A stretch of 64,000 nucleotides of DNA, from the NCBI RefSeq assembly GCF_003399645.1, contig NZ_NBXD01000030.1, positions 62,001-126,000 of the forward strand, read 5' to 3'. The stretch comes from Subtercola boreus. GTDB lineage: Bacteria; Actinomycetota; Actinomycetes; Actinomycetales; Microbacteriaceae. Position 1 is the stretch's first letter; the number at the start of each line of letters is the position of its first letter. The position numbers were made by a program, and so were the translations under genes. This document shows positions 1 to 64,000 of the stretch, piece after piece. The notes beneath the pieces were generated by a model that saw nothing but the letters and a program-made list of their open reading frames with translations, made no database searches and was not told where the DNA came from.

Positions 1-18
1 AGCCCGCCCTCACCGTTG

Positions 19-62
19 TGCGCAAAAGCACCCAAGACCTCCGGTTTGGGTGCTTTTGCGCA
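19..62. terminator. Perfect 17-bp inverted repeat, bidirectional terminator-like hairpin
   Basis: Two 17-base arms (19-35 and 46-62) are perfect reverse complements around a 10-base loop. The hairpin sits 14 bases beyond the stop codon of the minus-strand regulator, so it probably ends that transcript. The arm core GCAAAAGCACCCAA recurs almost unchanged in the hairpin at 3905-3952. Confidence 0.75.
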
Positions 63-75
63 GAACGTGGGGCGG

Positions 76-1053
76 CTAATCGTCGAGCAGGCCGTGCAGG
101 GTCGCCTCGTCGACGATGAGGTCGGTGATGAGCTTCGCTGCGAGCGCTCCCCGCAGGGCGGGCATCCGGGACTTGCCCGAGACGACGCAGACCCGCCTGG
201 AGACGCGGGCGAGCTGTTCGAGCGGCGGCCCGCTCGAACGCAGGTTCATCGGCACATCCGAACTCGATCCGTCGGCACGGTAGAACACGGTCGCCACGTC
301 GCCCACCACGTTCGACGCCGTGAGGCTCTGGAAGTCGGACTCGTCGAGATACCCACTCGTGTAGACGTGGCCCGGCACCTCTGACAGCGGTGTTCCCAGC
401 CCGAAGAGCGCGACATCCATCCGCTTCTGAATGTCGAGTACGCGACGGATGCTGCGCTCACGCCAGAGCACCTGCTTGGTGGCCGGATCGTCGAAGAACG
501 CCGGCACCGGAAACTGCTGCACGTAGGCGCCGTAGGCCGCCCCGAACCGGCTCATGATCTCGCTGGCGTAGACGATGCCTGTCGTTCGGGTGTTCGCCGC
601 ACCGTTCAGCTGCACGATCTGGGAGTTGTGGGTCACCTTGGGTTGCAGGTGCCGGCTCACGGCGCTCATCGTGCTGCCCCAGGCGATGCCCATCGTCATG
701 TTCGAGTCGAAATACTGGTTCAGGATGCGCGCGGCCGACATTCCCACCCGCTCCAGCCGGTCGATCTCGTTCGCCGAATCGGGCACCGGAACCACATGCA
801 CGGTGACGTGGTGCTTGTCCTGGATGCGCTGCAGCGCCGTCGAGATGCGCTCCGCCGGCGTCTTCACCTGGATCTCGACGAGACCCGCCTCGCGGGCGTA
901 ACTGATGAGGCGGGAGACCGATGAGCGGGAGGTGTGCAGCTCGGCCGCAATCGCCTCCATCGTCAGGTCTTGCATGTAATAGAGATGTGCAGCCCGCAGG
1001 GCGTCACGCACTCTCTCGCTGGCGGGCGGATGCTCGAAGATCGAGGTTGCCAT
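76..1053 (-). CDS. SorC/DeoR-type sugar-binding transcriptional regulator of the glycerol genes
   Basis: The 325-residue protein has an N-terminal helix-turn-helix (about residues 30-52, with SRSSVSRLI) followed by the long effector-binding domain typical of SorC-family regulators (GIAWGSTMS, later the C-terminal phosphosugar-binding part). The family normally senses a phosphorylated sugar or polyol. I chose the ATG at 1053 because residues upstream of it look non-coding; a longer frame to 1152 exists. The gene is divergent from glpD, and a palindrome at 1073-1086 lies just upstream of its start. I infer that it controls glpD, glpF and possibly glpK, with glycerol-3-phosphate or a related phosphate as effector. 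It is not a GlpR of the short DeoR type. Confidence 0.85.
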   Translation of the reverse strand: MATSIFEHPPASERVRDALRAAHLYYMQDLTMEAIAAELHTSRSSVSRLISYAREAGLVEIQVKTPAERISTALQRIQDKHHVTVHVVPVPDSANEIDRLERVGMSAARILNQYFDSNMTMGIAWGSTMSAVSRHLQPKVTHNSQIVQLNGAANTRTTGIVYASEIMSRFGAAYGAYVQQFPVPAFFDDPATKQVLWRERSIRRVLDIQKRMDVALFGLGTPLSEVPGHVYTSGYLDESDFQSLTASNVVGDVATVFYRADGSSSDVPMNLRSSGPPLEQLARVSRRVCVVSGKSRMPALRGALAAKLITDLIVDEATLHGLLDD

Positions 1054-1072
1054 CGGGCGCCTTCCCACGTTC

Positions 1073-1086
1073 TGCACATGTGTGCA
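1073..1086. promoter_or_regulatory. Operator-like palindrome between regulator and glpD
   Basis: TGCACATGTGTGCA fits TGCAC-N4-GTGCA and lies 20 bases from the regulator start and about 95 bases from the glpD start. The same pattern recurs at 2996-3009 ahead of glpF. A TTGACC box follows at 1093-1098 on the glpD side. Binding by the adjacent SorC-type regulator is inferred. Confidence 0.5.
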
Positions 1087-1181
1087 AGTAGCTTGACCAT
1101 TCTTGTCACAGTTCTCAGTATGTATTGAGTCACACGGATTGCGTCGGAGCAACCTGGGACTTACACGAAGGCGAGTGAACA

Positions 1182-2957
1182 GTGACTGACTACAACGCTG
1201 AAAAGGCTGCGACTACCGAACTCCGCAGCGATGTTCAGGCAATTCTCGATCGCCCGACGGCCCAGGTTCTGGTCATCGGTGGCGGTATCAACGGCGTAGG
1301 AACATTCCGCGACCTGGCGCTGCAGGGTGTCGACGTCGTTCTCGTGGAGCGCAGCGACTTCGTCTCCGGGGCATCCGCTGCCTCGAGCCACATGATCCAC
1401 GGTGGCGTCCGCTACCTCGAGAACGGTGAATTCCGACTGGTTCGCGAGTCGGTGCAGGAGCGCAACCGACTGCTGCGCCTCGCACCCCACTACGTGAAGC
1501 CGCTGCCCACGACCATCCCGATCTTCTCCACCTTCTCGGGCATCCTCTCGGCTCCCCTCCGGCTGCTGACCCACAAGCCCGGCGGCAAGACGAAAGAGCG
1601 CGGCGCCCTGCTCATCAAGGTGGGCCTCACCGGCTACGACTCGTTCTCGCGCGACGGTGGCACCGTGCCCCGCCACGAGTTCAAGGGCCACAAGAAGACG
1701 ATGCAGAAGTTCCCGAAGCTCCGTGACAGCGTGAAGTACACCGCTCGTTACTACGACGCCGCCGTCGAGAACCCCGAGCGCCTCGCGCTCGACATCATCG
1801 GCGACGGGATGGTGGCCGGTAAGGAGAAGGCCCGCAAGGCCAACTATGTCGAGGCGATCGGCTCGAGCCCCGAGGGCGTGGTTCTGCGCGACACCGTCAG
1901 TGGTACCGAGTTCACAGTCAAGGCCGACGTCGTAGTGAACACCTCCGGCCCCTGGACCGATCTCACCAACGCGGCGCTCGGCAAGTCGTCGAGCTTCATG
2001 GGCGGCACCAAGGGCTCGCACGTTGTGCTCGACAACCAGGAGCTTTTCGACGCCTGTGCCGGTGGCGAGATGTTCTTCGAGAACAACGATGGCCGTATCG
2101 TGCTGATCTACCCGCTGAACGGGCGCGTTCTCGTGGGAACGACCGACATCGACGCCGACCCCAGCGAGCCCGCGGTGTGCACCGAAGAAGAGGTCGACTA
2201 CTTCTTCGAGCTGGTCTCGCACGTTTTCCCAACCATCGCGATCGATCGTTCGCAGATCGTGTTCCGGTATTCAGGCATCCGCCCGCTGCCCAAGCACGAC
2301 GACACTGCCCCCGGGTTTGTGTCGCGCGACTACCGCATCGAGCAGACCACCTTCGCCGGCGACAAGAAGACGCCGATGCTCAGCCTGGTCGGCGGCAAGT
2401 GGACGACATGGCGCGCACTGAGCGAGCACCTCACCAATGAGACGCTGGCCCTGCTGAAGCTGACCCGTTCGGTCAGCACCGAGAACCTGCAGATCGGCGG
2501 CGGCGTGGGCTTCCCGGCCACGGAGTCGGCGACGAAGGCCTGGGTCGCCGAGCACTCGGCCGGCCTCACCCCGGCGCGCACCGCCCAGCTGCTGAAGCGT
2601 TACGGCACCAAGGCGTCGGAGGTGATCACCCACATCGGTGAGCACAGTGACGACGCGGCGCTCACCTCGCTTCCCGACTACAGCACCGCCGAGCTCGACT
2701 ACCTCGTCAACACCGAGTACGTCGTGCACCTCACCGACGTGGTTCTGCGCCGCACGATCGTCGCCTTCACCGGCGGCCTGACCCAGCCCGTCTTCGACGA
2801 GCTCAGCACGATCGTCGGCACGCACCTCGGCTGGTCGGCCGAACAGCTGGCCGCCGAGCGAACCCTGGCGACCGAGAACCTCGCCTTCTTCCACGGGTTG
2901 AAGCTCGAGGCATCGGTGCCGTCAGAGGTGGCCGAGGAGTTCACTCCCGCGAAGTAG
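1182..2957 (+). CDS. glpD: Glycerol-3-phosphate dehydrogenase, FAD-dependent, aerobic type
   Basis: The protein oxidises glycerol-3-phosphate to dihydroxyacetone phosphate and passes electrons to the quinone pool at the inner face of the membrane. The 591-residue length fits actinobacterial GlpD. The dinucleotide-binding motif GGGINGVG is at residues 33-40, followed by the VERSDF strand end. The family signature around SSHMIHGGVRYLE follows, and the C-terminal regulatory domain is present. The start is GTG at 1182, preceded by GAAGGCGAG. It heads a plus-strand glycerol module with glpF and glpK and is divergent from the SorC-type regulator. Confidence 0.95.
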   Translation: MTDYNAEKAATTELRSDVQAILDRPTAQVLVIGGGINGVGTFRDLALQGVDVVLVERSDFVSGASAASSHMIHGGVRYLENGEFRLVRESVQERNRLLRLAPHYVKPLPTTIPIFSTFSGILSAPLRLLTHKPGGKTKERGALLIKVGLTGYDSFSRDGGTVPRHEFKGHKKTMQKFPKLRDSVKYTARYYDAAVENPERLALDIIGDGMVAGKEKARKANYVEAIGSSPEGVVLRDTVSGTEFTVKADVVVNTSGPWTDLTNAALGKSSSFMGGTKGSHVVLDNQELFDACAGGEMFFENNDGRIVLIYPLNGRVLVGTTDIDADPSEPAVCTEEEVDYFFELVSHVFPTIAIDRSQIVFRYSGIRPLPKHDDTAPGFVSRDYRIEQTTFAGDKKTPMLSLVGGKWTTWRALSEHLTNETLALLKLTRSVSTENLQIGGGVGFPATESATKAWVAEHSAGLTPARTAQLLKRYGTKASEVITHIGEHSDDAALTSLPDYSTAELDYLVNTEYVVHLTDVVLRRTIVAFTGGLTQPVFDELSTIVGTHLGWSAEQLAAERTLATENLAFFHGLKLEASVPSEVAEEFTPAK

Positions 2958-2994
2958 GACTGTCGGGTGCGACCGCATCCGACAGGCGTGATTT

Positions 2995-3010
2995 ATGCAC
3001 GGATGTGCAT
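2995..3010. promoter_or_regulatory. Second copy of the glp operator-like palindrome
   Basis: ATGCACGGATGTGCAT has 6-base arms around a 4-base spacer, and its core matches TGCAC-N4-GTGCA seen at 1073-1086. It lies about 115 bases upstream of glpF in the glpD-glpF gap. This suggests that glpF has its own promoter under the same regulator. Confidence 0.5.
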
Positions 3011-3125
3011 GACAGACGTCTTGTACGCGGGGCGCAGTCGGCGCTAGGTTTCAGGTGCTCCGATACTGCGCCCCCGCGCACAGGGCGACACACACAGGCG
3101 AAGTCGCCTCAGAAGAAAGGTCAAC

Positions 3126-3893
3126 GTGGACAATCTCGGTATTGATTTCGTTTCGGAGTTGGTGGGCACAGCCCTCCTCGTACTCCTCGGCTGCGGCGTC
3201 GTCGCCAACGTCGCCCTCACGAAGTCGAAGGGCTTCAACGGGGGCACCCTGATGGTCAACTTCGGCTGGGGCCTCGCGGTCTTCGCCGGTGTCATCGTCT
3301 CGTACGCATCGGGCGCACACCTGAACCCCGCTGTGACCCTCGGCCTCGTCGCCAACGGCGCCAAGACGTTCGGTGGGGCAGACTCCCTCGTCGACGTCAG
3401 CTTCGTGAGCGTCATCGCGTACATCGGTGCCCAGCTCATCGGTGCCATCATCGGTGCCGTGTTCTGCTGGCTGGCCTACAAGCAGCACTTCGACGAAGAG
3501 CCCGAGCCCGCCAACAAGCTGGGCGTGTTCTCGACCGGTCCCTCGATCCGTTCCTACGGGTGGAACCTCGTCACCGAGATCATCGGCACCTTCGTGCTGG
3601 TCTTCGTCGTCATCGGCTTCGGTCGCCAGGGCGCGACCGGCGGCCTCGCAGCCCTCGGCGCACTGCCCGTCGCCCTCCTCGTCGTCGGCATCGGCGCCTC
3701 GCTCGGTGGCCCCACGGGATACGCCATCAACCCGGCACGTGACCTCGGCCCGCGCATCGCACACGCCATCCTGCCCATCAAGGGCAAGGGCCCGTCGGAC
3801 TGGGGCTACTCCTGGGTTCCGATCGTCGGTCCGATCATCGGTGGGGTGCTCGCCGGTCTTCTCGCCATCCCGCTGCTGCCCATCCTCGGCTAG
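3126..3893 (+). CDS. glpF: Glycerol facilitator (aquaglyceroporin, MIP family)
   Basis: This integral membrane channel lets glycerol diffuse into the cell, where GlpK traps it. The 255-residue protein has the six-helix MIP pattern with two NPA half-helices: HLNPAVTLG (N67) and INPARDLGPR (N202). The aspartate right after the second NPA-Arg (NPARD, D206) is the residue that marks glycerol-permeable family members. The start is GTG at 3126 with AGAAAGG ahead. It lies between glpD and glpK; a hairpin directly after it (3905-3952) may partly uncouple it from glpK. Confidence 0.95.
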   Translation: MDNLGIDFVSELVGTALLVLLGCGVVANVALTKSKGFNGGTLMVNFGWGLAVFAGVIVSYASGAHLNPAVTLGLVANGAKTFGGADSLVDVSFVSVIAYIGAQLIGAIIGAVFCWLAYKQHFDEEPEPANKLGVFSTGPSIRSYGWNLVTEIIGTFVLVFVVIGFGRQGATGGLAALGALPVALLVVGIGASLGGPTGYAINPARDLGPRIAHAILPIKGKGPSDWGYSWVPIVGPIIGGVLAGLLAIPLLPILG

Positions 3894-3904
3894 ACCCGTC
3901 CTAC

Positions 3905-3952
3905 TTTGCGCAAAAGCACCCAAACAACACGGTTTCGGTGCTTTTGCGCAAA
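3905..3952. terminator. Near-perfect 20-bp inverted repeat hairpin between glpF and glpK
   Basis: Arms 3905-3924 and 3933-3952 pair with one mismatch around an 8-base loop. It starts 12 bases after the glpF stop and ends 43 bases before the glpK start. It shares the TTTTGCGCA / GCAAAAGCACC core with the hairpin at 19-62. It should terminate or attenuate transcription in either direction. Confidence 0.7.
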
Positions 3953-3995
3953 CTGAACCATCGCTTCACGCTACGAAACAACAAAGGAGTTACAC

Positions 3996-5516
3996 ATGAG
4001 CGAGCAGTACGTCATCGCCATCGACCAGGGAACCACCTCGTCGCGCGCCATCATCTTCAACCACGAAGGCGCCATCGTCTCGACGGGCCAGAAGGAGCAC
4101 GAGCAGATCTTCCCGAAGGCGGGCTGGGTCGAGCACAACCCCAAAGAGATCTGGGACAACGTTCGCGAGGTCATCGGCCAGGCCCTCTCCAAGGCCAACC
4201 TGACACGCCACGACATCGTGTCGATCGGTATCACCAACCAGCGCGAGACCGCTGTGGTGTGGGACAAGAACACCGGTGAGCCCGTCTACAACGCCATCGT
4301 CTGGCAGGACACCCGCACGCAGTCGATCGTCGACCGCCTGGCGGGCGAGGAGGGTGTCGAGAAGTACAAGGACATCGTCGGCCTTCCCCTCTCCACCTAC
4401 TTCGCCGGCACCAAGATCGTCTGGATCCTGGAGAACGTCGACGGAGCCCGTGAGCGCGCCGAAGCCGGCGACCTCATCTTCGGCACCACCGACACCTGGG
4501 TTCTCTGGAACCTGACCGGCGGAGTCAACGGCGGCCAGCACGTCACCGACGTGACCAACGCGTCCCGCACCCTGTTCCTCGACCTCAAGACGCTCGAGTG
4601 GCGCGACGACATCCTCGCTGACTTCAACGTTCCGAAGTCGATGCTGCCGACGGTCAAGAGCTCCTCCGAGATCTACGGTCACGCCAGCGACAACTCGCTG
4701 CTGCGCGAGGTGCCTATCGCGGGCATCCTGGGCGACCAGCAGGCTGCCACCTTCGGCCAGGCCGCCTACGACAAGGGCGAGGCGAAGAACACCTACGGCA
4801 CCGGTAACTTCATCATCTTCAACACCGACACCGAGATCGTGAAGAGCGAGAACGGCCTGCTCACCACGATCGGCTTCAAGCTGGGCGAGGGTGAGACCCA
4901 CTACGCGCTCGAAGGCTCGATCGCCGTCACCGGTTCGCTGGTGCAGTGGCTGCGCGACAACCTCGGCATCATCAACTCGGCGCCTGAGATCGAGACGCTG
5001 GCGAAGACGGTCGACGACAACGGTGGCGCGTACTTCGTGCCCGCGTTCTCGGGTCTGTTCGCGCCGCACTGGCGGTCGGATGCCCGTGGTGCCCTCGTGG
5101 GTCTGACGCGGTTCGTCAACAAGGGTCACATCGCGCGTGCAGCGCTCGAGGCCATCGCGTTCCAGACCAAAGAGGTCATCGACGCGGTCAACGCCGACTC
5201 CGGCGTTCCGCTGACCGAGCTCAAGGTCGACGGTGGCGCCACCTCCAACGACACCCTGCTGCAGTTCCAGGCCGACATCCTGGGCGTACCCGTGGTTCGC
5301 CCGGTGGTCGCCGAGACCACTGCGCTGGGCGCCGCCTATGCCGCCGGTCTCGCCACCGGCTTCTGGTCCGGCCTCGACGACCTGCGCGCCAACTGGCTCG
5401 AAGACAAGCGCTGGGAGCCGAACATGGACGAAGACGAGCGTGCTCGCCTCTACCGCAACTGGAAGAAGGCTGTCACGAAGACCCTCGACTGGGTCGACGA
5501 AGACGTGCGCGAGTAG
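3996..5516 (+). CDS. glpK: Glycerol kinase
   Basis: The enzyme phosphorylates glycerol with ATP to give glycerol-3-phosphate, the substrate of GlpD. The 506-residue protein has the FGGY-family N-terminal phosphate loop DQGTTSSRA (residues 10-18), the NQRET substrate motif, and the C-terminal [16 protein letters not shown] and [14 protein letters not shown] signatures. The start is ATG at 3996 with a strong AAAGGAG site. It closes the glycerol module and is followed by a GC-rich terminator. Confidence 0.97.
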
Positions 5517-5542
5517 CACTTCGCCGTACTGAACGTACGGGG

Positions 5543-5579
5543 GGGCGGGCATCCATTCGGGTGTCCGCCCTCTTGCGTT
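5543..5579 (+). terminator. Intrinsic terminator after glpK
   Basis: A 12-bp stem (5543-5554 with 5559-5570, including G-U pairs) has a 4-base loop and is followed by TCTTGCGTT. It starts 26 bases after the glpK stop. Confidence 0.75.
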
Positions 5580-5627
5580 CCCGGGCACCCGGAGTAAAGA
5601 TCGACCGGGGGCCCGACCGGGAGAACC

Positions 5628-6767
5628 ATGCCCCCACCCCCCGAACCCAGTGCAGAAGCCGCCTCGGCCCGCGACGCCGAGCGGTGGTTCCGCAGCCGCG
5701 GACTTCCCTTCTTCGCGCACCCCGGCTCTCGCGGCACGCTGCTGGTCGCCCGCACAGCTCCCGTCATCGCCCTTTTGTGTTGCGTCGAGCTCGCCGGCTC
5801 GCTGCTCCAGCGCACGAGCATCAGTATCGATGCCCGTGCGCCCCTCCCCGGCGCTGTCGTGCTCGTGGCCATGGCACTGGGTCTCCTGGTTCTCGTGGCG
5901 ATCCCCGCAGCCGCGCTTCTGGCCGCTGGCACGTGGCTGCGCGAGTGGCCGCGCAGCACGACGACGGCCGGGTGGGTGCTCATCGTGTACGACGTCGTCG
6001 TCGCACCGTGGGTGGTCGGTCATCCGTTCGCCCTCCTCGACCACCTCGCGGCCGGCCTCAGCGTGGCGCTGGCCCTGCTCGCGACCCGGCTCGGCGTCGG
6101 GTCGCTCGCGAGCTGGACGATGCGCTCGGCCATCAGGCAGTTGCGCGCCCTGCCGCAGCTGGCGAGCCGGGCCCTCCCCCTGCTGATGCTCGTCGTCGTC
6201 GTCTCGTTCTTCTCCCGCAACCTCTGGGAGGTCGTGAACGCCCTGCCAGCGGTACGCCTGGCGGGCGTTGTGTGGGTCTTCGCGCTGCTCGGACTGCTGT
6301 TCATCGTTCCGGTGACGCGAACCGAGCTGATCGGGCTGGGGAACGCGGCCGACGCCACCCCCGAACTCAGCCGACTCGAAAGGGTCAACGTCACCGTCGT
6401 GCTCGTGCTTGCGCAGAGCCTCCAGGTGGTGATCTTCTCGGGACTCGTCTGCGTCTTCTTCACCGGCCTCGGGTCGATCGCGTTCACACCGGCTGTGCTG
6501 GATGTGTGGCTCGGCCCCGGGCGAGCGCCCCTCGAACTCGCCGGGGTGCGCCTGCCCGTCGACGCTGCCCTCGTCAAGACGGCAGTGTTCCTGAGCTGCG
6601 TCTCGTCGCTGAACTTCCTCATCTCGGCGACGACCACCGCGAGCTACCGTTCGGCGTTCTACGACCCCCTGTTCGACGACGCGAAGAAAGCCCTGGCGGT
6701 GCGGGCCCACTACCGCTGGGCGGTACGCCTCGAAACCGGCCAACGGATCGTTGCCGAACGGGAATAA
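5628..6767 (+). CDS. Polytopic membrane protein of unknown function
   Basis: I do not recognise the family. The 379-residue protein has a proline-rich soluble N-terminus (about 45 residues) and then about eight to nine hydrophobic segments, including TAPVIALLCCVELAGSL, VVLVAMALGLLVLVAI and LLMLVVVVSFFSR. A long hydrophilic loop with SRLERVNVTVVLVLAQ lies in the second half, and the C-terminal tail is basic. No signal peptide cleavage site or catalytic motif is evident. It stands alone after the glpK terminator and ends about 40 bases before the next transporter gene. Start ATG at 5628. Confidence 0.7.
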   Translation: MPPPPEPSAEAASARDAERWFRSRGLPFFAHPGSRGTLLVARTAPVIALLCCVELAGSLLQRTSISIDARAPLPGAVVLVAMALGLLVLVAIPAAALLAAGTWLREWPRSTTTAGWVLIVYDVVVAPWVVGHPFALLDHLAAGLSVALALLATRLGVGSLASWTMRSAIRQLRALPQLASRALPLLMLVVVVSFFSRNLWEVVNALPAVRLAGVVWVFALLGLLFIVPVTRTELIGLGNAADATPELSRLERVNVTVVLVLAQSLQVVIFSGLVCVFFTGLGSIAFTPAVLDVWLGPGRAPLELAGVRLPVDAALVKTAVFLSCVSSLNFLISATTTASYRSAFYDPLFDDAKKALAVRAHYRWAVRLETGQRIVAERE

Positions 6768-6809
6768 AGCACGCGGCGCCTCAGTTGGACGCTCTATTTA
6801 TCAGGTGTA

Positions 6810-9026
6810 GTGTCGTCACTCGTGACTAACGAACCCAAGTCAGCGAAGCGCTGGATCATCGGTGAACCGCTGCCCAGCCACAAGCTGGAGGGGCAGCTTC
6901 TGCCGAAGCGTCTAGCACTCCCGATCTTCGCGAGCGACCCTCTGTCGAGCGTGGCGTACGCGCCGCAGGAACTGCTGATGATCCTGCTCATCGGCGGGCT
7001 CGCGTTCTTCTCCTTCGCCCCCTGGGTCGCGGCAGCGGTCATCCTGCTCCTGGTCGTCGTGGTCGCCTCCTACCGCCAGCTGGTGAAGGCCTATCCATCG
7101 GGCGGCGGCGACTACGAGGTCGCCCACAAGAACCTCGGCGAGAAGGCCGGCCTGGTGGTCGCGTCGGCCCTGCTGGTCGACTACGTGCTCACCGTCGCCG
7201 TGTCGGTCGCCAGTGGCGTCGACAACATCATCTCGGCCGTCCCGCAGCTCAACGGCTTTCGCGTCGAGCTGGCAATCCTGTTCGTCATCCTGCTCGCGGC
7301 CGTCAACCTGCGAGGTGTTCGGGAGTCGAGCAAGGCGTTCGCCATCCCGACCTACGTCTTCGTCGGCAGCGTACTGCTGATGATCGTGGTGGGGCTCACC
7401 CGCACGGCGCTCGGCGGTGCCCCCGTTGCCGAGTCGGCCGACTACGGGGTCAAGGCCGAGAGCTTCGGGCAAGTGGCGGTCATTCTCCTGCTGCTGCGCG
7501 CCTTCTCGAGCGGATGCTCGGCCCTCACCGGTGTCGAAGCCATCGCCAACGGCGTGCCCGCCTTCCGCCGCCCCAAGGTGCAGAACGCCCAGCGCACGCT
7601 GGTGCTGATGGGCAGCATCGCCATCACCCTCTTCGCCGGACTCGTCGCCCTGGCCCTCATCTCGGGCGTGCACTACGCCGAGAACAGCTGCGACCTGATC
7701 GGGTTCGCCGAGTGTGCGACGACACCGCAACGCAGCCTCATGGCGCAGGTCGCAGCATCCGTCTTCGGCAACAACTCGCTGATGTTCTTCGTGATCCAGG
7801 CCGCGACGGCCGCGGTGCTCCTGCTCGCGGCGAACACGGCCTTCAACGGGTTCCCGCTGCTCGGCTCGGTGCTGGCGAAGGACTCCTACGCGCCCAAAGC
7901 GATGCTCACCCGGGGTGACCGCCTCGTGTTCTCGAACGGCATGATCCTGCTCGCACTGGCGGCATCCGCGATTCTGCTGGTCTACCAGGCGTCACTGACC
8001 AACCTCATCCAGCTCTACATCATCGGCGTGTTCGTCTCGTTCACCCTCGGCCAGAGCGGGATGATCGTGCACTGGGTGAAGCTGCTGAAGAGCGGTGCGC
8101 CCGACCGGGGGGCGACCATCCGGAGCCTGACCATCAACTCGTTCGGGGCACTGTTGACCGGTGTCGTGCTGATCGTCGTGACCATCACGAAGTTCACTCA
8201 CGGCGCTTGGCTGGTGTTCGTGATCATGCCGATTCTGTACATGTTCATGCTCGGCATCAACCGCTACTACCGTGACGTGAACAAGGAGATCGAGGTCGAT
8301 CCGGTCACCACGTTCGGCGCGAAGGGCGATCACGCCATCGTTCTCGTGGGGCGCATGCAGAAGCCCGTGCTCAAGGCCCTGGACTACGCGATCGCCGCAC
8401 GACACGCCTCTCTCGAGGCGGTGCACATCTCGATCGACGAAGAGCAGACGGCGCAGCTCGAACGCGACTGGGCGCAGCAGAACATCGACGTTCCCCTGCG
8501 CATCATCGAGTCCCCCTACCGCGACGTGGCCGAACCGCTCTGCGCCTACATCAAGAAGCACCGCACGAAGTACGGCGCCGAGGTCGTGACGGTCTACACC
8601 CCGATCTACATCGTCGGTCACTGGTGGGAGTCCCTGCTGCACAACCACAAGGCTCGCCGCCTCAACAAGCGCCTGATGCTGGTGCACGGAGTCACCGTTT
8701 CGCTGGTGCCGTGGCTGCTCGACTCGAGCGAGCTCATCTACGGGCGCCGTTCACGCCCGGTACCCGGCCAGGAACGGCGCGGAGATCCCATGCGGCCCAT
8801 CGCACGGGCCCACACGCCGTCCGTTCACGACGGCGCGCCGCGGCATCCGGCAGACGCAGGAGGCCGCACCGGCTCGATCCACCTCGGCGACGCGGGGGCT
8901 GCTGCGGAGCCGGTCACGGTTGCGGCAGGGGCTGCTGCGGGCGCCACGGCGGGGCGGCAGCAGCGGGATGTGCGGCGGCAGGCCGCGCGAGACGCAGCCG
9001 CCGAGTCGAGGCGCACGCGCAACTAG
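6810..9026 (+). CDS. APC-superfamily transporter, KimA (YdaO)-like potassium importer candidate
   Basis: The N-terminus has the KimA/YdaO-like pattern LPIFASDPLSSVAYA and KAYPSGGGDYEVAHKNLG, typical of the APC fold subgroup that includes the c-di-AMP-regulated K+ symporter KimA. About twelve membrane segments are followed by a soluble universal-stress-like C-terminal domain (around residues 500-640). The last 80-90 residues are Ala/Arg/Gly-rich and look disordered. At 738 residues it is longer than Bacillus KimA because of this tail. The start is GTG at 6810; a second GTG at 6822 is equally possible. No ydaO-type riboswitch fits in the 42-base upstream gap. An amino-acid substrate cannot be excluded. 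Confidence 0.8.
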   Translation: MSSLVTNEPKSAKRWIIGEPLPSHKLEGQLLPKRLALPIFASDPLSSVAYAPQELLMILLIGGLAFFSFAPWVAAAVILLLVVVVASYRQLVKAYPSGGGDYEVAHKNLGEKAGLVVASALLVDYVLTVAVSVASGVDNIISAVPQLNGFRVELAILFVILLAAVNLRGVRESSKAFAIPTYVFVGSVLLMIVVGLTRTALGGAPVAESADYGVKAESFGQVAVILLLLRAFSSGCSALTGVEAIANGVPAFRRPKVQNAQRTLVLMGSIAITLFAGLVALALISGVHYAENSCDLIGFAECATTPQRSLMAQVAASVFGNNSLMFFVIQAATAAVLLLAANTAFNGFPLLGSVLAKDSYAPKAMLTRGDRLVFSNGMILLALAASAILLVYQASLTNLIQLYIIGVFVSFTLGQSGMIVHWVKLLKSGAPDRGATIRSLTINSFGALLTGVVLIVVTITKFTHGAWLVFVIMPILYMFMLGINRYYRDVNKEIEVDPVTTFGAKGDHAIVLVGRMQKPVLKALDYAIAARHASLEAVHISIDEEQTAQLERDWAQQNIDVPLRIIESPYRDVAEPLCAYIKKHRTKYGAEVVTVYTPIYIVGHWWESLLHNHKARRLNKRLMLVHGVTVSLVPWLLDSSELIYGRRSRPVPGQERRGDPMRPIARAHTPSVHDGAPRHPADAGGRTGSIHLGDAGAAAEPVTVAAGAAAGATAGRQQRDVRRQAARDAAAESRRTRN

Positions 9027-9060
9027 GCGTATTCCGGCGCGGTCGACGTTGATCCCGTGG

Positions 9061-9141
9061 TCGGCGCAGTTCACCCGGCCGTCGCAGTTCACCCGGTCGG
9101 CGCACTTCACCCGGTCGTCGCACTTCACCCGGTCGGCGCAC
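9061..9141. repeat. 18-bp tandem repeat, 4.5 copies, intergenic
   Basis: The units at 9061, 9079, 9097 and 9115 plus a half unit at 9133 follow the pattern TCGGCGCASTTCACCCGG with one to three differences. It lies between the KimA-like gene and the DUF3073 gene, in a stretch with no supported gene of its own. Confidence 0.9.
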
Positions 9142-9246
9142 AGAAGAACGCCGTGCGCTGCATGCTAAACTCACGTGTAGTTTTTCTCGTATTCAACTCA
9201 TCCGGGTGGCGTTCATCCCCCGGCCCGAAAGGTGAGGGGGTCACGC

Positions 9247-9501
9247 ATGGGGCGCGGCCGTCAAAAAGCTAAGCACACCAAGGTTGCTCGCGAGCTGAAG
9301 TACTTCAGCCCCGACACCAACTACAGCGCCCTCGAGCGCGAGTTGGGCACCCACTCCGAACCCGATTTCGCCGCACTCGCGGCCAAGTACGACACCGACC
9401 CCGAGGCCGACCTCGACGATCCCGACCTCGAAGACGACGACGAAGAAGACGACGACCTCGCTTCGTCCTGGGGTGCGCCAGACGAGAAGCGCCTCGCGTA
9501 G
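9247..9501 (+). CDS. DUF3073 domain protein
   Basis: The 84-residue protein begins MGRGRQKAKHTKVARELKYF and contains SPDTNYSALERELG, the hallmark of the DUF3073 family found across Actinobacteria. The N-terminal half is basic. The second half is strongly acidic (runs of D and E), so the protein could contact nucleic acid and a basic partner. The function is unknown. I placed the start at the ATG at 9247, preceded by GAAAGGTGAGGGGG; an upstream in-frame ATG at 9232 lacks conserved residues. A different minisatellite lies on each side. The frame stays open for 74 codons past the TAG stop, through the downstream repeat. Confidence 0.9.
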   Translation: MGRGRQKAKHTKVARELKYFSPDTNYSALERELGTHSEPDFAALAAKYDTDPEADLDDPDLEDDDEEDDDLASSWGAPDEKRLA

Positions 9502-9511
9502 GGCGAACTCG

Positions 9512-9633
9512 CTGGTCGCGCTGCACTCGCCGGCACTGCAATCGCCGGCACTGCACTCGCTGGTCGCGCTGCACTCGCCGGCACTGCAATCGCCGGCACT
9601 GCACTCGTTGGTCGCGCTGCACTCGCCGGCACT
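9512..9633. repeat. 48-bp compound tandem repeat after DUF3073
   Basis: The 48-base units at 9512-9559 and 9560-9607 are identical, and a third partial unit runs 9608-9633. Each unit is built from one 18-base and two 15-base subunits sharing CTGCA[AC]TCG. In the DUF3073 frame it would read as alternating ALAGR/ALAGT/AIAGT pentads. Confidence 0.9.
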
Positions 9634-9703
9634 TCCGGTCTGACGCAACGCCGACTGCCGACTGCCGACAGGCGTCAGCAGTCTGCCGTTCGCCTGGGTA
9701 GCG

Positions 9704-10147
9704 CTACTCTGCGCGTGACTCGGTAGAGGCCCTGCCTTCGGCGTCGCCGGTGGTCTGCCCTGCGGGGGCGGCATCCGCCTCACCCTGAGCGGACTCGATA
9801 CGTTCCACACGGATGGTCTTCGCGCCGTGGCGCGAAGCGCGATCGATGACGAGGGCGACGACGGCTCCGGCGGCGACCCCGACGACGACGAACAGAAGGC
9901 CGAGGAACCCGAAGATCTGGGCCGGATTGAACCCCGGAGGTTCGGGGAACACGAAGGTCAGAACGAGCGCGATGATCAGCCCGACGATGGCGCCGGCCGT
10001 CATGAACCGGAAGTACCGCGGCGAACGGTGGATCGTGACGGTGTCATCGCCGACGCGCTGCTCCCCCTCGAACAGTGGCTCGTCGGGCACGACATCGTTC
10101 GGTTGCGGACGCGTCGGCTCAGCCGCAGGATCACCAGTATTGCTCAC
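9704..10147 (-). CDS. Small two-helix membrane protein, conserved hypothetical
   Basis: The 147-residue protein has an acidic/proline-rich N-terminus and the stretch TIHRSPRYFRFMTAGAIVG that leads into the first membrane helix. A second helix follows (IFGFLGLLFVVVGVAAGAVV), then a charged Glu/Ala-rich tail. No known function. I prefer the GTG at 10147: a GACAAT box ends 6 bases upstream, which is the leaderless spacing also seen at purD. An in-frame GTG at 10171 would add 8 residues. It shares its orientation with the SCP-like gene upstream. Confidence 0.7.
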   Translation of the reverse strand: MSNTGDPAAEPTRPQPNDVVPDEPLFEGEQRVGDDTVTIHRSPRYFRFMTAGAIVGLIIALVLTFVFPEPPGFNPAQIFGFLGLLFVVVGVAAGAVVALVIDRASRHGAKTIRVERIESAQGEADAAPAGQTTGDAEGRASTESRAE

Positions 10148-10182
10148 CCTTCTATTGTCGCCCACTCCCACGGGATGCGGCT

Positions 10183-10632
10183 TCAGCGCCGGTCATCCAT
10201 CGCCGCCGTTCCGGTGTCGGACTGCCCGGCCGCGGGACGGATGCCGGCGATCGGCACGAATCCGCGGAGGTCGGCTCGCTGCCCCGAGGCGTGGATCGTT
10301 CCCCCCGCGACGCCCGCCTCCCACCCGAGTTCACCGCCTGCGAGAAGGAGCCAGGTGACGGCATCCATCTCGACCACATTCGGCGGCGTACCGCGGGTGT
10401 GCCCCGGGCCTTCGATGCACTGGATGGCCGCAAAGGGGGGCACCCGCACCTCGACGGTGTTGCCCTTCGCGCGCTCGGCGAGCAGCTGCAGGGAATACCG
10501 CACGGCGGTCGCCAGGGTCGGCCGCGGCACCGCCGTCGAGGGAGCGTGTGTTCCGCCGGCCGCGACCAGGGCGACCCGGGCGGCGTCGACGGCGGCCCAC
10601 CCCTCAGCATCCGGAATGCGCGCGCGAGCCAT
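10183..10632 (-). CDS. Sterol-carrier-family (SCP-like) protein
   Basis: The 149-residue protein contains LATAVRYSLQLLAERA, VEVRVPPFAAIQCIEGP and the conserved TPPNVVEMDAVTWLLLAGGE segment, seen in actinobacterial sterol carrier/MDMPI C-terminal-like proteins. This fold binds lipids or acts as an accessory domain; the ligand here is unknown. The tail after about residue 125 is low in conservation. Start ATG at 10632. The gene is divergent from the hairpin array at 10684-10973. Confidence 0.75.
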   Translation of the reverse strand: MARARIPDAEGWAAVDAARVALVAAGGTHAPSTAVPRPTLATAVRYSLQLLAERAKGNTVEVRVPPFAAIQCIEGPGHTRGTPPNVVEMDAVTWLLLAGGELGWEAGVAGGTIHASGQRADLRGFVPIAGIRPAAGQSDTGTAAMDDRR

Positions 10633-10683
10633 GCTGCAAGGCTACTGAGCCGCGAGCCGCCTCGCGACCGGCGCGCGCGTGGG

Positions 10684-10973
10684 TTCGCGGGGCGGCCGGT
10701 GGGGGGAGACCTACCGCCCCGCGAAGAGAGTTCGTGCGGCCTGGCGCCGGGGGAAGCACCCGGCCGCACGAAGCTGGTTCGCGCGCCGACCGGCCAGCAG
10801 GGGGGGAGTTGGGGCCGACGCGCGAAATCTGGGGGTGTCGTGTGGCGGACGACTAGGGGGGGTACCGCCCGCCACACGGGTGCGAGAAGCCATGATCAGC
10901 ACCTCACACAGGAAGAGAGTGGATGCCGGCCAATCCATTACGCGACTTCCGCACTTTTCTCGGGAAAGTTTTT
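10684..10973 (+). ncRNA. Candidate structured RNA: four large hairpins with G-run loops, then a terminator
   Basis: This is most of the only gene-free stretch over 300 bases (10633-11064). Hairpin 1 (10684-10695 with 10714-10725) has a 12-bp perfect stem, and hairpin 2 (10731-10741 with 10762-10772) an 11-bp one. Hairpin 3 (10778-10785 with 10819-10826) has 8 bp and hairpin 4 (10839-10848 with 10869-10878) 10 bp. Hairpins 1, 2 and 3 start exactly 47 bases apart, open with TTCG and close with CGAA. Their stems differ by paired compensating changes. Each loop holds a run of five to seven G on the plus strand. A U-tailed hairpin at 10953-10973 would end a plus-strand transcript before the purD promoter. 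A smaller stem at 10651-10666 precedes the array. An alternative is a minus-strand leader of the SCP-like gene, or a DNA-level palindrome array. Confidence 0.45.
10953..10973 (+). terminator. Intrinsic terminator upstream of purD
   Basis: ACTTTTC (10953-10959) pairs with GGAAAGT (10963-10969) around a TCG loop and is followed by TTTT. Nothing codes for protein directly upstream on this strand, so it most plausibly ends the candidate RNA at 10684. Confidence 0.55.
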
Positions 10974-11052
10974 CCTCTCCCCCCACAACAGGCGATCAAG
11001 CCGAGTTCTCCACCGTTCCCAGACCCACCCCGAGCCCTTCCTGCCGCCGCCA

Positions 11053-11058
11053 TAGAAT
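11053..11058 (+). promoter_or_regulatory. TAGAAT -10 box of purD, leaderless arrangement
   Basis: TAGAAT ends 6 bases before the GTG start, which places transcription start at or near the start codon. The same CATAGAAT/CGTAGAAT string precedes purF (17740) and purL (31956). No clear -35 box is visible. Confidence 0.5.
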
Positions 11059-11064
11059 CGTCGA

Positions 11065-13365
11065 GTGAAGATTCTCGTTCTGGGTTCCGGTGCTCGTGAG
11101 CACGCCATCGTCGCTGCGCTGCTGGCCGAACAATCGCCTGTGGGTGGCCCCCACGAGATCATCGTCGCCCCGGGCAACGCCGGAATCGCGGCGGCGGTTG
11201 CCGTCGCCCCGCTCGATCCGAACGACCCAGAGGCCGTCACCAACTTCGCGAACGAACAGAGCGTGCAGCTCGTCGTCGTAGGGCCCGAAGCTCCCCTCGT
11301 GGAAGGTGTGGCCGACGCCCTCCGCACCCGCGGCATCCCCGTCTTCGGTCCGGGCCGGGCCGCGGCCGCCCTCGAGGGCAGCAAGACGTTCGCCAAGCGC
11401 ATCATGGAGGCGGCGAACGTGCCCACGGGCCGAGCGATCCGTGCCGCCAGCACAGACGAGGTCGAGCGGGCGCTCGACGAGTTCGGGGCTCCGTATGTCG
11501 TGAAGGCCGACGGCCTCGCGGCAGGAAAGGGCGTGCTCGTCACGAGCGACCGCGAGGCCGCGCGTGCCCACGCCGACGAGTGGCTGTCACACGGCGATGT
11601 TCTCTTCGAGGAGTTCCTCGTCGGGCAGGAGGTCTCGCTCTTCTTCCTGACCGACGGTCACACCGTCGTGCCGCTCTCCCCCGCGCAGGACTACAAGCGC
11701 CTCCTCGACGGCGACCTGGGCCCGAACACGGGCGGCATGGGGGCCTACTCACCGCTCCCCTGGCTCGATGACGAATTCGAGAGCGAGGAGGCGTTCGTCG
11801 ACGAAGTACTCGTCTCGATCGCCGTGCCGACCGTTCGCCGCCTTGCCTCGGAGGGTACTCCGTTCATCGGGCTGCTGTACTGCGGGCTCATCCTCACCCC
11901 GGCAGGCATCCGGGTCATCGAATTCAACGCCCGGTTCGGCGACCCCGAGACCCAGGTCGTGCTCCCGCGCCTGACCACACCGCTCAGCGCCCTGCTCTTC
12001 GCCAGCGCCACGGGAACGCTCAGCCAGCAGCCGAAGCCCACCTTCTCCCGAGACGCGGCGGTGACCGTCGTACTGGCCAGCGAGAACTACCCCGGCACCC
12101 CTGTCACCGGTCGTCCCATCACCGGGGTCGCCGAGGCCGACGCTCTCGAGGGCGTACACGTCACGCACGCGGCGACAGCGCTGCAGAACGACCGGCTGAT
12201 CGCCACCGGTGGCCGCGTTCTCAGCGTCGTGGCCACCGGCGGCGATTTCGGCCGGGCGCGCGCCCGCGCCTACCAGGCGCTCTCCGTCATCCACCTCGAG
12301 GGCGGTCAGTTCCGCACCGACATCGCCGCCCGGGTCGATGGGTCTGCAGCGACCCCGCTTGCTTCTGCTCCGGCCGCCGCCGAACCCGCCGAAGCGACAG
12401 TCGGCGCCGAGTCTCCCGCCCCTGAGGCGCCCGCCCCCGAGGCACCAGCCGCCAAGGGTCAGCGATCCGTTCTCGCGGGGTGGCACCACGTCTACTCGGG
12501 CAAGGTCCGAGACCTGTACGTTCCCGAGGGCGCGGCTTCGATCGCGGATGCCCCGGCCGTGCTCGTCGTTGCGAGCGATCGCGTGAGCGCCTTCGACGTC
12601 GTTCTCGAACCGGGTATTCCGCAGAAGGGCGAGCTGCTCACCACCCTCAGCCGGTGGTGGTTCGACGCGCTCGCAGGGTTTCCGAACCACCTGCTCACAC
12701 CGCCGGCCTCGACACCGTCCGCCTCCACGCAGTCGCTGATCCCGCAGGTTCCGGCCGAGGTCGTCGCCCGCGCGATGCTGGTGAAGCCCCTCGACATGTT
12801 CCCCATCGAGTGCGTCGTGCGCGGCTACCTCTCGGGCAGCGGCTGGATCGAATACCAGGCGACGCAGAGTGTGTGCGGTGTGCCGCTCCCCGCAGGTCTC
12901 CGCGACGGCGACAGACTGCCGCATCCGATCTACACGCCCGCCTTCAAGGCCGATCTCGGCGACCACGACGAGAACATCACCTTCGAGCGCACCGTGCAAC
13001 TCGTCGGTTCTGAGATCGCGACGGCACTCCGCGATCTGTCGCTCGCGATCTACGCCCGGGCGTCGCAGATCGCGGAGACGCGCGGCATCATTCTCGCCGA
13101 CACGAAGTTCGAGTTCGGCGCCGACCGTGCCACCGGTGAGATCACGCTCGCCGACGAGGTGCTGACGAGCGACTCGAGTCGCTTCTGGGATGCTGCCGCC
13201 TACGACTCCGGCGACCGAACGGCGAGCTTCGACAAACAGATCGTGCGCAATTGGCTCGCCGCGAACTGGAACAAGAGCGGCACGCCCCCCACCCTCCCCC
13301 CGGAGGTCGTCGCCCGCACCGCCGCCCGCTACGCCGAACTCATCGCCCGCCTCACCGCGCCCTGA
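11065..13365 (+). CDS. purDC: Bifunctional PurD-PurC: GAR synthetase fused to SAICAR synthetase
   Basis: One 766-residue frame carries two purine enzymes. Residues 1 to about 425 are phosphoribosylamine-glycine ligase: ILVLGSGAREHA at the N-terminus, VKADGLAAGKGV in the ATP-grasp domain, FNARFGDPETQVVLPRL. A 40-residue Ala/Pro/Glu linker (about 426-465) follows. From about 466 the protein is SAICAR synthetase: VYSGKVRDLYV, VLVVASDRVSAFDVVL, FPIECVVRGYLSGSGW, and DTKFEFG near the end. Both halves have full family length and intact motifs, and no stop or restart signal separates them. The enzymes catalyse non-consecutive steps. Start GTG at 11065, probably leaderless. Convergent with purM, 15 bases apart. 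Confidence 0.93.
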   Translation: MKILVLGSGAREHAIVAALLAEQSPVGGPHEIIVAPGNAGIAAAVAVAPLDPNDPEAVTNFANEQSVQLVVVGPEAPLVEGVADALRTRGIPVFGPGRAAAALEGSKTFAKRIMEAANVPTGRAIRAASTDEVERALDEFGAPYVVKADGLAAGKGVLVTSDREAARAHADEWLSHGDVLFEEFLVGQEVSLFFLTDGHTVVPLSPAQDYKRLLDGDLGPNTGGMGAYSPLPWLDDEFESEEAFVDEVLVSIAVPTVRRLASEGTPFIGLLYCGLILTPAGIRVIEFNARFGDPETQVVLPRLTTPLSALLFASATGTLSQQPKPTFSRDAAVTVVLASENYPGTPVTGRPITGVAEADALEGVHVTHAATALQNDRLIATGGRVLSVVATGGDFGRARARAYQALSVIHLEGGQFRTDIAARVDGSAATPLASAPAAAEPAEATVGAESPAPEAPAPEAPAAKGQRSVLAGWHHVYSGKVRDLYVPEGAASIADAPAVLVVASDRVSAFDVVLEPGIPQKGELLTTLSRWWFDALAGFPNHLLTPPASTPSASTQSLIPQVPAEVVARAMLVKPLDMFPIECVVRGYLSGSGWIEYQATQSVCGVPLPAGLRDGDRLPHPIYTPAFKADLGDHDENITFERTVQLVGSEIATALRDLSLAIYARASQIAETRGIILADTKFEFGADRATGEITLADEVLTSDSSRFWDAAAYDSGDRTASFDKQIVRNWLAANWNKSGTPPTLPPEVVARTAARYAELIARLTAP

Positions 13366-13380
13366 CGCCCCGGCGCAGGG

Positions 13381-14490
13381 TCAGCGCGCGTACGCACCCA
13401 CGAGCCGCACCGCTCCGCCGTCGACACCCTTTGCGCCCTGCTCGAACCCCGCGAGGTCGGCGGGCGGGCGGGGAGCCGTTGAGACGGCTCCGACCGGCCA
13501 GGCACGGATGCCGTCGGCCGCGAGGGCCGTCACGATCGAGGCCGACGACGCGGGATCGACGACCGCGAACATCCCGATGCCCAGGTTCCACGTGCCCTCG
13601 GCGCTCTCGAGTGTCGTACCGGCCCAGTCGCTGAGCACCCGGAACACCGGCAGCGGCGACCAGGTCGAACGATCGACCTCGATCCACGACCCGCGGGGCA
13701 GCACGCGCGCCAGGTTCGCGGCGATACCACCCCCGGTCACGTGGGAGAGGGAGTGCACCGCCCCGGCGAGCGCGGGCGCGTCGAGCAGGGAGAGCAGCGG
13801 TGTCGTGTACAGCCGGGTCGGCTCGAGCAGCGCCTCTCCCACCACCCCTCCGAGTTCGTCGGAGACGGACGTGTACGAGATCGACGCTCCCGCCAGGATG
13901 TGGCGCACCAGGGAGAACCCGTTCGAGTGCAGCCCGGACGACTCGAGGGCGAGCACCACGTCACCGTCGACGACCCGTTCGGGGCCGAGCAGGGCATCCG
14001 CCTCGACCACACCCGTCGCCGCGCCGGCCACGTCGTAGTCGTCGGGCCCGAGGAGACCCGGATGCTCGGCCGTCTCGCCCCCGACGAGCGCGGTTCCGGT
14101 GGCGGAGCACGCGCGCGCGATCCCGGCAACGATGTCGGCGATGCGTGCAGGCACGACCTTGCCGCAGGCGATGTAGTCCGTCATGAACAGGGGGCGTGCG
14201 CCGACCACAACGATGTCGTCGACGACCATTCCCACCAGGTCCTGGCCGATGGTGTCGTGCTTGTCGAGCGCCTGCGCGATCGCGACCTTCGTGCCGACAC
14301 CGTCGGTCGACGTCGCCAGCAGCGGGCGCGTGAACGATTTCAGCGCCGAGACGTCGAAGAGACCGGCGAAACCCCCGAACCCACCCATCACGTTCGGGCC
14401 GTGCGTCGCCGAGACGGCCGCCTTCATCAGCTCGACCGCGAGGTCTCCGGCACGGGTGTCGACGCCGGCGGCGGCATAACTGTTCGTCAT
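13381..14490 (-). CDS. purM: Phosphoribosylformylglycinamidine cyclo-ligase (AIR synthetase)
   Basis: The enzyme converts FGAM to AIR with ATP. The 369-residue protein has the PurM signatures YAAAGVDTRAGD, ATSTDGVGTKVAIA, VNDI-region equivalent GMVVDDIVVVGARPLFM, ALVGGETAEHPG and HVTGGGIAANLAR. Start ATG at 14490. It is convergent with purDC and shares the short gap with it. Confidence 0.97.
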   Translation of the reverse strand: MTNSYAAAGVDTRAGDLAVELMKAAVSATHGPNVMGGFGGFAGLFDVSALKSFTRPLLATSTDGVGTKVAIAQALDKHDTIGQDLVGMVVDDIVVVGARPLFMTDYIACGKVVPARIADIVAGIARACSATGTALVGGETAEHPGLLGPDDYDVAGAATGVVEADALLGPERVVDGDVVLALESSGLHSNGFSLVRHILAGASISYTSVSDELGGVVGEALLEPTRLYTTPLLSLLDAPALAGAVHSLSHVTGGGIAANLARVLPRGSWIEVDRSTWSPLPVFRVLSDWAGTTLESAEGTWNLGIGMFAVVDPASSASIVTALAADGIRAWPVGAVSTAPRPPADLAGFEQGAKGVDGGAVRLVGAYAR

Positions 14491-14575
14491 GCGTCCATTC
14501 TCCCGTACGGCACCGGATGCTGCGGGCAGGCCTCCAGATCAGACCGCCGGATGCTGCGGCCCCCGGCAGTCGACC

Positions 14576-15370
14576 TCAGGAGTCGAAGCTGCCGCGCACG
14601 ATGGAGTTCGACGAATGGGCAGGGTTGCCGTCGAGCGGCTCCGAAGACACATCGACGATGGAATACTGCGACATGTCGATGTCTGTCGGGATGGCGAAGG
14701 TACCCGAGTCGCCCGACAGCAACCCGAGGCTGACCAGCTTGGTGAGATCGGCGCTGAGCAGCCAGACCTCCCGGTAGGCGTCCGGCCGGTCAGTCGCCGC
14801 GTTGACGGAGATGACCATCGAGGTGTCGGCGCCGTTCGACTCGACCACGGCATCGCCGGTCGCGCCCGGCCAGTCCGGGAGCGCGGTGAGCGCCGCCCGT
14901 GCGAGCACCGTGACGCTCGGCGCCCCGCCCGGGGCATCCGTCGGTCGAAGAAGGAACGACGTCGTGACCCCGCCCGCCGCCGCGGCCAGCACGACCGCCG
15001 CGGCCAGGGCGAGCCAGCGCACGGGCAGACGGCGACCCCGCACCGAACGACCGCGCACCGAACGACCGCGCACCGAACGACCGCGCACAGATCGCCCGCG
15101 CACCCCCCGCCCGCGCTCACGGCGCTCCGCCGAACTCACCTCGGGCGTCGCATCCGCCCCGACCGCAGCGGCGATCTGGTTCCAGACCCGCTCGTGAGGC
15201 GCCACCAGAGCGGGCACCGAGGCCGTCGAGCGCCCCGCCGCGGCCGCGCCGGTGAAGGCCGCCAGTGTCGACGTGCAACCCGGGCACGACGCGATGTGAG
15301 CACGGTCGTCGTCACTGCCAGCGGGCTCGCCGAGCGCGAGCAGGGCCAGGATGTCGGGGTCAGTATGCAT
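14576..15370 (-). CDS. Anti-sigma factor, RskA type
   Basis: The 264-residue protein has an N-terminal zinc-anti-sigma-like motif (HIASCPGC, about residues 25-32), an arginine-rich linker, and one membrane helix (LALAAAVVLAAAAGGVTTSF). An extracytoplasmic C-terminal domain of the RskA type follows. It should hold the upstream ECF sigma factor at the membrane until regulated proteolysis releases it. Its ATG at 15370 overlaps the end of the sigma gene by 11 bases, so the two are translationally coupled. Four in-frame 15-base repeats (GRSVR units) lie just before the membrane helix and lengthen the linker. Confidence 0.88.
   Translation of the reverse strand: MHTDPDILALLALGEPAGSDDDRAHIASCPGCTSTLAAFTGAAAAGRSTASVPALVAPHERVWNQIAAAVGADATPEVSSAERRERGRGVRGRSVRGRSVRGRSVRGRSVRGRRLPVRWLALAAAVVLAAAAGGVTTSFLLRPTDAPGGAPSVTVLARAALTALPDWPGATGDAVVESNGADTSMVISVNAATDRPDAYREVWLLSADLTKLVSLGLLSGDSGTFAIPTDIDMSQYSIVDVSSEPLDGNPAHSSNSIVRGSFDS
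15039..15098. repeat. 15-bp in-frame tandem repeat, 4 copies, inside the anti-sigma gene
   Basis: Units start at 15039, 15054, 15069 and 15084. The first three are identical (CGCACCGAACGACCG) and the fourth is diverged. They encode GRSVR-type pentads in the cytoplasmic juxtamembrane linker. Confidence 0.92.
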
Positions 15371-15917
15371 CGATGTTCACCTCCAGTCGCACTTTCAGTT
15401 TCTCCAGGCTCCGTCTGATGTGGCTCTTCACCGTACCGAGCGGTAGGGCGAGTCTTTCGGCGATCTGCACGTGGGTGAGGTCGTCGAAGAACGCGAGATG
15501 CATGACCTGACGGGCCACAGGGTCGAGCCGGGCGAGTTCGTCGGCCACGAGCAACCGGTCCGCCACGTCACCGGGGTCTTCGGAGAGCTCAGGCCCAACG
15601 GTTGCCTCGAGTTGCTGGGCAAGTGCCCGGGCGCGGGTTCGCACGGTGTGGGCATCCGCGATCTTGTTGCGCGTGATGCCGACCAGCCACGCCGGCAGTC
15701 GCGACCGTGTGCTGTCGAACTTCGCCCGTGAGCGCCACGCCGAGACGAAGACGCCCTGCGTGACATCTTCGGCCTCGCCGACATCGCCGAGGGAGCGGAG
15801 CGCGAGGGTGTACACGAGCGGCGACCACCGGGCGTAGACCGCAGCGAGCGCACGATCGTCGCCGTCGACGAAACCCTGTACGAGCTCGTCGTCGTCATCG
15901 GGCGCGGTGTCGTTCAC
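15360..15917 (-). CDS. ECF sigma factor, SigK-like
   Basis: The 185-residue protein has sigma region 2 (ARWSPLVYTLALRSLG, AEDVTQGVFVSAW, RLPAWLVGITRNKIAD) and sigma region 4 (RQVMHLAFFDDLTHVQIAERL, PLGTVKSHIRRSLEKLKVRL). Pairing with an RskA-type anti-sigma factor places it in the SigK/SigL-like group. The start is GTG at 15917. The sortase and DUF4397 genes upstream on the same strand are plausible targets. Confidence 0.92.
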   Translation of the reverse strand: MNDTAPDDDDELVQGFVDGDDRALAAVYARWSPLVYTLALRSLGDVGEAEDVTQGVFVSAWRSRAKFDSTRSRLPAWLVGITRNKIADAHTVRTRARALAQQLEATVGPELSEDPGDVADRLLVADELARLDPVARQVMHLAFFDDLTHVQIAERLALPLGTVKSHIRRSLEKLKVRLEVNIDAY

Positions 15918-16002
15918 AGGTGCGGGGGCTTTCTGAGTGGATGTTCGGCCGAGACAGCGCGTCTCGGTCGAACAGAGGACTCCATGATGGCGTGTTCCGG
16001 AA

Positions 16003-16710
16003 TCACGCGACAGGGGTGGCGGTCACGATCACATTGTCGAGATAGTGGCCGGTGTCTGCGTCGAAGACACCTCCGCAGGTCACGAGAACGAGCCTCGGGG
16101 CCCCTGATCGGTCGAAGATCTGGTCGAGCGCGACATCCGTCTTGGGTGTTCGGGTGACCTGCGTGACGGTGTAGACGTGGATGCTTCCGTCGGCGGTTGT
16201 CAGCGAGACGGTCTCACCGGCGGCGATGTCGCGAAGCTTCACGAACTGCCCGAGCCCGAACACCAGAGAATCGACGTGGGCGGCGATCACGGTGGTGCCC
16301 GCGGGGTCGTCGGGCGCCGGACCGTACTCGTACCAACCCGCTTCCGCCGAATCCTCCGGCAACTCCATCTGGCCGGCCGCATCGACGCCCATCGGGAGCA
16401 CCGCCATATCGATGTCGACCGCTTCGATGCTGAGGTGGGTCGGTGCGACGACGACAGCAGAGACCTGCGAACCGAGAGCAGACGAGCGCACGGGCACCGG
16501 CGGGGCGGTGGGTCCCGCATCCGTCGGCGGCGTCGCGGCGGAGGTCGGAACCCCGGAGGGGGCGGGAGTGGGCGAGGTGATCACGAGCGGTGGCATCGGC
16601 GTACCCAGCGGCACGGGGTCGCTGCCCGAGCATCCGGTGAGTACGGCCGCCACCACGCCGAGCGCCGCCGTGAGGGCGAGAAGGCGCGCACGAGCATCCA
16701 GGACTCTCAC
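16003..16710 (-). CDS. Class F sortase
   Basis: The 235-residue protein has a hydrophobic N-terminal segment ending in a lipobox-like LTGC, a Pro/Thr/Ala-rich spacer, and a sortase domain. The visible active-site histidine is in VIAAHVDS and the cysteine in LVLVTCGG. The family-typical TGHYLDNVIVTA follows, where many class F members carry an arginine before DNV and here a leucine stands. Sortases link surface proteins through a C-terminal motif, but no LPXTG-type motif is seen in the adjacent DUF4397 protein. I chose the GTG at 16710 because AGGAGGAGG sits directly upstream; the frame extends to 16746. Confidence 0.85.
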   Translation of the reverse strand: MRVLDARARLLALTAALGVVAAVLTGCSGSDPVPLGTPMPPLVITSPTPAPSGVPTSAATPPTDAGPTAPPVPVRSSALGSQVSAVVVAPTHLSIEAVDIDMAVLPMGVDAAGQMELPEDSAEAGWYEYGPAPDDPAGTTVIAAHVDSLVFGLGQFVKLRDIAAGETVSLTTADGSIHVYTVTQVTRTPKTDVALDQIFDRSGAPRLVLVTCGGVFDADTGHYLDNVIVTATPVA

Positions 16711-16759
16711 GGGCCTCCTCCTCCTCACGACGGCAGCTCTCGGCAACGGTGCGGCGGGC

Positions 16760-17596
16760 CTACGCGCCGACGCGGCTGCGACGACGCATCAGCACCACGA
16801 ACCCTGCGGCAAGCAGCAGCGCCAGGGCGCTCCCGCCGGCGATCAGCGCGCCCGAGTCGTCACGGTCGCCGACCAGGCCGGCCGTTCCACTCGGGATGCC
16901 CGACGGGTTCCCGTGCAGGCCGTCGATGGTCTGTACGGCCAGCTTCAGGTTGTTCGCGGTGAGGCTGCCCCAGGCGTAGACGATCGTGTTGGTGCCCTCG
17001 GCGACGGTCACGTCGGCCGGGCCGATCACGGGCGCGGTCGTTCCTGCTGCGGCGACAGAGGCCGAGATCGTGCCCGCGGGGAGGTTCAGAACCTTCTCGC
17101 CCGGGTTCACCAGGCCGCTGATCACGGCGCTGCCACCGGCGAGCACGTCGACCGCGGGAGCCGCAGCCGTGTGTCGCACCGTCAGACGGCCCTCACCGGC
17201 GGTCGTCGTCGAGGTGTCGTTCGTGTAGAGCGTCGCCGTCGGGGTGCCGTCTTCCTTGAGGTGTGCGACGGCGGTGTAGTTGCCGCCGTCGGCGAGCGCG
17301 AGGTCGATCGGGCCGATGACGGGCTTCGAAGCGTCTGCCGCATCCGCTGCCGTGATAGCGACCGAATAGGTACCGGCGGCCAGGTCGAGCGGGCCTGCCA
17401 GGTCGCCGGGCTGGAAGTTGTCGAGCGTCAGTGCTCCGTTGACGTAGACGTCGACGGGGGTGTCGGGCACGGCGTGCAGCACCGACAGCTTGGCCCCGGT
17501 GGCCGCACTTGCACTGGTCGGAATCGCCACGCCCACCAGCGCGATCGCTCCGACGGCCAGCCCGGCGAGCATCCTCTTGTTCACGGTCTTTCTCAC
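16760..17596 (-). CDS. Secreted DUF4397 surface protein
   Basis: The 278-residue protein has a signal peptide (LAGLAVGAIALVGVAIPTSASA), two DUF4397 repeats (LSVLHAVPDTPVDVYVNG and LTVRHTAAAPAVDVLAGG), and a C-terminal anchor made of a hydrophobic helix plus RRRSR. Domain function is unknown; it is a beta-sandwich found on actinobacterial surfaces, often beside class F sortases. No LPXTG or LAXTG motif precedes the helix, so attachment may be by the helix alone. The start GTG at 17596 follows AAGGAGG with good spacing. It lies 49 bases ahead of the sortase start. Confidence 0.85.
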   Translation of the reverse strand: MRKTVNKRMLAGLAVGAIALVGVAIPTSASAATGAKLSVLHAVPDTPVDVYVNGALTLDNFQPGDLAGPLDLAAGTYSVAITAADAADASKPVIGPIDLALADGGNYTAVAHLKEDGTPTATLYTNDTSTTTAGEGRLTVRHTAAAPAVDVLAGGSAVISGLVNPGEKVLNLPAGTISASVAAAGTTAPVIGPADVTVAEGTNTIVYAWGSLTANNLKLAVQTIDGLHGNPSGIPSGTAGLVGDRDDSGALIAGGSALALLLAAGFVVLMRRRSRVGA

Positions 17597-17739
17597 GATG
17601 GTCCTCCTTGACACGCCCGTTGGCGGGCTGGGGCGTCGATCGCCTTACCCAGTACTTCTGTCGAATGGGCGGTTCTGGATGCACGGCAGCTCACTTTCTT
17701 TCGAAACGGTGCCCCGGACATCCGACTCGCGCGCGCCCA

Positions 17740-17745
17740 TAGAAT
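17740..17745 (+). promoter_or_regulatory. TAGAAT -10 box of purF
   Basis: CCATAGAAT is identical to the string ahead of purD. The purF ATG follows 43 bases after the box. The box lies in the divergent gap between the DUF4397 gene and purF. Confidence 0.45.
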
Positions 17746-17788
17746 GGAGAACGGCCTATTTCTCTACCCGTCTGGAGCCCGCCAAAGC

Positions 17789-19246
17789 ATGTGCGGCATC
17801 GTTGGCATCGTTTCGTCTGAACCCGTCAATCAACTCGTCTACGACTCCCTGCTGCTGCTGCAGCACCGCGGGCAGGACTCCACCGGAATCGCCACCGCCG
17901 AACGCGACACCTTCCACGTGGTCAAGGCGAAGGGCCAGGTCAGGGAGGCTTTTCGAACCCGCGACATGCGCAGTCTGCTCGGCACGATGGGCCTCGGCCA
18001 CGTGCGCTACGCCACGCACGGCAACGCCGGCAGCGAGCAGGAGGCCCAGCCGTTCTACGTGAACGCCCCGTACGGCATCATCCTCGTGCACAACGGCAAC
18101 CTCACCAACACGCGCGAGTTGACGCAGGAGCTGTTCCACATCGACCGGCGCCACCTGAACACCGACTCCGACACCGAGCTTCTGCTGAACATCCTGGCCC
18201 ACGAGCTGCAGCAGCAGGTCTCCGGTCTCGACCTCGACCCCGAGACCGTGTTCAACGCGGTGTCGCGCGTACACGAACGCGTCGAGGGTTCGTACGCCAC
18301 GATCGCCATGATCGCGGGTCACGGGCTGCTGGCGTTCAGAGACCCGTTCGGCATCCGGCCGCTCACACTCGGCAAGCGCGTGCTCGAATCGGGGCGCGAT
18401 GAGTGGGTCGTGGCATCCGAATCGCTCGTGATGGAGAGCCTGGGCTACGAGGTCGTTCGCGACGTCGCGCCGGGTGAGGCCGTGTTCATCTCGATGAACG
18501 GCGAGCTGTTCACGAAGCAGTGTGCTCCGGATGCTCGCCTCGTACCCTGCGCGTTCGAGTTCGTCTATCTGGCCAGGCCCGACTCGGTGCTCTCGGGCAT
18601 CTCGGTCTACGAAGCGCGACTGCGTCTGGGCAACCGGCTCGCCGACACCGTTGCGCAGTGGGCGCCGTCGGGCGACATCGATGTCGTCATGCCGATCCCC
18701 GACTCGTCCCGGCCCGCCGCCATGCAGGTCGCGCAGAAGCTCGGTATCGAGTACCGCGAGGGGTTCTACAAGAACCGCTACGTCGGCCGAACGTTCATCA
18801 TGCCCGGCCAGGCGGTGCGCAAGAAGTCGGTGAGGCAGAAGCTCAACGCGATGTCGACCGAGTTCAAGGGCAAGAACGTGCTGATCGTCGACGACTCGAT
18901 CGTGCGCGGCACCACCTCGAAGGAGATCGTCGACATGGCCCGCCAGGCCGGCGCCAACAAGGTGACGTTCGCTTCGGCTGCCCCGCCGGTGCGGTTTCCG
19001 CACGTCTACGGCATCAACATGCCCTCGCGCGATGAGCTCGTGGCTCACAATCGAAAGATCCCCGAGATTGCGGCGTACATGGGTGCCGACCACCTGATCT
19101 ACCAGGAGGTCGCCGACATGCAGGCTGCCATCATCGAGGGGTCATCGGTCAAGGAGCTCGAGATGAGCTGCTTCACTGGGGATTACGTGACCGGAACGGT
19201 CAGCCCCGAGTACCTCTCGTGGGTGGAGCGCACGCAGAACTCGTAG
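17789..19246 (+). CDS. purF: Amidophosphoribosyltransferase (glutamine PRPP amidotransferase)
   Basis: The enzyme makes phosphoribosylamine from PRPP and glutamine, the first committed purine step. The start ATG at 17789 puts cysteine at position 2 (MCGIVGIV), the N-terminal nucleophile. LLLLQHRGQDSTGIA and the PRPP loop VLIVDDSIVRGTTSKEIV are intact. The 485-residue length is normal. A frame open back to 17744 would bury Cys2 and is rejected. Confidence 0.97.
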   Translation: MCGIVGIVSSEPVNQLVYDSLLLLQHRGQDSTGIATAERDTFHVVKAKGQVREAFRTRDMRSLLGTMGLGHVRYATHGNAGSEQEAQPFYVNAPYGIILVHNGNLTNTRELTQELFHIDRRHLNTDSDTELLLNILAHELQQQVSGLDLDPETVFNAVSRVHERVEGSYATIAMIAGHGLLAFRDPFGIRPLTLGKRVLESGRDEWVVASESLVMESLGYEVVRDVAPGEAVFISMNGELFTKQCAPDARLVPCAFEFVYLARPDSVLSGISVYEARLRLGNRLADTVAQWAPSGDIDVVMPIPDSSRPAAMQVAQKLGIEYREGFYKNRYVGRTFIMPGQAVRKKSVRQKLNAMSTEFKGKNVLIVDDSIVRGTTSKEIVDMARQAGANKVTFASAAPPVRFPHVYGINMPSRDELVAHNRKIPEIAAYMGADHLIYQEVADMQAAIIEGSSVKELEMSCFTGDYVTGTVSPEYLSWVERTQNS

Positions 19247-19269
19247 TCGGTCGGCTGGGCGGGGGTTGG

Positions 19270-19821
19270 ATGTTCGACATCAGACGCGCGCACGTCATAG
19301 CGATCGCGCTCGCGGTCGTCATCAACCTCGGGGTCGCCGGAGTCGCGCTGCGGGTCTACGTCTTTCCCGACACGGACGCACCGGCCACAACCGATGTCGC
19401 CTAAGTCATCGGCCCGCCGACCGCGTCGCGGGTCGCGATCGCCCAGCAGACGGCCGCGGCCGGCCTTACCGCGAACGTGATGATCTCGGTCGCAGCCGAC
19501 GGCGAGTTCTCCGCCGCGAACCTGCCGATCTGCACGACCCCGCAGCCGTTCGCGGTCTACTGCGAGACACCCGACCCCTTCACCACGCAGGGCGAAGCGC
19601 GCGATCTCAGCGCGCTCGCGGCCGAACACGGCTGGACCAGCGCGACTGTCATCACCTTCACCCCGCACGTCGTACGGTCCCGGATGATCATGGAGCGCTG
19701 TTTCACGGGCGACCTCCGCATGGTGGCCGATGACACACACCTCACCCCGGCCGGCTGGGCCTACGAGATGCTCTATCAGACGGGCGCGTTCGCGAAGGTG
19801 CTGCTCGACACGGGGTGCTGA
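19270..19821 (+). pseudogene. ElyC/SanA/YdcF-like membrane protein gene with an in-frame stop
   Basis: From the ATG at 19270 the frame encodes a membrane anchor (RRAHVIAIALAVVINLGVAGVALR). After DVA it meets TAA at 19402-19404 and continues in the same frame to 19821. The second part resembles the YdcF/ElyC family: VIGPPTASRVAIAQQ, ARDLSALAAEHGWTSATVIT and RSRMIMERCF. A single base change (for example TAC to TAA) explains the break. No frameshift is needed. An internal ATG at 19477 could make a fragment. A sequencing error or a recent mutation are the options. Confidence 0.7.
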
Positions 19822-19858
19822 GCTCGGGACGCCACGCGGTGCGGCGCGGGCGCCCGGG

Positions 19859-20914
19859 TCAGGCCGGGACCGGAGCCGCGTTCGCCGGCGTCCAGCCGAA
19901 GGCGGGGGCGACGTGCAGGGCGATCGACTCGATGAGGTGGGCGTTGTACTCGACGCCGAGCTGGTTGGGGATGGTGAGCAGCACGGTGTCGGCGGCCTGC
20001 ACGGCGGCGTCGGCGGCGAGTTGGGCCGCGATCACATCGGGCTCGCCGGTGTAGCTCTTACCGAAGCGGGCAATGCCGCCGTCGAGGTAGCCGACCTGGT
20101 CTTCGCCGTCGCCGCGCGAACCCGCCCCGCCGCCGAAGTACCGGCGGTCGAGGTCGGTGGTGATCGGGATGACGCTGCGCGAAACCGAGACGCGCGGCTC
20201 CCGGATGTGGCCGGCCGCGGCCCATGCGGAACGGTAGAGCTCGATCTGCTCGGCCTGCAGTTCGTCGAACGGCACGCCGGTGTCTTCGGTGAGCAGCGTG
20301 GAGCTCTGCAGGTTCATACCCTGCTCGGCCGCCCAGACGGCGGTCGCACGGGTGCCCGAACCCCACCAGATGCGTTCGCCGAGCGACGGCGACTGCGGTT
20401 CGATCGCCAGCGGGGCAGACGACCTGGACATCTGCGGATTCGGGCGCGCAACCCCGGCCCCGGCGATCGCGGCCCGGAAGATCTCGGTGTGCCTGCGGGC
20501 GAGGTCCGCATCCGTCGTGCCCTCGGCGGGAACGTAGCCGAACAGCTCCGAGCCGCGAAGCGAGGTCTCGGGTGATCCACGGCTCATGCCGAGCTGTAGG
20601 CGCTCGCCGCTGATGAGGTCTGCCGCGGCCGCCTCCTCTGCCATGTAGAGCGGGTTCTCGTAGCGCATGTCGATCACGGCCGTGCCGAGTTCGATCCGCG
20701 AGGTGCGTGCGCCCATCGCAGCGAGCAGCGGGAACGGCGAGGCGAGCTGGCGCGCGAAGTGATGCACCCGCACGTAGGCCCCGTCGATGCCGAGCTCTTC
20801 CGCAGCCTCTGCGAGTTCGATCGACTGGAGCAGAGCATCCTGAGCCGTTCGCGAACGCGAGCCCACGACGGGCTGGTAGTGACCGAACGACAGAAATCCG
20901 ATGCTCTTCTTCAT
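19859..20914 (-). CDS. LLM-class flavin-dependent oxidoreductase
   Basis: The 351-residue TIM-barrel protein begins MKKSIGFLSFGHYQP and has the luciferase-like signatures ELGIDGAYVRVHHFARQ, SRIELGTAVIDMRYENPLYMAEEAAAADLISGERLQLGMSRGSPE (quoted as segments: RIELGTAVIDM, LISGERLQLGMSRG). It should use FMN or F420; the substrate is unknown. I chose the ATG at 20914. The MFS gene upstream on the same strand ends 40 bases away, so they may be co-transcribed. Confidence 0.82.
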   Translation of the reverse strand: MKKSIGFLSFGHYQPVVGSRSRTAQDALLQSIELAEAAEELGIDGAYVRVHHFARQLASPFPLLAAMGARTSRIELGTAVIDMRYENPLYMAEEAAAADLISGERLQLGMSRGSPETSLRGSELFGYVPAEGTTDADLARRHTEIFRAAIAGAGVARPNPQMSRSSAPLAIEPQSPSLGERIWWGSGTRATAVWAAEQGMNLQSSTLLTEDTGVPFDELQAEQIELYRSAWAAAGHIREPRVSVSRSVIPITTDLDRRYFGGGAGSRGDGEDQVGYLDGGIARFGKSYTGEPDVIAAQLAADAAVQAADTVLLTIPNQLGVEYNAHLIESIALHVAPAFGWTPANAAPVPA

Positions 20915-20954
20915 GATCGCTACAGCAACGGACGTCTCCGCGTTATTCCCTTCT

Positions 20955-22199
20955 TCATGCGTTTGCATGCACAGACGAAAGGGCGGCGGATGATCGGCGG
21001 CGCGGCAGGCAGAGAGAGAGCAGCACCAGCCCGGCGACCGCGACGCCCACGTAGACGAAGCCGATCGGCGCCTGGCTGTCGTCGGGCAGGCCGGCGGCGG
21101 CGGCCATCGTCACCGCGACAAAGAGGTAGCAGATGGCACTCGTGAGGCCGCCGACCAGCCCGAGATTACGGTCGAAATACCCGAGAGTGAGGCCGTAGGC
21201 GAGCGGGCAGAGGGCCCCGCAGCCGGCGAGGGCGAGCATCCCGCCGAGGGTGATCCAGAGAAGGCTGGGCCCGACGAGCACACCGCTGAGGCACAGGATG
21301 ATCGCCCCCGCGCCGAAGAACCCGAGCGCCGTGAACGCCAGAACCCGCGCCGGGACCCGCGTGGCGAAATGCGCCGTCGAGAGCTCGCCCGCGAGGTTCG
21401 CCGCCCCCACGAGCAGCGCGACACCACCGTAGAGCGCCGGCGAGAACCCGAGCTGCACCTCGTAGAGCAGAGGCGCGACCACCCCGAAGAGCAGTTGCGC
21501 CACCGCGAAGACGGCGAACACGAGCGTCAGGGCGATGAAGATGCGGCGACGGAGAGTGGATGCGAGCACCCCGCCGACCTCCCGCAGGTCGATCGGGGTG
21601 CGCCCGTCTTTTGCCAGCGTCTCGGGCAGCAGCAGCGCCACCGCGACTCCGGCGGCGAGCGCGGCGACGGCGACCGCCACGAAGATGCCGCGCCAGGAGA
21701 TGTACTCCACGAGCAGCCCGCCGATCGCAGGGGCCATCACCGGCGCGAGACCCCACGAGGCACCGAGCAGACCCGATATTGAGGTGAGCCGGGCGCCACG
21801 AAAGCGGTCGGCGGCGATCGCGTACACGATGACCATGGTGGAGCATCCACCCAGCCCCTGCAGAAAGCGCATGCCGAGCAGCGTGTAGACGTCGGCGGTG
21901 AGGGCGCAGCCGACGCTCGTGACAAGGAGAAGGGCCAGGCAGACCAGAAGCGTCGGCTTACGGCCTCGGGCGTCAGCGATGATGCCGATCGGCAGCAATC
22001 CGACGCTCATTCCGAGCACGTAGGCCGAGACCGTGTTCTGCACGAGCGTATTCGAGGCGCCCAGGTCGGTCACCATCGTCGGGATGGCGGGCGTGTAGAT
22101 GTCGATCGGCACTTGGCTGAGCGGGATGATCGCCAGGAGGATGACGAGCAGAAGCCGGTTCGAGCGCTTCGTCGCGGCAGGTGCCGGCGCAACATCCAT
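20955..22199 (-). CDS. MFS drug exporter, Bcr/CflA type
   Basis: The 414-residue protein has twelve predicted helices and the Bcr/CflA hallmark PLSQVPIDIYTPAIPTM in helix 1. The DARGRKPTLL loop A motif follows. It probably exports an amphipathic toxin or metabolite by proton antiport. Start ATG at 22199. It is divergent from the VOC gene, with a perfect palindrome at 22262-22273 in between, so both are likely under one regulator that is not encoded nearby. Confidence 0.88.
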   Translation of the reverse strand: MDVAPAPAATKRSNRLLLVILLAIIPLSQVPIDIYTPAIPTMVTDLGASNTLVQNTVSAYVLGMSVGLLPIGIIADARGRKPTLLVCLALLLVTSVGCALTADVYTLLGMRFLQGLGGCSTMVIVYAIAADRFRGARLTSISGLLGASWGLAPVMAPAIGGLLVEYISWRGIFVAVAVAALAAGVAVALLLPETLAKDGRTPIDLREVGGVLASTLRRRIFIALTLVFAVFAVAQLLFGVVAPLLYEVQLGFSPALYGGVALLVGAANLAGELSTAHFATRVPARVLAFTALGFFGAGAIILCLSGVLVGPSLLWITLGGMLALAGCGALCPLAYGLTLGYFDRNLGLVGGLTSAICYLFVAVTMAAAAGLPDDSQAPIGFVYVGVAVAGLVLLSLCLPRRRSSAALSSVHANA

Positions 22200-22261
22200 T
22201 GGTCTCTCCCCCGTCGATTTTCTGGCGCCAGCTTAGGGGAATACGTCTCCCTTGCACTTAG

Positions 22262-22273
22262 TTGTAGCTACAA
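22262..22273. promoter_or_regulatory. Perfect 12-bp palindrome in the MFS/VOC divergent gap
   Basis: TTGTAGCTACAA is its own reverse complement. It ends 8 bases before the VOC start and lies 63 bases from the MFS start. The size and base content resemble MarR-type operators. The regulator is not in the window neighbourhood. Confidence 0.5.
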
Positions 22274-22281
22274 TGAATCGC

Positions 22282-23181
22282 ATGAGTACAGACTTGACGG
22301 CGCCGGCATCGAGCAGCGCCTTCCTGTCGGCAGCCACGGGGATGGGGCCGGTGACCTTACGGGTGGGCGACCTCGACGGCATGATCCGGTACTACCGCGA
22401 CGGCGTGACGCTCGACCTCCTGAGCCACGACGGCCCCGTGGCCGTGCTCGGCCGCGGAACGGTGCCGGTGATCATCCTGCAGCATGCCCCCGAGCTGCGA
22501 AACCCCGAGCCCCGTTCCGCGGGCCTCTACCACTCGGCCGTTCTGTTCGAGAGCCGCGAGGCGCTCGCCGCTGCCGTCTACTCGGTCGCGGCGTTCGCGC
22601 AGGGGTCGTTCACGGGAAGTGCCGACCACAGAGTCAGCATCGCGTTCTACTTCACCGACCCCGAGGGCAACGGCGTCGAGCTCTATTGGGACCGCGACCG
22701 CACCGAGTGGAGCTGGGTGCACGGGCAGATCGAGATGGCGACGCTGTACGTCGACCCGAACGGTTTTCTGCAGGAGTTCCTCACGCCCGCGTCGGTCGAG
22801 GAGCCGCGCATCGGCGGCGCATCCGTCGGGCACGTGCACCTCTCGGTGGGCGACGTCCAGGCGGCCGCCGAGTTCTACGTGCGGAGGCTCGGTTTCGAGA
22901 GCACCTTCGAGGTGCCGGGCAGCGCGCTGTTCGTCTCGGCCGGCAAGTACCACCACCACATGGCGATGAACACGTGGGAGAGCCGTGGCGCCGGGCGGCG
23001 GCAGCTCGCCCTCGGGCTGGCGGAGGTCGACATCGTCGTGCCGTCCGCCGACGATGTCGCGGCCCTCGAGGAGCGGCTCGGGCACTACCGGGAGCCGTTC
23101 GGGAACGACGGACGCTCACTGCTGGTGGATGACCCGTGGGGCAACCGGGTGCGGGTGTCGGCGGCGACGGCCGCCGGCTAG
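22282..23181 (+). CDS. VOC-family (glyoxalase/extradiol dioxygenase-like) protein, two domains
   Basis: The 299-residue protein holds two vicinal-oxygen-chelate modules: PVTLRVGDLDGMIRYYRD with FTDPEGNGVELYWD in the first, and HVHLSVGDVQAAAEFYVRRLGF in the second, ending DPWGNRVRVS. These resemble CatE-like proteins (YwbC/YqjC and related). Possible metal ligands are the His in HVHLS and Glu in GVELYW. The substrate is unknown; catechol-type ring cleavage or thiol-adduct detoxification are options. Start ATG at 22282. Confidence 0.83.
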   Translation: MSTDLTAPASSSAFLSAATGMGPVTLRVGDLDGMIRYYRDGVTLDLLSHDGPVAVLGRGTVPVIILQHAPELRNPEPRSAGLYHSAVLFESREALAAAVYSVAAFAQGSFTGSADHRVSIAFYFTDPEGNGVELYWDRDRTEWSWVHGQIEMATLYVDPNGFLQEFLTPASVEEPRIGGASVGHVHLSVGDVQAAAEFYVRRLGFESTFEVPGSALFVSAGKYHHHMAMNTWESRGAGRRQLALGLAEVDIVVPSADDVAALEERLGHYREPFGNDGRSLLVDDPWGNRVRVSAATAAG

Positions 23182-23197
23182 CGCTCGAGTTGGCCAG

Positions 23198-23264
23198 AAC
23201 CGACACGTTTTCGGCTCACCGCCGTGATAAGCGGGGCGGATGCGCGGGCCCATGTCCATTCGGG
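23198..23264. repeat. 67-bp dispersed intergenic repeat, copy 1
   Basis: It aligns without gaps to 38523-38589, with 46 of 67 positions equal by my count. Shared blocks are GACAC[AG]TTTTCG, GGATGC and TGTCCATTCG. It occupies the gap between the VOC gene and the convergent hydrolase gene. Confidence 0.6.
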
Positions 23265-23266
23265 CG

Positions 23267-24349
23267 CTACGACCGGGCGAGGCGGCCGGAGGCGAGGAGT
23301 TCAGAGGCGAGGAGTTCAGAGGCGAGGAGTTCAGTGATACGGGCGACGGCAGCGTGCCAGATCGTGGCGGCGGGGTCGATGACGGCGAAGTGGTCGCCGG
23401 GCGCTTCGAGGAGCTCCGGATGATCGAGCTGCGCGTTCGCGGCGAGGGCGCGGTTCGGCAGCACGAGCTCCGGCCCGTCGTCGCTACCCTGCACCAGCAA
23501 CCACGGTGTGCGGCGCTGCGTCCAGAGGCTCGGGGATGCGGCGGCATAGGCCGCGGACTGCCTGCGCGGGGATCCGCCGAGCGCCATCTTGACGGCTCCG
23601 TCGCTGGAGCGCCGGCGGTACGAGTCGGTCAGGTCGACCACCCCGGCGAGCGACACGGCGAGGTCGATCCGCGGTGCGCCGGAAGTGGCGGCTGCTGCGC
23701 CGGGCGCGGAGGGCGGGGAGGGCGCAGCGGGCGCGGAGGGCGGGGAGGGCGCAGCGGGCGCGGAGGGCGGGGAGGGCGCAGCGGGCGCGGAGGGCGGGGC
23801 GAGCGCAGCGGGCGCGGCGAGCGCGGGCGCGCCGGGCGCAGGGGTGGCGGACGCTCCCTCCTCCGCTAGCTGGAGCGCGAGCTGCCCGCCGGCCGAGTGG
23901 CCGATCACGACGAGCGGCGCGTCGGGCACGAACGACTCGATGCCACCCAGCGCGGCGAGAGCGGCGTGCACATCGGCGTGCGTGGCCGCCCAGCCATGGG
24001 CATCCGGTCGGCGGTACTCGACATTGAAGACCGCCCAGCCGCGGTCCGCGAGGTCGGCAGCCATCGGCGTCATCAGGTCGAGCGTGTAGGGCGAGCGGTA
24101 GTAGCCGCCGTGCAGCAGCAGAGCGGTGGCGAGGGGAGCCCGGCCGGCCCCGGGCATCCGCCACTCGCCGAACTGGTCGGGATCGTCGCCGTAGGCGATG
24201 CGAAGGCCGCCCCCACCACCAGCAGCGACCCCGCCACCCGTACCGCCCCCGTCTCGGCCTCCGACGCTCGCGTCTCCGCTCGCCCCTCCGCTCACGTCTC
24301 CTGCCACACCCGCACCTTCCCCAGCTTTCACCGTGACCACCCCGTGCAT
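23267..24349 (-). CDS. Alpha/beta hydrolase with low-complexity insertions
   Basis: The 360-residue protein has the oxyanion segment ALLLHGGYYRSPYT, the nucleophile elbow GHSAGG, a late VQGSDDG acid region and the histidine in GDHFAVI. It fits the kynurenine-formamidase/BD-FAE-like esterase group, but the substrate is unknown. Three low-complexity stretches are unusual. They are a Gly-rich N-terminal linker, a Pro/Ala/Ser insert after the nucleophile region made of 27-base repeats, and a C-terminal LLASE repeat. I chose the ATG at 24349; the frame extends further up but overlaps unlike sequence. Confidence 0.8.
   Translation of the reverse strand: MHGVVTVKAGEGAGVAGDVSGGASGDASVGGRDGGGTGGGVAAGGGGGLRIAYGDDPDQFGEWRMPGAGRAPLATALLLHGGYYRSPYTLDLMTPMAADLADRGWAVFNVEYRRPDAHGWAATHADVHAALAALGGIESFVPDAPLVVIGHSAGGQLALQLAEEGASATPAPGAPALAAPAALAPPSAPAAPSPPSAPAAPSPPSAPAAPSPPSAPGAAAATSGAPRIDLAVSLAGVVDLTDSYRRRSSDGAVKMALGGSPRRQSAAYAAASPSLWTQRRTPWLLVQGSDDGPELVLPNRALAANAQLDHPELLEAPGDHFAVIDPAATIWHAAVARITELLASELLASELLASGRLARS
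23290..23334. repeat. 15-bp in-frame tandem repeat, 3 copies, at the hydrolase C-terminus
   Basis: Three identical units AGGCGAGGAGTTCAG start at 23290, 23305 and 23320. On the minus strand they encode the repeated LLASE pentad at the very end of the hydrolase. Confidence 0.95.
23700..23825. repeat. 27-bp in-frame tandem repeat, 4-5 copies, inside the hydrolase
   Basis: Units of 27 bases (GCGGGCGCGGAGGGC core) are repeated from about 23700 to 23825, the last ones diverged. They encode a Pro/Ala/Ser-rich insert (PSAPAAPSP units) between conserved parts of the fold. Confidence 0.9.
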
Positions 24350-24452
24350 CCCGCTGCCGGCGCCCTCGACCCCGTGGAGGGGAGGGCGCGCCGGTTCGTC
24401 CGTTTCGCTGCTGCGCGCGCAGGCGCGGATGCGACAAACCACCGCGGGTCGA

Positions 24453-25688
24453 TCACCGGTCGTCCCGGGGGGCGGGCTCGCGCGGGACGCGGGCCGCTCG
24501 CGGCACCTCGAGCGGCCCCGTGAACTGGGCACCGCGGAGGGCGGCGGAGGCGTCGCCGCTGAAGAGAGCGTCGGGGAGCGTGTCGGTGCTGAGCGTTCGG
24601 CTGCGCGGCACGTCGGACTCGAGCGGGGTCTCCGAGTGCTCCACACGGGTGCGCGGCACCGAGAGCGGCGAGACCTGCTGCACCCAGCGCACGAGCTGCT
24701 CGCGCACGAAGCAGCGGAGGTCGAAGAGAGTGGGCGCATCCACCGCCGTCACCAGGATGCGGATGTGCACGAAGCCCCCGACGGCATCCGTCACCTGCAG
24801 GATGGCGACGCGGCCGTCCCACAGCTCGGTCTGGTTCATCACGCGGTGCAGTTCGTCGCGCATGCCGTCGGGGTCGACCCGCCAGTCGAGATCGAAGTCG
24901 ACGGAGCCCATCAGCTCGGAGTTCTTGCGCGTCCAGTTCTGGAAAGGGGTGGTCGTGAAATAGGTCGACGGCAGCACCATTCGACGGTCGTCCCACAGGT
25001 GCACGACGACATACGTCAGGGTGATCTCCTCGATGCGACCCCATTCGGTCTCGACGATCACGACATCGTCGACCCGGATCGCATCGCTGAACGCGAGCTG
25101 CATCCCGGCGAACACATTCGCCAGCGTCGACTGCGCGGCGAGACCGGCGACGATCGAGATCAGCCCGGCTGACGCGAGCAGCGACGCACCCGCCGCCGAG
25201 ACGCCCGGGAAGGTCAGCAGAATCGCCCCGAGCGCGATCAGCACACCCGCGACGACCGTGACGCGCCGGATGATCAGCACCTGCGTGCGCAGGCGCCGGG
25301 CATGACGGTTGTCGGGCACGTCGGTGCGGTACCGGGCGAGACCTAAGTCTTCGAGGAAGATCGCGAGGGCGCAGAACAGCCACGCTCCGGTGGCGATCGA
25401 TGCGATCAGCGCGGTGTGGCTCAGGAACTCCCGCCACCACGGGTCGACCGAGGTCATGGCCTGCAGGGCGATCCACAGCGCTATCACCAGCAGGAAGACC
25501 CGGAACGGCACGCGCGCCCGCCGGATCAGCCGCACCGCCCACTCCTTGCGGCGACTGATGCGGCGAACGATCAGCGCCGTGAGCGCGGTCACGACCAGCG
25601 CGCAGACGATCGCTATGGCGATGTAGACGAGGGCCTGCAGCCAGGGCGTCGAGGTGATGCCAGCGATGAAATCGGTCATTCGCTCCAT
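24453..25688 (-). CDS. MscS-family mechanosensitive ion channel
   Basis: The 411-residue protein has an N-terminal group of four to five helices. The MscS pore-lining helix region follows (ASLLASAGLISIVAGLAAQSTLANVFAGMQL), then the beta domain start IRVDDVVIVETEWGRIEEITLTYV, split here as RVDDVVIV and GRIEEITLTYV. It should release solutes on hypo-osmotic shock. The C-terminal 60 residues are charged and variable. Start ATG at 25688; a second ATG three codons in is equally likely. Confidence 0.92.
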   Translation of the reverse strand: MERMTDFIAGITSTPWLQALVYIAIAIVCALVVTALTALIVRRISRRKEWAVRLIRRARVPFRVFLLVIALWIALQAMTSVDPWWREFLSHTALIASIATGAWLFCALAIFLEDLGLARYRTDVPDNRHARRLRTQVLIIRRVTVVAGVLIALGAILLTFPGVSAAGASLLASAGLISIVAGLAAQSTLANVFAGMQLAFSDAIRVDDVVIVETEWGRIEEITLTYVVVHLWDDRRMVLPSTYFTTTPFQNWTRKNSELMGSVDFDLDWRVDPDGMRDELHRVMNQTELWDGRVAILQVTDAVGGFVHIRILVTAVDAPTLFDLRCFVREQLVRWVQQVSPLSVPRTRVEHSETPLESDVPRSRTLSTDTLPDALFSGDASAALRGAQFTGPLEVPRAARVPREPAPRDDR

Positions 25689-25753
25689 CGTAAACCGCCC
25701 GACTGAGTGCTGCTTATGAGCGGGCAGTGCTCCTCATGAGCGGGCGGTGCTGC

Positions 25754-26959
25754 CTATGAGCTGGCCCGGGCCCGGGCCCGCTCCGAGCGCACGGCGAGCG
25801 CCCAGACCACCAGGGCCAGCCCGACGAGCACGATCGCCTGAACCGCGACCAGAGTCATCCCGCCCGCCCCGAACGCGATCGGGCCGAGCAGCGCGCCGAG
25901 CGACCCGCCCAGGAACACCGCCACCATGAACATCGTGTTCGCCTGCGCCGGCGAATGCGGATTGGCCTGCAGCGCCCGGTTCTGGTTCGCCGACTGCGCG
26001 GCCTGGTTGCCGAGCGTCAGCACGAACATGGAGATTCCGAACAGGATGCTCTGGCCGGAGTCGATGACGACGGTGATCACTCCGAGCAGCGCGACCCCGA
26101 GCGTCACCCCCGCCACCTTCAGTGCACCGAACCGGTCGACGAACCGGCCGGCGAACGGAGTGGCGGCACCGGCAGCGAGCCCGACGAGGCCGAAGAGGCC
26201 GGCCTGGGCGACCGTCCAGCCGTACTGCGGGCCTGTCAGGTGCAGCACCATCACCGTCCAGAACGAGTTGAACATCGCGAAGGCGAAGAAGTTGGTGAGC
26301 GCCGAGTAGACCAGGGGCGGACTCGTCGTCACCAGACGCAGGGTCGAGACGAGTAGCGCGCCATAGCTCCTGCCGATGCCGCTGAGCTCGACGTCGGTTC
26401 GAAGCGCCCGCCTCACCAGCGGAATGAGGAGCAGCATCAGCGCGGCGAAGATCGCGGTCACCAGGCGCCAGCCCAGAGCATCCACCAGCAGGCTCGCGAC
26501 GATGCGCCCGCCGAAGATGCCGACGAGCAGGGCGCCGACCAGCGCGGTCGTCGTGGCACCCGAGCGACCGGCTGGCGCCAGCCGGTTGGCTGCCGGAATC
26601 GTCAGCTGGGCGATGTTCGCCACGATTCCGACGGCGAAGAAGCCGACGATGACGCTCAGGATGTCGGGCAGCACACTCGTCGCGAGCAGCGCGACGGCCA
26701 GCAGAACGAGCTGCACCGTGATCTGCCTGCGCGGCTGGATACGGTCGCTCAGCGGCACCAGCAGGAAGATCCCCAAGGCGTACCCGACCTGGACGGCGGT
26801 CGCGGTGAAGCTCGCGACGCCGGGGGCGACGCCGAGGTCGCGGGCGATGTTCGTGAGCATCGACTGCGGCAGGTAGATGGAGCTCACCGCAACCGCCGCG
26901 ACGGTCGCGAGCACGAAGAGCTGCACGGTCCAGCGGCGGTGTGCGGGCAGGCTTGGCAT
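25754..26959 (-). CDS. MFS transporter
   Basis: The 401-residue protein has twelve hydrophobic segments and loop motif PLSDRIQPRRQI between helices 2 and 3. The N-terminal half resembles drug-export MFS proteins with SSIYLPQSMLTNIA in helix 1. The substrate is unknown. Start ATG at 26959. It follows katA on the same strand after a 178-base gap that contains a hairpin, so it probably has its own promoter. Confidence 0.85.
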   Translation of the reverse strand: MPSLPAHRRWTVQLFVLATVAAVAVSSIYLPQSMLTNIARDLGVAPGVASFTATAVQVGYALGIFLLVPLSDRIQPRRQITVQLVLLAVALLATSVLPDILSVIVGFFAVGIVANIAQLTIPAANRLAPAGRSGATTTALVGALLVGIFGGRIVASLLVDALGWRLVTAIFAALMLLLIPLVRRALRTDVELSGIGRSYGALLVSTLRLVTTSPPLVYSALTNFFAFAMFNSFWTVMVLHLTGPQYGWTVAQAGLFGLVGLAAGAATPFAGRFVDRFGALKVAGVTLGVALLGVITVVIDSGQSILFGISMFVLTLGNQAAQSANQNRALQANPHSPAQANTMFMVAVFLGGSLGALLGPIAFGAGGMTLVAVQAIVLVGLALVVWALAVRSERARARASS

Positions 26960-27020
26960 TCGGCAGGTCTCGTTCGGGTTCAGATTCTGGATGCCCGGGG
27001 CGACGCACGCCGAACAGGCC

Positions 27021-27054
27021 GAAGGGGCCGACGCCTCACGGCGCCGACCCCTTC
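27021..27054 (-). terminator. Hairpin downstream of katA
   Basis: Arms 27021-27035 and 27040-27054 pair with two mismatches around a TCAC loop. It lies 84 bases beyond the katA stop on the minus strand. There is no U tract, so termination strength is uncertain. Confidence 0.45.
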
Positions 27055-27137
27055 GTCACTTCGTACAGCAGACGTTACTCCTCGCGCGGGGAGCGCCAGG
27101 CCTGCAGCGCCAGGCCCGCAGCACGGGGCCTGCAGCT

Positions 27138-28679
27138 CTAGACCTGCAGCGCGACCTCGGCCTCGGACTCACGGTTGATCCCCGCGGCATTCGGCGGCGC
27201 GACGTCGGGGTCGATGCCACCGGCCGATGAAGCCTCGTTCAGCGCGGCCTCGACGCGGTCGCCGAGCGTCTGGTCGACGTTCCGCCAGTACTGCAGGGCG
27301 CGGGCCTTGATCTCGGGGATCGTGACCTGGCCGACGTGTCCGGCGATGTTATCGACGAGACGGTCGCGCGCGGCGTCATCGAGCACCTCACGAACGAGGG
27401 TTCCGGCCTGGCCGAAGTCGTCGTCCTCCGCGTGCAGGGTGGCGGCGGAGCGCTGCAGCTCGCCGTCGTTCTGCCAGCCGGCACTCTCGGCCGCGACATC
27501 CGGAGCCGCAGCGGGGCCACCGAACGAGTTCGGGGCGTACACCGGGGTCTGCGGAGCGTTGAACGCGTAGCGCGCAGCGCCGTCCTTCGAGTACGAGTTC
27601 ACCGGAGCCGCGTGCGGGCTGTTGACCGGCAGCTGGGCGTGGTTCGTTCCGACGCGGTAGCGGTGCGCATCCGCGTAGCTGAAGATGCGGGCGAGCAGCA
27701 TCTTGTCGGGGCTGGCGGCGATTCCGGGAACGAAGTTCGACGGGGCGAAGGTGGCCTGCTCGATCTCGGCGAAGTAGTTCTGGGGGTTGCGGTTCAGCGT
27801 GAGCGTGCCGACGCGGTGCAGCGGGTAGTCGCTGTGCGGCCAGACCTTCGTGAGGTCGAACGGGTTGAAGCGGTACGTCGCCGCATCGGCGTAGGGCATG
27901 ATCTGCACCGAGAGGGTCCAGCTCGGGAACTCCTCGCGGTCGATGGCCTCGCCGAGGTCGCGGATGTGGAAGTCCGCGTCTTCGCCGGCGATCTGGTTGG
28001 CGTCAGCCTGGCTCAGGATCTCGATGCCCTGGTTGGTCTTGAAGTGGTACTTCACCCAGAAGCGCTCGCCCTCGGCGTTGATCCACTGGTAGGTGTGCGA
28101 GCCGAAGCCGTCCATGTGGCGCCACGACTTGGGGAGGCCGCGGTCGCCCATCAGCCAGGTGACCTGGTGGGCCGATTCGGGGCTGAGCGACCAGAAGTCC
28201 CACTGCATGTCGTTGTTGCGCAGGTGCGAGCCCGGCAGGCGCTTCTGCGAGTGGATGAAGTCGGGGAACTTGATGCCGTCGCGAATGAAGAAGACGGGGG
28301 TGTTGTTGCCGACGAGGTCGTAGTTGCCCTCGGTGGTGTAGAACTTCAGCGCGAAGCCGCGCGGGTCGCGCCACGTGTCGGGGCTGCCCTGCTCGCCGGC
28401 GACGGTCGAGAAGCGCGCGAGCGTCTCGGTGGTGGTGCCGGGCTGGAAGAGCGCGGCGCGCGTGTAGGCCGACACGTCGTCGGTGATCTCGAGCGTGCCG
28501 AACGCGCCGCCGCCCTTTGCGTGCACGATGCGCTCGGGCACCTTCTCGCGGTTGAACTGGGCGAGCTTCTCGACGAGGTAGTGGTCGTGCAGAGGAATGA
28601 CGCCGTCGGCGCCGACGGCCTGGGAGTGCTCGTCGCTTGCGACGGGGGCGCCGGATTCGGTGGTGGTGTACTCAGTCAT
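27138..28679 (-). CDS. katA: Monofunctional haem catalase
   Basis: The enzyme dismutates hydrogen peroxide in the cytoplasm. The 513-residue protein has the catalytic histidine in [15 protein letters not shown], the asparagine in [15 protein letters not shown], and the proximal haem tyrosine in [14 protein letters not shown]. The length fits small-subunit (clade 3) catalases. Start ATG at 28679 overlaps the fur stop by 4 bases (ATGA), so it is translationally coupled to the Fur-family regulator upstream. Confidence 0.96.
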
Positions 28680-29155
28680 GCGTTCTCCTTCTTATGGTTC
28701 TGGCTGTTCTGCTGGTTCTGGCTGTTCTGGTGGCAGGCGGGGCAGAGGCCCCAGTAGGTGACCTCGGCGGTCATGATCGCGAACGTGCCCGGCGCCGCGG
28801 GGCCGGTCGGCTGGGCGGGCGTCAGGCAGGGTGCGTGGCCGACCGCGCAGTCGATGTCCTGAACCGCGCCGCAGCCGGTGCAGATGGCGTGGTGGTGGTT
28901 GTCGCCGATGCGCCGTTCATAAAGGGCGGGTGAGCCGGCCGGCTCGATGCGCCGGATCAACCCCGCCTCGGTGAGCGCCCCGAGCACCACGTACACCGAC
29001 TGCAGCGAGATATCGGGCTGCGCTTCGCGCACCCGTCGATGGATCGTGTCGGTGTCGGCGTGCGGCAACCCGTCCAGGGCCTCCAACACGGCCAGCCGCT
29101 GGCTGGTGACGCGCAGGCCGGCGCTCCGGATGCTGTCGGCTGGCTCGGGCGTCAT
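28676..29155 (-). CDS. Fur-family peroxide/metal-sensing repressor upstream of katA
   Basis: The 159-residue protein has the Fur winged helix ([32 protein letters not shown]), the metal-binding HHHAIC segment and two zinc CXXC motifs (CTGC and CPAC). Position ahead of catalase suggests a PerR/FurA-like peroxide sensor. The C-terminal tail is an Asn/Gln/Ser repeat (two 18-base DNA units at 28696-28731). Start ATG at 29155, with an operator-like palindrome 18 bases upstream. Confidence 0.9.
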
Positions 29156-29172
29156 AGCTCACAGTCAAGCAC

Positions 29173-29195
29173 TTATTGTGAGTAATTCATAATAA
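29173..29195. promoter_or_regulatory. Fur/PerR-box-like operator ahead of fur-katA
   Basis: TTATTGTGA (29173-29181) and TCATAATAA (29187-29195) are inverted repeats with one mismatch around GTAAT. It is AT-rich in a GC-rich region and sits just upstream of the fur start, as expected for autoregulation. Confidence 0.65.
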
Positions 29196-29320
29196 GGATC
29201 GCTCACGAGACGGGGTCGCCGCGGCATCCGCTCGCCGGCGGGTGCCGTTCCCCGGGCATCCCGCTCGCCTGCCCGGTACACTTAAGCCACCCGTTCGCGT
29301 CACTTTCGTAGGAGTTCCAG

Positions 29321-29689
29321 GTGCCCACAATCGTCGTAGAGGTCATGCCCAAGGCCGAGCTGCTCGACCCGCAGGGCAAGGCGGTCGCCGGAGCGCTCGC
29401 GCGGCAGGGTCGGTCGCAGATTCTCGGGGTGCGTGTCGGCAAGCGGTTCGAGATCGAGGTGGCGGGGCCGGCCGACGACGCGATTCTCGCCGAGGTCGCC
29501 GTCCTGGCCGATGAGCTCCTGGCCAACCTCGTCATCGAAGACGTGATCAGCGTGCACTTCGCCGGCGCCGACGGGTTCGGCATCGACGCCACCGCAGACT
29601 TCGCCTCGGGCAACGTCACGACCGACACGTCATTCGACGAGGCATCCACCCCCGAAGCGCAGGCAGAGATTCGCGAGGGGCTCTCCTGA
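29321..29689 (+). CDS. purS: FGAM synthase subunit PurS, with C-terminal extension
   Basis: The small subunit bridges PurL and PurQ in the FGAR amidotransferase complex. [19 protein letters not shown] and [12 protein letters not shown] are typical PurS sequence. The protein has 122 residues, against about 80-90 for the family. The extra 40 residues (from about [13 protein letters not shown]) are acidic, Thr/Ser-rich and look disordered. Start GTG at 29321 after TAGGAG. The stop overlaps the purQ start by one base (TGATG). A TACACT box lies at 29277-29282. Confidence 0.92.
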
Positions 29690-30411
29690 TGGCGGTCCGC
29701 GTCGGAATCGTCACCTTCCCCGGCTCGCTCGACGACCGTGACGCCGCGCGTGCGGTGCGGCTCGTCGGGGGTACGCCGGTGCCGCTCTGGCACGGAACCC
29801 ACGACCTCGACGGGGTCGATGCGATCATCCTGCCCGGCGGGTTCAGCTACGGAGACTACCTGCGGGCGGGCGCCATCGCATCGCTCTCGCCCATCATGTC
29901 GGAGGTCATCTCGGCTGCTTCGACGGGGATGCCGGTGCTCGGAATCTGCAACGGGTTCCAGATGCTCGCTGAGGCGCACCTGCTGCCGGGCGGGCTCATC
30001 CGCAACGACCACGGCACGTTCGTCTGCCGCGACCAGCGGTTGCGCGTCGAGAACACGACGACGGCGTGGACGTCGGCATACGCCGGGGCTGTCTCATCCG
30101 TCGCCGGGGCGACCGAGATCACCATTCCGCTGAAGAACGGCGAGGGCGGGTTCATCGCCTCGGCCGACACCATCGCGCGGCTGGAGGGCGAGGGGCACGT
30201 GGTGTTCCGTTACCTCGATGTGAACCCGAACGGGTCGATGAACGACATCGCCGGCATCACGAACGCCCGCGGCAACGTGGTCGGGCTCATGCCGCACCCC
30301 GAGCACGCCGTCGAGCCCGGCTTCGGCCCCGACACCACCGACGCTATGCGCTCCGGCACAGACGGCCTCCCCCTCTTCGCCTCCGCCCTCACCGCCCTCC
30401 TCCCAGCCTGA
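29689..30411 (+). CDS. purQ: FGAM synthase glutaminase subunit PurQ
   Basis: The subunit hydrolyses glutamine and feeds ammonia to PurL. The 240-residue class I amidotransferase has [19 protein letters not shown], the nucleophile in [10 protein letters not shown] and the His/Glu pair in [10 protein letters not shown]. Start ATG at 29689 overlaps purS by one base. PurL is not adjacent: two unrelated genes lie between. Confidence 0.96.
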
Positions 30412-30459
30412 CCCCCCCTCCCCTACCTCGCCACCCACCCCACACCCCCCCGCCTCTCC

Positions 30460-30518
30460 ATCGATAGGTCGAAATCCCTCCCAACCGGCCGGTTTTGGGA
30501 GAGATTTGTCCTGTCGAT
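30460..30518. repeat. 59-bp near-perfect palindrome after purQ
   Basis: The two halves from ATCGATAGG to CCTGTCGAT pair over most of their length, with a central CCGGCCGG. It lies 49 bases after the purQ stop and 63 before the endonuclease-like gene. It can act as a terminator for purSQ or form a cruciform. Confidence 0.75.
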
Positions 30519-30580
30519 TCGTTGCGAGGGGGCGTGGATAAGTCTGGGTGGGTTCTTGGCTGATGCGGCAGGGTTGGTGC

Positions 30581-31267
30581 ATGCCGAAGCACACCCCTCT
30601 CCCGCCAGAACTGGGCGGCAGAGCATTCTCCGTCCGTCGAGCGAAGCTCTGCGGTGTGAGCAACCAGCGCCTGGACGCAGTCGACCTGATCGCTCCCTTC
30701 CACGGCGTGCGGTCCAGCCTTCTGGCCATCACCAGCATCGAGGTGATGTGCAATGCCTGCTCGCCTCGAATGACTCCTGAGCAGTTCTTCAGCCACACGA
30801 CAGCGGGTCGGCTGTGGCATCTGCCACTGCCTCGTTTCTTCTCGTCGTCTGAACCGCTCCGTGTTGCTACGCCCGCCCGGGACAGTCGGCCGCGGGCGGC
30901 CGGGGTCACGGCGCACCGGCTCTGCCCGCCCTCGCACCGGGCGGTCGTGCTGGGGAGGGTGCGGGTGAGCGACGCCGTGAGTACGTGGTTGCAGCTGGCG
31001 AGCATCCTGATCCCGGGCACACGGTCTGCGTTCGTACCACGGGTCGACCTTGCCTATTCCGAATGGAAGGTGCTTGTCGAATACGACGGTCAGCAGCACC
31101 GCACCGACTCGAAGAGGTACGCCCGCGACGTCAAGCGCGCGGCAGACCTGCGCGAGGCGGGCTGGGTTCTGATCACCGTGCTGAAGGAGGGACTCCACGG
31201 AGCCGGGCAGACGGCGTCGGTCGACAGGATCCGGCGGGCCCTGCAGACTGCGGGTTGGCGGCCGTGA
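30581..31267 (+). CDS. Vsr/DUF559-fold endonuclease-domain protein, internally shortened
   Basis: The 228-residue protein keeps an N-terminal winged-helix-like part (AFSVRRAKLCGVSNQRLDA). Its C-terminal domain is PD-(D/E)XK/Vsr-like: RVDLAYSEWKVLVEYDGQQHR, read as RVDLAY, EWKVLVEYDGQQH and GWVLITVLKEG. In related actinobacterial proteins of about 300 residues, 60-80 residues separate SDAVSTWLQLAS from the RVDLAY strand. Here only about a dozen remain (ILIPGTRSAFVP), which suggests an in-frame deletion. Base composition is slightly lower than in neighbours. Function is unknown; it may be a remnant of a mobile or defence gene. Start ATG at 30581; GTG at 30548 is possible. Confidence 0.7.
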   Translation: MPKHTPLPPELGGRAFSVRRAKLCGVSNQRLDAVDLIAPFHGVRSSLLAITSIEVMCNACSPRMTPEQFFSHTTAGRLWHLPLPRFFSSSEPLRVATPARDSRPRAAGVTAHRLCPPSHRAVVLGRVRVSDAVSTWLQLASILIPGTRSAFVPRVDLAYSEWKVLVEYDGQQHRTDSKRYARDVKRAADLREAGWVLITVLKEGLHGAGQTASVDRIRRALQTAGWRP

Positions 31268-31315
31268 GGATCGGATGCCGGATGGGACCAGGAGGTGTCG
31301 TACCAGGAGGTGGGG

Positions 31316-31882
31316 TCAGGTGGCGGGGGTGCAGCCGGGGGGCTCGGAGTTGCCGCTGATGGTGAAGTCCTGGCAGGTGAGGAAGCGGGATTGGTTGGCA
31401 CCGAGCAGGAACGATGCCACGGCGATGACGAAGACGGTGAGCAGCACCAGCAGTTTGCCGCGGGCGGGGATGGACTCGCCGATCTCGGGCCAGATGACCT
31501 TGGCGAGGGCCCAGATCATGAAAGGGATGCCCACCACAACCGCGAGCGCCGCAATCAGGGCGACGACAACGGCTGCAAGATCGTCATCGCTGTCGGGCAG
31601 GATGAGCTCGATGAGCAGCACGACCGTCGGAACGAGGAGGGTGAGGGAGGTCCAGCCGAGACGCTTGCGCGCACCGGGGAGCAGGGCTGCAACGAGGAAC
31701 GCAGCCGTCGCCGCAGCCCACACCGTCAGCAGGTCGTCGAAGAAGATCTCGCCCCAGGCTCCCAGGGTGAACGCGGGCCACCACACGGCAAGACTCATAC
31801 CCACGGCGATGACGCCCACCTGCTGGAACGGCAGCGGCGCGCGCGGCAGGGGCTCGGCGGCGGGAGGCTCGGCGTCGGACAC
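31316..31882 (-). CDS. Small polytopic membrane protein, conserved hypothetical
   Basis: The 188-residue protein has four to five hydrophobic segments: [76 protein letters not shown] and [18 protein letters not shown]. The tail has two cysteines (TCQDFT and PGC). The start is GTG at 31882; longer frames run through the purL region and are shadows. It is convergent with the endonuclease-like gene and divergent from purL. Function unknown. Confidence 0.72.
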
Positions 31883-31955
31883 GCCGCCACGGTACCATCG
31901 CGCAGCGGCAGGGGCGCGGAGACTCGGGCCCGGACGGCGCACGGCGCGCTTCCCG

Positions 31956-31961
31956 TAGAAT
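31956..31961 (+). promoter_or_regulatory. TAGAAT -10 box of purL
   Basis: CGTAGAATCGAG closely matches the purD box context. It lies 41 bases upstream of the purL GTG. Confidence 0.45.
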
Positions 31962-32002
31962 CGAGGGGCGAAAACCCGCGCCCCCAGAAGGAGCTCCTCC
32001 GC

Positions 32003-34402
32003 GTGTCTGACACCGCCGAAACCGCCGCCGCATCCGCCGCTTCCGCCGCACCAGGCGCAACCGGCGCACCCGACGCGCACGCCGAGTCCGCAGTGGCCCG
32101 CCCCGCCGTCGACAGCGTCGCCGTGGCCACCGCGACACCCGAGAAGGAGCAACCGTATGCCGCGCTGGGGCTGAAGCCCGATGAGTACGCGCGCATCCGC
32201 GAGATTCTGGGGCGGCGCCCCACGAGCGGCGAGCTCGCCATGTACTCGGTGATGTGGAGCGAGCACTGCTCGTACAAGTCGAGCAAGATCTACCTGCGAC
32301 AGTTCGGTTCGAAGACGACCGAGAAGATGCGCAAGAACCTCATGGTGGGCATCGGCGAGAACGCGGGCGTCGTGGATGTCGGTGAGGGCTGGGCGGTCAC
32401 CTTCAAGGTCGAGTCGCACAACCACCCGAGCTACATCGAGCCGTTCCAGGGCGCAGCAACCGGTGTCGGCGGCATCGTGCGCGACATCATCTCGATGGGG
32501 GCACGGCCGGTCGCGGTGATGGATCAGCTGCGTTTCGGCGACATCGACAACGCCGACACCGCGCGTGTCGTGCACGGCGTCGTCGGCGGCATCAGTTTCT
32601 ATGCGAACTGCCTCGGCCTGCCCAACATCGGCGGCGAGACGTACTTCGACAGCGTGTACCAGGGCAATCCGCTCGTGAACGCGCTGGCGGTGGGCGTGCT
32701 GCGGCACGAAGACATTCATCTGGCGAATGCGTCGGGCGCGGGCAACAAGGTCGTGCTGTTCGGGGCTCGCACCGGCGGCGACGGCATCGGCGGGGCATCC
32801 ATTCTGGCAAGCGACACGTTCGACGCCAAGGGTCCGACCAAACGCCCGGCCGTGCAGGTCGGCGACCCTTTCGCCGAGAAGGTTCTCATCGAGTGCTGCC
32901 TCGAGCTGTTCCGCGAGAAGCTGGTGGAGGGCATCCAGGACCTGGGCGCCGCCGGCATCTCGTGCGCGACCAGCGAGCTCGCGAGCAACGGCGACGGCGG
33001 CATGTACATCGAGCTCGACAGAGTGCTGCTGCGCGACCCCTCGCTGAACGCCGAAGAGATCCTGATGAGCGAGAGCCAGGAGCGCATGATGGCTGTCGTT
33101 CAGCCCTCCAAGCTCGAGGCCTTCCTTGCCGTCGTGGCGAAATGGGATGTCGAGACCAGCGTTCTCGGCGAGGTGACCGACACGGGGCGGCTCATCATCG
33201 ACTGGCGCGGCGAACAGATCGTGAACGTCGAGCCGCGCACGGTCGCGGTCGACGGGCCGGTGTACGACCGCCCGGTGGAATACCCGGCGTGGATCGACCG
33301 ACTGCACGAAGACAATGCGCTGACACTCCCCCGGGCATCCGACCCCGAGGAGCTCAGACGCCAGGTTCTCGCCCTGCTCGGTAGCGCCAACCTCGCGAGT
33401 AAGAGCTGGATCACCGACCAGTACGACCGCTATGTCATGGGCAACACGGCGCTCTCGTTCCCCGATGACGGCGGAATGATCCGCGTCGACGAGGAGTCCG
33501 GGCTCGGTTTCGCGATCGCCACCGACGCGAATGGGCGCTACTGCCAGCTCGACCCGTACTTCGGAGCGCAGCTCGCCCTGGCCGAGGCGTACCGCAACGT
33601 CGCTGTCACAGGCGCGGTTCCCGTCGCGGTCACCGACTGCCTCAATTTCGGCAGCCCGGAGAACCCCGAGGTCATGTGGCAGTTCTCCCAGGCCGTCGCA
33701 GGGCTGTCGGATGCCTGCCTCGAGCTCGAGATTCCCGTCACGGGCGGCAATGTGTCGTTCTACAACCAGACCGGCAGCGCTCCGATCCATCCGACGCCCG
33801 TCGTGGGTGTGCTCGGCGTGATCGACGATGTCGCACGCCGGGTTCCGAGCGGATGGCAGGACGAAGGCAACAACATCTACCTGCTCGGCATCACGCGCGA
33901 GGAGTTGGACGGGTCGGCGTGGGCCGGCACCGTGCACGACCACCTCGGCGGACGTCCGCCGGTCGTCGACCTCGCGGGTGAGGCGACGCTCGCCGGGCTG
34001 CTTCACGCCGGCGCCATGCAGAGTCTGCTCGCGTCGGCGCACGACCTCTCCGACGGCGGGCTCGCCGAGGCCCTGGCCGAGGCGGTACTGCGCTTCGGCG
34101 TCGGTGCGCGCGTCTGGCTCGACGAGATGATGCTGCGCGACGGCGTCGACATCACGACGGCCCTCTTCAGCGAGTCGACCGGGCGAGTGATCGTCTCGGT
34201 TCCGCGCGAAGACGACGTGAAGTTCATGGGCCTCTGCGAGGGCCGCGACTACCCTGTGCTGCGCATCGGTGTCACCGACCGCGGTGCGGAGGGAGCGGAT
34301 GCCGCCCTCGACATCCAGGGCCAGTTCAGGATCGGGCTCGCGGAGCTGCACCAGGCGCACCGGGGCACCCTCCCCGCACGCTTCGGAACGGCGCCCGCCT
34401 GA
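32003..34402 (+). CDS. purL: FGAM synthase large subunit PurL (small-type)
   Basis: The subunit makes FGAM from FGAR, ATP and ammonia with PurS and PurQ. The 799-residue length is the three-component type. Motifs include [39 protein letters not shown] and [14 protein letters not shown]. The second ATP-grasp-like half has [16 protein letters not shown] and [13 protein letters not shown]. The N-terminal 40 residues are Ala/Thr-rich and non-conserved. Start GTG at 32003 after AGAAGGAG. Confidence 0.96.
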
Positions 34403-34406
34403 GCCC

Positions 34407-34766
34407 TCAGGCCCGGGGGACGGTGATGGAGCCGGTGTCGCTCGCAATCTTCTCGTGATGGTGAATGACCTCGGCCACGATGAAGTTGAGGAACTTCTCG
34501 GCGAACTCGGGGTCGAGGTGCGCCTCTTCAGCGAGGCCGCGCAGTCGCTTGATCTGCCGCGACTCACGCTCGAGGTCGGCGGGCGGTAGCCCGTGTCGCG
34601 CCTTCATGCGCCCGACCTGCTGCGTGAACTTGAAGCGCTCGGCGAGCAGGTGTATCAGCGCAGCGTCGACGTTGTCGATGGACTCCCGGATGCTCTCGAG
34701 CTGCCGCAGCGCCCAGGCTGTCTCTTCGGAGCTGGGGATCGAATGGCCGGGTTCGTTCTCTTGCAT
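34407..34766 (-). CDS. Chorismate mutase, AroQ type
   Basis: The 119-residue helical protein carries LESIRESIDNVDAALIHLLAERFKFTQQVGRMKARHGLP, recognisable as IRESIDNVDAALIHLLAERF with the K of the second helix (VGRMKARHG). It converts chorismate to prephenate for Phe/Tyr synthesis. The first 20 residues are acidic and the tail is short. Start ATG at 34766. It is convergent with purL, 4 bases apart, and follows the EamA gene by 9 bases on the same strand. Confidence 0.88.
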   Translation of the reverse strand: MQENEPGHSIPSSEETAWALRQLESIRESIDNVDAALIHLLAERFKFTQQVGRMKARHGLPPADLERESRQIKRLRGLAEEAHLDPEFAEKFLNFIVAEVIHHHEKIASDTGSITVPRA

Positions 34767-34775
34767 ACGTGAACT

Positions 34776-35750
34776 CTATTTCGTCCCGGCCTGATCGGCA
34801 CGCGCGGCGAGAGCGGTACGCGCCCCCAGCAGGCGCAGGCGCTTCTGTGTGAGCAGGATACCCAGCAGCACCAGTGCCGCACCGAGCGGGGCGTTCCAGC
34901 CGAACCGTTCACCGAGCACCAGCACCCCGAGAATCACCCCGATCACGGGCGTGATGTACGTCACCGTCGATGCCGAGGTCGGGCCCCAGGATCGCAGCAC
35001 GTTGATGTTCCAGACGTAGACCAGGCCGGTTCCGAGGGCGCCGAGCGCGAGCAGGCTGGCGGCGATCGGCAGCGTCAGGGTGAACGCCGAGACGGCGACC
35101 ACCGGGGTCAGCAGCAGGATGACCACCGCACCCATGCCGATCTGCAGGAACGCGAACGGCACTCCTGCGATGGCCCGGCCGCTGAGGAAGCGGCGCGTGT
35201 ACGCAAAGGTGAAGCCGTAGCAGATCGAGGCGAGCAGGCAGGCGAGTTGGCCGACGAGGTTGCCGGTCAGAGCGGCGTACGACCACGGGCTGATGATGAC
35301 GACCGTTCCGGCCACACCCAGCGCGATGCCGAGGAACTGGTTGCCGTTCAGCCGCTCGACCCGAAAAGCGACCGTCGACATGATGGCGGTCATGATGGGC
35401 GTGACCGAGTTGTAGATGCTCGCGAGGCCCGACGAGACATATTGCTCTGCCCAGGCGAAGCACAGGAAGGGAACTACACAGCCCACGGTTCCGAGAACGA
35501 GAAAATGCAGATAGACACGAGGCTCCCGCGGCAACCGGTGTCGGCCGACGAGCGTGATCAGGCCGAGGGTGAGGGCCCCGAGAACAAGCCTCGACCAGGC
35601 CACCTCGCCGTAGCCGACGCCCGTCAGGGCAACCTTCATGAAGAGGAAGCTGGCGCCCCACACAAGCCCCATCCCGATGAACTGGGCGAGCACACGCCAG
35701 TCTTTCGAGTGCGTAGCGGGGAGGGTTGCCCGCAGGAACTTTTTGGTCAC
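34776..35750 (-). CDS. EamA/DMT-family transporter
   Basis: The 324-residue protein has ten hydrophobic helices in two EamA repeats (GMGLVWGASFLFMKVAL in the first helix, YITPVIGVILGVLVLGE in the second repeat). Such proteins export amino acids or other small metabolites; the substrate is unknown. The start is GTG at 35750. The next gene on the same strand encodes chorismate mutase. Confidence 0.88.
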   Translation of the reverse strand: MTKKFLRATLPATHSKDWRVLAQFIGMGLVWGASFLFMKVALTGVGYGEVAWSRLVLGALTLGLITLVGRHRLPREPRVYLHFLVLGTVGCVVPFLCFAWAEQYVSSGLASIYNSVTPIMTAIMSTVAFRVERLNGNQFLGIALGVAGTVVIISPWSYAALTGNLVGQLACLLASICYGFTFAYTRRFLSGRAIAGVPFAFLQIGMGAVVILLLTPVVAVSAFTLTLPIAASLLALGALGTGLVYVWNINVLRSWGPTSASTVTYITPVIGVILGVLVLGERFGWNAPLGAALVLLGILLTQKRLRLLGARTALAARADQAGTK

Positions 35751-35866
35751 CCAGAGACCCTAGCGCCAACAGGAGCCGGCACCCCGGGGGTAACACGAAC
35801 AAGGCACCGGCCCCTGAAGAATCAGCATCGATATCCTGCCACGTGGCAGGAACCAGGCTCGTTTAC

Positions 35867-36286
35867 CTACTCGACGACAGAGATCGTCACATCGATGTTG
35901 CCGCGGGTCGCGTTCGAGTAGGGGCAGACCGTGTGGGCGGCGTCTGCGGCCTCCTGGGCCTGCTCCCTCGACGCCTTCGGAATGTAGACGTCGAGTTCGA
36001 CGGCGAGGCCGAAGCCGCCCTCGCCGTTGCTGCCGATGCTGACGCTGGCCGAGACCTCGGCGTCAGTCGTGTCGACGCCCAGCCTCTTGCCGACGACATG
36101 CAGCGCGCTCAGGAAGCACGCCGAGTAGCCGGCCGCGAAAAGCTGTTCGGGGTTCGTGCCGTCGCCGGTTCCGCCCATCTCTGTGGGAGGGCGCGTGTCG
36201 AGGTCGAGGCGGTCGTCTTCGCTGCGCACGTGGCCGTCGCGGCCACCGCCAGACGCGTGGGCAATTGCGGTGTAGATAGCTTCCAT
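35867..36286 (-). CDS. ohr: Organic hydroperoxide resistance protein, Ohr
   Basis: The thiol peroxidase reduces organic hydroperoxides. The 139-residue protein has both redox cysteines: YSACFLSAL and HTVCPYSNATRGNIDV. It also carries the Ohr-type GTNPEQLFAAGYSACF context, which separates it from OsmC. Start ATG at 36286. No OhrR gene is adjacent. Confidence 0.93.
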   Translation of the reverse strand: MEAIYTAIAHASGGGRDGHVRSEDDRLDLDTRPPTEMGGTGDGTNPEQLFAAGYSACFLSALHVVGKRLGVDTTDAEVSASVSIGSNGEGGFGLAVELDVYIPKASREQAQEAADAAHTVCPYSNATRGNIDVTISVVE

Positions 36287-36338
36287 TCCACAAGTCCACC
36301 ACAGTTTGCGATGGCGCGTGGGGCCCTACGATGGTCAG

Positions 36339-36947
36339 ATGGGCAACGTAGCCAACTTCCATGAGGCCGCCTCCGCATTCGTCGAGCTGGTCGCGAAGAT
36401 CGCGCCTGACCAGTGGGAGTTGCCCGGGCTTGGCGAATGGACGGTGCGATCCCTGGTCGGCCATACGACACGCGCGATCCTCACGGTGGAGACCTACCTC
36501 GGCCACGATGACGCCGAGCGCATCGGACTGCCGACCGCCGAAGACTACTACGCGCTCATCTACCATGACTTCTCCGATCCGGCCGCGGTCGCACAGCGGG
36601 GTGTCGACGCCGGCGTCTGGCTCGGCGACGACCCGGTGCAGCAGGTTCAGGATGCTCTGCAGCGCGCCAGCCGCTCGATCGACGCCGCACCCTCCGGCCG
36701 TGTGGTCTCGGTCGGGGGGCACGGAATCGAGCTCTCGCAGTACCTCCGCACGCGGAGTTTCGAACTTGTGGTGCACTCCATCGACATCGGCCGCGCCATC
36801 TCGAAACCGCACGGGCAACCCGTGGGCTGCATCACCGACGCCACGTCTCTCGCCGCCCGCATCGGTGCACGGGCGGGGTCGGGCGAGGAGATCCTGCTGG
36901 CGCTCACCGGCCGCGCGCCGCTCCCGCCCGGCTTCACGGTGGTCTGA
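36339..36947 (+). CDS. Maleylpyruvate-isomerase-family (mycothiol-dependent, DinB-fold) protein
   Basis: The 202-residue protein starts MGNVANFHEAASAFVELVA and has GLGEWTVRSLVGHTTRAILTVE, the MDMPI N-terminal signature with the metal-binding histidine region (GHTTRA). The C-terminal part HGIELSQYLRTRSFELVVHSIDIGRA has the second conserved histidine. Members use mycothiol or act as detoxification enzymes; the substrate is unknown. Start ATG at 36339. Confidence 0.8.
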   Translation: MGNVANFHEAASAFVELVAKIAPDQWELPGLGEWTVRSLVGHTTRAILTVETYLGHDDAERIGLPTAEDYYALIYHDFSDPAAVAQRGVDAGVWLGDDPVQQVQDALQRASRSIDAAPSGRVVSVGGHGIELSQYLRTRSFELVVHSIDIGRAISKPHGQPVGCITDATSLAARIGARAGSGEEILLALTGRAPLPPGFTVV

Positions 36948-37030
36948 GTCGCTTCTTCAGAACCTCCGCGACACTCCGCGGTGCGCGTCAAGCCCTGTCG
37001 CAGCATCCGCCCCTCGCGTAGACCGGAACC

Positions 37031-38206
37031 ATGAAAGCACTCACTTTTCAAGGAACCCAGAAGGTCTCGGTCGAAACCGTGCCCGACCCCCGCATCGAGC
37101 TGCCGACGGATGTGGTGGTCAAGATCACCTCGACCGCGATCTGCGGCTCCGACCTCCATCTGTACGACGTGATGGGCGCGTTCATCAACAAGGGCGACAT
37201 TCTCGGGCACGAACCGATGGGCATCGTGGTCGAGGTCGGCAGCGCGATCACGAAGCTCTCGGTGGGCGATCGGGTGGTCATCCCCTTCGTCATCGCGTGC
37301 GGACACTGTTACATGTGCATCCGCGGCCTCAGCAGCCAGTGCGAGACGACGCAGAACCGACAGTCGGGCAGCGGTGCCTCGCTCTACGGCTACACCGAGT
37401 TGTACGGCGACGTTCCCGGAGGCCAGGCCGAGTACCTGCGCGTACAGCTGGCCGATGACAATGCGGTGAAGGTCGGCGCCGACCTGCCCGACGAGCGCTA
37501 CCTCTTTCTCAGCGACATCCTGCCGACCGCCTGGCAGGGCGTGAAGTACGCCGACGTGCCCGAGGGCGGAACCCTCGGCATGCTGGGCCTCGGCCCGGTC
37601 GGCCAGTTCGCCAGCCGTATCGGAAAGCAGCTCGGCTACCGCGTGCTCGCGATCGATCCCGTGCCGGAGCGCCGGGCGATGGCCGAGCGGCACGGCGTCG
37701 AGACACTCGACCTCACCGATGACGCCCTCGAGAAGCTGCGCGACCTCACCGAGGGCCGCGGGCCCGACTCGATGCTCGACGCGGTCGGCATGGAGGCGCA
37801 CGGCAACCCGGGTGCGGCTTTCGCCCAGAAGGCCGCCGGGTTGCTCCCCGATGCGATTGCCAGGAAGGTCATGACGACGGCCGGCGTCGACCGCCTCGCG
37901 GCCCTGCACCTCGCCCTCGACGCCGTGCGGCGCGGCGGTACCGTGTCGCTGAGCGGCGTCTACGCCGGTGTCTCCGACCCGATGCCGATGAAGGACATGT
38001 TCGACAAGGGAATCACTCTGCGCATGGGCCAGTGCAACGTGCAGAGGTGGGTGGGCGAGCTGCTGCCCATCGTCGAAGACCCCGCCGACCCGCTGGGCAC
38101 CGAAGACCTGACGACGCACGCTGTGCCGCTCGACCGTGCCCCCGAGATGTACGAGACGTTCAAGAACAAGGAAGACGGCTGCATCAAGGTCGTGCTGAAA
38201 CCGTAA
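37031..38206 (+). CDS. Zinc-dependent alcohol/formaldehyde dehydrogenase-like protein (MDR)
   Basis: The 391-residue protein has the catalytic-zinc cysteine in TAICGSDLHLYDV, GHEPMGIVVEVG, and a structural-zinc loop with four cysteines (CGHCYMCIRGLSSQC). The Rossmann motif is GMLGLGPVGQFASR. It resembles the FDH-like ADHs that bind NAD and oxidise aldehyde adducts or alcohols; the true substrate is open. Start ATG at 37031. Confidence 0.9.
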   Translation: MKALTFQGTQKVSVETVPDPRIELPTDVVVKITSTAICGSDLHLYDVMGAFINKGDILGHEPMGIVVEVGSAITKLSVGDRVVIPFVIACGHCYMCIRGLSSQCETTQNRQSGSGASLYGYTELYGDVPGGQAEYLRVQLADDNAVKVGADLPDERYLFLSDILPTAWQGVKYADVPEGGTLGMLGLGPVGQFASRIGKQLGYRVLAIDPVPERRAMAERHGVETLDLTDDALEKLRDLTEGRGPDSMLDAVGMEAHGNPGAAFAQKAAGLLPDAIARKVMTTAGVDRLAALHLALDAVRRGGTVSLSGVYAGVSDPMPMKDMFDKGITLRMGQCNVQRWVGELLPIVEDPADPLGTEDLTTHAVPLDRAPEMYETFKNKEDGCIKVVLKP

Positions 38207-38233
38207 CGCGAGGGCAGCAGGCGGGGCCCGGGG

Positions 38234-38443
38234 CTACTTCTTGTCGAGCGCCTCGGGCTTGTGTACGGCCTCACCGCCGGACTTGCTGCTCTTCACAAGG
38301 TACTGGGGCTCGTCTTTCGACGCCTTCACATCGCGCTTCGCCGCGTGCGTTTCAGACGTGATCTTCTTCTCGACCGTGCCCTCGGCTTCGCCGCCGTGGG
38401 ACTTCCAGGTCACTTCATCGCCCTTTTTCAGTTCATCAGCCAT
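38234..38443 (-). CDS. Small DUF2945/HVA1 TUDOR-like protein
   Basis: The 69-residue basic protein reads KKGDEVTWKSHGGEAEGTV and ITSETHAAKRDVKASKDEPQYLVKS, the pattern of the hypervirulence-associated TUDOR (DUF2945) family. It is an SH3-like barrel of unknown role, often stress-linked. Start ATG at 38443. It is convergent with the zinc dehydrogenase. Confidence 0.85.
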   Translation of the reverse strand: MADELKKGDEVTWKSHGGEAEGTVEKKITSETHAAKRDVKASKDEPQYLVKSSKSGGEAVHKPEALDKK

Positions 38444-38522
38444 GCTCCGACGCTACGCGTTCGGCTCCGGATGACCGTGGGCTTGTTCGACGCGCGCGAC
38501 AGCCGTAGGCTGCCCCCGCGCG

Positions 38523-38589
38523 AACGGACACATTTTCGTGCCACCTCCGGCCTCTTCGGCGCGGATGCCCCGAATCGTGTCCATTCGAC
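38523..38589. repeat. 67-bp dispersed intergenic repeat, copy 2
   Basis: This is the partner of 23198-23264. GGACAC near one end and GTGTCC near the other form an inverted repeat within it. It lies in the 199-base gap between the DUF2945 gene and the end of purA. Confidence 0.6.
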
Positions 38590-38642
38590 CGGCGGAGACC
38601 TCCACGGTTGCGCCAGCGACCCGCCGGACGGCAACCGAGCGG

Positions 38643-39932
<1,290 letters not shown>

Positions 39933-39934
39933 GG

Positions 39935-40426
39935 TCAGAGCCTTTCAGATGGTGCGGCGGACGACGCGGGCGTCGCAGGATCGGCGGCATACTGCTCGTT
40001 CTCGATGGCCTCGGCCGCCGTTGCATCGGCGCCGTTCAGGAACTCGGTCAGCCTCACGACCTCGTCGTTCTCGCCGATGGCCCCGGCTGCGCGCCTCAGC
40101 GCGTAAAGAGAGCGGAGCACTCCGCGGTTGGGTTCGTGCGACCACGGTACAGGGCCCTGCCCGCGCCAGCCGCCCTTGCGCAGCGCATCGAGGCCACGGT
40201 GGTAGCCCACCCGGGCATAGGCGTAGGAGGGGAGGATCTGCCCCGCCTCGAAGGCCCGGTCGGAGAGCAGGGCCCAGACGAGCGAGGACGTCGGGTGCCG
40301 ACGCACCAGCGCCTCGAGTTCGGCGCTCTGCGGGGCGTCACCCGTGGGGTTGGCCGAGAGCGACTCACCCACTTCGTCGGAGCTCAACAGGGTCGGGGGC
40401 ACACCTAGGAGGTTTTCACCGGTCAC
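39935..40426 (-). CDS. DUF3151 domain protein
   Basis: The 163-residue protein contains [50 protein letters not shown] (as [16 protein letters not shown] and [15 protein letters not shown]), the DUF3151 signature common in Actinobacteria. It is alpha-helical, TPR-like in pattern, with unknown function. It is the promoter-proximal gene of a two-gene operon with purA. Start GTG at 40426. Confidence 0.87.
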
Positions 40427-40611
40427 ACTCGATCCTATCGCGGGCGCTCCGGCCCGCCCATTCGCCGATCAGCGACAACTCGGCTGCACAGAAACCCCGC
40501 CTGTCACGCCCGAGTCACGACAGCGTCACGAGTGCTCGTGCACACTACCTCCACTGAGGGGCATCTGGCCCCCCATTGAGGGGTAATCGACGCACCAAGA
40601 GGGGCACGTTC

Positions 40612-42027
40612 GTGAAGACGATCGCAGCACAGCCGACAGCATCACCACGCCACAGAAAGACCAGAACGGCAGGGTCGCACAGCCTCTCGCGACTCGCCTC
40701 CGTACGCTCGATCGGACTGTTCGCAACAGTCACGATGTTCGTCGCATTCGTCGCCCTGACCCTGGGCACCGTCGGAGCGTATCCCACCACGGCGGCCGCA
40801 GCCGAACCGGTGGCACTCAGCCTCTGCAACGGAACTGACAACGTCGGCGGCCAGGGTGTGACCTGCGACGTCATCGTGACGAACACCCTCAACCTCCAGA
40901 CGGGCACGGAGTCATCCGTCACGAAGGTGACCGAGTGCCACGGAGCCGCCAATGCAGCCCTCACTTGCGTCACCACCACCACGCCGGCCGGCTCTCTCGT
41001 CACGTCGGTCGACCAGTGCAACGGATCGGGCAACGGCGGAGGCGGGGCGGTCGCCTGCACGGTCTCCCTCGTGAACACGATCATCGGAACCTCCACCTCG
41101 ACACCCGCCACGATCAACCAGTGCAACGAATCGGGCCAGGGCGGTGGCGCAGAACCCACTGTCGCCTGCACCCCGTTGGGGAGTACCACCAATGCCACGA
41201 TCTCCCAGTGCAATGGATCGGGTAACGGCGGAGGCGCCACCATCCGCGTGCAGTGCACCGTTCCGACGTCGACCCAGAGCTCAGCCATTCCCGTCGTGAT
41301 CGCACAGTGCAACGGCTCCGGCAACGGCGGCGGCGCCACCGTCATCTGCACCAGCACGACGACCACGATCATCCAGCCGGGAACAGCTTCGCCGACCGCA
41401 ACACCCGTCCCCACCGCCACACCGACAGCGACGCCCACCGCAACGCCCACCGCGACACCGACGCCGACCGCCACACCGACGCCGACCGCAACACCCACCC
41501 CCACCGCAACACCGACGCCGACCGCCACACCGACGCCGACCGCAACACCCACCCCCACCGCAACACCGACACCCACCGCAACACCGACACCCACGGCCAC
41601 CCCCACCGCAACACCGACACCCACCGCAACACCCACCCCCACCGCCACACCGACACCCACCGCCACACCGACCCCGACCGCAACGCCGACACCGACGGCA
41701 ACCGCGATCCCCGTCCCGATCCCCACCTCCACCCCCACCGCAACACCCACACCCACCGCAACCACGACCCCGACCCCCAGTGCCGCCGCCCCGACGCCCG
41801 CACCGAGCGCCTCAGCGACACACGCACCCGTCGTGTCGAACCGGTCATCGGGCACCTCCGCCAGCACCGGAACGAAGACCGGCACCACCGAGCTGGCTGA
41901 GACCGGAGCACAACTCGCGCCCGCCTTCGGTGTCGGCCTCGGTGCCCTGCTCGCCGGCATGATCGCCGTTCTGGCAATCTCTATCACAAAGCGGAAGAAG
42001 TTGTCAGCCCTCCCGCCCAAAAAGTAG
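40612..42027 (+). CDS. LAETG-anchored surface protein with Cys-pair repeats and a TP stalk
   Basis: The 471-residue protein has a long, Arg-rich signal peptide (hydrophobic part [19 protein letters not shown], ending about AAAAE). Six cysteine-pair modules follow, of the type CNGSGNGGG-x-C (for example [15 protein letters not shown]). A 130-residue TPTATP stalk comes next, then a sortase signal LAETGA, a hydrophobic helix and KRKK. LAXTG is the class E sortase motif, and no class E sortase lies in the window. The stalk likely holds the Cys-rich head away from the wall. Start GTG at 40612 after AAGAGGGG. Confidence 0.85.
41391..41790. repeat. TP(T)A-coding tandem repeats of the surface protein stalk
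   Basis: Units of 12 and 18 bases (ACCGCAACACCGACGCC type) encode [10 protein letters not shown] repeats. Synonymous variation between units shows that the array is old enough to have drifted. The minus strand is open and reads GVGVAV, a shadow. Confidence 0.9.
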
Positions 42028-42041
42028 ACGATGTTTACTGG

Positions 42042-42070
42042 TTGAGTACCCCCTTCTTGGGGGTGCTCAA
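42042..42070 (+). terminator. 12-bp stem-loop after the surface protein
   Basis: TTGAGTACCCCC and GGGGGTGCTCAA pair fully if one G-U is allowed, around TTCTT. It starts 14 bases after the stop codon and ends 36 bases before the SARP gene. There is no U tract. Confidence 0.6.
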
Positions 42071-42106
42071 CCTGCCAGGCTCGGCAGGGCGGGGAGGTCT
42101 CGCGCG

Positions 42107-42814
42107 ATGTCGCACATCAGGCTGCTGGGCGGATTCTCCCTCACCGAACCCGTATACGCCCCAACGAGCTTCGGATCGCGGCGCCTGCTCGCCTACCTCG
42201 CTCTGAAACCGACCGCGATCACCCGTGCCAGCATCGCCGGCACCCTCTGGCCCGAGGCCAACGACCATCGGGCAGGCCTCAGCCTGCGCTCGACGCTCAC
42301 CCGCATGGATCCGGCTCACCGGTTGCTGCTCGACATCGGCCCGACGACCCTCGGTCTCTCGCGCGACGTCGAGGTCGACCTGCACTCTTCCCATCGTCTG
42401 GCCGTGCGCCTCCTGCCCATCGATCTGACTCCGTCGCTGTCCGACATCTCGATCTCCGCCGTCGCTGCACTGTCTGAGGAGCTCCTGCCCGACTGGTACG
42501 ACGAATGGGTCGTCGCTGCCGCCGAAGACTGGCGAGCCCTTCGCATGAACGGCCTCGAAGTTCAGACCCGCGAACTCCTCAAGCGCCGCCGTCTTCCCGA
42601 GGCCGGAGTTGCCGCACGAGCAGCCATCGCCGTCGAACCATTGAGGGAGAGCGCACAGGCCGCCCTCATCCGCGTGCACCTGGCGGAGGGCAACCCCTCA
42701 GAAGCGCTGCGCGTCTACCGCCGCTACTCGGTGCTTCTCGACGGTGCCCTCGGGCTCGCACCGACAATCGCGCTCGCCGCACTGATCCGCGACCACGACA
42801 CCTCAGATTCATGA
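42107..42814 (+). CDS. Stand-alone SARP-type regulator with BTAD domain
   Basis: The 235-residue protein has an N-terminal winged-helix of the SARP type (MSHIRLLGGFSLTEP, SRRLLAYLALKPTAITRASIAGTLWP) and a bacterial transcriptional activation domain ending EALRVYRRYSVLLDGALGLAPT. It lacks the NB-ARC/TPR extension of large SARPs. Short SARPs activate secondary-metabolite or local surface genes. The neighbouring surface protein is an inferred target. Start ATG at 42107. Confidence 0.85.
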   Translation: MSHIRLLGGFSLTEPVYAPTSFGSRRLLAYLALKPTAITRASIAGTLWPEANDHRAGLSLRSTLTRMDPAHRLLLDIGPTTLGLSRDVEVDLHSSHRLAVRLLPIDLTPSLSDISISAVAALSEELLPDWYDEWVVAAAEDWRALRMNGLEVQTRELLKRRRLPEAGVAARAAIAVEPLRESAQAALIRVHLAEGNPSEALRVYRRYSVLLDGALGLAPTIALAALIRDHDTSDS

Positions 42815-42844
42815 AATAACTTGCACAGCCGTGTGCAAGTTATT
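42815..42844. promoter_or_regulatory. Perfect 13-bp inverted repeat operator upstream of the TetR gene
   Basis: AATAACTTGCACA and TGTGCAAGTTATT flank GCCG. It begins immediately after the SARP stop codon and ends 11 bases before the TetR GTG. It is the expected shape of an autoregulatory TetR operator. Confidence 0.75.
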
Positions 42845-42855
42845 ATCGTTGGGGT

Positions 42856-43542
42856 GTGACATCTCCCACCTCGACACCTCCCCCAGATCGCACCCAGGGC
42901 GATCGCACCCAGGGCGGTCGCACCCCCCGACGTGATGCGACCGAGAACCGCGTCGCGATCCTCGACTCGGCGCGACTGCTGCTGAACCGCGATCCCGATA
43001 CCTCGCTCGACGCCATCGCCAGCGGCGCCGGCCTCTCACGCCGCGCCCTGTACGGTCACTTCGCCACCCGGGACGAGCTCATCGCCGAGCTGCTCGCCTC
43101 GGGCAGTGCACGAATCACGGATGCCCTCTCCTACTTCGATCCGGCCGACTCCCGGGTCGCCATCGCTCTGATCGGCGCCCGGCTGTGGTCTGAGGTCGAG
43201 AACGTGCGCGTCATGGCGCAGGTCGCCATCCGCGGACCGCAGCGACACCTCGTCGCCCGCACCCTCTCCCCTGTTCGGCACCGACTGCTGAGCGTCGTGA
43301 CCACCGGTGTCGCCGCGGGCGAGCTGCGGCAGGACATCGCGCCTGCCACGCTGGCCCCGCTCATCGAGGGGGCCGCCCTCTCGGTGCTCGACGAGGCGGT
43401 GCGTTCGAACCTCTCGAACGCCGAAGGACACCGCCTGGTCATGCTGGCGGGGCTCGCCACGGCGGGTCTGTCGTGGCGAGAGGCAGCCGCGTTGATCGAG
43501 GAGCACGCCGAACTTCGGTTCGCTGAGGAGAAGACAGCGTGA
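42856..43542 (+). CDS. TetR/AcrR-family regulator
   Basis: The 228-residue protein has the TetR DNA-binding domain (ENRVAILDSARLLLNRDPDTSLDAIASGAGLSRRALYGHFATRDELI, seen as SLDAIASGAGLSRRALYGHF) and a ligand domain with VMAQVAIRGPQRHL. Its N-terminal tail contains two identical 15-base repeats (42886-42915). Start GTG at 42856. The stop overlaps the next gene by 4 bases (GTGA), so it is coupled to the pseudo-ATPase and YhgE genes and probably represses them. Confidence 0.9.
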   Translation: MTSPTSTPPPDRTQGDRTQGGRTPRRDATENRVAILDSARLLLNRDPDTSLDAIASGAGLSRRALYGHFATRDELIAELLASGSARITDALSYFDPADSRVAIALIGARLWSEVENVRVMAQVAIRGPQRHLVARTLSPVRHRLLSVVTTGVAAGELRQDIAPATLAPLIEGAALSVLDEAVRSNLSNAEGHRLVMLAGLATAGLSWREAAALIEEHAELRFAEEKTA

Positions 43543-44243
43543 AGATCATCCTGAACCACGTCGTGAAGGGTGAGAACGGCGAGAACCTGCCCGAGACATC
43601 CTGTTCGTTCGAATCGGGCGGAGTGACGGTCGTGGCGGTCGAGACCGCCCAGCGGCCGACCGTACTGTCGCTGTTGGCAACCGGCCGCATGGCACCCGAC
43701 GAAGGCACCGTCACGATCGACGGCTCGGACGATGCCGCCCGCCTGCGCGCGGTGACCGCCATCGTCGACGCCCCCGATGTGAGCGAGCCGGTGGGCGACC
43801 TGCGCCTTCGTGCGATCGTGCAGGAGGAGCTCATGTTCGCGGGTCGCCCCTCGAACCGCAACGCGACCGCCGCCGCGCTCGACGAACTCGGCGTGACCGA
43901 GTACGCGGGCTGGGAGGTGCAGAACATGCCGACCGTCGTACGACTGCGGATGCTCGCCGAGCTGGCAGCATTGCGCCCCGGCATCGAGGCGCTGGTTCTG
44001 ACCGCACCCGACCGGCGCGGCAGCGACCCGCTCGAGTGGTGGGATGTCGCAGCCGACCTCGCGCGGCGGGGACTGGCTGTGCTCGTGATCGCCAGCCCCG
44101 CCTCCGCCGCCCTGCTCGCCGAGGTGGGCGCGCGTTTCGAGGCCGACCGCCTCGCCGAGGTCGAACGCCGCGAGGCCGACCTCCTCGCCCACCTGCTCGC
44201 CGAGAACTCCATCCCCGAACCATCACCGAAAGACCCCTCGTGA
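43539..44243 (+). CDS. ABC-type ATPase-like protein that has lost its catalytic motifs
   Basis: The 234-residue protein follows the ABC ATPase outline (strand, loop, LLATGRMAPDEGTVTIDG, helical domain, late strand), but each motif is altered. The Walker A position reads ETAQRPTVL instead of GxxGxGKST. The signature position reads MPTVVRLRML instead of LSGGxxQR. Walker B reads ALVLTAPDRRG, with no Asp-Glu pair. The H-loop reads IASPAS. The frame is intact and codon use is ordinary, so this is not a decaying pseudogene. It is coupled by 4-base overlaps to the TetR gene and to the YhgE/Pip gene. A structural or regulatory subunit is inferred. Confidence 0.75.
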   Translation: MKIILNHVVKGENGENLPETSCSFESGGVTVVAVETAQRPTVLSLLATGRMAPDEGTVTIDGSDDAARLRAVTAIVDAPDVSEPVGDLRLRAIVQEELMFAGRPSNRNATAAALDELGVTEYAGWEVQNMPTVVRLRMLAELAALRPGIEALVLTAPDRRGSDPLEWWDVAADLARRGLAVLVIASPASAALLAEVGARFEADRLAEVERREADLLAHLLAENSIPEPSPKDPS

Positions 44244-46471
44244 AGATCCTCACGCTTGTACAGACCGAGTTCCGCAGGCTGACCGCAACCGGCCTCGCCC
44301 GCCTCGCGCTCGTCGCTCTCATGCTCGTGCCCGTCATCTACGCCGGCCTCTACCTCTGGGCCAACAGCGACCCGTACGCACAGCTCAAGAACATCCCGGT
44401 CGCGCTCGTCGTCGAAGACACCGGCGCGACCCTCGATGGCACGGCCGTCGACTACGGCACGCAGGTGCACGATCAGTTGATGAAGGACAACAGCGTCAAG
44501 TGGATCGACGCGACCGCCGATGAGGCGGCATCCGGTGTGAAGAACGGCGAGTACGACTTCGTGCTGACCCTCGGGCCCGACTTCTCGACCCTGCTCACCT
44601 CGGCCGGCACCGCCACACCCGAGCAGGCGGTCGTGCAGCTCACCACGAACGACACGAACAGCTTTCTCGCCTCGTCGATCGCCGCGACCGTCGCCGAGAA
44701 GGTGCGGCTGAGCATCTCGGAGCAGGTCGGCGAGGCTGCCGCACTGCAGTTCCTGAACGGATTCGCGACCATCCACGACAATCTCGCGACCGGCATCGAC
44801 GGGGCGAACCAGCTCGTCGACGGCACCGCCCAGGCCCAGACGGGTGCAGCGTCGCTCGCCGACGGGGCCTCGACGCTCGACGCGGGTGCACAGACACTCT
44901 CCGAGGGCGCCGCCAGCGCAGCGAGCGGGGCCGCCACCCTGTCGAGCGGGGCCGCGGATGCCGCGACCGGCGCAGCCACGCTGGCCGACGGCGCTTCGCG
45001 ACTGTCGAGTGGAGCATCCACCCTGTCCACGGGCGCGAACCAGGCCAGCACCGGGGCCGGTCAGCTTGCCGACGGGCTCGGCACCCTCAGCGACAGCGTG
45101 GCGGGCCTGCCCGCCGCCACCGCGACCCTCAACGGCGGGGCGCAGAAGGTCGCTGCCGGCAATGCCTCGCTGGCCACGGCGTCGGGCACGGTCGCCGAGG
45201 CGACCCAGGATGCTGCGGACCGGGTTCCCGTCGTACGAGCCCAGATCGTCACCCAGTTGCATGCCGCGCACCTCACCGAGGCGCAGATCGCCGACGTTCT
45301 CGCCCAGCTCGACACCGTGGGGACGGCGATCGACGACGGCAACGACGCCGCGAAGGGCCTGGACACCCAGATCTCGACGTTGGCCGATGGCGCGGCCCAG
45401 GTCGCGGCGGGCACGCAGCAGCTCGCGGATTCGGCACCCACCCTCGCCGCAGGTGCCGCGTCGGCGGCCTCGAAGTCGACCGAACTGGCCGCGGGCAGCG
45501 CCCAGGTGGCAGATGGCGCATCCACCCTCGCCGCCTCGGCCTCCGAGCTCTCCGACGGGGCAGGTTCGCTGCAGGCGGGCACGGCCGAGGTCGCCGACGG
45601 GGCCGCCTCGCTCGCCTCGGGCACCCAGCAGGTGGCCGACGGCGCATCCACTCTCGCCAGCGGAACGGGGCAGCTTGCGAGTGGGGCTTCGACGCTCTCG
45701 ACGGGCGCCGGCCAGCTGCACTCCGGCGCGGTCACGCTGCGCGACGGTCTCGCGTCGGGCGCCGACCAGATTCCGAACTACAGTCCCGATGAGCGGCAGA
45801 CGGCGGCTGCCACCATCGCGACGCCGGCCCGCGTCGACACCGACACCGTGACCAAGGCGTCGACCTACGGGGCAGGTATGGCGCCGTTCTTCATCAGCCT
45901 GGCTGCGTGGATCGGCATCTACGCGCTGTTCCTCATCATCAAGCCGCTGTCACGCCGTGCACTCACGGCGATCAGGGCACCGCTTCGCGTGACCGCCGCG
46001 GGCTGGCTCGCTCCGGCGCTGCTCGGCGCCCTCCAGATGGCCGCGGTGTACTTCGTGGTCACAGTTCCGCTCGGCTTCAGCGTGGCGAATCCCGCGCTGA
46101 TGCTGCTGTTCATGGTGTTCACATCGATCACCTTCGTGGCGATCATCGGGGCGCTGAACATCTGGCTGGGGAGCGTGGGCCAGTTCCTCGGGCTCGTACT
46201 CATGGTGCTGCAACTCGTGACCGCCGGCGGCACCTTCCCGTGGCAGACGCTGCCCGGGCCGCTCGCCGCGCTGCACCACGTGCTGCCGATGAGCTATGCG
46301 GTGGACGGCATTCGGCAGCTGATGTACGGCGGCGACCTGTCACTCGCACTGAACGATGTGGGAGTGCTCGCCCTCTGGCTGGTGGGCGCCATCGCGTTCT
46401 CGATGTTCCTCGCCTCGAAGAAGACCGCCCAGCGCACCCTGCGCGACCTCCGCCCGTCGCTCATCGGCTGA
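44240..46471 (+). CDS. YhgE/Pip-family ABC-2-like membrane protein
   Basis: The 743-residue protein has one N-terminal helix (ALVALMLVPVIYAGLYLW) and the YhgE N-terminal domain with NIPVALVVEDTGA. A long extracellular region of Ala/Ser/Gly-rich hydrophilic repeats follows (ADGASTLSSGA-like, about residues 190-510). At least five C-terminal helices of the ABC-2 permease type close the protein, starting with ISLAAWIGIYALFLII. Relatives occur in type VII secretion and phage-receptor contexts and as exporters. Start GTG at 44240 overlaps the pseudo-ATPase stop. Confidence 0.88.
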   Translation: MKILTLVQTEFRRLTATGLARLALVALMLVPVIYAGLYLWANSDPYAQLKNIPVALVVEDTGATLDGTAVDYGTQVHDQLMKDNSVKWIDATADEAASGVKNGEYDFVLTLGPDFSTLLTSAGTATPEQAVVQLTTNDTNSFLASSIAATVAEKVRLSISEQVGEAAALQFLNGFATIHDNLATGIDGANQLVDGTAQAQTGAASLADGASTLDAGAQTLSEGAASAASGAATLSSGAADAATGAATLADGASRLSSGASTLSTGANQASTGAGQLADGLGTLSDSVAGLPAATATLNGGAQKVAAGNASLATASGTVAEATQDAADRVPVVRAQIVTQLHAAHLTEAQIADVLAQLDTVGTAIDDGNDAAKGLDTQISTLADGAAQVAAGTQQLADSAPTLAAGAASAASKSTELAAGSAQVADGASTLAASASELSDGAGSLQAGTAEVADGAASLASGTQQVADGASTLASGTGQLASGASTLSTGAGQLHSGAVTLRDGLASGADQIPNYSPDERQTAAATIATPARVDTDTVTKASTYGAGMAPFFISLAAWIGIYALFLIIKPLSRRALTAIRAPLRVTAAGWLAPALLGALQMAAVYFVVTVPLGFSVANPALMLLFMVFTSITFVAIIGALNIWLGSVGQFLGLVLMVLQLVTAGGTFPWQTLPGPLAALHHVLPMSYAVDGIRQLMYGGDLSLALNDVGVLALWLVGAIAFSMFLASKKTAQRTLRDLRPSLIG

Positions 46472-46524
46472 GGATGCCTCGTCGAATACCGCCCCGGCCG
46501 GTCGAAACGGGGTAGCGTTCGAGC

Positions 46525-46674
46525 ATGAGTACCTCCGAGAACACCCCCCAGCCCGACACGACCCCGCCGGAGTCCGAGAGCACGCAGCCCGCGCCGGATG
46601 TGGTCGACCCCGCACTCGACGACGCGATGCGCAGCATCCGCGGAGTCGGGGAGAACCTCCGCGGGGAGGACTGA
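46525..46674 (+). CDS. Small acidic protein, 49 residues
   Basis: The ATG at 46525 opens MSTSENTPQPDTTPPESEST, a Pro/Thr/Glu-rich segment, and the protein ends in DDAMRSIRGVGENLRGED. It has the codon bias of real genes here (third-position G/C). It has no known family. The sequence GGGGAGGA inside its 3' end is well placed to start the next gene. It lies 53 bases after the YhgE gene. Confidence 0.5.
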   Translation: MSTSENTPQPDTTPPESESTQPAPDVVDPALDDAMRSIRGVGENLRGED

Positions 46675-46676
46675 CC

Positions 46677-47315
46677 CTGCCCGTTCTGCCCACCCGGGCG
46701 TCGACGACGACGCTGGTGGGCGGGGTGGGGGTGGTGCTGGGGTCGCTGTACGGGGCGGTTCTGTCGGTTTCGGATGCTCTGCTGCTGCAGCGCGAAGTGC
46801 TGCTCTTCATCAATCCAGCGCTCGAGCTGGTCTCGGCCATGGTGTTCGCGGTTGCGTTCGGGGTGCTCGCGTTCGGGGTACCGGGCGAAAGCGGAATCAC
46901 TGGAGCATCGCGGATCGGGCCGGGCGCGCTCTTCGTGTTCGGGGTGTCGCCGCTGGTGGTCGAGCTGTCGCAGGCGCTGCCGACCGGTTTCGAGCAGCCC
47001 CAAGCGACGATCGAGGGGTATGCATCGCTCGCGGTGACTGCTGTCGGTATCGCCGCCGGGGTGGTTGCCGCGATCGCGGTCGTTCGCGCGAGGGCCCTGC
47101 GCGGGTATGCGCGATGGGCTCTGTTTCCGGCCGTGGTGGCGAGGGGAGCAGCGACTGCGCTCGCCCTCGTTCCGCTGCAGGAGGCCGTCGTCGCGTCGAC
47201 CGGGGCGGGCGGGGTCGGCGCTCTCGTGACGGTGGCGGCGGGGGTGGCGTATGCGCTGCACGGCCGGGGCCGCGACATCCAGAACCTGCTGCGGGTGCTG
47301 AACGAGAAGTGGTGA
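46677..47315 (+). CDS. Six-helix membrane protein, unknown; likely CTG start
   Basis: About 212 residues with six hydrophobic segments (LLFINPALELVSAMVFAVAF, ALFVFGVSPLVVELSQAL, ASLAVTAVGIAAGVVAAIAVV and others) and a basic tail ending LLRVLNEKW. No ATG, GTG or TTG lies at a sensible place. The best ribosome site, GGAGG at 46665-46669, is 7 bases ahead of a CTG at 46677. The first GTG, at 46716, has no ribosome site. Function unknown. It may be coupled to the 49-residue gene, whose stop ends 2 bases upstream. Confidence 0.65.
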   Translation: MPVLPTRASTTTLVGGVGVVLGSLYGAVLSVSDALLLQREVLLFINPALELVSAMVFAVAFGVLAFGVPGESGITGASRIGPGALFVFGVSPLVVELSQALPTGFEQPQATIEGYASLAVTAVGIAAGVVAAIAVVRARALRGYARWALFPAVVARGAATALALVPLQEAVVASTGAGGVGALVTVAAGVAYALHGRGRDIQNLLRVLNEKW

Positions 47316-47330
47316 GTGGGTTAGACCGCT

Positions 47331-48908
47331 CTACTGCACCGTGAGCTTGATCGTGTGCCAGCCCGTCGAGCCATCGGGCGCGGGCGGAGCCTCGTCGGAG
47401 GTCTGCGTGTAACCAGACGTGTCGGTCGCTCGAACCGCGACGGTGTGGTCTCCGGAGGTGGCCTCCCACTGCAGCACCCACTGGCGCCAGGTGTCGGCCG
47501 AGATCGGATCGGCGAGCGTGGCCTGCTGCCAGTCCCCGCCATCGATCTGCACCTCCACCGTGGCGATACCGGTATGCTGCGCCCAGGCGACACCGGCGAT
47601 CGGGATGGTGCCGGCCGCGAGCCCGGCGTTCTGGCGGGGCGTGTCGATGCGCGACGAGGTCTTGACCGGGCCGAGCGCGCTCCACCCGCGGGGGGTCCAG
47701 TAACCCATGTCCTGGGCGAACGTCGTGACTTTCATCTCGACCACCCATTTGGTCGCCGAGACGTAGCCGTAGAGACCTGGCACCACCAGGCGCGCCGGGA
47801 ATCCGTGCTCGACGGGGAGCGGTTTGCCGTTCATTCCGACGGCCAGCAGTGACTGGCGCGAGGCATCTTGCAGCACCTCGAGCGGGCTGCCCGCCGTGAA
47901 TCCGTCGGAGCTGCGGGAGAGCACCATGTCGGCACCCGCCTGTGGCTTGGCGCGCTCGAGCAGAAGGTGGAGGGGGTAGCCGAGCCAGAGTGCGTTGCCG
48001 ATGAGGTCGCCGCCGACCTCGTTCGAGACGCAGGTGAGCGTGGTGTAGTTCTCGACCAGGGGTAGCGCCAGCAGCTCTGCGAACGAGATCTCGACCTCGT
48101 TCTCGACCATGCCGGTGATCTTCAGGCTCCACGTGTCGGGGTTGAGCTGCGGAACCTGCAGGGCGGTGTCGATGCGGTAGAAGTCGGCGGCGGGCGTGAC
48201 CACGGGGCTGAGGTTGGCGATACCGAGCTCCGTGCCGGCGGGCAGCGCAGCGGCGGAGGTCGTCGCCGTCGGCAGAACGAGCGCGTTCCGGGCGGCGGTC
48301 ACGACGGCGGCACCGGCGTTCATCGCGCGGGCCCCGACGCCCGCGATGGCCGAGGCGGCTGCGGCAACGACCATCCACGTCACGAACTGGCGGCGCTCGA
48401 GAGCGGCCGGGCCGGTGCGAACGACGGGGCTGGCAGCTGTGGTGGCGGTCGCCTTGCGCGACCCGTCTTCGCGCACGCCCCACCGCTTCAGCCGCTGCTG
48501 CAGGGCGTTGAGCACGACGACGCCCACGAGCATGCCGACCACGGTGGGAACCGCCGAGATTCCGGATGCCCCCTCCCGGGTCGTGACCGCGAACACGGCG
48601 ATGGCAGAGAAAGCGACCAGAACGACCGTGCCGAACGGCTTGCGGCGGTATTCGAGATAGCCGGCCAGGGCCGCTCCCAGCACGATGATGATGCCGAGGA
48701 TGGTGAGCAGGGCGGCCTTGTCACCCGTTCCGAAGAGGGCGATCGTGAGGGTCTTGACGCCGGGCGGGGCGAGGTCGATGACGAGCGAACCGACCGCGAA
48801 GAGCGGACTCGACTCGGCTCCCACGAAAACGGCCACGACCTCAGCGGAGGCCAGAACAGTCGCTGCAGCGACAATGCCCGTCAGGGCCGCCCAGACTCCG
48901 CGTCGCAT
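47331..48908 (-). CDS. Membrane-anchored sulfite-oxidase-family molybdopterin protein
   Basis: The 525-residue protein begins with four to five membrane helices (about residues 1-190, including QQRLKRWGVREDG). A periplasm-facing oxidoreductase molybdopterin domain follows (IDTALQVPQLNPDTWSLKITG, the Mo-ligand cysteine in TLTCVSNEVGG, GFPARLVVPGLYGYVSATKWV) and a Mo-cofactor dimerisation domain at the end (WAQHTGIATVEVQIDGG, TSGYTQTSDE). The physiological substrate is not known for this branch. No cofactor biosynthesis genes lie nearby. Start ATG at 48908. Confidence 0.9.
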   Translation of the reverse strand: MRRGVWAALTGIVAAATVLASAEVVAVFVGAESSPLFAVGSLVIDLAPPGVKTLTIALFGTGDKAALLTILGIIIVLGAALAGYLEYRRKPFGTVVLVAFSAIAVFAVTTREGASGISAVPTVVGMLVGVVVLNALQQRLKRWGVREDGSRKATATTAASPVVRTGPAALERRQFVTWMVVAAAASAIAGVGARAMNAGAAVVTAARNALVLPTATTSAAALPAGTELGIANLSPVVTPAADFYRIDTALQVPQLNPDTWSLKITGMVENEVEISFAELLALPLVENYTTLTCVSNEVGGDLIGNALWLGYPLHLLLERAKPQAGADMVLSRSSDGFTAGSPLEVLQDASRQSLLAVGMNGKPLPVEHGFPARLVVPGLYGYVSATKWVVEMKVTTFAQDMGYWTPRGWSALGPVKTSSRIDTPRQNAGLAAGTIPIAGVAWAQHTGIATVEVQIDGGDWQQATLADPISADTWRQWVLQWEATSGDHTVAVRATDTSGYTQTSDEAPPAPDGSTGWHTIKLTVQ

Positions 48909-48951
48909 ATCTGGAACTTTACGCTTGCGAACCTTGGTGCATGCTGACCGA

Positions 48952-48978
48952 TCCCCGGGTGCCGCGGGCGAGGGCGAG
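48952..48978. repeat. 27-bp direct repeat, left copy
   Basis: It is identical over 27 bases (starts TCCCCGGGTGCCGCGG) to 50470-50496. The right copy is the natural 3' end of the minus-strand MFS gene; the left copy is a detached duplicate. The pair bounds the lower-GC propeller gene. Confidence 0.92.
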
Positions 48979-49090
48979 TCGCGTAATGGATCGCGTGATG
49001 TTGCATCTCTTTATGTGACCCGCGGCACTGCAAGCGACTCGGGTCCGCGAGCCCGACTTCGCCCTCGCTTGCCTGAGAGGAACCACACCC

Positions 49091-50443
49091 ATGAAGCTCA
49101 AAGTCGCGAGCCTGATCACGCTGACAGTTTTACTCACCGTCTGTTCGGTGACGTCCGCCGAAGCCGCTCCTACGTTCCTGGTCAAGACCGTCATCCCCCA
49201 CGGAGTCGCGGGCATCGGTGACTCGCCCGCGGCCGTCGCCTTCGATTCAAATCATGACCAGGCATACATCGCTAACGAAACCGACAATTCTGTATCGGTA
49301 GTCAATACTCGTACGAACACCGTCATCAAGACGATCACTTACGACAGGACAAGCATTGGCAGGGGGCCATCGGGCATCGCGGCAGACCCTGTGCATGGCC
49401 AGATGTTTGTCTCGAACTACATCGACGGAACCGTTTCCGTCATAGACACTTCGACGAACGCAGTATCGGCCGTGATTGCGAACGGCCCAACGTCGATCGG
49501 CGATTACCCCAAGGGAGTGGCGCTAGACCCAAGTCAGAACAAGGCCTACGTCGTCAACTCGGGGAGTCGATCGATATCGGTGATCGACACCCGGACCAGA
49601 AGTGTCTCGAGAGTGGTGGACACGGGGACCGCAAGCGACGGCACGCCCCGATCGGTCGTCATCGACGAGATGCGCCATCAGGCGTATATCGTTCTCCAGG
49701 ATGGTTCGGGCGGCGACGAAGTCGCCGTTGTAGACACGACAACCGACGTCATCACGAAGGTCATCAGCAGCGGAATCGGGAAAGGCGCTTCCGGCATAGC
49801 GGCGGATGCTGGCCATCACGAGGTACTGGTCACCAATTACGCCGACCGCACGCTCTCGGTCATCGACACCACCACCGATTCAGTGAGGTCTGTTGTGCCT
49901 CTTGGCTCCGAGGCGGGGCCGGGGGCGGTTGCTGTGGACGCTTCCGATCACTACGCCTTCGTCAGCAACGAGATCAGCAGCTCTGTGACAGTCCTGGATC
50001 TGACGTCAGGGAGCGTTCTTGCGGTCATTCCCCGAGGGAAAGATGGCATCGGATTCATACCGGGCGCAATTGCTGTCGATGATGAGAACCACCAGGTGTT
50101 TGTTTGCAATTTGGGGGACGGCACGGTCTCTGTGGTCTCACGAGTCCGTGTCAGCCCGAAAATCACTTCTGGCGCAGCGCCCAATGGCGTGACCGGCGCT
50201 CCATACTCCTTCGATGTACAAGCGACCGGCGAACCCACTCCGTCGTACACAATTGTTCCGTGGAGTTCGCTTCCCGAGGGGTTGGCACTCGACACGTCGA
50301 GCGGGGCAATCCGAGGGGTGCCGACGAAGCCCGGTTCGTACCGAATCATTGTGCAAGCAACGAACGGCGTGGCGCCGAGCGACTTCGTCACCTACCCCAT
50401 CACCATCCTGCCGGGTGTCAGGCCGAGTGGCCCTCTCTTCTAG
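49091..50443 (+). CDS. Secreted YVTN/YncE-like beta-propeller with Ig-like tail
   Basis: The 450-residue protein has a signal peptide (LITLTVLLTVCSVTSAEA) and about seven YVTN-type blades (for example NSVSVVNTRTNTV, GTVSVIDTSTNAV, RSISVIDTRTRSV). A C-terminal putative-Ig (He_PIG-like) domain reads PYSFDVQATGEPTPSYTI, LPEGLALDTSSGAIRGVPT. The gene is visibly lower in G+C than its neighbours and uses A/T-ending codons more often, a sign of transfer. It lies between 27-base direct repeats. Ligand-binding or adhesion is the family-level guess. Start ATG at 49091. Confidence 0.85.
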   Translation: MKLKVASLITLTVLLTVCSVTSAEAAPTFLVKTVIPHGVAGIGDSPAAVAFDSNHDQAYIANETDNSVSVVNTRTNTVIKTITYDRTSIGRGPSGIAADPVHGQMFVSNYIDGTVSVIDTSTNAVSAVIANGPTSIGDYPKGVALDPSQNKAYVVNSGSRSISVIDTRTRSVSRVVDTGTASDGTPRSVVIDEMRHQAYIVLQDGSGGDEVAVVDTTTDVITKVISSGIGKGASGIAADAGHHEVLVTNYADRTLSVIDTTTDSVRSVVPLGSEAGPGAVAVDASDHYAFVSNEISSSVTVLDLTSGSVLAVIPRGKDGIGFIPGAIAVDDENHQVFVCNLGDGTVSVVSRVRVSPKITSGAAPNGVTGAPYSFDVQATGEPTPSYTIVPWSSLPEGLALDTSSGAIRGVPTKPGSYRIIVQATNGVAPSDFVTYPITILPGVRPSGPLF

Positions 50444-50464
50444 CCGGGTGGCCCTCGCTTCTAG
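50423..50464. repeat. 21-bp tandem duplication at the propeller stop codon
   Basis: The units at 50423-50443 and 50444-50464 differ at two positions (CCGAGTGGCCCTCTCTTCTAG type). Each contains TAG; the first gives the propeller stop. The second overlaps the MFS stop on the other strand. Confidence 0.85.
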
Positions 50465-51780
50465 GAGGCTCCCCGGGTGCCGCGGGCGAGGGCGAGGTAG
50501 ATCGCGAGGGTGACGACGCTGACGGCTGCGAGGAACGCGACGGCCCACGTCACGCCGAGGGCGTCGAAAACCGCCCCGAGGGCAAGCGGACCGACGACGG
50601 CGCCCGCGTCGCCGACAGTGCGGAAGAGGCCCACGGCACTGCCCACCCGTGAGCGCGGGGTGACGTCGGCGAGAATGACGCCCGGCACGAGACTTCCGAT
50701 GCCCGAGAGCACTCCGGTCGCAACGATGAGCCCTCCGAAGAACCACGGCGACGTGGCGAGCGGATACAGGCAGATCGCCGCCGCGGCGAGCAGGGTCGGC
50801 ACGATGAGCAACCCCCGGCGGTGCCCGGCGTTCAGCCGCCGACCGACCCACGGCAGGATCGCCAGCGAGACCACGGTGGTCAGCCCGTATGCCAGACCGA
50901 GGGTGAGCGGCGTCAGCCCACCACGGTCGTAGGCCACAAGGGGAATGAGTGACTGGTCGCCACCGAACCGCACGAAGAAGATGCCGAAGCCGAGCACGCA
51001 CACGCCGATGAGTGCGCGGCGGCGAGCACGGGCGTCCGAAGCGGGCGAACCGGTCGGCCCAGACATCTCCGTCTCGTCGGTGGGCTCCGCGTCGTGTACG
51101 AACTCCGAGGACCAGAACGCCGGGCTCGGCCTCAGCAGCTCCCACACGATCACGAGAATGAGCGGGATGGCCGCGACCACGAACACGAACGGCAGGGTTG
51201 AAACGGTCAGCACCACTCCCCCGAGCACGGGACCGACCGCTGCGCCGGCCAGCTGTACGGCCTGCACGGCGGAGAGGATCGAACCGCGGTTCGACGGGCT
51301 GGTGCGCTGCGTGAGCACGGCGAGGCCGACCGTGACGGCCGATCCGCCGAGCAGGCCCGCCACGAATCGCGCCGCCACGAGCAGTTCGACCGTGTCGATG
51401 AAGCCCGTCACGAGGGTCAGCAGCGCGAGGGCGCCGGTGACGGTGAGCAGCAGGGCACGGGCCGGTACCCGCCGGAGGAGCAGGCCCGCCGGCACGTTCA
51501 CCAGGAGCCGGCCGAGGCCGAACGAGGAGACCAGCAGCCCGAGGATGACGGCCGAGGCGCCGAACTGCTGCGCATACTGCGGCAGCGCGGGCACGAGCGC
51601 CCCCCAGGTCATCTGGGAGGTGCCGACCAGCGCACAGACGAGGATGACCTGCTCCCACGGCACCCGAGGCGTCGCCAAACCGGCGGAATCGACGCGATTC
51701 CGCACATCCGCCCCGCTATCTGCCGAGGACGGCCGTTTTCGTGTCGATTCGTCGCTGGCGCCGACGGGGGCACCGCTCAC
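50461..51780 (-). CDS. MFS transporter, last gene of the pyrimidine-like operon
   Basis: The 439-residue protein has about twelve helices after a 40-residue hydrophilic N-terminus (helix 1 VILVCALVGTSQMTWGALV; loop LLVNVPAGLLLRRVPAR). It resembles drug-type exporters. Start GTG at 51780 overlaps the stop of the flavin monooxygenase gene by 4 bases. It may export a product or provide a second uptake route. Its last 27 bases are copied at 48952. Confidence 0.86.
   Translation of the reverse strand: MSGAPVGASDESTRKRPSSADSGADVRNRVDSAGLATPRVPWEQVILVCALVGTSQMTWGALVPALPQYAQQFGASAVILGLLVSSFGLGRLLVNVPAGLLLRRVPARALLLTVTGALALLTLVTGFIDTVELLVAARFVAGLLGGSAVTVGLAVLTQRTSPSNRGSILSAVQAVQLAGAAVGPVLGGVVLTVSTLPFVFVVAAIPLILVIVWELLRPSPAFWSSEFVHDAEPTDETEMSGPTGSPASDARARRRALIGVCVLGFGIFFVRFGGDQSLIPLVAYDRGGLTPLTLGLAYGLTTVVSLAILPWVGRRLNAGHRRGLLIVPTLLAAAAICLYPLATSPWFFGGLIVATGVLSGIGSLVPGVILADVTPRSRVGSAVGLFRTVGDAGAVVGPLALGAVFDALGVTWAVAFLAAVSVVTLAIYLALARGTRGAS
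50470..50496. repeat. 27-bp direct repeat, right copy
   Basis: This is the in-place copy at the 3' end of the MFS gene, encoding ALARGTRG. The spacing to the left copy is 1518 bases. Confidence 0.92.
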
Positions 51781-53108
51781 GCGAGAAGATTCTCACGGAG
51801 GGTCCGCCCCGGGTACGCCGGTGCGACCGCACCGCGGCGCCGCAACTCCGGGGCGAGCAACTCCACCACGTCGGCCAGCGACGACGGGGTCGAGAGCGGG
51901 TTCGCGACCATGAACCCCCCGCGCGACCCGGTGGCCTCGAAGTTCTCCTCCAGGGCATCCGCGACCGTCTCAGCCGTGCCCGCGTAGGTCTGGTCGTACC
52001 CCGTGGCGTAACGCCAGCCACGCTCGAAGAACTCGTCGCGCGACATGCGCGCGTCGGCGCCTACCTCGTCGATGACGAGCTGCACGAACCCCGCCTGGGT
52101 TCCCTCGGCGAGGCGGATCTGCTCGGCCACATCCGACAGTGCGAACGCCGCCGGCAGGGCCCCGAAGTCGAAACCCGAGTTGTACGAGAGGTAGGCGCCG
52201 ACCGCGTCGTGGCTCCAGACATCCAGCATCGCCTGCTTGCGGGCATCCGCTTCGTCGGTGGTTCGACCCAGGATCACCTGTACCGCCCAGAGGATGCCCA
52301 CGCTGGAGGGGTCGCGCCCGGCAGCGGAGAGCGCAGCATCCAGAGCCGACCGATGCCTCAGCTGGGAGGTCAGATGCCCGCCGAGGCCGAAGATGATGTC
52401 GGCGAACTGGGCGGATGCCGCGATTCCCCGCGGCGACGAACCGGCCTGCACCACGACCGGGCGGCCCTGGGGGCTGGGCACCGAATTCAGCGGGCCCTGC
52501 ACCGCGAAGTGCGCCCCGCGGTGGTCGATGCGGTGCACGCCGGCCGGATCGCCGAAGATACCGGTGGCACGGTCGGCGACGATGGCCGAAGCATCGACGG
52601 AGTCCCAGAGCGCGGCGCAGACCGCCATGAACTCCTCCATGCGGTCGTACCGTTCGCCGTGCGGGGGCAGGGCCTCGAAGCCGTAGTTCGCCGCATCCGA
52701 GACGCGCGTCGAGCCCACGACATTGAACGCGATGCGGCCGCCGGTCACGTGGTCGAGGGAGTTGAGCAACCGTGCCACGTAGTACGGATGCATGAACGTC
52801 GAGGAATATGTCAGCCCGAAGCCCACGTGCGAGGTCACCTGCGCCATCGCCGCGATGTACGGGCTCATGTCCTGCCGGGGCCACTGGATGCCCCACTTCA
52901 CCGCCGCATCCATCGACCCTTCCCAGGTGTCGGGAATGCTCGTGCCGTCGCCGAAGAACAGCATGTCGATGCCGCCGCGCTCGGCCAGAACGGCCAGCTC
53001 CTGGAACATGCGCACATCCGGGTACGTGCGACCCTCCCACGACCCGGGGCTGGCCCACTTGCCCTCGGTATGGGTGAACGACAGGTCGAAGGCGAGATGC
53101 ATGCTCAT
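51777..53108 (-). CDS. NtaA/SnaA/DszA-type FMNH2-dependent monooxygenase
   Basis: The 443-residue luciferase-like protein begins MSMHLAFDLSFTHTEGKWAS. It contains LAERGGIDMLFFGDGTSIPD, GLTYSSTFMHPYYVARLLNSLDHVTGGRIAFNVV (segments HPYYVARLLNSLDHVTGG and RIAFNVVGS) and VQAGSSPRGIAASAQFADIIF. The family oxidises nitrilotriacetate, sulfones or heterocycles using FMNH2 from a separate reductase, which is absent here. Start ATG at 53108 overlaps the hydrolase stop by 4 bases. Confidence 0.9.
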   Translation of the reverse strand: MSMHLAFDLSFTHTEGKWASPGSWEGRTYPDVRMFQELAVLAERGGIDMLFFGDGTSIPDTWEGSMDAAVKWGIQWPRQDMSPYIAAMAQVTSHVGFGLTYSSTFMHPYYVARLLNSLDHVTGGRIAFNVVGSTRVSDAANYGFEALPPHGERYDRMEEFMAVCAALWDSVDASAIVADRATGIFGDPAGVHRIDHRGAHFAVQGPLNSVPSPQGRPVVVQAGSSPRGIAASAQFADIIFGLGGHLTSQLRHRSALDAALSAAGRDPSSVGILWAVQVILGRTTDEADARKQAMLDVWSHDAVGAYLSYNSGFDFGALPAAFALSDVAEQIRLAEGTQAGFVQLVIDEVGADARMSRDEFFERGWRYATGYDQTYAGTAETVADALEENFEATGSRGGFMVANPLSTPSSLADVVELLAPELRRRGAVAPAYPGRTLRENLLA

Positions 53109-53818
53109 GCGGTGGCACCGCGAGACCACAGCTCGACGACCTCCGCCGAGGTCACCACGACACCGCTGTTCAGGGCGACATTGGCGAGAGAGTTCGCCTG
53201 GAGTTCGGGCTCGTAGGCAGCGGTCGCATCCGACGGCACGAGAACGGGAAGCCCGGCCTGGAACGCGTCGCGTGCCGTCGCGTCGACGCAGCAGTCGATC
53301 GTCAGTCCGACGACGGTCACCCATTCGATGCCGCGCGCGCCGAGTTCGGCCTCGAGGGAGGTGCCGAAGAATCCGCTGTACCCGCGCTTGGTGACGACGA
53401 GCTCGTCGTCCAGCGGTGCCATGCCGTACCACTCGGCACCCGGCGTGCCGAGAACGCAGGGTTCGTCGGAGCCTGGCCACGGGGCGTCAGCGGCCACGCC
53501 TCGGAGCCACAGCGATGACATCCACGGCCGGTCGGCGCTCTGGCCGAGCTGGATCCAAACGACGGGCACACCCGCGCGCCGGGCGTCGTCGACCAGTGAG
53601 GCGACGGCCTCGACAGCCGAAGCGATGACGGGCAGGTGGTCGGCCGCGACCCACGGCAGGTAATCGGGGTCGGCGAAGGACCGCTGCACGTCGACGACGA
53701 GCAGCGCACCGGAGACACCGGGTTCGGTCAACGCCGCGAACTGGCGCTCGCGTATGCCCGAATCGGCATGTTCGCTCGCGTGCAGGTCGGCTTCGCCGGA
53801 ATCGGCCACGGCAGTCAC
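53105..53818 (-). CDS. Isochorismatase-family cysteine hydrolase, RutB-like
   Basis: The 237-residue protein has the catalytic triad of the family: Asp in LLVVDVQRSF, Lys in VVTKRGYSGFFGTSLEAEL and Cys in GLTIDCCVDATARDAF. The YSGFF segment is shared with RutB, which hydrolyses the ring-opened product of RutA. Other amidase or N-carbamoyl substrates are possible. The frame extends far upstream, but only the GTG at 53818 gives sensible sequence, and it overlaps the RutA-like stop by 4 bases. Confidence 0.87.
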   Translation of the reverse strand: MTAVADSGEADLHASEHADSGIRERQFAALTEPGVSGALLVVDVQRSFADPDYLPWVAADHLPVIASAVEAVASLVDDARRAGVPVVWIQLGQSADRPWMSSLWLRGVAADAPWPGSDEPCVLGTPGAEWYGMAPLDDELVVTKRGYSGFFGTSLEAELGARGIEWVTVVGLTIDCCVDATARDAFQAGLPVLVPSDATAAYEPELQANSLANVALNSGVVVTSAEVVELWSRGATA

Positions 53819-54981
53819 AGCGACATCCGCTCGTCGAATGACGCGAGGAGACCCGAACCTGGTGTGTTCGCAGAACTTCCGGCTCCATCGGCCTCGCCGT
53901 CGTCTGTCGCGAGTCGCCCGGTCGGACCGGGCGCCGCGCCACCCCGCAGCCTGGGCATGACCAACTCGCCGAACGGCGGCAGGTCGTCGTGGTACTCGGG
54001 AAAGATGATCATCAGCCCGTCGATGTCGGAAGCTTCCATCAGTTCGTCGATGCGCTCGTGAACCGTCTCGGGCGAGCCCGTCACGACGGCGGTCTGGAAT
54101 GCCTCGAATTCCGGTTTGTCTGCACTCATCGACATCGCCTTGTCGAGCGGGAGCCCCCACGACAGCTTCATGTTGACGATGGCCTCGGTGTCGACCCCGC
54201 GGCCGTACTCCCTGAACCGGGTCTCGGCACGAGCATCCGTCTCGTCCATCACGACCGTGAGCATCGAATACGTCTTGATGTCACGGCCCTGGGCCGCGGC
54301 GAGCCCCTTCACCTCGAGGCTGTTCTCGCGGAGGCCGGGCATGTCGGCGGCCGTCAGGAACGAGCCGTCGACGAACTTCGACTGGAAGTCGAGGCCGCGC
54401 GGCGATCGACCCGCGCTGATGAGGGTGGGATGCACGGCCGGGTGCGGTCGCGACTCGCAGTCATCGAGCGTGAAGAACTCCCCGTGGTGCGTCACGGAAT
54501 CCTCGCTCCACAACCGTTCGATGACCTCCACCCACTCCTCGGTGTAGCGGTACCTCGTGTCGTGGTCGAAGTCGCCCCGCCACATGCCCATCTGCTCGAA
54601 CTCCCGGGCGTATGCCCCGACGACGATGTTCACGCCGGCGCGGCCATTGCTGATCTGGTCGAGGGTGGTGAACATCTTCGCCGCGACCGCGGGGTGGATC
54701 AGGTTGGTGTGCACGGTCGCCCAGATCTTCACCCGGGTGGTCGCCTCGGCGAGCGCCGCCATCAGCGTGATCGATTCGAGGGTCTGGCCCCAGTGGTCGG
54801 TCGTTCCGTCATAGCCGCGCCACTTGGCCATCGACATGATGAAGTCGAAGCCGTGCTCCTCGGCCAGCACGGCCGCCCTGCGGTTGTAGTCGTAGGTCGC
54901 CTGGGGGTGGGGTGCCGTGCTCGACATCACCCACCCTCCATTGCCGATGGGCAGGAAGATGCCGTATTCGCGCTGTTTCAC
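53815..54981 (-). CDS. RutA-like flavin monooxygenase
   Basis: The 388-residue protein begins MKQREYGIFLPIGNGGW and has FDFIMSMAKWRGYDG, ATVHTNLIHPAVAAKM and GVNIVVGAYAREFEQMGMW. These line up with pyrimidine oxygenase RutA (VFVPIGNNGW, GVNLVTG, EYEQMGIW). RutA opens uracil or thymine with FMNH2 and O2. A 45-residue Gly/Ser/Glu-rich tail is extra. The ring-opening role is inferred from this similarity and the RutB-like neighbour. Start GTG at 54981 overlaps the binding-protein stop by 4 bases. Confidence 0.87.
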   Translation of the reverse strand: MKQREYGIFLPIGNGGWVMSSTAPHPQATYDYNRRAAVLAEEHGFDFIMSMAKWRGYDGTTDHWGQTLESITLMAALAEATTRVKIWATVHTNLIHPAVAAKMFTTLDQISNGRAGVNIVVGAYAREFEQMGMWRGDFDHDTRYRYTEEWVEVIERLWSEDSVTHHGEFFTLDDCESRPHPAVHPTLISAGRSPRGLDFQSKFVDGSFLTAADMPGLRENSLEVKGLAAAQGRDIKTYSMLTVVMDETDARAETRFREYGRGVDTEAIVNMKLSWGLPLDKAMSMSADKPEFEAFQTAVVTGSPETVHERIDELMEASDIDGLMIIFPEYHDDLPPFGELVMPRLRGGAAPGPTGRLATDDGEADGAGSSANTPGSGLLASFDERMSL

Positions 54982-56084
54982 GGTGCAGGCCAGATGAGGT
55001 CGGCGCCGTTGTAGATCGCCGAGACGAGCGACGGATCGGTGAACGCCGTCACATCGGGTGCGCTGGTCAGCTGCGTGCTGTCGATCAGAAAGCTGATCTC
55101 CTTGGCCATGAGGTCGGTGTTCAGCGAACCGAGCGGTGTGCCGGCGGGAAGCGAATCCTTCACGAGGCCGGTCTCGGTCTGCCAGACCTGCACGTTGTGG
55201 TCGACGTCGTAGCTCGCGCCGCCGCCGGCGAGCGCTGCGGCGTACCCGACGCACTCCTGGGCGTTCGTCTCGCAGTAGTCGTACGCGTGGAAGGCCGCGC
55301 GCAGGAAGTCCTCGGTGGTGGTGGTGTTCGACGTGACGAAGGCGGGGTTCGCCACGACGGTGCCGAAAGTACCCGGAATGTCGTAGTCCTCGGGGTTCCA
55401 CTCGGTGATCGCGTCGCCCGCGGCCTTGAGCGTCAGCGGTTCGTTCGACTTGTAGCCCGTCAGCGACTGCACCTGGCCGCGGGGCAGGATCGTCGGGTCG
55501 TAGCCCACCACGACCGAATCGATCTTCGACATGTCGACACCGTTCTTCACCAGCATCGCCTCTATCTCCGGGGGAATCTGGCCCTTCTGGCCGAGGGTCG
55601 TGCCCTCGAGCTGCTTCAGGTCGGTGATGTTCGTACCGGTCATTAGGGTGGTGATCGGTACCTGGCCGTAGGTGGCGATCGCGGTCACGTTCACGCCATT
55701 CGCCTGGGCGAGCAGCAGGTCGGAGTCGCCGCCGAGATCGGTGATGGTCGCGGTACCGGCGGCGACGAGTTGCGCATTGCCGGCCGTGTCACCCGTGCCG
55801 GGCTGGATCTCGACGTCGAGGCAGAGGGCGTCGAAGTAGCCGAGCTGCTTGGCCGCGAGGATGTCGAGAATCGAGGCGGAGGCCTGGTACTGGAACCCGG
55901 TGATGTAGGTGATCTTGCCGGCGGCCTTGTTGGTCGCGCACCGGTCGGCCGAGATCGCTGAGGCGGAGGATGCGGCGGGTGTCGAACTCGAGGTGGTCGA
56001 GCCCGAGCATCCGGTGAGCGCAAGGGCGGCAGCCGCGACCAGCGATGCGGCGGTGATGAGGCGGGAGGTACGTCGGGTAGGCAT
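54978..56084 (-). CDS. ABC importer binding lipoprotein, NMT1/THI5-like
   Basis: The 368-residue protein has a lipoprotein signal (AAAALALTGC), then a Ser/Thr spacer and a periplasmic-type domain: ITYITGFQYQASASILDILAAKQLGYF, GDTAGNAQLVAAGTATI, PRGQVQSLTGYKSNE (segments). THI5-like proteins bind thiamin pyrimidines, riboflavin or related rings. Start ATG at 56084, 52 bases after the permease stop. It is coupled to the RutA-like gene by a GTGA overlap. Confidence 0.88.
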   Translation of the reverse strand: MPTRRTSRLITAASLVAAAALALTGCSGSTTSSSTPAASSASAISADRCATNKAAGKITYITGFQYQASASILDILAAKQLGYFDALCLDVEIQPGTGDTAGNAQLVAAGTATITDLGGDSDLLLAQANGVNVTAIATYGQVPITTLMTGTNITDLKQLEGTTLGQKGQIPPEIEAMLVKNGVDMSKIDSVVVGYDPTILPRGQVQSLTGYKSNEPLTLKAAGDAITEWNPEDYDIPGTFGTVVANPAFVTSNTTTTEDFLRAAFHAYDYCETNAQECVGYAAALAGGGASYDVDHNVQVWQTETGLVKDSLPAGTPLGSLNTDLMAKEISFLIDSTQLTSAPDVTAFTDPSLVSAIYNGADLIWPAP

Positions 56085-56136
56085 ATCTGACTCCTGGTTG
56101 TGGGGAAGGGGTGTGCAGGTACGGTGCGGGTGGGAG

Positions 56137-57033
56137 TCAGCGGCGCGTGAGCAGCTGCGACTCGTGCCAGCGCAGAACGCGCTTCTCGAGCAGCGTCACG
56201 AGAAAGAGCAGAATCGAGCCCATGATCGCGAGGCAGAGGATGGCGGCGTAGACCACCGCGAGCCGGGAGTTGGATGACGCCACGCTGATGACGGTACCGA
56301 GGCCCTTTGCGGCACCCGGCGCCGAGAACTCCGCAACGACCGCACCGACGATCGACAGGGGGAAGACCACCTTGAGGGCCGCGAACACGAAGGGAAGGCT
56401 CGAGGGCAGCCTCAGCCTCGTCAGCACCTCGAGGCGCGAGGCACGCAGGGTTGTGAACACCTGCAGGATGGGCGGCGACACCGAGTTCAGCCCGGTGATG
56501 ACGTTCATCAGAATGGGGAAGAACGTGATGAGCGCCGTCACGATCAGCTTCGGACCGGGCCCGAATCCGAACGCCACCACGAGCGCGGGTGCGATGGCGA
56601 CCACCGGCGTGACGTTCAGCACGACCGCGAGCGGCATGATCGCGCGGCGCAGCACGCCCGACTCCGTCACGATCACCGCGACGATGAAAGCGGCGGCGAA
56701 GCCGATGAGAAGGCCGATCAGGGCCTCCGACAGCGTCACTCCAGCGTTCTCGAGGTAGAACGCCGGCTGGGTGATGATGGCCTGGCCGATCATGCCGAGC
56801 CGGGGCAGCAGATAGGTGTTGTTGATCGCGATGATCTCCCAGAGCACGCCGGCCACGAGCAGGGCCACCACGGCCGGTACCCAGACCGTCGGGCGGAACA
56901 CCGAACGGCCCGGCGCCCTGCGACGAAGGGATGTCGCTGAAGCCGTCGCCCCGGTGACGACCGCTGTGTCGATCGCATCGGCCGGGAGGGCCGCGTCGGT
57001 GGTACCGGCGTTCTCGACGACAGGGTTGCTCAT
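56137..57033 (-). CDS. ABC importer permease, SsuC/ThiX-like
   Basis: The 298-residue protein has about six helices and the BPD-permease EAA region near FTTLRASRLEVLTRLRLPSSLPFVFAALK (seen as LRASRLEVLTRLRLPSSLPF). A 40-residue hydrophilic N-terminus precedes the first helix. NitT/TauT/Ssu family. Start ATG at 57033 overlaps the ATPase stop by 4 bases. Confidence 0.93.
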   Translation of the reverse strand: MSNPVVENAGTTDAALPADAIDTAVVTGATASATSLRRRAPGRSVFRPTVWVPAVVALLVAGVLWEIIAINNTYLLPRLGMIGQAIITQPAFYLENAGVTLSEALIGLLIGFAAAFIVAVIVTESGVLRRAIMPLAVVLNVTPVVAIAPALVVAFGFGPGPKLIVTALITFFPILMNVITGLNSVSPPILQVFTTLRASRLEVLTRLRLPSSLPFVFAALKVVFPLSIVGAVVAEFSAPGAAKGLGTVISVASSNSRLAVVYAAILCLAIMGSILLFLVTLLEKRVLRWHESQLLTRR

Positions 57034-57902
57034 GCCGTCACCGGCCCCGATGCCCAGGCGGTCTGCAGCCTGGCGCGGATGAGGTCTTCGTATTCGTGCA
57101 CAGCCGCCGACTCGAGCAGGCCCTGGCGACGCGGCCGGGGCAGGTCGATGTCGATCACGGCCTCGATGCGACCGGGCCGGGCCGACATCACCACGACCCT
57201 GTCGCTCAGCACGACGGCCTCAGAGACCGAATGCGTCACGAACACGACAGTGGTGCGCATCTGCTCCCAGAGTTCGAGCAGCTGCACCTGGATGGCTTCG
57301 CGGGTGAACTCGTCGAGGGCTGAGAACGGTTCGTCCATCAGCAGAACGTCGGCCTGGATGGCGAAAGCCCGGGCGATCGCGACGCGTTGCTGCATGCCGC
57401 CCGAGAGCTGGTGCGGCAGACGGTCGAGGGCGTCACCGAGCCCGATCTTCGCCAGCAGGGCGCGCGGGTCGGCGGCGTCGCGCTGGACGTGCCCGGGGAG
57501 GGTGCGCCGCAGAGCATCCGCCCGCCGGTTGACCTTGGAGGGGAGGGTGACGTTGCCGACCACCGAAAGCCAGGGCAGCAACGCAGGGACCTGTGGAACG
57601 AAGCCGATCATCTTCGCGGCGCAGGCCCGGTCAGGGTCGGCGCCGAAGACCGAGACCTCACCGGAGTCGGCCTTCTCGAGGCCGGCGATGAGGCGCAGCA
57701 GCGTGGACTTGCCGCAGCCGCTCGGGCCGATGATGCTCACGAACTGGCCCCGTTCGACAGTGAGGTCGACGTGTGAGAGCGCCGTGACCTCCGCGGTCTT
57801 GCCGCCGTAGATTTTGAGCGCGTCGGTCACGACGATCTGGTCGGGTTTGACGGATGCGGGTTTTACGGACGCGGGTTTTACGGACGCGGGTTTTACGGAC
57901 AC
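57030..57902 (-). CDS. ABC importer ATPase, SsuB/ThiZ-like
   Basis: The 290-residue protein has Walker A GPSGCGKST, signature LSGGMQQR, Walker B VLLMDEPFSALD and the H-loop VTHSVSEAV. All are intact. The N-terminus carries SVKPA repeats from a 15-base tandem array. It is the first gene of the operon; the start GTG at 57902 lies 240 bases from the divergent DUF4190 gene. No regulator gene is adjacent. Confidence 0.95.
   Translation of the reverse strand: MSVKPASVKPASVKPASVKPDQIVVTDALKIYGGKTAEVTALSHVDLTVERGQFVSIIGPSGCGKSTLLRLIAGLEKADSGEVSVFGADPDRACAAKMIGFVPQVPALLPWLSVVGNVTLPSKVNRRADALRRTLPGHVQRDAADPRALLAKIGLGDALDRLPHQLSGGMQQRVAIARAFAIQADVLLMDEPFSALDEFTREAIQVQLLELWEQMRTTVVFVTHSVSEAVVLSDRVVVMSARPGRIEAVIDIDLPRPRRQGLLESAAVHEYEDLIRARLQTAWASGPVTA
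57841..57896. repeat. 15-bp in-frame tandem repeat at the ATPase N-terminus
   Basis: The units at 57852, 57867 and 57882 (GGACGCGGGTTTTAC, the first with one change) plus a diverged copy at 57841-57851 encode SVKPA pentads right after the start codon. Confidence 0.92.
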
Positions 57903-58142
57903 TGTGAGCCTCCGGCTTCATGAAGCGGCCTGGAGTCCATTAAATCGTGAATTCGGCCCATGCGGCCCTCCGGTGGGTTTCTCGAGTCTCGAGACGACGG
58001 GAGAGCGGGCGGAAGCAGCTGTCGACGGCCCGCGGGATTGTTGACATTCACGACTCTAGGGGGGCTGTGTTTCGCGGAGCCGACCACCCGTGTTTCGGGC
58101 GTGTATCTTCTGCCGCGTGCGGCTGCCCCGTATCGTGTGCTC

Positions 58143-59048
58143 GTGACCAATCTCATCGGGCCCGCCCCCGCCGCTCCGGCCCCGCAGCCTCCCCAGCCGT
58201 CGCCGCCCGCACCGTACTTCAACACCCTCGCCATCGTCTCGCTCGTCTCGGCATTCTTCGTCTCCCTGGTCGCCGTGATCACCGGGCACGTCGCGCTCGT
58301 GCAGATCAGGCGCACCGGCGAGCGCGGGCACACAGCCGCCCTCGTCGGTGTGATCCTGGGCTACCTGGGGATCGGGTTCTGGCTGGTCGTCGCCGTCGTG
58401 GTCATCGTCGGATCGGTGATCGGCGCGGCATCCGGGTTGCACTTCCCGGGACTGCCCGGGCCGGCCGGCACCCCTCGCTCGTTCGCCACGGTCGCACCCA
58501 CCGCCCCGCCGGGTTCCAGTTCTGGGTCGGACTCCGGTTCTGCGTCTGGTGGTGATCTCTCGTTCGACGACGGGCGTGACGTGCTGGCGGCCGCAACGCC
58601 CCAGATCAGCGACGGAATGCTCGGCGACCGCGACTGGGCGCTCTCCATTCCCAAGGCCGACGGAACCTGGGGTTACGCCTCGAAGGACGGCACGTGCAGT
58701 GTCACCTTCCACCAGGGCGACCTCGACGCGGCCGTCGCCGTCGACAGCACGGACGACCTCGCCACCACGAACAGCTACCTCGGGCTCATCACCGGCGAGG
58801 GAGCCGACCTCGTCGACCAGAAGGGGAAGAACGACTCCCTCGCTCTCGGGCAGCCCGACGCGGGAACCTTCGTCGAGACCCGCGGACTCAGCCGCACCGA
58901 CGCCGACGGAAAGCCCCACATCACCGTCGCCCGGGCCTTCGCCGTGCCGAAGAAGGGCGTCTCGATCGACGTCACCTGCACCACCCAGGACAAGACCGTC
59001 GACGGCTACAACCACGTTCTCTCCCGCACGGGTCTCATCATCAGCTGA
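58143..59048 (+). CDS. DUF4190-containing membrane protein
   Basis: The 301-residue protein has a Pro/Ala-rich N-terminus (LIGPAPAAPAPQPPQPSPP). Two helices of the DUF4190 type follow (NTLAIVSLVSAFFVSLVAVITGHVAL, read as LAIVSLVSAFFVSLVAV; GVILGYLGIGFWLVVAVVVIV), then a Ser/Gly linker and an extracytoplasmic domain with two cysteines (GTCSVTF and DVTCTTQ). Function unknown. I chose the GTG at 58143; the frame runs back to 57960, but that part overlaps the operon promoter region. Confidence 0.78.
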   Translation: MTNLIGPAPAAPAPQPPQPSPPAPYFNTLAIVSLVSAFFVSLVAVITGHVALVQIRRTGERGHTAALVGVILGYLGIGFWLVVAVVVIVGSVIGAASGLHFPGLPGPAGTPRSFATVAPTAPPGSSSGSDSGSASGGDLSFDDGRDVLAAATPQISDGMLGDRDWALSIPKADGTWGYASKDGTCSVTFHQGDLDAAVAVDSTDDLATTNSYLGLITGEGADLVDQKGKNDSLALGQPDAGTFVETRGLSRTDADGKPHITVARAFAVPKKGVSIDVTCTTQDKTVDGYNHVLSRTGLIIS

Positions 59049-59119
59049 CCGGCCTGCGGCCCGCTCGAGCTGTCTTGGAGATCGCCCTGGCCTCACCGGC
59101 CCGAGCCGGAGCCGGAGCT

Positions 59120-59155
59120 GGCCGCCGGGGTGGCCGACGGGGTGGCCGCCGGGGT
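59120..59155. repeat. 12-bp tandem repeat, 3 copies, intergenic
   Basis: The units at 59120, 59132 and 59144 read GGCCGMCGGGGT. They lie between the DUF4190 gene and the end of the HNH gene. Confidence 0.85.
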
Positions 59156-59208
59156 GGGCGTCTAGCCGGTTCAGGCTCTGACAGTCGAAGCGATTCGAAC
59201 GGGTGGCG

Positions 59209-60834
59209 TCAGAAAGGAGCCTGGCCGACGAGATGACCCTCCCGCCTTCGCACCGTTGCCGGTTCAGGAATTCCATCGGCGGGGTCTTCGGAGTGGTCAA
59301 CGAAGGACACCCTTCGGGACGGGGCCGTCACGGGATGGGCCGTCACGGGATAGTCCGTCGCGGGACAGTCCTTTGCGGGGAGGGCTGTCGCCGGGCGGGC
59401 AATCGGGGTGGGGTTCACGGTGTAGACGAAGCCTGCCGGTGAGGTCCAGGTGATGGGGCCGGCCGAGCCGTCGGCGCCCGGATGCTGCTCGATCTTCCAG
59501 GCGGTGTGGTGTTTCACCCTGTGGTGGCTGGCGCAGAGCGGGCTGAGGTTGCCGAGGCTCGTTTCACCGCCGTCTGCGAAGGCGACGGTGTGGTCGAGGT
59601 CTGCTGTAGCTGCCGAGGTGCAACTGAGGGGAAAGGTGCATTCGGAGTGCACGGTGCGCACGAGTTCATCGAGTGCGGCCGGTGCCCTGTACCGGTCACG
59701 CCCGAAGTTCAGTGCGATCCCGGTCGCAGGGTCTGTCAGCACACGGTAGAACGCGGGTGCGTCACGCGTGAGCTCGAGCGCGGTGAGCCGGTCGATCGGG
59801 CCGTATCCGTCGAGTATCGCCGGGCCGGCATCGCCGGTGCCGGTGCTGGTGCTGGTGGTGGTGCTGGTGCTGGTGGTGGTGCTGGCAAGGCTGGTGTCGG
59901 TGCCGGTGCTACCAAGGCTGGTGGTGGTGCTGGCAAGGCTGGTGTCGGTGCCGGTGCTACCAAGGCTGGTGCCGGTGCTGGTGCTGGTGCTGGTGCTGGC
60001 TCTGCTGCTGTGGCCGCGTCTGTTGCCGAGGAGGGTCAGGGCGGGGACGGTCACGCGCACGTGGGCTCGCACACCGCGCGGCGCACCGGGAATGGATGTC
60101 TCGCCGTTCAGCGCAAGGTCGGCGAGCACGTCGGCCCGCAACTGGGCGAGAGTGCGTGGGTCACGTGAAGAGCGGAGTGCACGGCCGAGTTCGGTCGCTC
60201 GGTTGTAGAGGGCGACGGCTTCGACGGCCGGAAGGAAGAGGGTCAGCCACGCCATTCCGTCGGCAGCCGGGTCAAGGGTGAGACAGCGGCCGTCGGCGGC
60301 CTCGGCGTGCCGTTCGATCGCGGTGGTCGGTTGGGCCTCCTCGACGGCTGCCCGGGCCTCGCGCTCGAGTCTTTGAACGGTGACGTGCTGAGCCGTGGGC
60401 AGGAGGCGGGCTTCGTAGTCGGCGACGGATTCTGGCGGGAGAAGCATGCCGTGCTGCACGATCTTCTCGGCGTGCCGGTAGGAGATGAGGCCTCGCTCCA
60501 GCGCAGAACGCGTCTCGCGGTACGGCCCGGCGAGACCTTCGGCCGTGTCGATCTTTCGGCGGGCGTCAGTCTCACTGAGGTGGGCGCCGACCGCCAGCTC
60601 GGTGACGATGGTGCGCTGCACGACGACCTGTTGCGACCACTGCGGACCACCGGAGGACTGGTCGACGAAGTGCAGGGCGAGCCCAGCCACGCGCAGTCGC
60701 TCAACCTGCGCGAGGTGCGCCGCGGCGGCTCTCGCGGCCTCGCGTTCGCCCGCCATTACGGTGCGGGCGGCGTCTGCGAAGTCAGCGCGCAGCCGTGCCT
60801 GCCGCGTCGGTTGACTGAGTAATTCTCGGTTCAT
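59209..60834 (-). CDS. DUF222/HNH endonuclease domain protein
   Basis: The 541-residue protein has the N-terminal DUF222 region (VQRTIVTELAVGAHLSETDARR, SALERGLISYRHAEKIV) and a C-terminal HNH motif with LDHTVAFADGGETSLGNLSPLC and HHRVKHH. This family is common in multiple copies in Actinobacteria; its role is not settled. A Ser/Thr repeat insert (59838-60005) separates the parts, and a 15-base repeat (59323-59397) lengthens the tail. Start ATG at 60834. Confidence 0.88.
   Translation of the reverse strand: MNRELLSQPTRQARLRADFADAARTVMAGEREAARAAAAHLAQVERLRVAGLALHFVDQSSGGPQWSQQVVVQRTIVTELAVGAHLSETDARRKIDTAEGLAGPYRETRSALERGLISYRHAEKIVQHGMLLPPESVADYEARLLPTAQHVTVQRLEREARAAVEEAQPTTAIERHAEAADGRCLTLDPAADGMAWLTLFLPAVEAVALYNRATELGRALRSSRDPRTLAQLRADVLADLALNGETSIPGAPRGVRAHVRVTVPALTLLGNRRGHSSRASTSTSTSTGTSLGSTGTDTSLASTTTSLGSTGTDTSLASTTTSTSTTTSTSTGTGDAGPAILDGYGPIDRLTALELTRDAPAFYRVLTDPATGIALNFGRDRYRAPAALDELVRTVHSECTFPLSCTSAATADLDHTVAFADGGETSLGNLSPLCASHHRVKHHTAWKIEQHPGADGSAGPITWTSPAGFVYTVNPTPIARPATALPAKDCPATDYPVTAHPVTAPSRRVSFVDHSEDPADGIPEPATVRRREGHLVGQAPF
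59323..59397. repeat. 15-bp in-frame tandem repeat, 5 copies, HNH gene tail
   Basis: Units start at 59323, 59338, 59353, 59368 and 59383 and become more diverged rightward (GGCCGTCACGGGATG type). They encode HPVTA/YPVTA-like pentads. Confidence 0.88.
59838..60005. repeat. Ser/Thr-coding repeats inside the HNH gene
   Basis: GGTGCT/GGTGGT triplet repeats and two long copies of a GCAAGGCTGGTGTCGGTG-containing unit encode STST and SLGSTGTDTS runs. They form a flexible linker between DUF222 and HNH. Confidence 0.88.
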
Positions 60835-61000
60835 GCATTGATTCAAGCACGCAAGAACGGTGTAGTGGGGCACTCCGCAGAATCTGTGGAAAGCCCGCAA
60901 TTGGGTCCACCTGTGAGGGAGAGAAGCCCGGGCGATGCCCCGGCACGGGCCCGGCACGGCACGGGCACGGCGCGGCACGCACGGCAGGACCCGAGCCGAC

Positions 61001-61885
61001 TCAGTGCAGGTCGAGCCGAGGCGGAGTGAAGCGTGCCGCGAGAAAACGCCCGTTCGTGAGCAGAGCGGCCGCATCATCCGCGATCGCTGCGTCGCGCACC
61101 TCGGCGACCGACGTCTCGAGCAGCGCGAGCTGCCGCTGGAGCTGGGCCGCGGGAGTGCTGTGGTCTGTGAACTCGTGACCTTCCGCCCAGTCCGGCGGAA
61201 GAGTGAGGTAGGCGCGCACGGTGTCGGGCAGGTAGACCGTCGCAGCGCGCAGCACGGTCGCCTCGGCCTCACCGCGACCGGCGACCCGGGGTACTGCATC
61301 GAGGAGGAGCGTCGTGATGCGCCGGAGCGTCGCGAGCGCATCGGGCGGGAGCCGACCCTCGAGCAGAGCGGGCAGCGCACGCAGGTCGGGTTCAAGGGTG
61401 GGCTCGTCGACTCGCAGGTCTGCTGCGGCGTTCGGGATGCCCAGCTGCCCGAGTGCCACGGCCGCCGACCGGGCATCTCCCGTGGTCTCTGCCGCGATCG
61501 CGGCCACTCGCCCCGCGAGGGCCGTGAGCCACTCCCCCACGGGCAGGGTTCGCCGGGCGATCGTGACGCCGCCGGAGACGCGCTCGACCTCGGCGAGAAA
61601 GCCGCCGAGAGCACCGCCGCCACCGACACCACCGCCGCCCCCACGACCACCGCCGCCGCCGCCGCCCGCCGGGGCCAACGTGAGAACCTCCCGCGCATCC
61701 CTCAGCCGCAGGCGCGCGATCGAGCCGGGTCGCCCGGCGATCCGGTCTCCGAGCGACCGGTCACGCGCGACCACCAGCACCCCCGAGGCCTCTGCCCCGG
61801 GCAGCGCACGCCCCACGCCGGTTACGAGCTCAGCGAGGAAGCGCTGCCGATCATCCGCACCCCCGGGAGGAACAGAACCGCTCAC
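61001..61885 (-). CDS. Conserved hypothetical, third gene of the YbjQ cluster
   Basis: About 294 residues. The N-terminal third is hydrophobic-polar without a helix and contains a Gly-rich run (61616-61674). The C-terminal half has LPALLEGRLPPDALATLRRI, YLPDTVRAYLTLPPDWAE and LETSVAEVRDAAIADDAAALL, which looks helical. No family is recognised. The GTG at 61885 gives a 4-base overlap with the YbjQ-like gene; GTG at 61888 is also possible. Confidence 0.65.
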   Translation of the reverse strand: MSGSVPPGGADDRQRFLAELVTGVGRALPGAEASGVLVVARDRSLGDRIAGRPGSIARLRLRDAREVLTLAPAGGGGGGGRGGGGGVGGGGALGGFLAEVERVSGGVTIARRTLPVGEWLTALAGRVAAIAAETTGDARSAAVALGQLGIPNAAADLRVDEPTLEPDLRALPALLEGRLPPDALATLRRITTLLLDAVPRVAGRGEAEATVLRAATVYLPDTVRAYLTLPPDWAEGHEFTDHSTPAAQLQRQLALLETSVAEVRDAAIADDAAALLTNGRFLAARFTPPRLDLH

Positions 61886-62706
61886 CACCGGCCCCCATCC
61901 GTCAGCGGCAGCACAAGGCTCGGCACCGCAATCACGTGGTCGGGTCGCAGCGACCGCACGGCAGTGCCGATCGCGAAGAACTCGGTGGTGTGCCCACCCC
62001 AGCGATGGGGCAGCGAGAGCAGCTGCATGCCGACCACCCCCTCGGCCTCGAGCGCCTCACCCTCGGCCTGCATGCGGCCCATCGCCAACTCACGGGCGTC
62101 GTAGAGCGCCTCGGTGAACTGCGTGATCTCGACGTTTGCACCGATGTTGTTGAGCGACGACATCACGCCCTGGTGGGCGATGTGGTAGACGCAGGTGCCC
62201 ATCACGAGGCCGAGCGGCGCGTAGCCCGCCTGGATGAGCGTCCAGAAGTCCTGGCCCGACAGGTCTGAGGTGAACGGCAGCCCCTTGTTGTTGCGCCAGA
62301 CGCCGTTCGCGGGCGGCTGTTCGGCCACGACGGCCGTTCCGACCGCCACGAACTCGGCCAGGTCGTTGCCGTATTCCTTGAACTCGATCTCGAGACGCAC
62401 GCCGACGATGCCGTCGGCACCGAGGGCATCCGCCTCGGCCTCCATGCGCGTCATCGCGAGCTCGCGGGCGTGGTACATGGCCGCGCTCAGCTTGTCGAGC
62501 TCCATGTTCTTGCCCCACCGCCGGGCCTGGATGCCGACGTGGTAGACACTCGAACCGAGCACCAGCCCCACCGGCCTGAACCCCGCCTGCCGCACGAGGA
62601 GGAACTCATTGACCGAGAGGTCGGAGGTGAAGAGGTGCTTCTTGCCGTCGGCCAACCGGGCCCTGGCATCGGCGGGAATCGAGACATGTGAGAGCGGATC
62701 GCTCAT
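61882..62706 (-). CDS. Tandem YbjQ-type (DUF74, heavy-metal-binding fold) protein
   Basis: The 274-residue protein holds two copies of the same module: LFTSDLSVNEFLLVRQAGFRPVGLVLG with ARELAMTRMEAEADALGADGIVGV, and FTSDLSGQDFWTLIQAGYAPLGLVMG with ARELAMGRMQAEGEALEAEGVVGM. The pattern ending in GADGIVGV is that of YbjQ/DUF74 pentameric proteins. Function is unknown; metal binding is only an annotation tradition. Start ATG at 62706 overlaps the upstream stop by one base. Confidence 0.8.
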   Translation of the reverse strand: MSDPLSHVSIPADARARLADGKKHLFTSDLSVNEFLLVRQAGFRPVGLVLGSSVYHVGIQARRWGKNMELDKLSAAMYHARELAMTRMEAEADALGADGIVGVRLEIEFKEYGNDLAEFVAVGTAVVAEQPPANGVWRNNKGLPFTSDLSGQDFWTLIQAGYAPLGLVMGTCVYHIAHQGVMSSLNNIGANVEITQFTEALYDARELAMGRMQAEGEALEAEGVVGMQLLSLPHRWGGHTTEFFAIGTAVRSLRPDHVIAVPSLVLPLTDGGRW

Positions 62707-63632
62707 CAGAGCTTCCTTTCGTCGCTGAGCGGGAGGATCGTGAGCACCGAGGGCGGCGCGGTGTTGCGACGGAAGCGCGGGATGGGCACCAGCGTGGTTC
62801 CGACGGTCACCGCTTCGGCGTGGAAGTCCTTGCCCTCCTGCCCGCCGCAGGGGGTCTCGAACTCGTGCAGGGTCATGTCGGTGACCACGAGTTCGGCCCC
62901 TCCGGTGTGGGTCGCATGAGCCGCCAGTCGAACCCGCGACTCGTGCCTCGCGGACTGGATGAGCTGCGACATCCCGCTCACCTCGCCGTTGACCCAGCTC
63001 GTGCGCTGCTGGCGCAACTGCCAGTCCTCGTGCTTGGTCGAGATGGAGATGCCGAGCACGATCTCCTTCGGCTGGAACCCCGACAGGATGCTCGAGGCGG
63101 TGTCTTCGGCGTTCAGATTCGTGTGCCAGACCTCCCCCGCAACGGTGGGAAACGGCACCTTCAGCGGGTCGATGGAACGCACCGCGGTGCCGAGCGCCGT
63201 GAATTCCCAGGTCGCGCCGGCGAGGTGGGAGCGCCTGATCTGCACCCCGACCACGCCGTGCGCACCGAGCGCGCGGGCTTCGGCGAGCATCCGCTGCAGC
63301 GCCCCGTTCCAGCCCGTCTCGTAGGCCTTCGTGTACGGGGCGAATCCGCTGTACGCGCCACCGCGGCCCGAGGTGATGATGGGCGAGACGGATGCCGCGC
63401 CCAGGAATGCGCCGAGACCGCCGGTCGGTAGACCCCGCCAGCCGCACCCGGTGCCGGCCCAGCCCATGTTCATCACGAGGCATCCGAAGACTTCGCCGAC
63501 GGGCACGAGCCCTGCGCTCTGCACGCTCGCGGCAGCGGGGGCCGAGAGCAGGGAGCCCGCGGTGCGGCTGGCGCGCTGTCGCTCGACCCGCTCGTGCGCC
63601 GCGCGGGGCAGACCACCGACCCAATCGTTCAT
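62706..63632 (-). CDS. YbjQ-type domain protein, first gene of the cluster
   Basis: The 308-residue protein has SAGLVPVGEVFGCLVMNMG, a module with MLAEARALGAHGVVGVQI and FTALGTAVRS. A second, diverged module follows with ILSGFQPKEIVLGISIS and later GTTLVPIPRF. It is related to the next gene. Start ATG at 63632 (an upstream TTG is possible). The three genes form one operon with 1- to 4-base overlaps. Confidence 0.75.
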   Translation of the reverse strand: MNDWVGGLPRAAHERVERQRASRTAGSLLSAPAAASVQSAGLVPVGEVFGCLVMNMGWAGTGCGWRGLPTGGLGAFLGAASVSPIITSGRGGAYSGFAPYTKAYETGWNGALQRMLAEARALGAHGVVGVQIRRSHLAGATWEFTALGTAVRSIDPLKVPFPTVAGEVWHTNLNAEDTASSILSGFQPKEIVLGISISTKHEDWQLRQQRTSWVNGEVSGMSQLIQSARHESRVRLAAHATHTGGAELVVTDMTLHEFETPCGGQEGKDFHAEAVTVGTTLVPIPRFRRNTAPPSVLTILPLSDERKL

Positions 63633-63689
63633 GCGATCATCCAAGCACGCCCGAGGTGACCGCTGACCCCGGTGTTTCTGAGAGAACGT

Positions 63690-63810
63690 TCAGCTCTCGG
63701 GGCGGGCCACGAGTTCGAGGTCGATTTTCGTCGGGGTCATGCAGCGACAGGACGACCACGCCGAAGTCGGGCAGCGGAGACCTCCCCCGTGCTGAGTAAT
63801 CGCGTGACAT
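63690..63810 (-). pseudogene. Fragment of a VOC/glyoxalase gene with a frameshift
   Basis: Minus-strand reading gives PLPDFGVVVLSLHDPDENR, the typical C-terminal strand of VOC proteins. The expected LELVARPES end with stop at 63690 is found in the next frame. Only about 40 codons remain. A one- or two-base indel near 63725 would restore a normal end. Confidence 0.45.
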
Positions 63811-63842
63811 CGCCACCCTCACAACGGCGGATGCAGAGCGCC

Positions 63843-64000
63843 TCAGAGCGCCTCGACCGCCCCGCCGGGCGACGCTACGTAGACCTCCAACCGCAGGTCG
63901 CGCGCCGCCTGCGCGAGCCACGCGGGGTCGCGGAAGAAGCGGCCCATCGGCTCGCTCACGCAGAGCGCGATGCGGGCTTCGGCGAACAGGGTCGCGCGCA
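63843..64000 (-). CDS. 3' end of a gene running off the window
   Basis: The minus-strand frame reads ATLFAEARIALCVSEPMGRF and FRDPAWLAQAARDLRLEVYV, ending SPGGAVEAL with stop at 63843. Codon bias is that of real genes (third-position G/C). The protein family cannot be named from 52 residues. Confidence 0.5.
   Translation of the reverse strand, partial: RATLFAEARIALCVSEPMGRFFRDPAWLAQAARDLRLEVYVASPGGAVEAL

Follow-up and report, generated by a model that had tools for sequence, protein, structure and literature searches.

A conserved hairpin array beside purD in Subtercola: a candidate minus-strand RNA with C-rich loops

The 6C/B11 RNA is a main actinobacterial example of an RNA acting via C-rich loops. 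Many hairpins with a repeated loop motif, in this case GGA, are also the design of RNAs of the CsrB/RsmZ kind, which sequester CsrA/RsmA. In M. abscessus and M. marinum, the C-loops of B11 (6C) were reported to pair with G-tracts near ribosome-binding sites and to repress the corresponding messages (PMC10470900, PMC12395582), and the 3' C-loop hairpin of the M. marinum RNA was described as a terminator with a U-rich segment (PMC12395582). Extra copies of 6C are on record for mycobacteria (PMC9569102). According to a statement in PMC6789036, no Hfq homologue had been identified by sequence search in actinobacteria as of 2019. Here we describe an array of hairpins in a 64,000-nt stretch of Subtercola boreus DNA (the window), which looks like an undescribed RNA gene beside purD, on the minus strand and not, as originally proposed, on the plus strand. 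Among the papers listed by our literature searches, none describes such an array RNA.

Three hairpins of the window (10684-10725, 10731-10772 and 10778-10826) open with TTCG, close with CGAA and start 47 bases apart, and a fourth is located at 10839-10878. Read by eye, the stems of the first two differ at positions 5, 7 and 11, each difference being compensated on the opposite arm. On the plus strand the four loops contain 6, 5, 7 and 7 G, in three cases with A next. All these elements had been named in a sequence-only reading of the window and are indeed present. The 47-base period proposed there is exact in the window but not general, the start-to-start steps between units ranging from 42 to 142 in 14 arrays. 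Counted along the minus strand, hairpin 1 (10839-10878) has the loop ACCCCCCCTA, which reads ATCCCCCCTA in eight of the 12 Subtercola genomes; hairpin 2 (10778-10826) has 7 C in its loop, and hairpins 3 (10731-10772) and 4 (10684-10725) have the loops TTCCCCCG and CTCCCCCC. Their scores with R1, a model of the array unit built from the minus strand, are 47.9, 47.0, 44.6 and 53.1 bits, respectively. A further hairpin, P0, lies 5' of them on the same strand (10883-10908; columns 6-31 of A6, 10 of 12 Subtercola), with 92.5% of cells paired, one-sided changes only and no double changes. For the window sequence, to which the folding z-scores apply, the minus strand at 10678-10907 folds with -132.1 kcal/mol (z -7.88), and none of 200 shuffles was as low. 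Thus, the hairpin array goes beyond chance. The plus strand of the same stretch does not stand out (z -1.56, with 13 of 200 shuffles reaching an energy as low).

The comparison of related genomes leads to the same picture. When all units were considered (A4), 93.7% of cells were paired and 97 double-change cells were counted versus 26.3 after shuffling (0 of 500 shuffles). For hairpin 1 (A3, 10 of 12 genomes, without L009 and L013, in which the first hairpin is longer) there were 6 such cells versus 2.3 (3 of 500), and for the last hairpin (A2, 12 genomes), in which 100% of cells are paired and one pair varies between GC, AU, CG and GU, 4 versus 0.9 (0 of 500). The numbers of pairs with a double change are less striking and exceed the shuffles less clearly than the cell counts: 1 versus 0.7 in A2 (325 of 500 shuffles), 3 versus 1.5 in A3 (42 of 500) and 9 versus 6.7 in A4 (37 of 500). 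We conclude that the hairpins are genuine and that their pairing is under selection. The earlier proposal of tandem hairpins preserved for their structure is therefore borne out by structure and covariation, but not its placement on the plus strand with G-loops as binding sites and a U-tail terminator.

The array was found between the gene of an SCP_3 family protein and purD in all 12 Subtercola genomes and in two Agreia genomes, so that the search in close relatives suggested by the sequence-only reading came out positive, with covariation. It comprises four units in 11 Subtercola genomes and six in one (G011); the Agreia arrays have five and at least two, the latter being a lower bound because the gap in this record (L020) is cut. 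In the window, the SCP_3 gene (10183-10632, minus strand; Pfam PF17844, 3e-39) is the downstream neighbour on the same strand and is preceded by a TAGCCT box, as read from the sequence, at 10639-10644 (minus). In the divergent direction follows a purD-purC fusion in one frame (11065-13365, plus strand; Pfam GARS and SAICAR_synt domains), with a TAGAAT box (11053-11058) six bases ahead of its GTG; its message is probably leaderless. The minus strand of this region reads TCGA[CT]GATTCTA in all nine Subtercola sequences that were aligned.

The SCP_3 protein itself was detected in 12 of 12 genomes of the genus and in 242 of 249 genomes of the family. The family loci compared are the best-scoring of these 242 genomes, and the set comprised 36 loci with both SCP_3 and purD, two of them being the window itself. 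In the 11 other Subtercola genomes the gap between the two genes is 371-1021 nt as computed, some of these values extending into the SCP_3 gene where its start was extrapolated, and every gap bears the array. Elsewhere in the family, 19 of 23 loci have a gap of 31-139 nt without room for the array, L016 and L035 have longer gaps in which no array was recognized by eye, and L020 and L029 carry it. A 55-nt gap without array is found in L025, which belongs to the same genus as L020. L029 shares 400 identical bases with the record of Agreia sp. Leaf283, and a further Agreia record (L083) shows the upstream block (see below) and a first hairpin that is cut by the record end. In a scan of 199 family genomes with R1, using stricter filters which can lose weak matches, seven genomes matched: four Subtercola, two Agreia and one of another genus. 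Within these genomes and the compared loci, the candidate array RNA was found in Subtercola and some Agreia. The match in the other genus (L052 1501-1548, g38; 31.9 bits) is a single C-loop hairpin located between two ammonium transporter genes (PF00909).

Upstream of the array on the minus strand, a promoter-like block, GCGTAATG-N16-CTCTCTT (10913-10943), is present without any mismatch in all 12 Subtercola genomes. Hairpin 1 begins 63-66 nt past the CGTAAT position of the block, the position of which would place the start of the array transcript at approximately 10902-10912. With at most one mismatch the block occurs at 40 places in the 12 genomes, 12 of them being the arrays, and at none in the reversed control; the genome of the window has it once. 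Nineteen of the 40 places were read. One is an array and 16 of the 18 others look, by eye, like starts of secreted-protein genes (for L111 the gene start was seen in a separate record reading). The block also stands ahead of apparently one and the same gene in three Actinacidiphila records and two others. In L069, the one tested by Pfam, this gene belongs to the SsgA family (PF04686, 5e-36), and the Streptomyces record L079 stops short of the gene. We read the block as a promoter that genes of secreted proteins in Subtercola and an SsgA-family gene in Actinacidiphila appear to share (loci with the block: L101-L129 in Subtercola; L069, L077 and L082 in Actinacidiphila; L079 in Streptomyces; the MAG L072). 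No published account of this promoter motif came up in our literature search, and none of the papers listed has the letters GTAATG. The ECF52 factor SCO4117 is reported to affect ssgB, and the motif reported for it differs from the block (PMC5826349). In Microbacterium hominis (L073 5135-5353) the block is followed by no obvious gene start and, further on, by a GC-rich hairpin; possibly this is another RNA gene. The sequence at 10953-10973, which had been taken for a plus-strand terminator with a U tail, falls in an A/T-rich segment immediately upstream of the block conserved on the minus strand; judged by eye, it does not persist as a single hairpin across nine aligned relatives.

On which strand, and at which level, do the hairpins act? 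Both strands can form them, and a structured plus-strand RNA whose G-run loops bind a protein or another RNA was the original proposal. Taken by themselves, the energies of the whole arrays do not discriminate between the strands, the minus strand being lower in seven of 14 genomes, the plus strand in six, with one tie. However, when the stem pairs of 57 units from 14 genomes were scored without preference for G.T or A.C, the minus orientation gave 767 Watson-Crick pairs, 52 G.T, 10 A.C and 7 other combinations. This bias of G.U over A.C wobbles is strong; related genomes are not independent, and it is not to be read as a probability. In addition, R1, with the origin mentioned above, gives the window units 15.6-29.3 bits when run on the plus strand, compared with 44.6-53.1 for the minus strand. 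The fold of the array stretch on the plus strand is close to its shuffles, and the conserved block, situated towards purD, has the opposite orientation. Based on the wobbles, the folding of the window sequence and the conserved upstream block, the array is very probably a minus-strand RNA, and we regard the plus-strand reading as highly improbable. On the minus strand the loops are C-runs and not G-runs, and with this the idea of a sponge for a CsrA-like protein, the GGA loops of which would need the plus strand, falls away. Tandem palindromes in a gap between divergent genes, numbering four to six units among the complete arrays, could also be a DNA-level element, either a palindromic repeat for protein binding or recombination or a transcription insulator. 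But for a palindrome in double-stranded DNA the G.U bias would be meaningless, and no other copies were found in the genome of the window: BLAST found the array at one place only, and R1 (150 of 4779 first-look candidates scored) found only the four units below E 0.1, the next matches having E 0.15 and 0.31. We therefore consider a DNA element quite improbable and have rejected a REP-like palindromic genome repeat, which the sequence-only reading had named as the alternative in case of scattered copies.

Two other readings accept a minus-strand RNA. Directly upstream of the SCP_3 gene and on its strand in both Subtercola and Agreia, the array could be a cis-acting leader or attenuator of this gene. 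Against it speak the TANNCT-type boxes which were recognized by eye a few bases ahead of the SCP_3 start codon in all 12 Subtercola genomes, so that every SCP_3 gene has its own, the approximately 580 nt between array and SCP_3 in the six-unit genome, and the 19 family loci mentioned above, in which SCP_3 is close to purD and the array is absent; a leader function appears unlikely. The array could also be a true 6C paralogue with an expanded number of hairpins, in line with its C-run loops, its G-poor linkers and the extra 6C copies in mycobacteria. As proposed for a check, Rfam was searched and gave no match at cut-off for the array. One hairpin (10878-10831, minus strand) reaches 21.2 bits (E 1.4) with the 6C model RF01066, the cut-off of which is 47. 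Eleven of the 12 Subtercola genomes also contain a 6C candidate distinct from the array, which likewise remains below this cut-off (34.5-37.9 bits). R1 matches none of the 12 loci fetched with the 6C model. The sequence upstream of the 6C candidate differs from that of the array in the three of 12 loci compared, and a promoter common to both was thus rejected. With a score below cut-off and without cross-match by R1, the array was not filed as 6C, and we judge a 6C paralogue to be a rather unlikely explanation. In the genome of the window the 6C candidate is found at L002 1501-1577 (G000:C7:100293-100369), below cut-off and with two C-loop hairpins; the best match of the 6C model in G001 (29.7 bits) looks like a terminator. 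Other Rfam candidates were discarded: 2dG-II scored 13.6 bits versus a cut-off of 60, and matches to miRNA, RT-13 and frameshift families were far below cut-off.

The explanation we favour, with reasonable though not high confidence, is a trans-acting minus-strand sRNA of approximately 230 nt, 6C-like and with multiple loops, which would block G-rich ribosome-binding sites, gltB being a candidate target. On the minus strand, the promoter-like block would be followed by P0 and then by four, at most six, hairpins, each with an open loop containing 4-9 consecutive C, and with A/C-rich, G-poor linkers between them; start and end of the RNA are putative in this model. When hairpins were collected from the gaps irrespective of their loops, CCCC occurred in the loops of 55 out of 59, and the remaining four are located downstream of the arrays. 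The longest C-run per loop is 6 in 31 of the 57 units, 4-5 in 17 and 7-9 in 9, and in 13 arrays the linkers contain 11% G and the loops 15% G and 56% C. The rigid stems would expose the C-runs, the probable partners of which are G-runs within or close to the ribosome-binding sites of messenger RNAs, and translation of several messages would be reduced in the manner of the multi-loop 6C/B11 RNA.

Possible targets were looked for with the pattern GGGGGGAN{3,12}ATG, which shows a modest enrichment in the 12 Subtercola genomes (248 matches versus 158 in the reversed control). Matches were viewed in full for G000-G005 and in part for the remaining genomes, and most of the places sampled are not gene starts. 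Of the 16 matches in the genome of the window, 15 were read, the 16th being on the complement of the 6C candidate, and, judging from their open reading frames, two of the 15 appear to be gene starts, those of gltB and of a bacterial globin. The start of the globin gene (L172 796-1293, minus strand; PF01152, 6.4e-36) follows GGGGGGACGCG, making it a possible second candidate target of the C-loops. The one G-tract gene start that recurred in several genomes belongs to a GATase_2 protein, whose open reading frame spans approximately 1570 amino acids and which we read as the glutamate synthase large subunit, gltB. In 13 further stretches (14 drawn, with one missed site) there was no second gene start kept across several genomes; gene starts with the motif in a single genome occur, e.g. 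in L262 and L268.

In all 12 Subtercola genomes the gltB leader contains GGGGGGAU and the start region reads GGGGGGATGGATTC..ATGG. By contrast, no run of six G was present in the gltB leaders of 66 other Microbacteriaceae (of approximately 145 available), 26 of which have no run of at least five G and 40 no run of at least six, with four of the 40 having a run of five; GAGGACR was found in 55 of these 66 stretches. The longest match between an array loop and the gltB site measures 6-9 nt; it reaches 8 nt or more in nine of the 12 genomes and is 7 nt in the genome of the window. G149, which of the two array-bearing Agreia genomes (G149 and G200) is the one represented among the 66, has no G-tract before gltB, and therefore the link between array and gltB rests on one genus. 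Moreover, the G-tract can pair within its own leader, and the loop TTCCCCCC of the 6C candidate in the genome of the window could also pair with it, so that there are other possible reasons for its existence. Based on this complementarity, gltB may tentatively be regarded as a direct target of the array RNA, with the balance somewhat against it. In much of the family, gltB is preceded by a leader element, GGGCC..CG.CGTCCC ... GTGAGGACGG (e.g. L180, L195, L205 and L218-L237), in which CGUCC can pair with GGACG near the start codon; four loci scanned gave no Rfam match at cut-off.

It is tempting to go one step further and to speculate that the array represents a new genus-level class of multi-loop RNA, independent of 6C, which titrates or represses many messages simultaneously by its four to six C-loops, is turned on from a promoter of the type used for secreted-protein genes (and for the Actinacidiphila SsgA-family gene), and has driven the gltB ribosome-binding site to GGGGGGAU throughout the genus. 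We consider this extended version doubtful. If the favoured sRNA reading is true, an RNA with four to six loops, its own promoter and a plausible target fixed in the genus would suggest that C-loop RNAs are a wider class, in which the number of loops is itself tuned, and the Subtercola array would be a test system for such RNAs outside mycobacteria.

How does the array compare with the known systems? With the CsrB/RsmZ kind it shares the design of many hairpins and a repeated loop. In mycobacteria with extra 6C genes, as in Subtercola, there is more than one C-loop RNA per genome, but those genes fold as regular 6C, and the description of them in PMC9569102 mentions no tandem array in the part concerned. 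The nearest working analogue is the 6C/B11 RNA, likewise actinobacterial and with loops of approximately six or more C, and the partners reported for B11 are G-tract messages (PMC10470900, PMC12395582). The loops of the array agree with this feature. The differences are four to six C-loop hairpins instead of two, other stems, another upstream block and another locus, and coexistence with a separate 6C candidate. Furthermore, up to 40 bases after the last hairpin, inspected by eye in 13 arrays, contain no U-tract, and thus no U-rich tail as in the 3' C-loop terminator of B11 was seen. In summary, the array resembles 6C in its loop logic, while by the tests made it is not a member of 6C.
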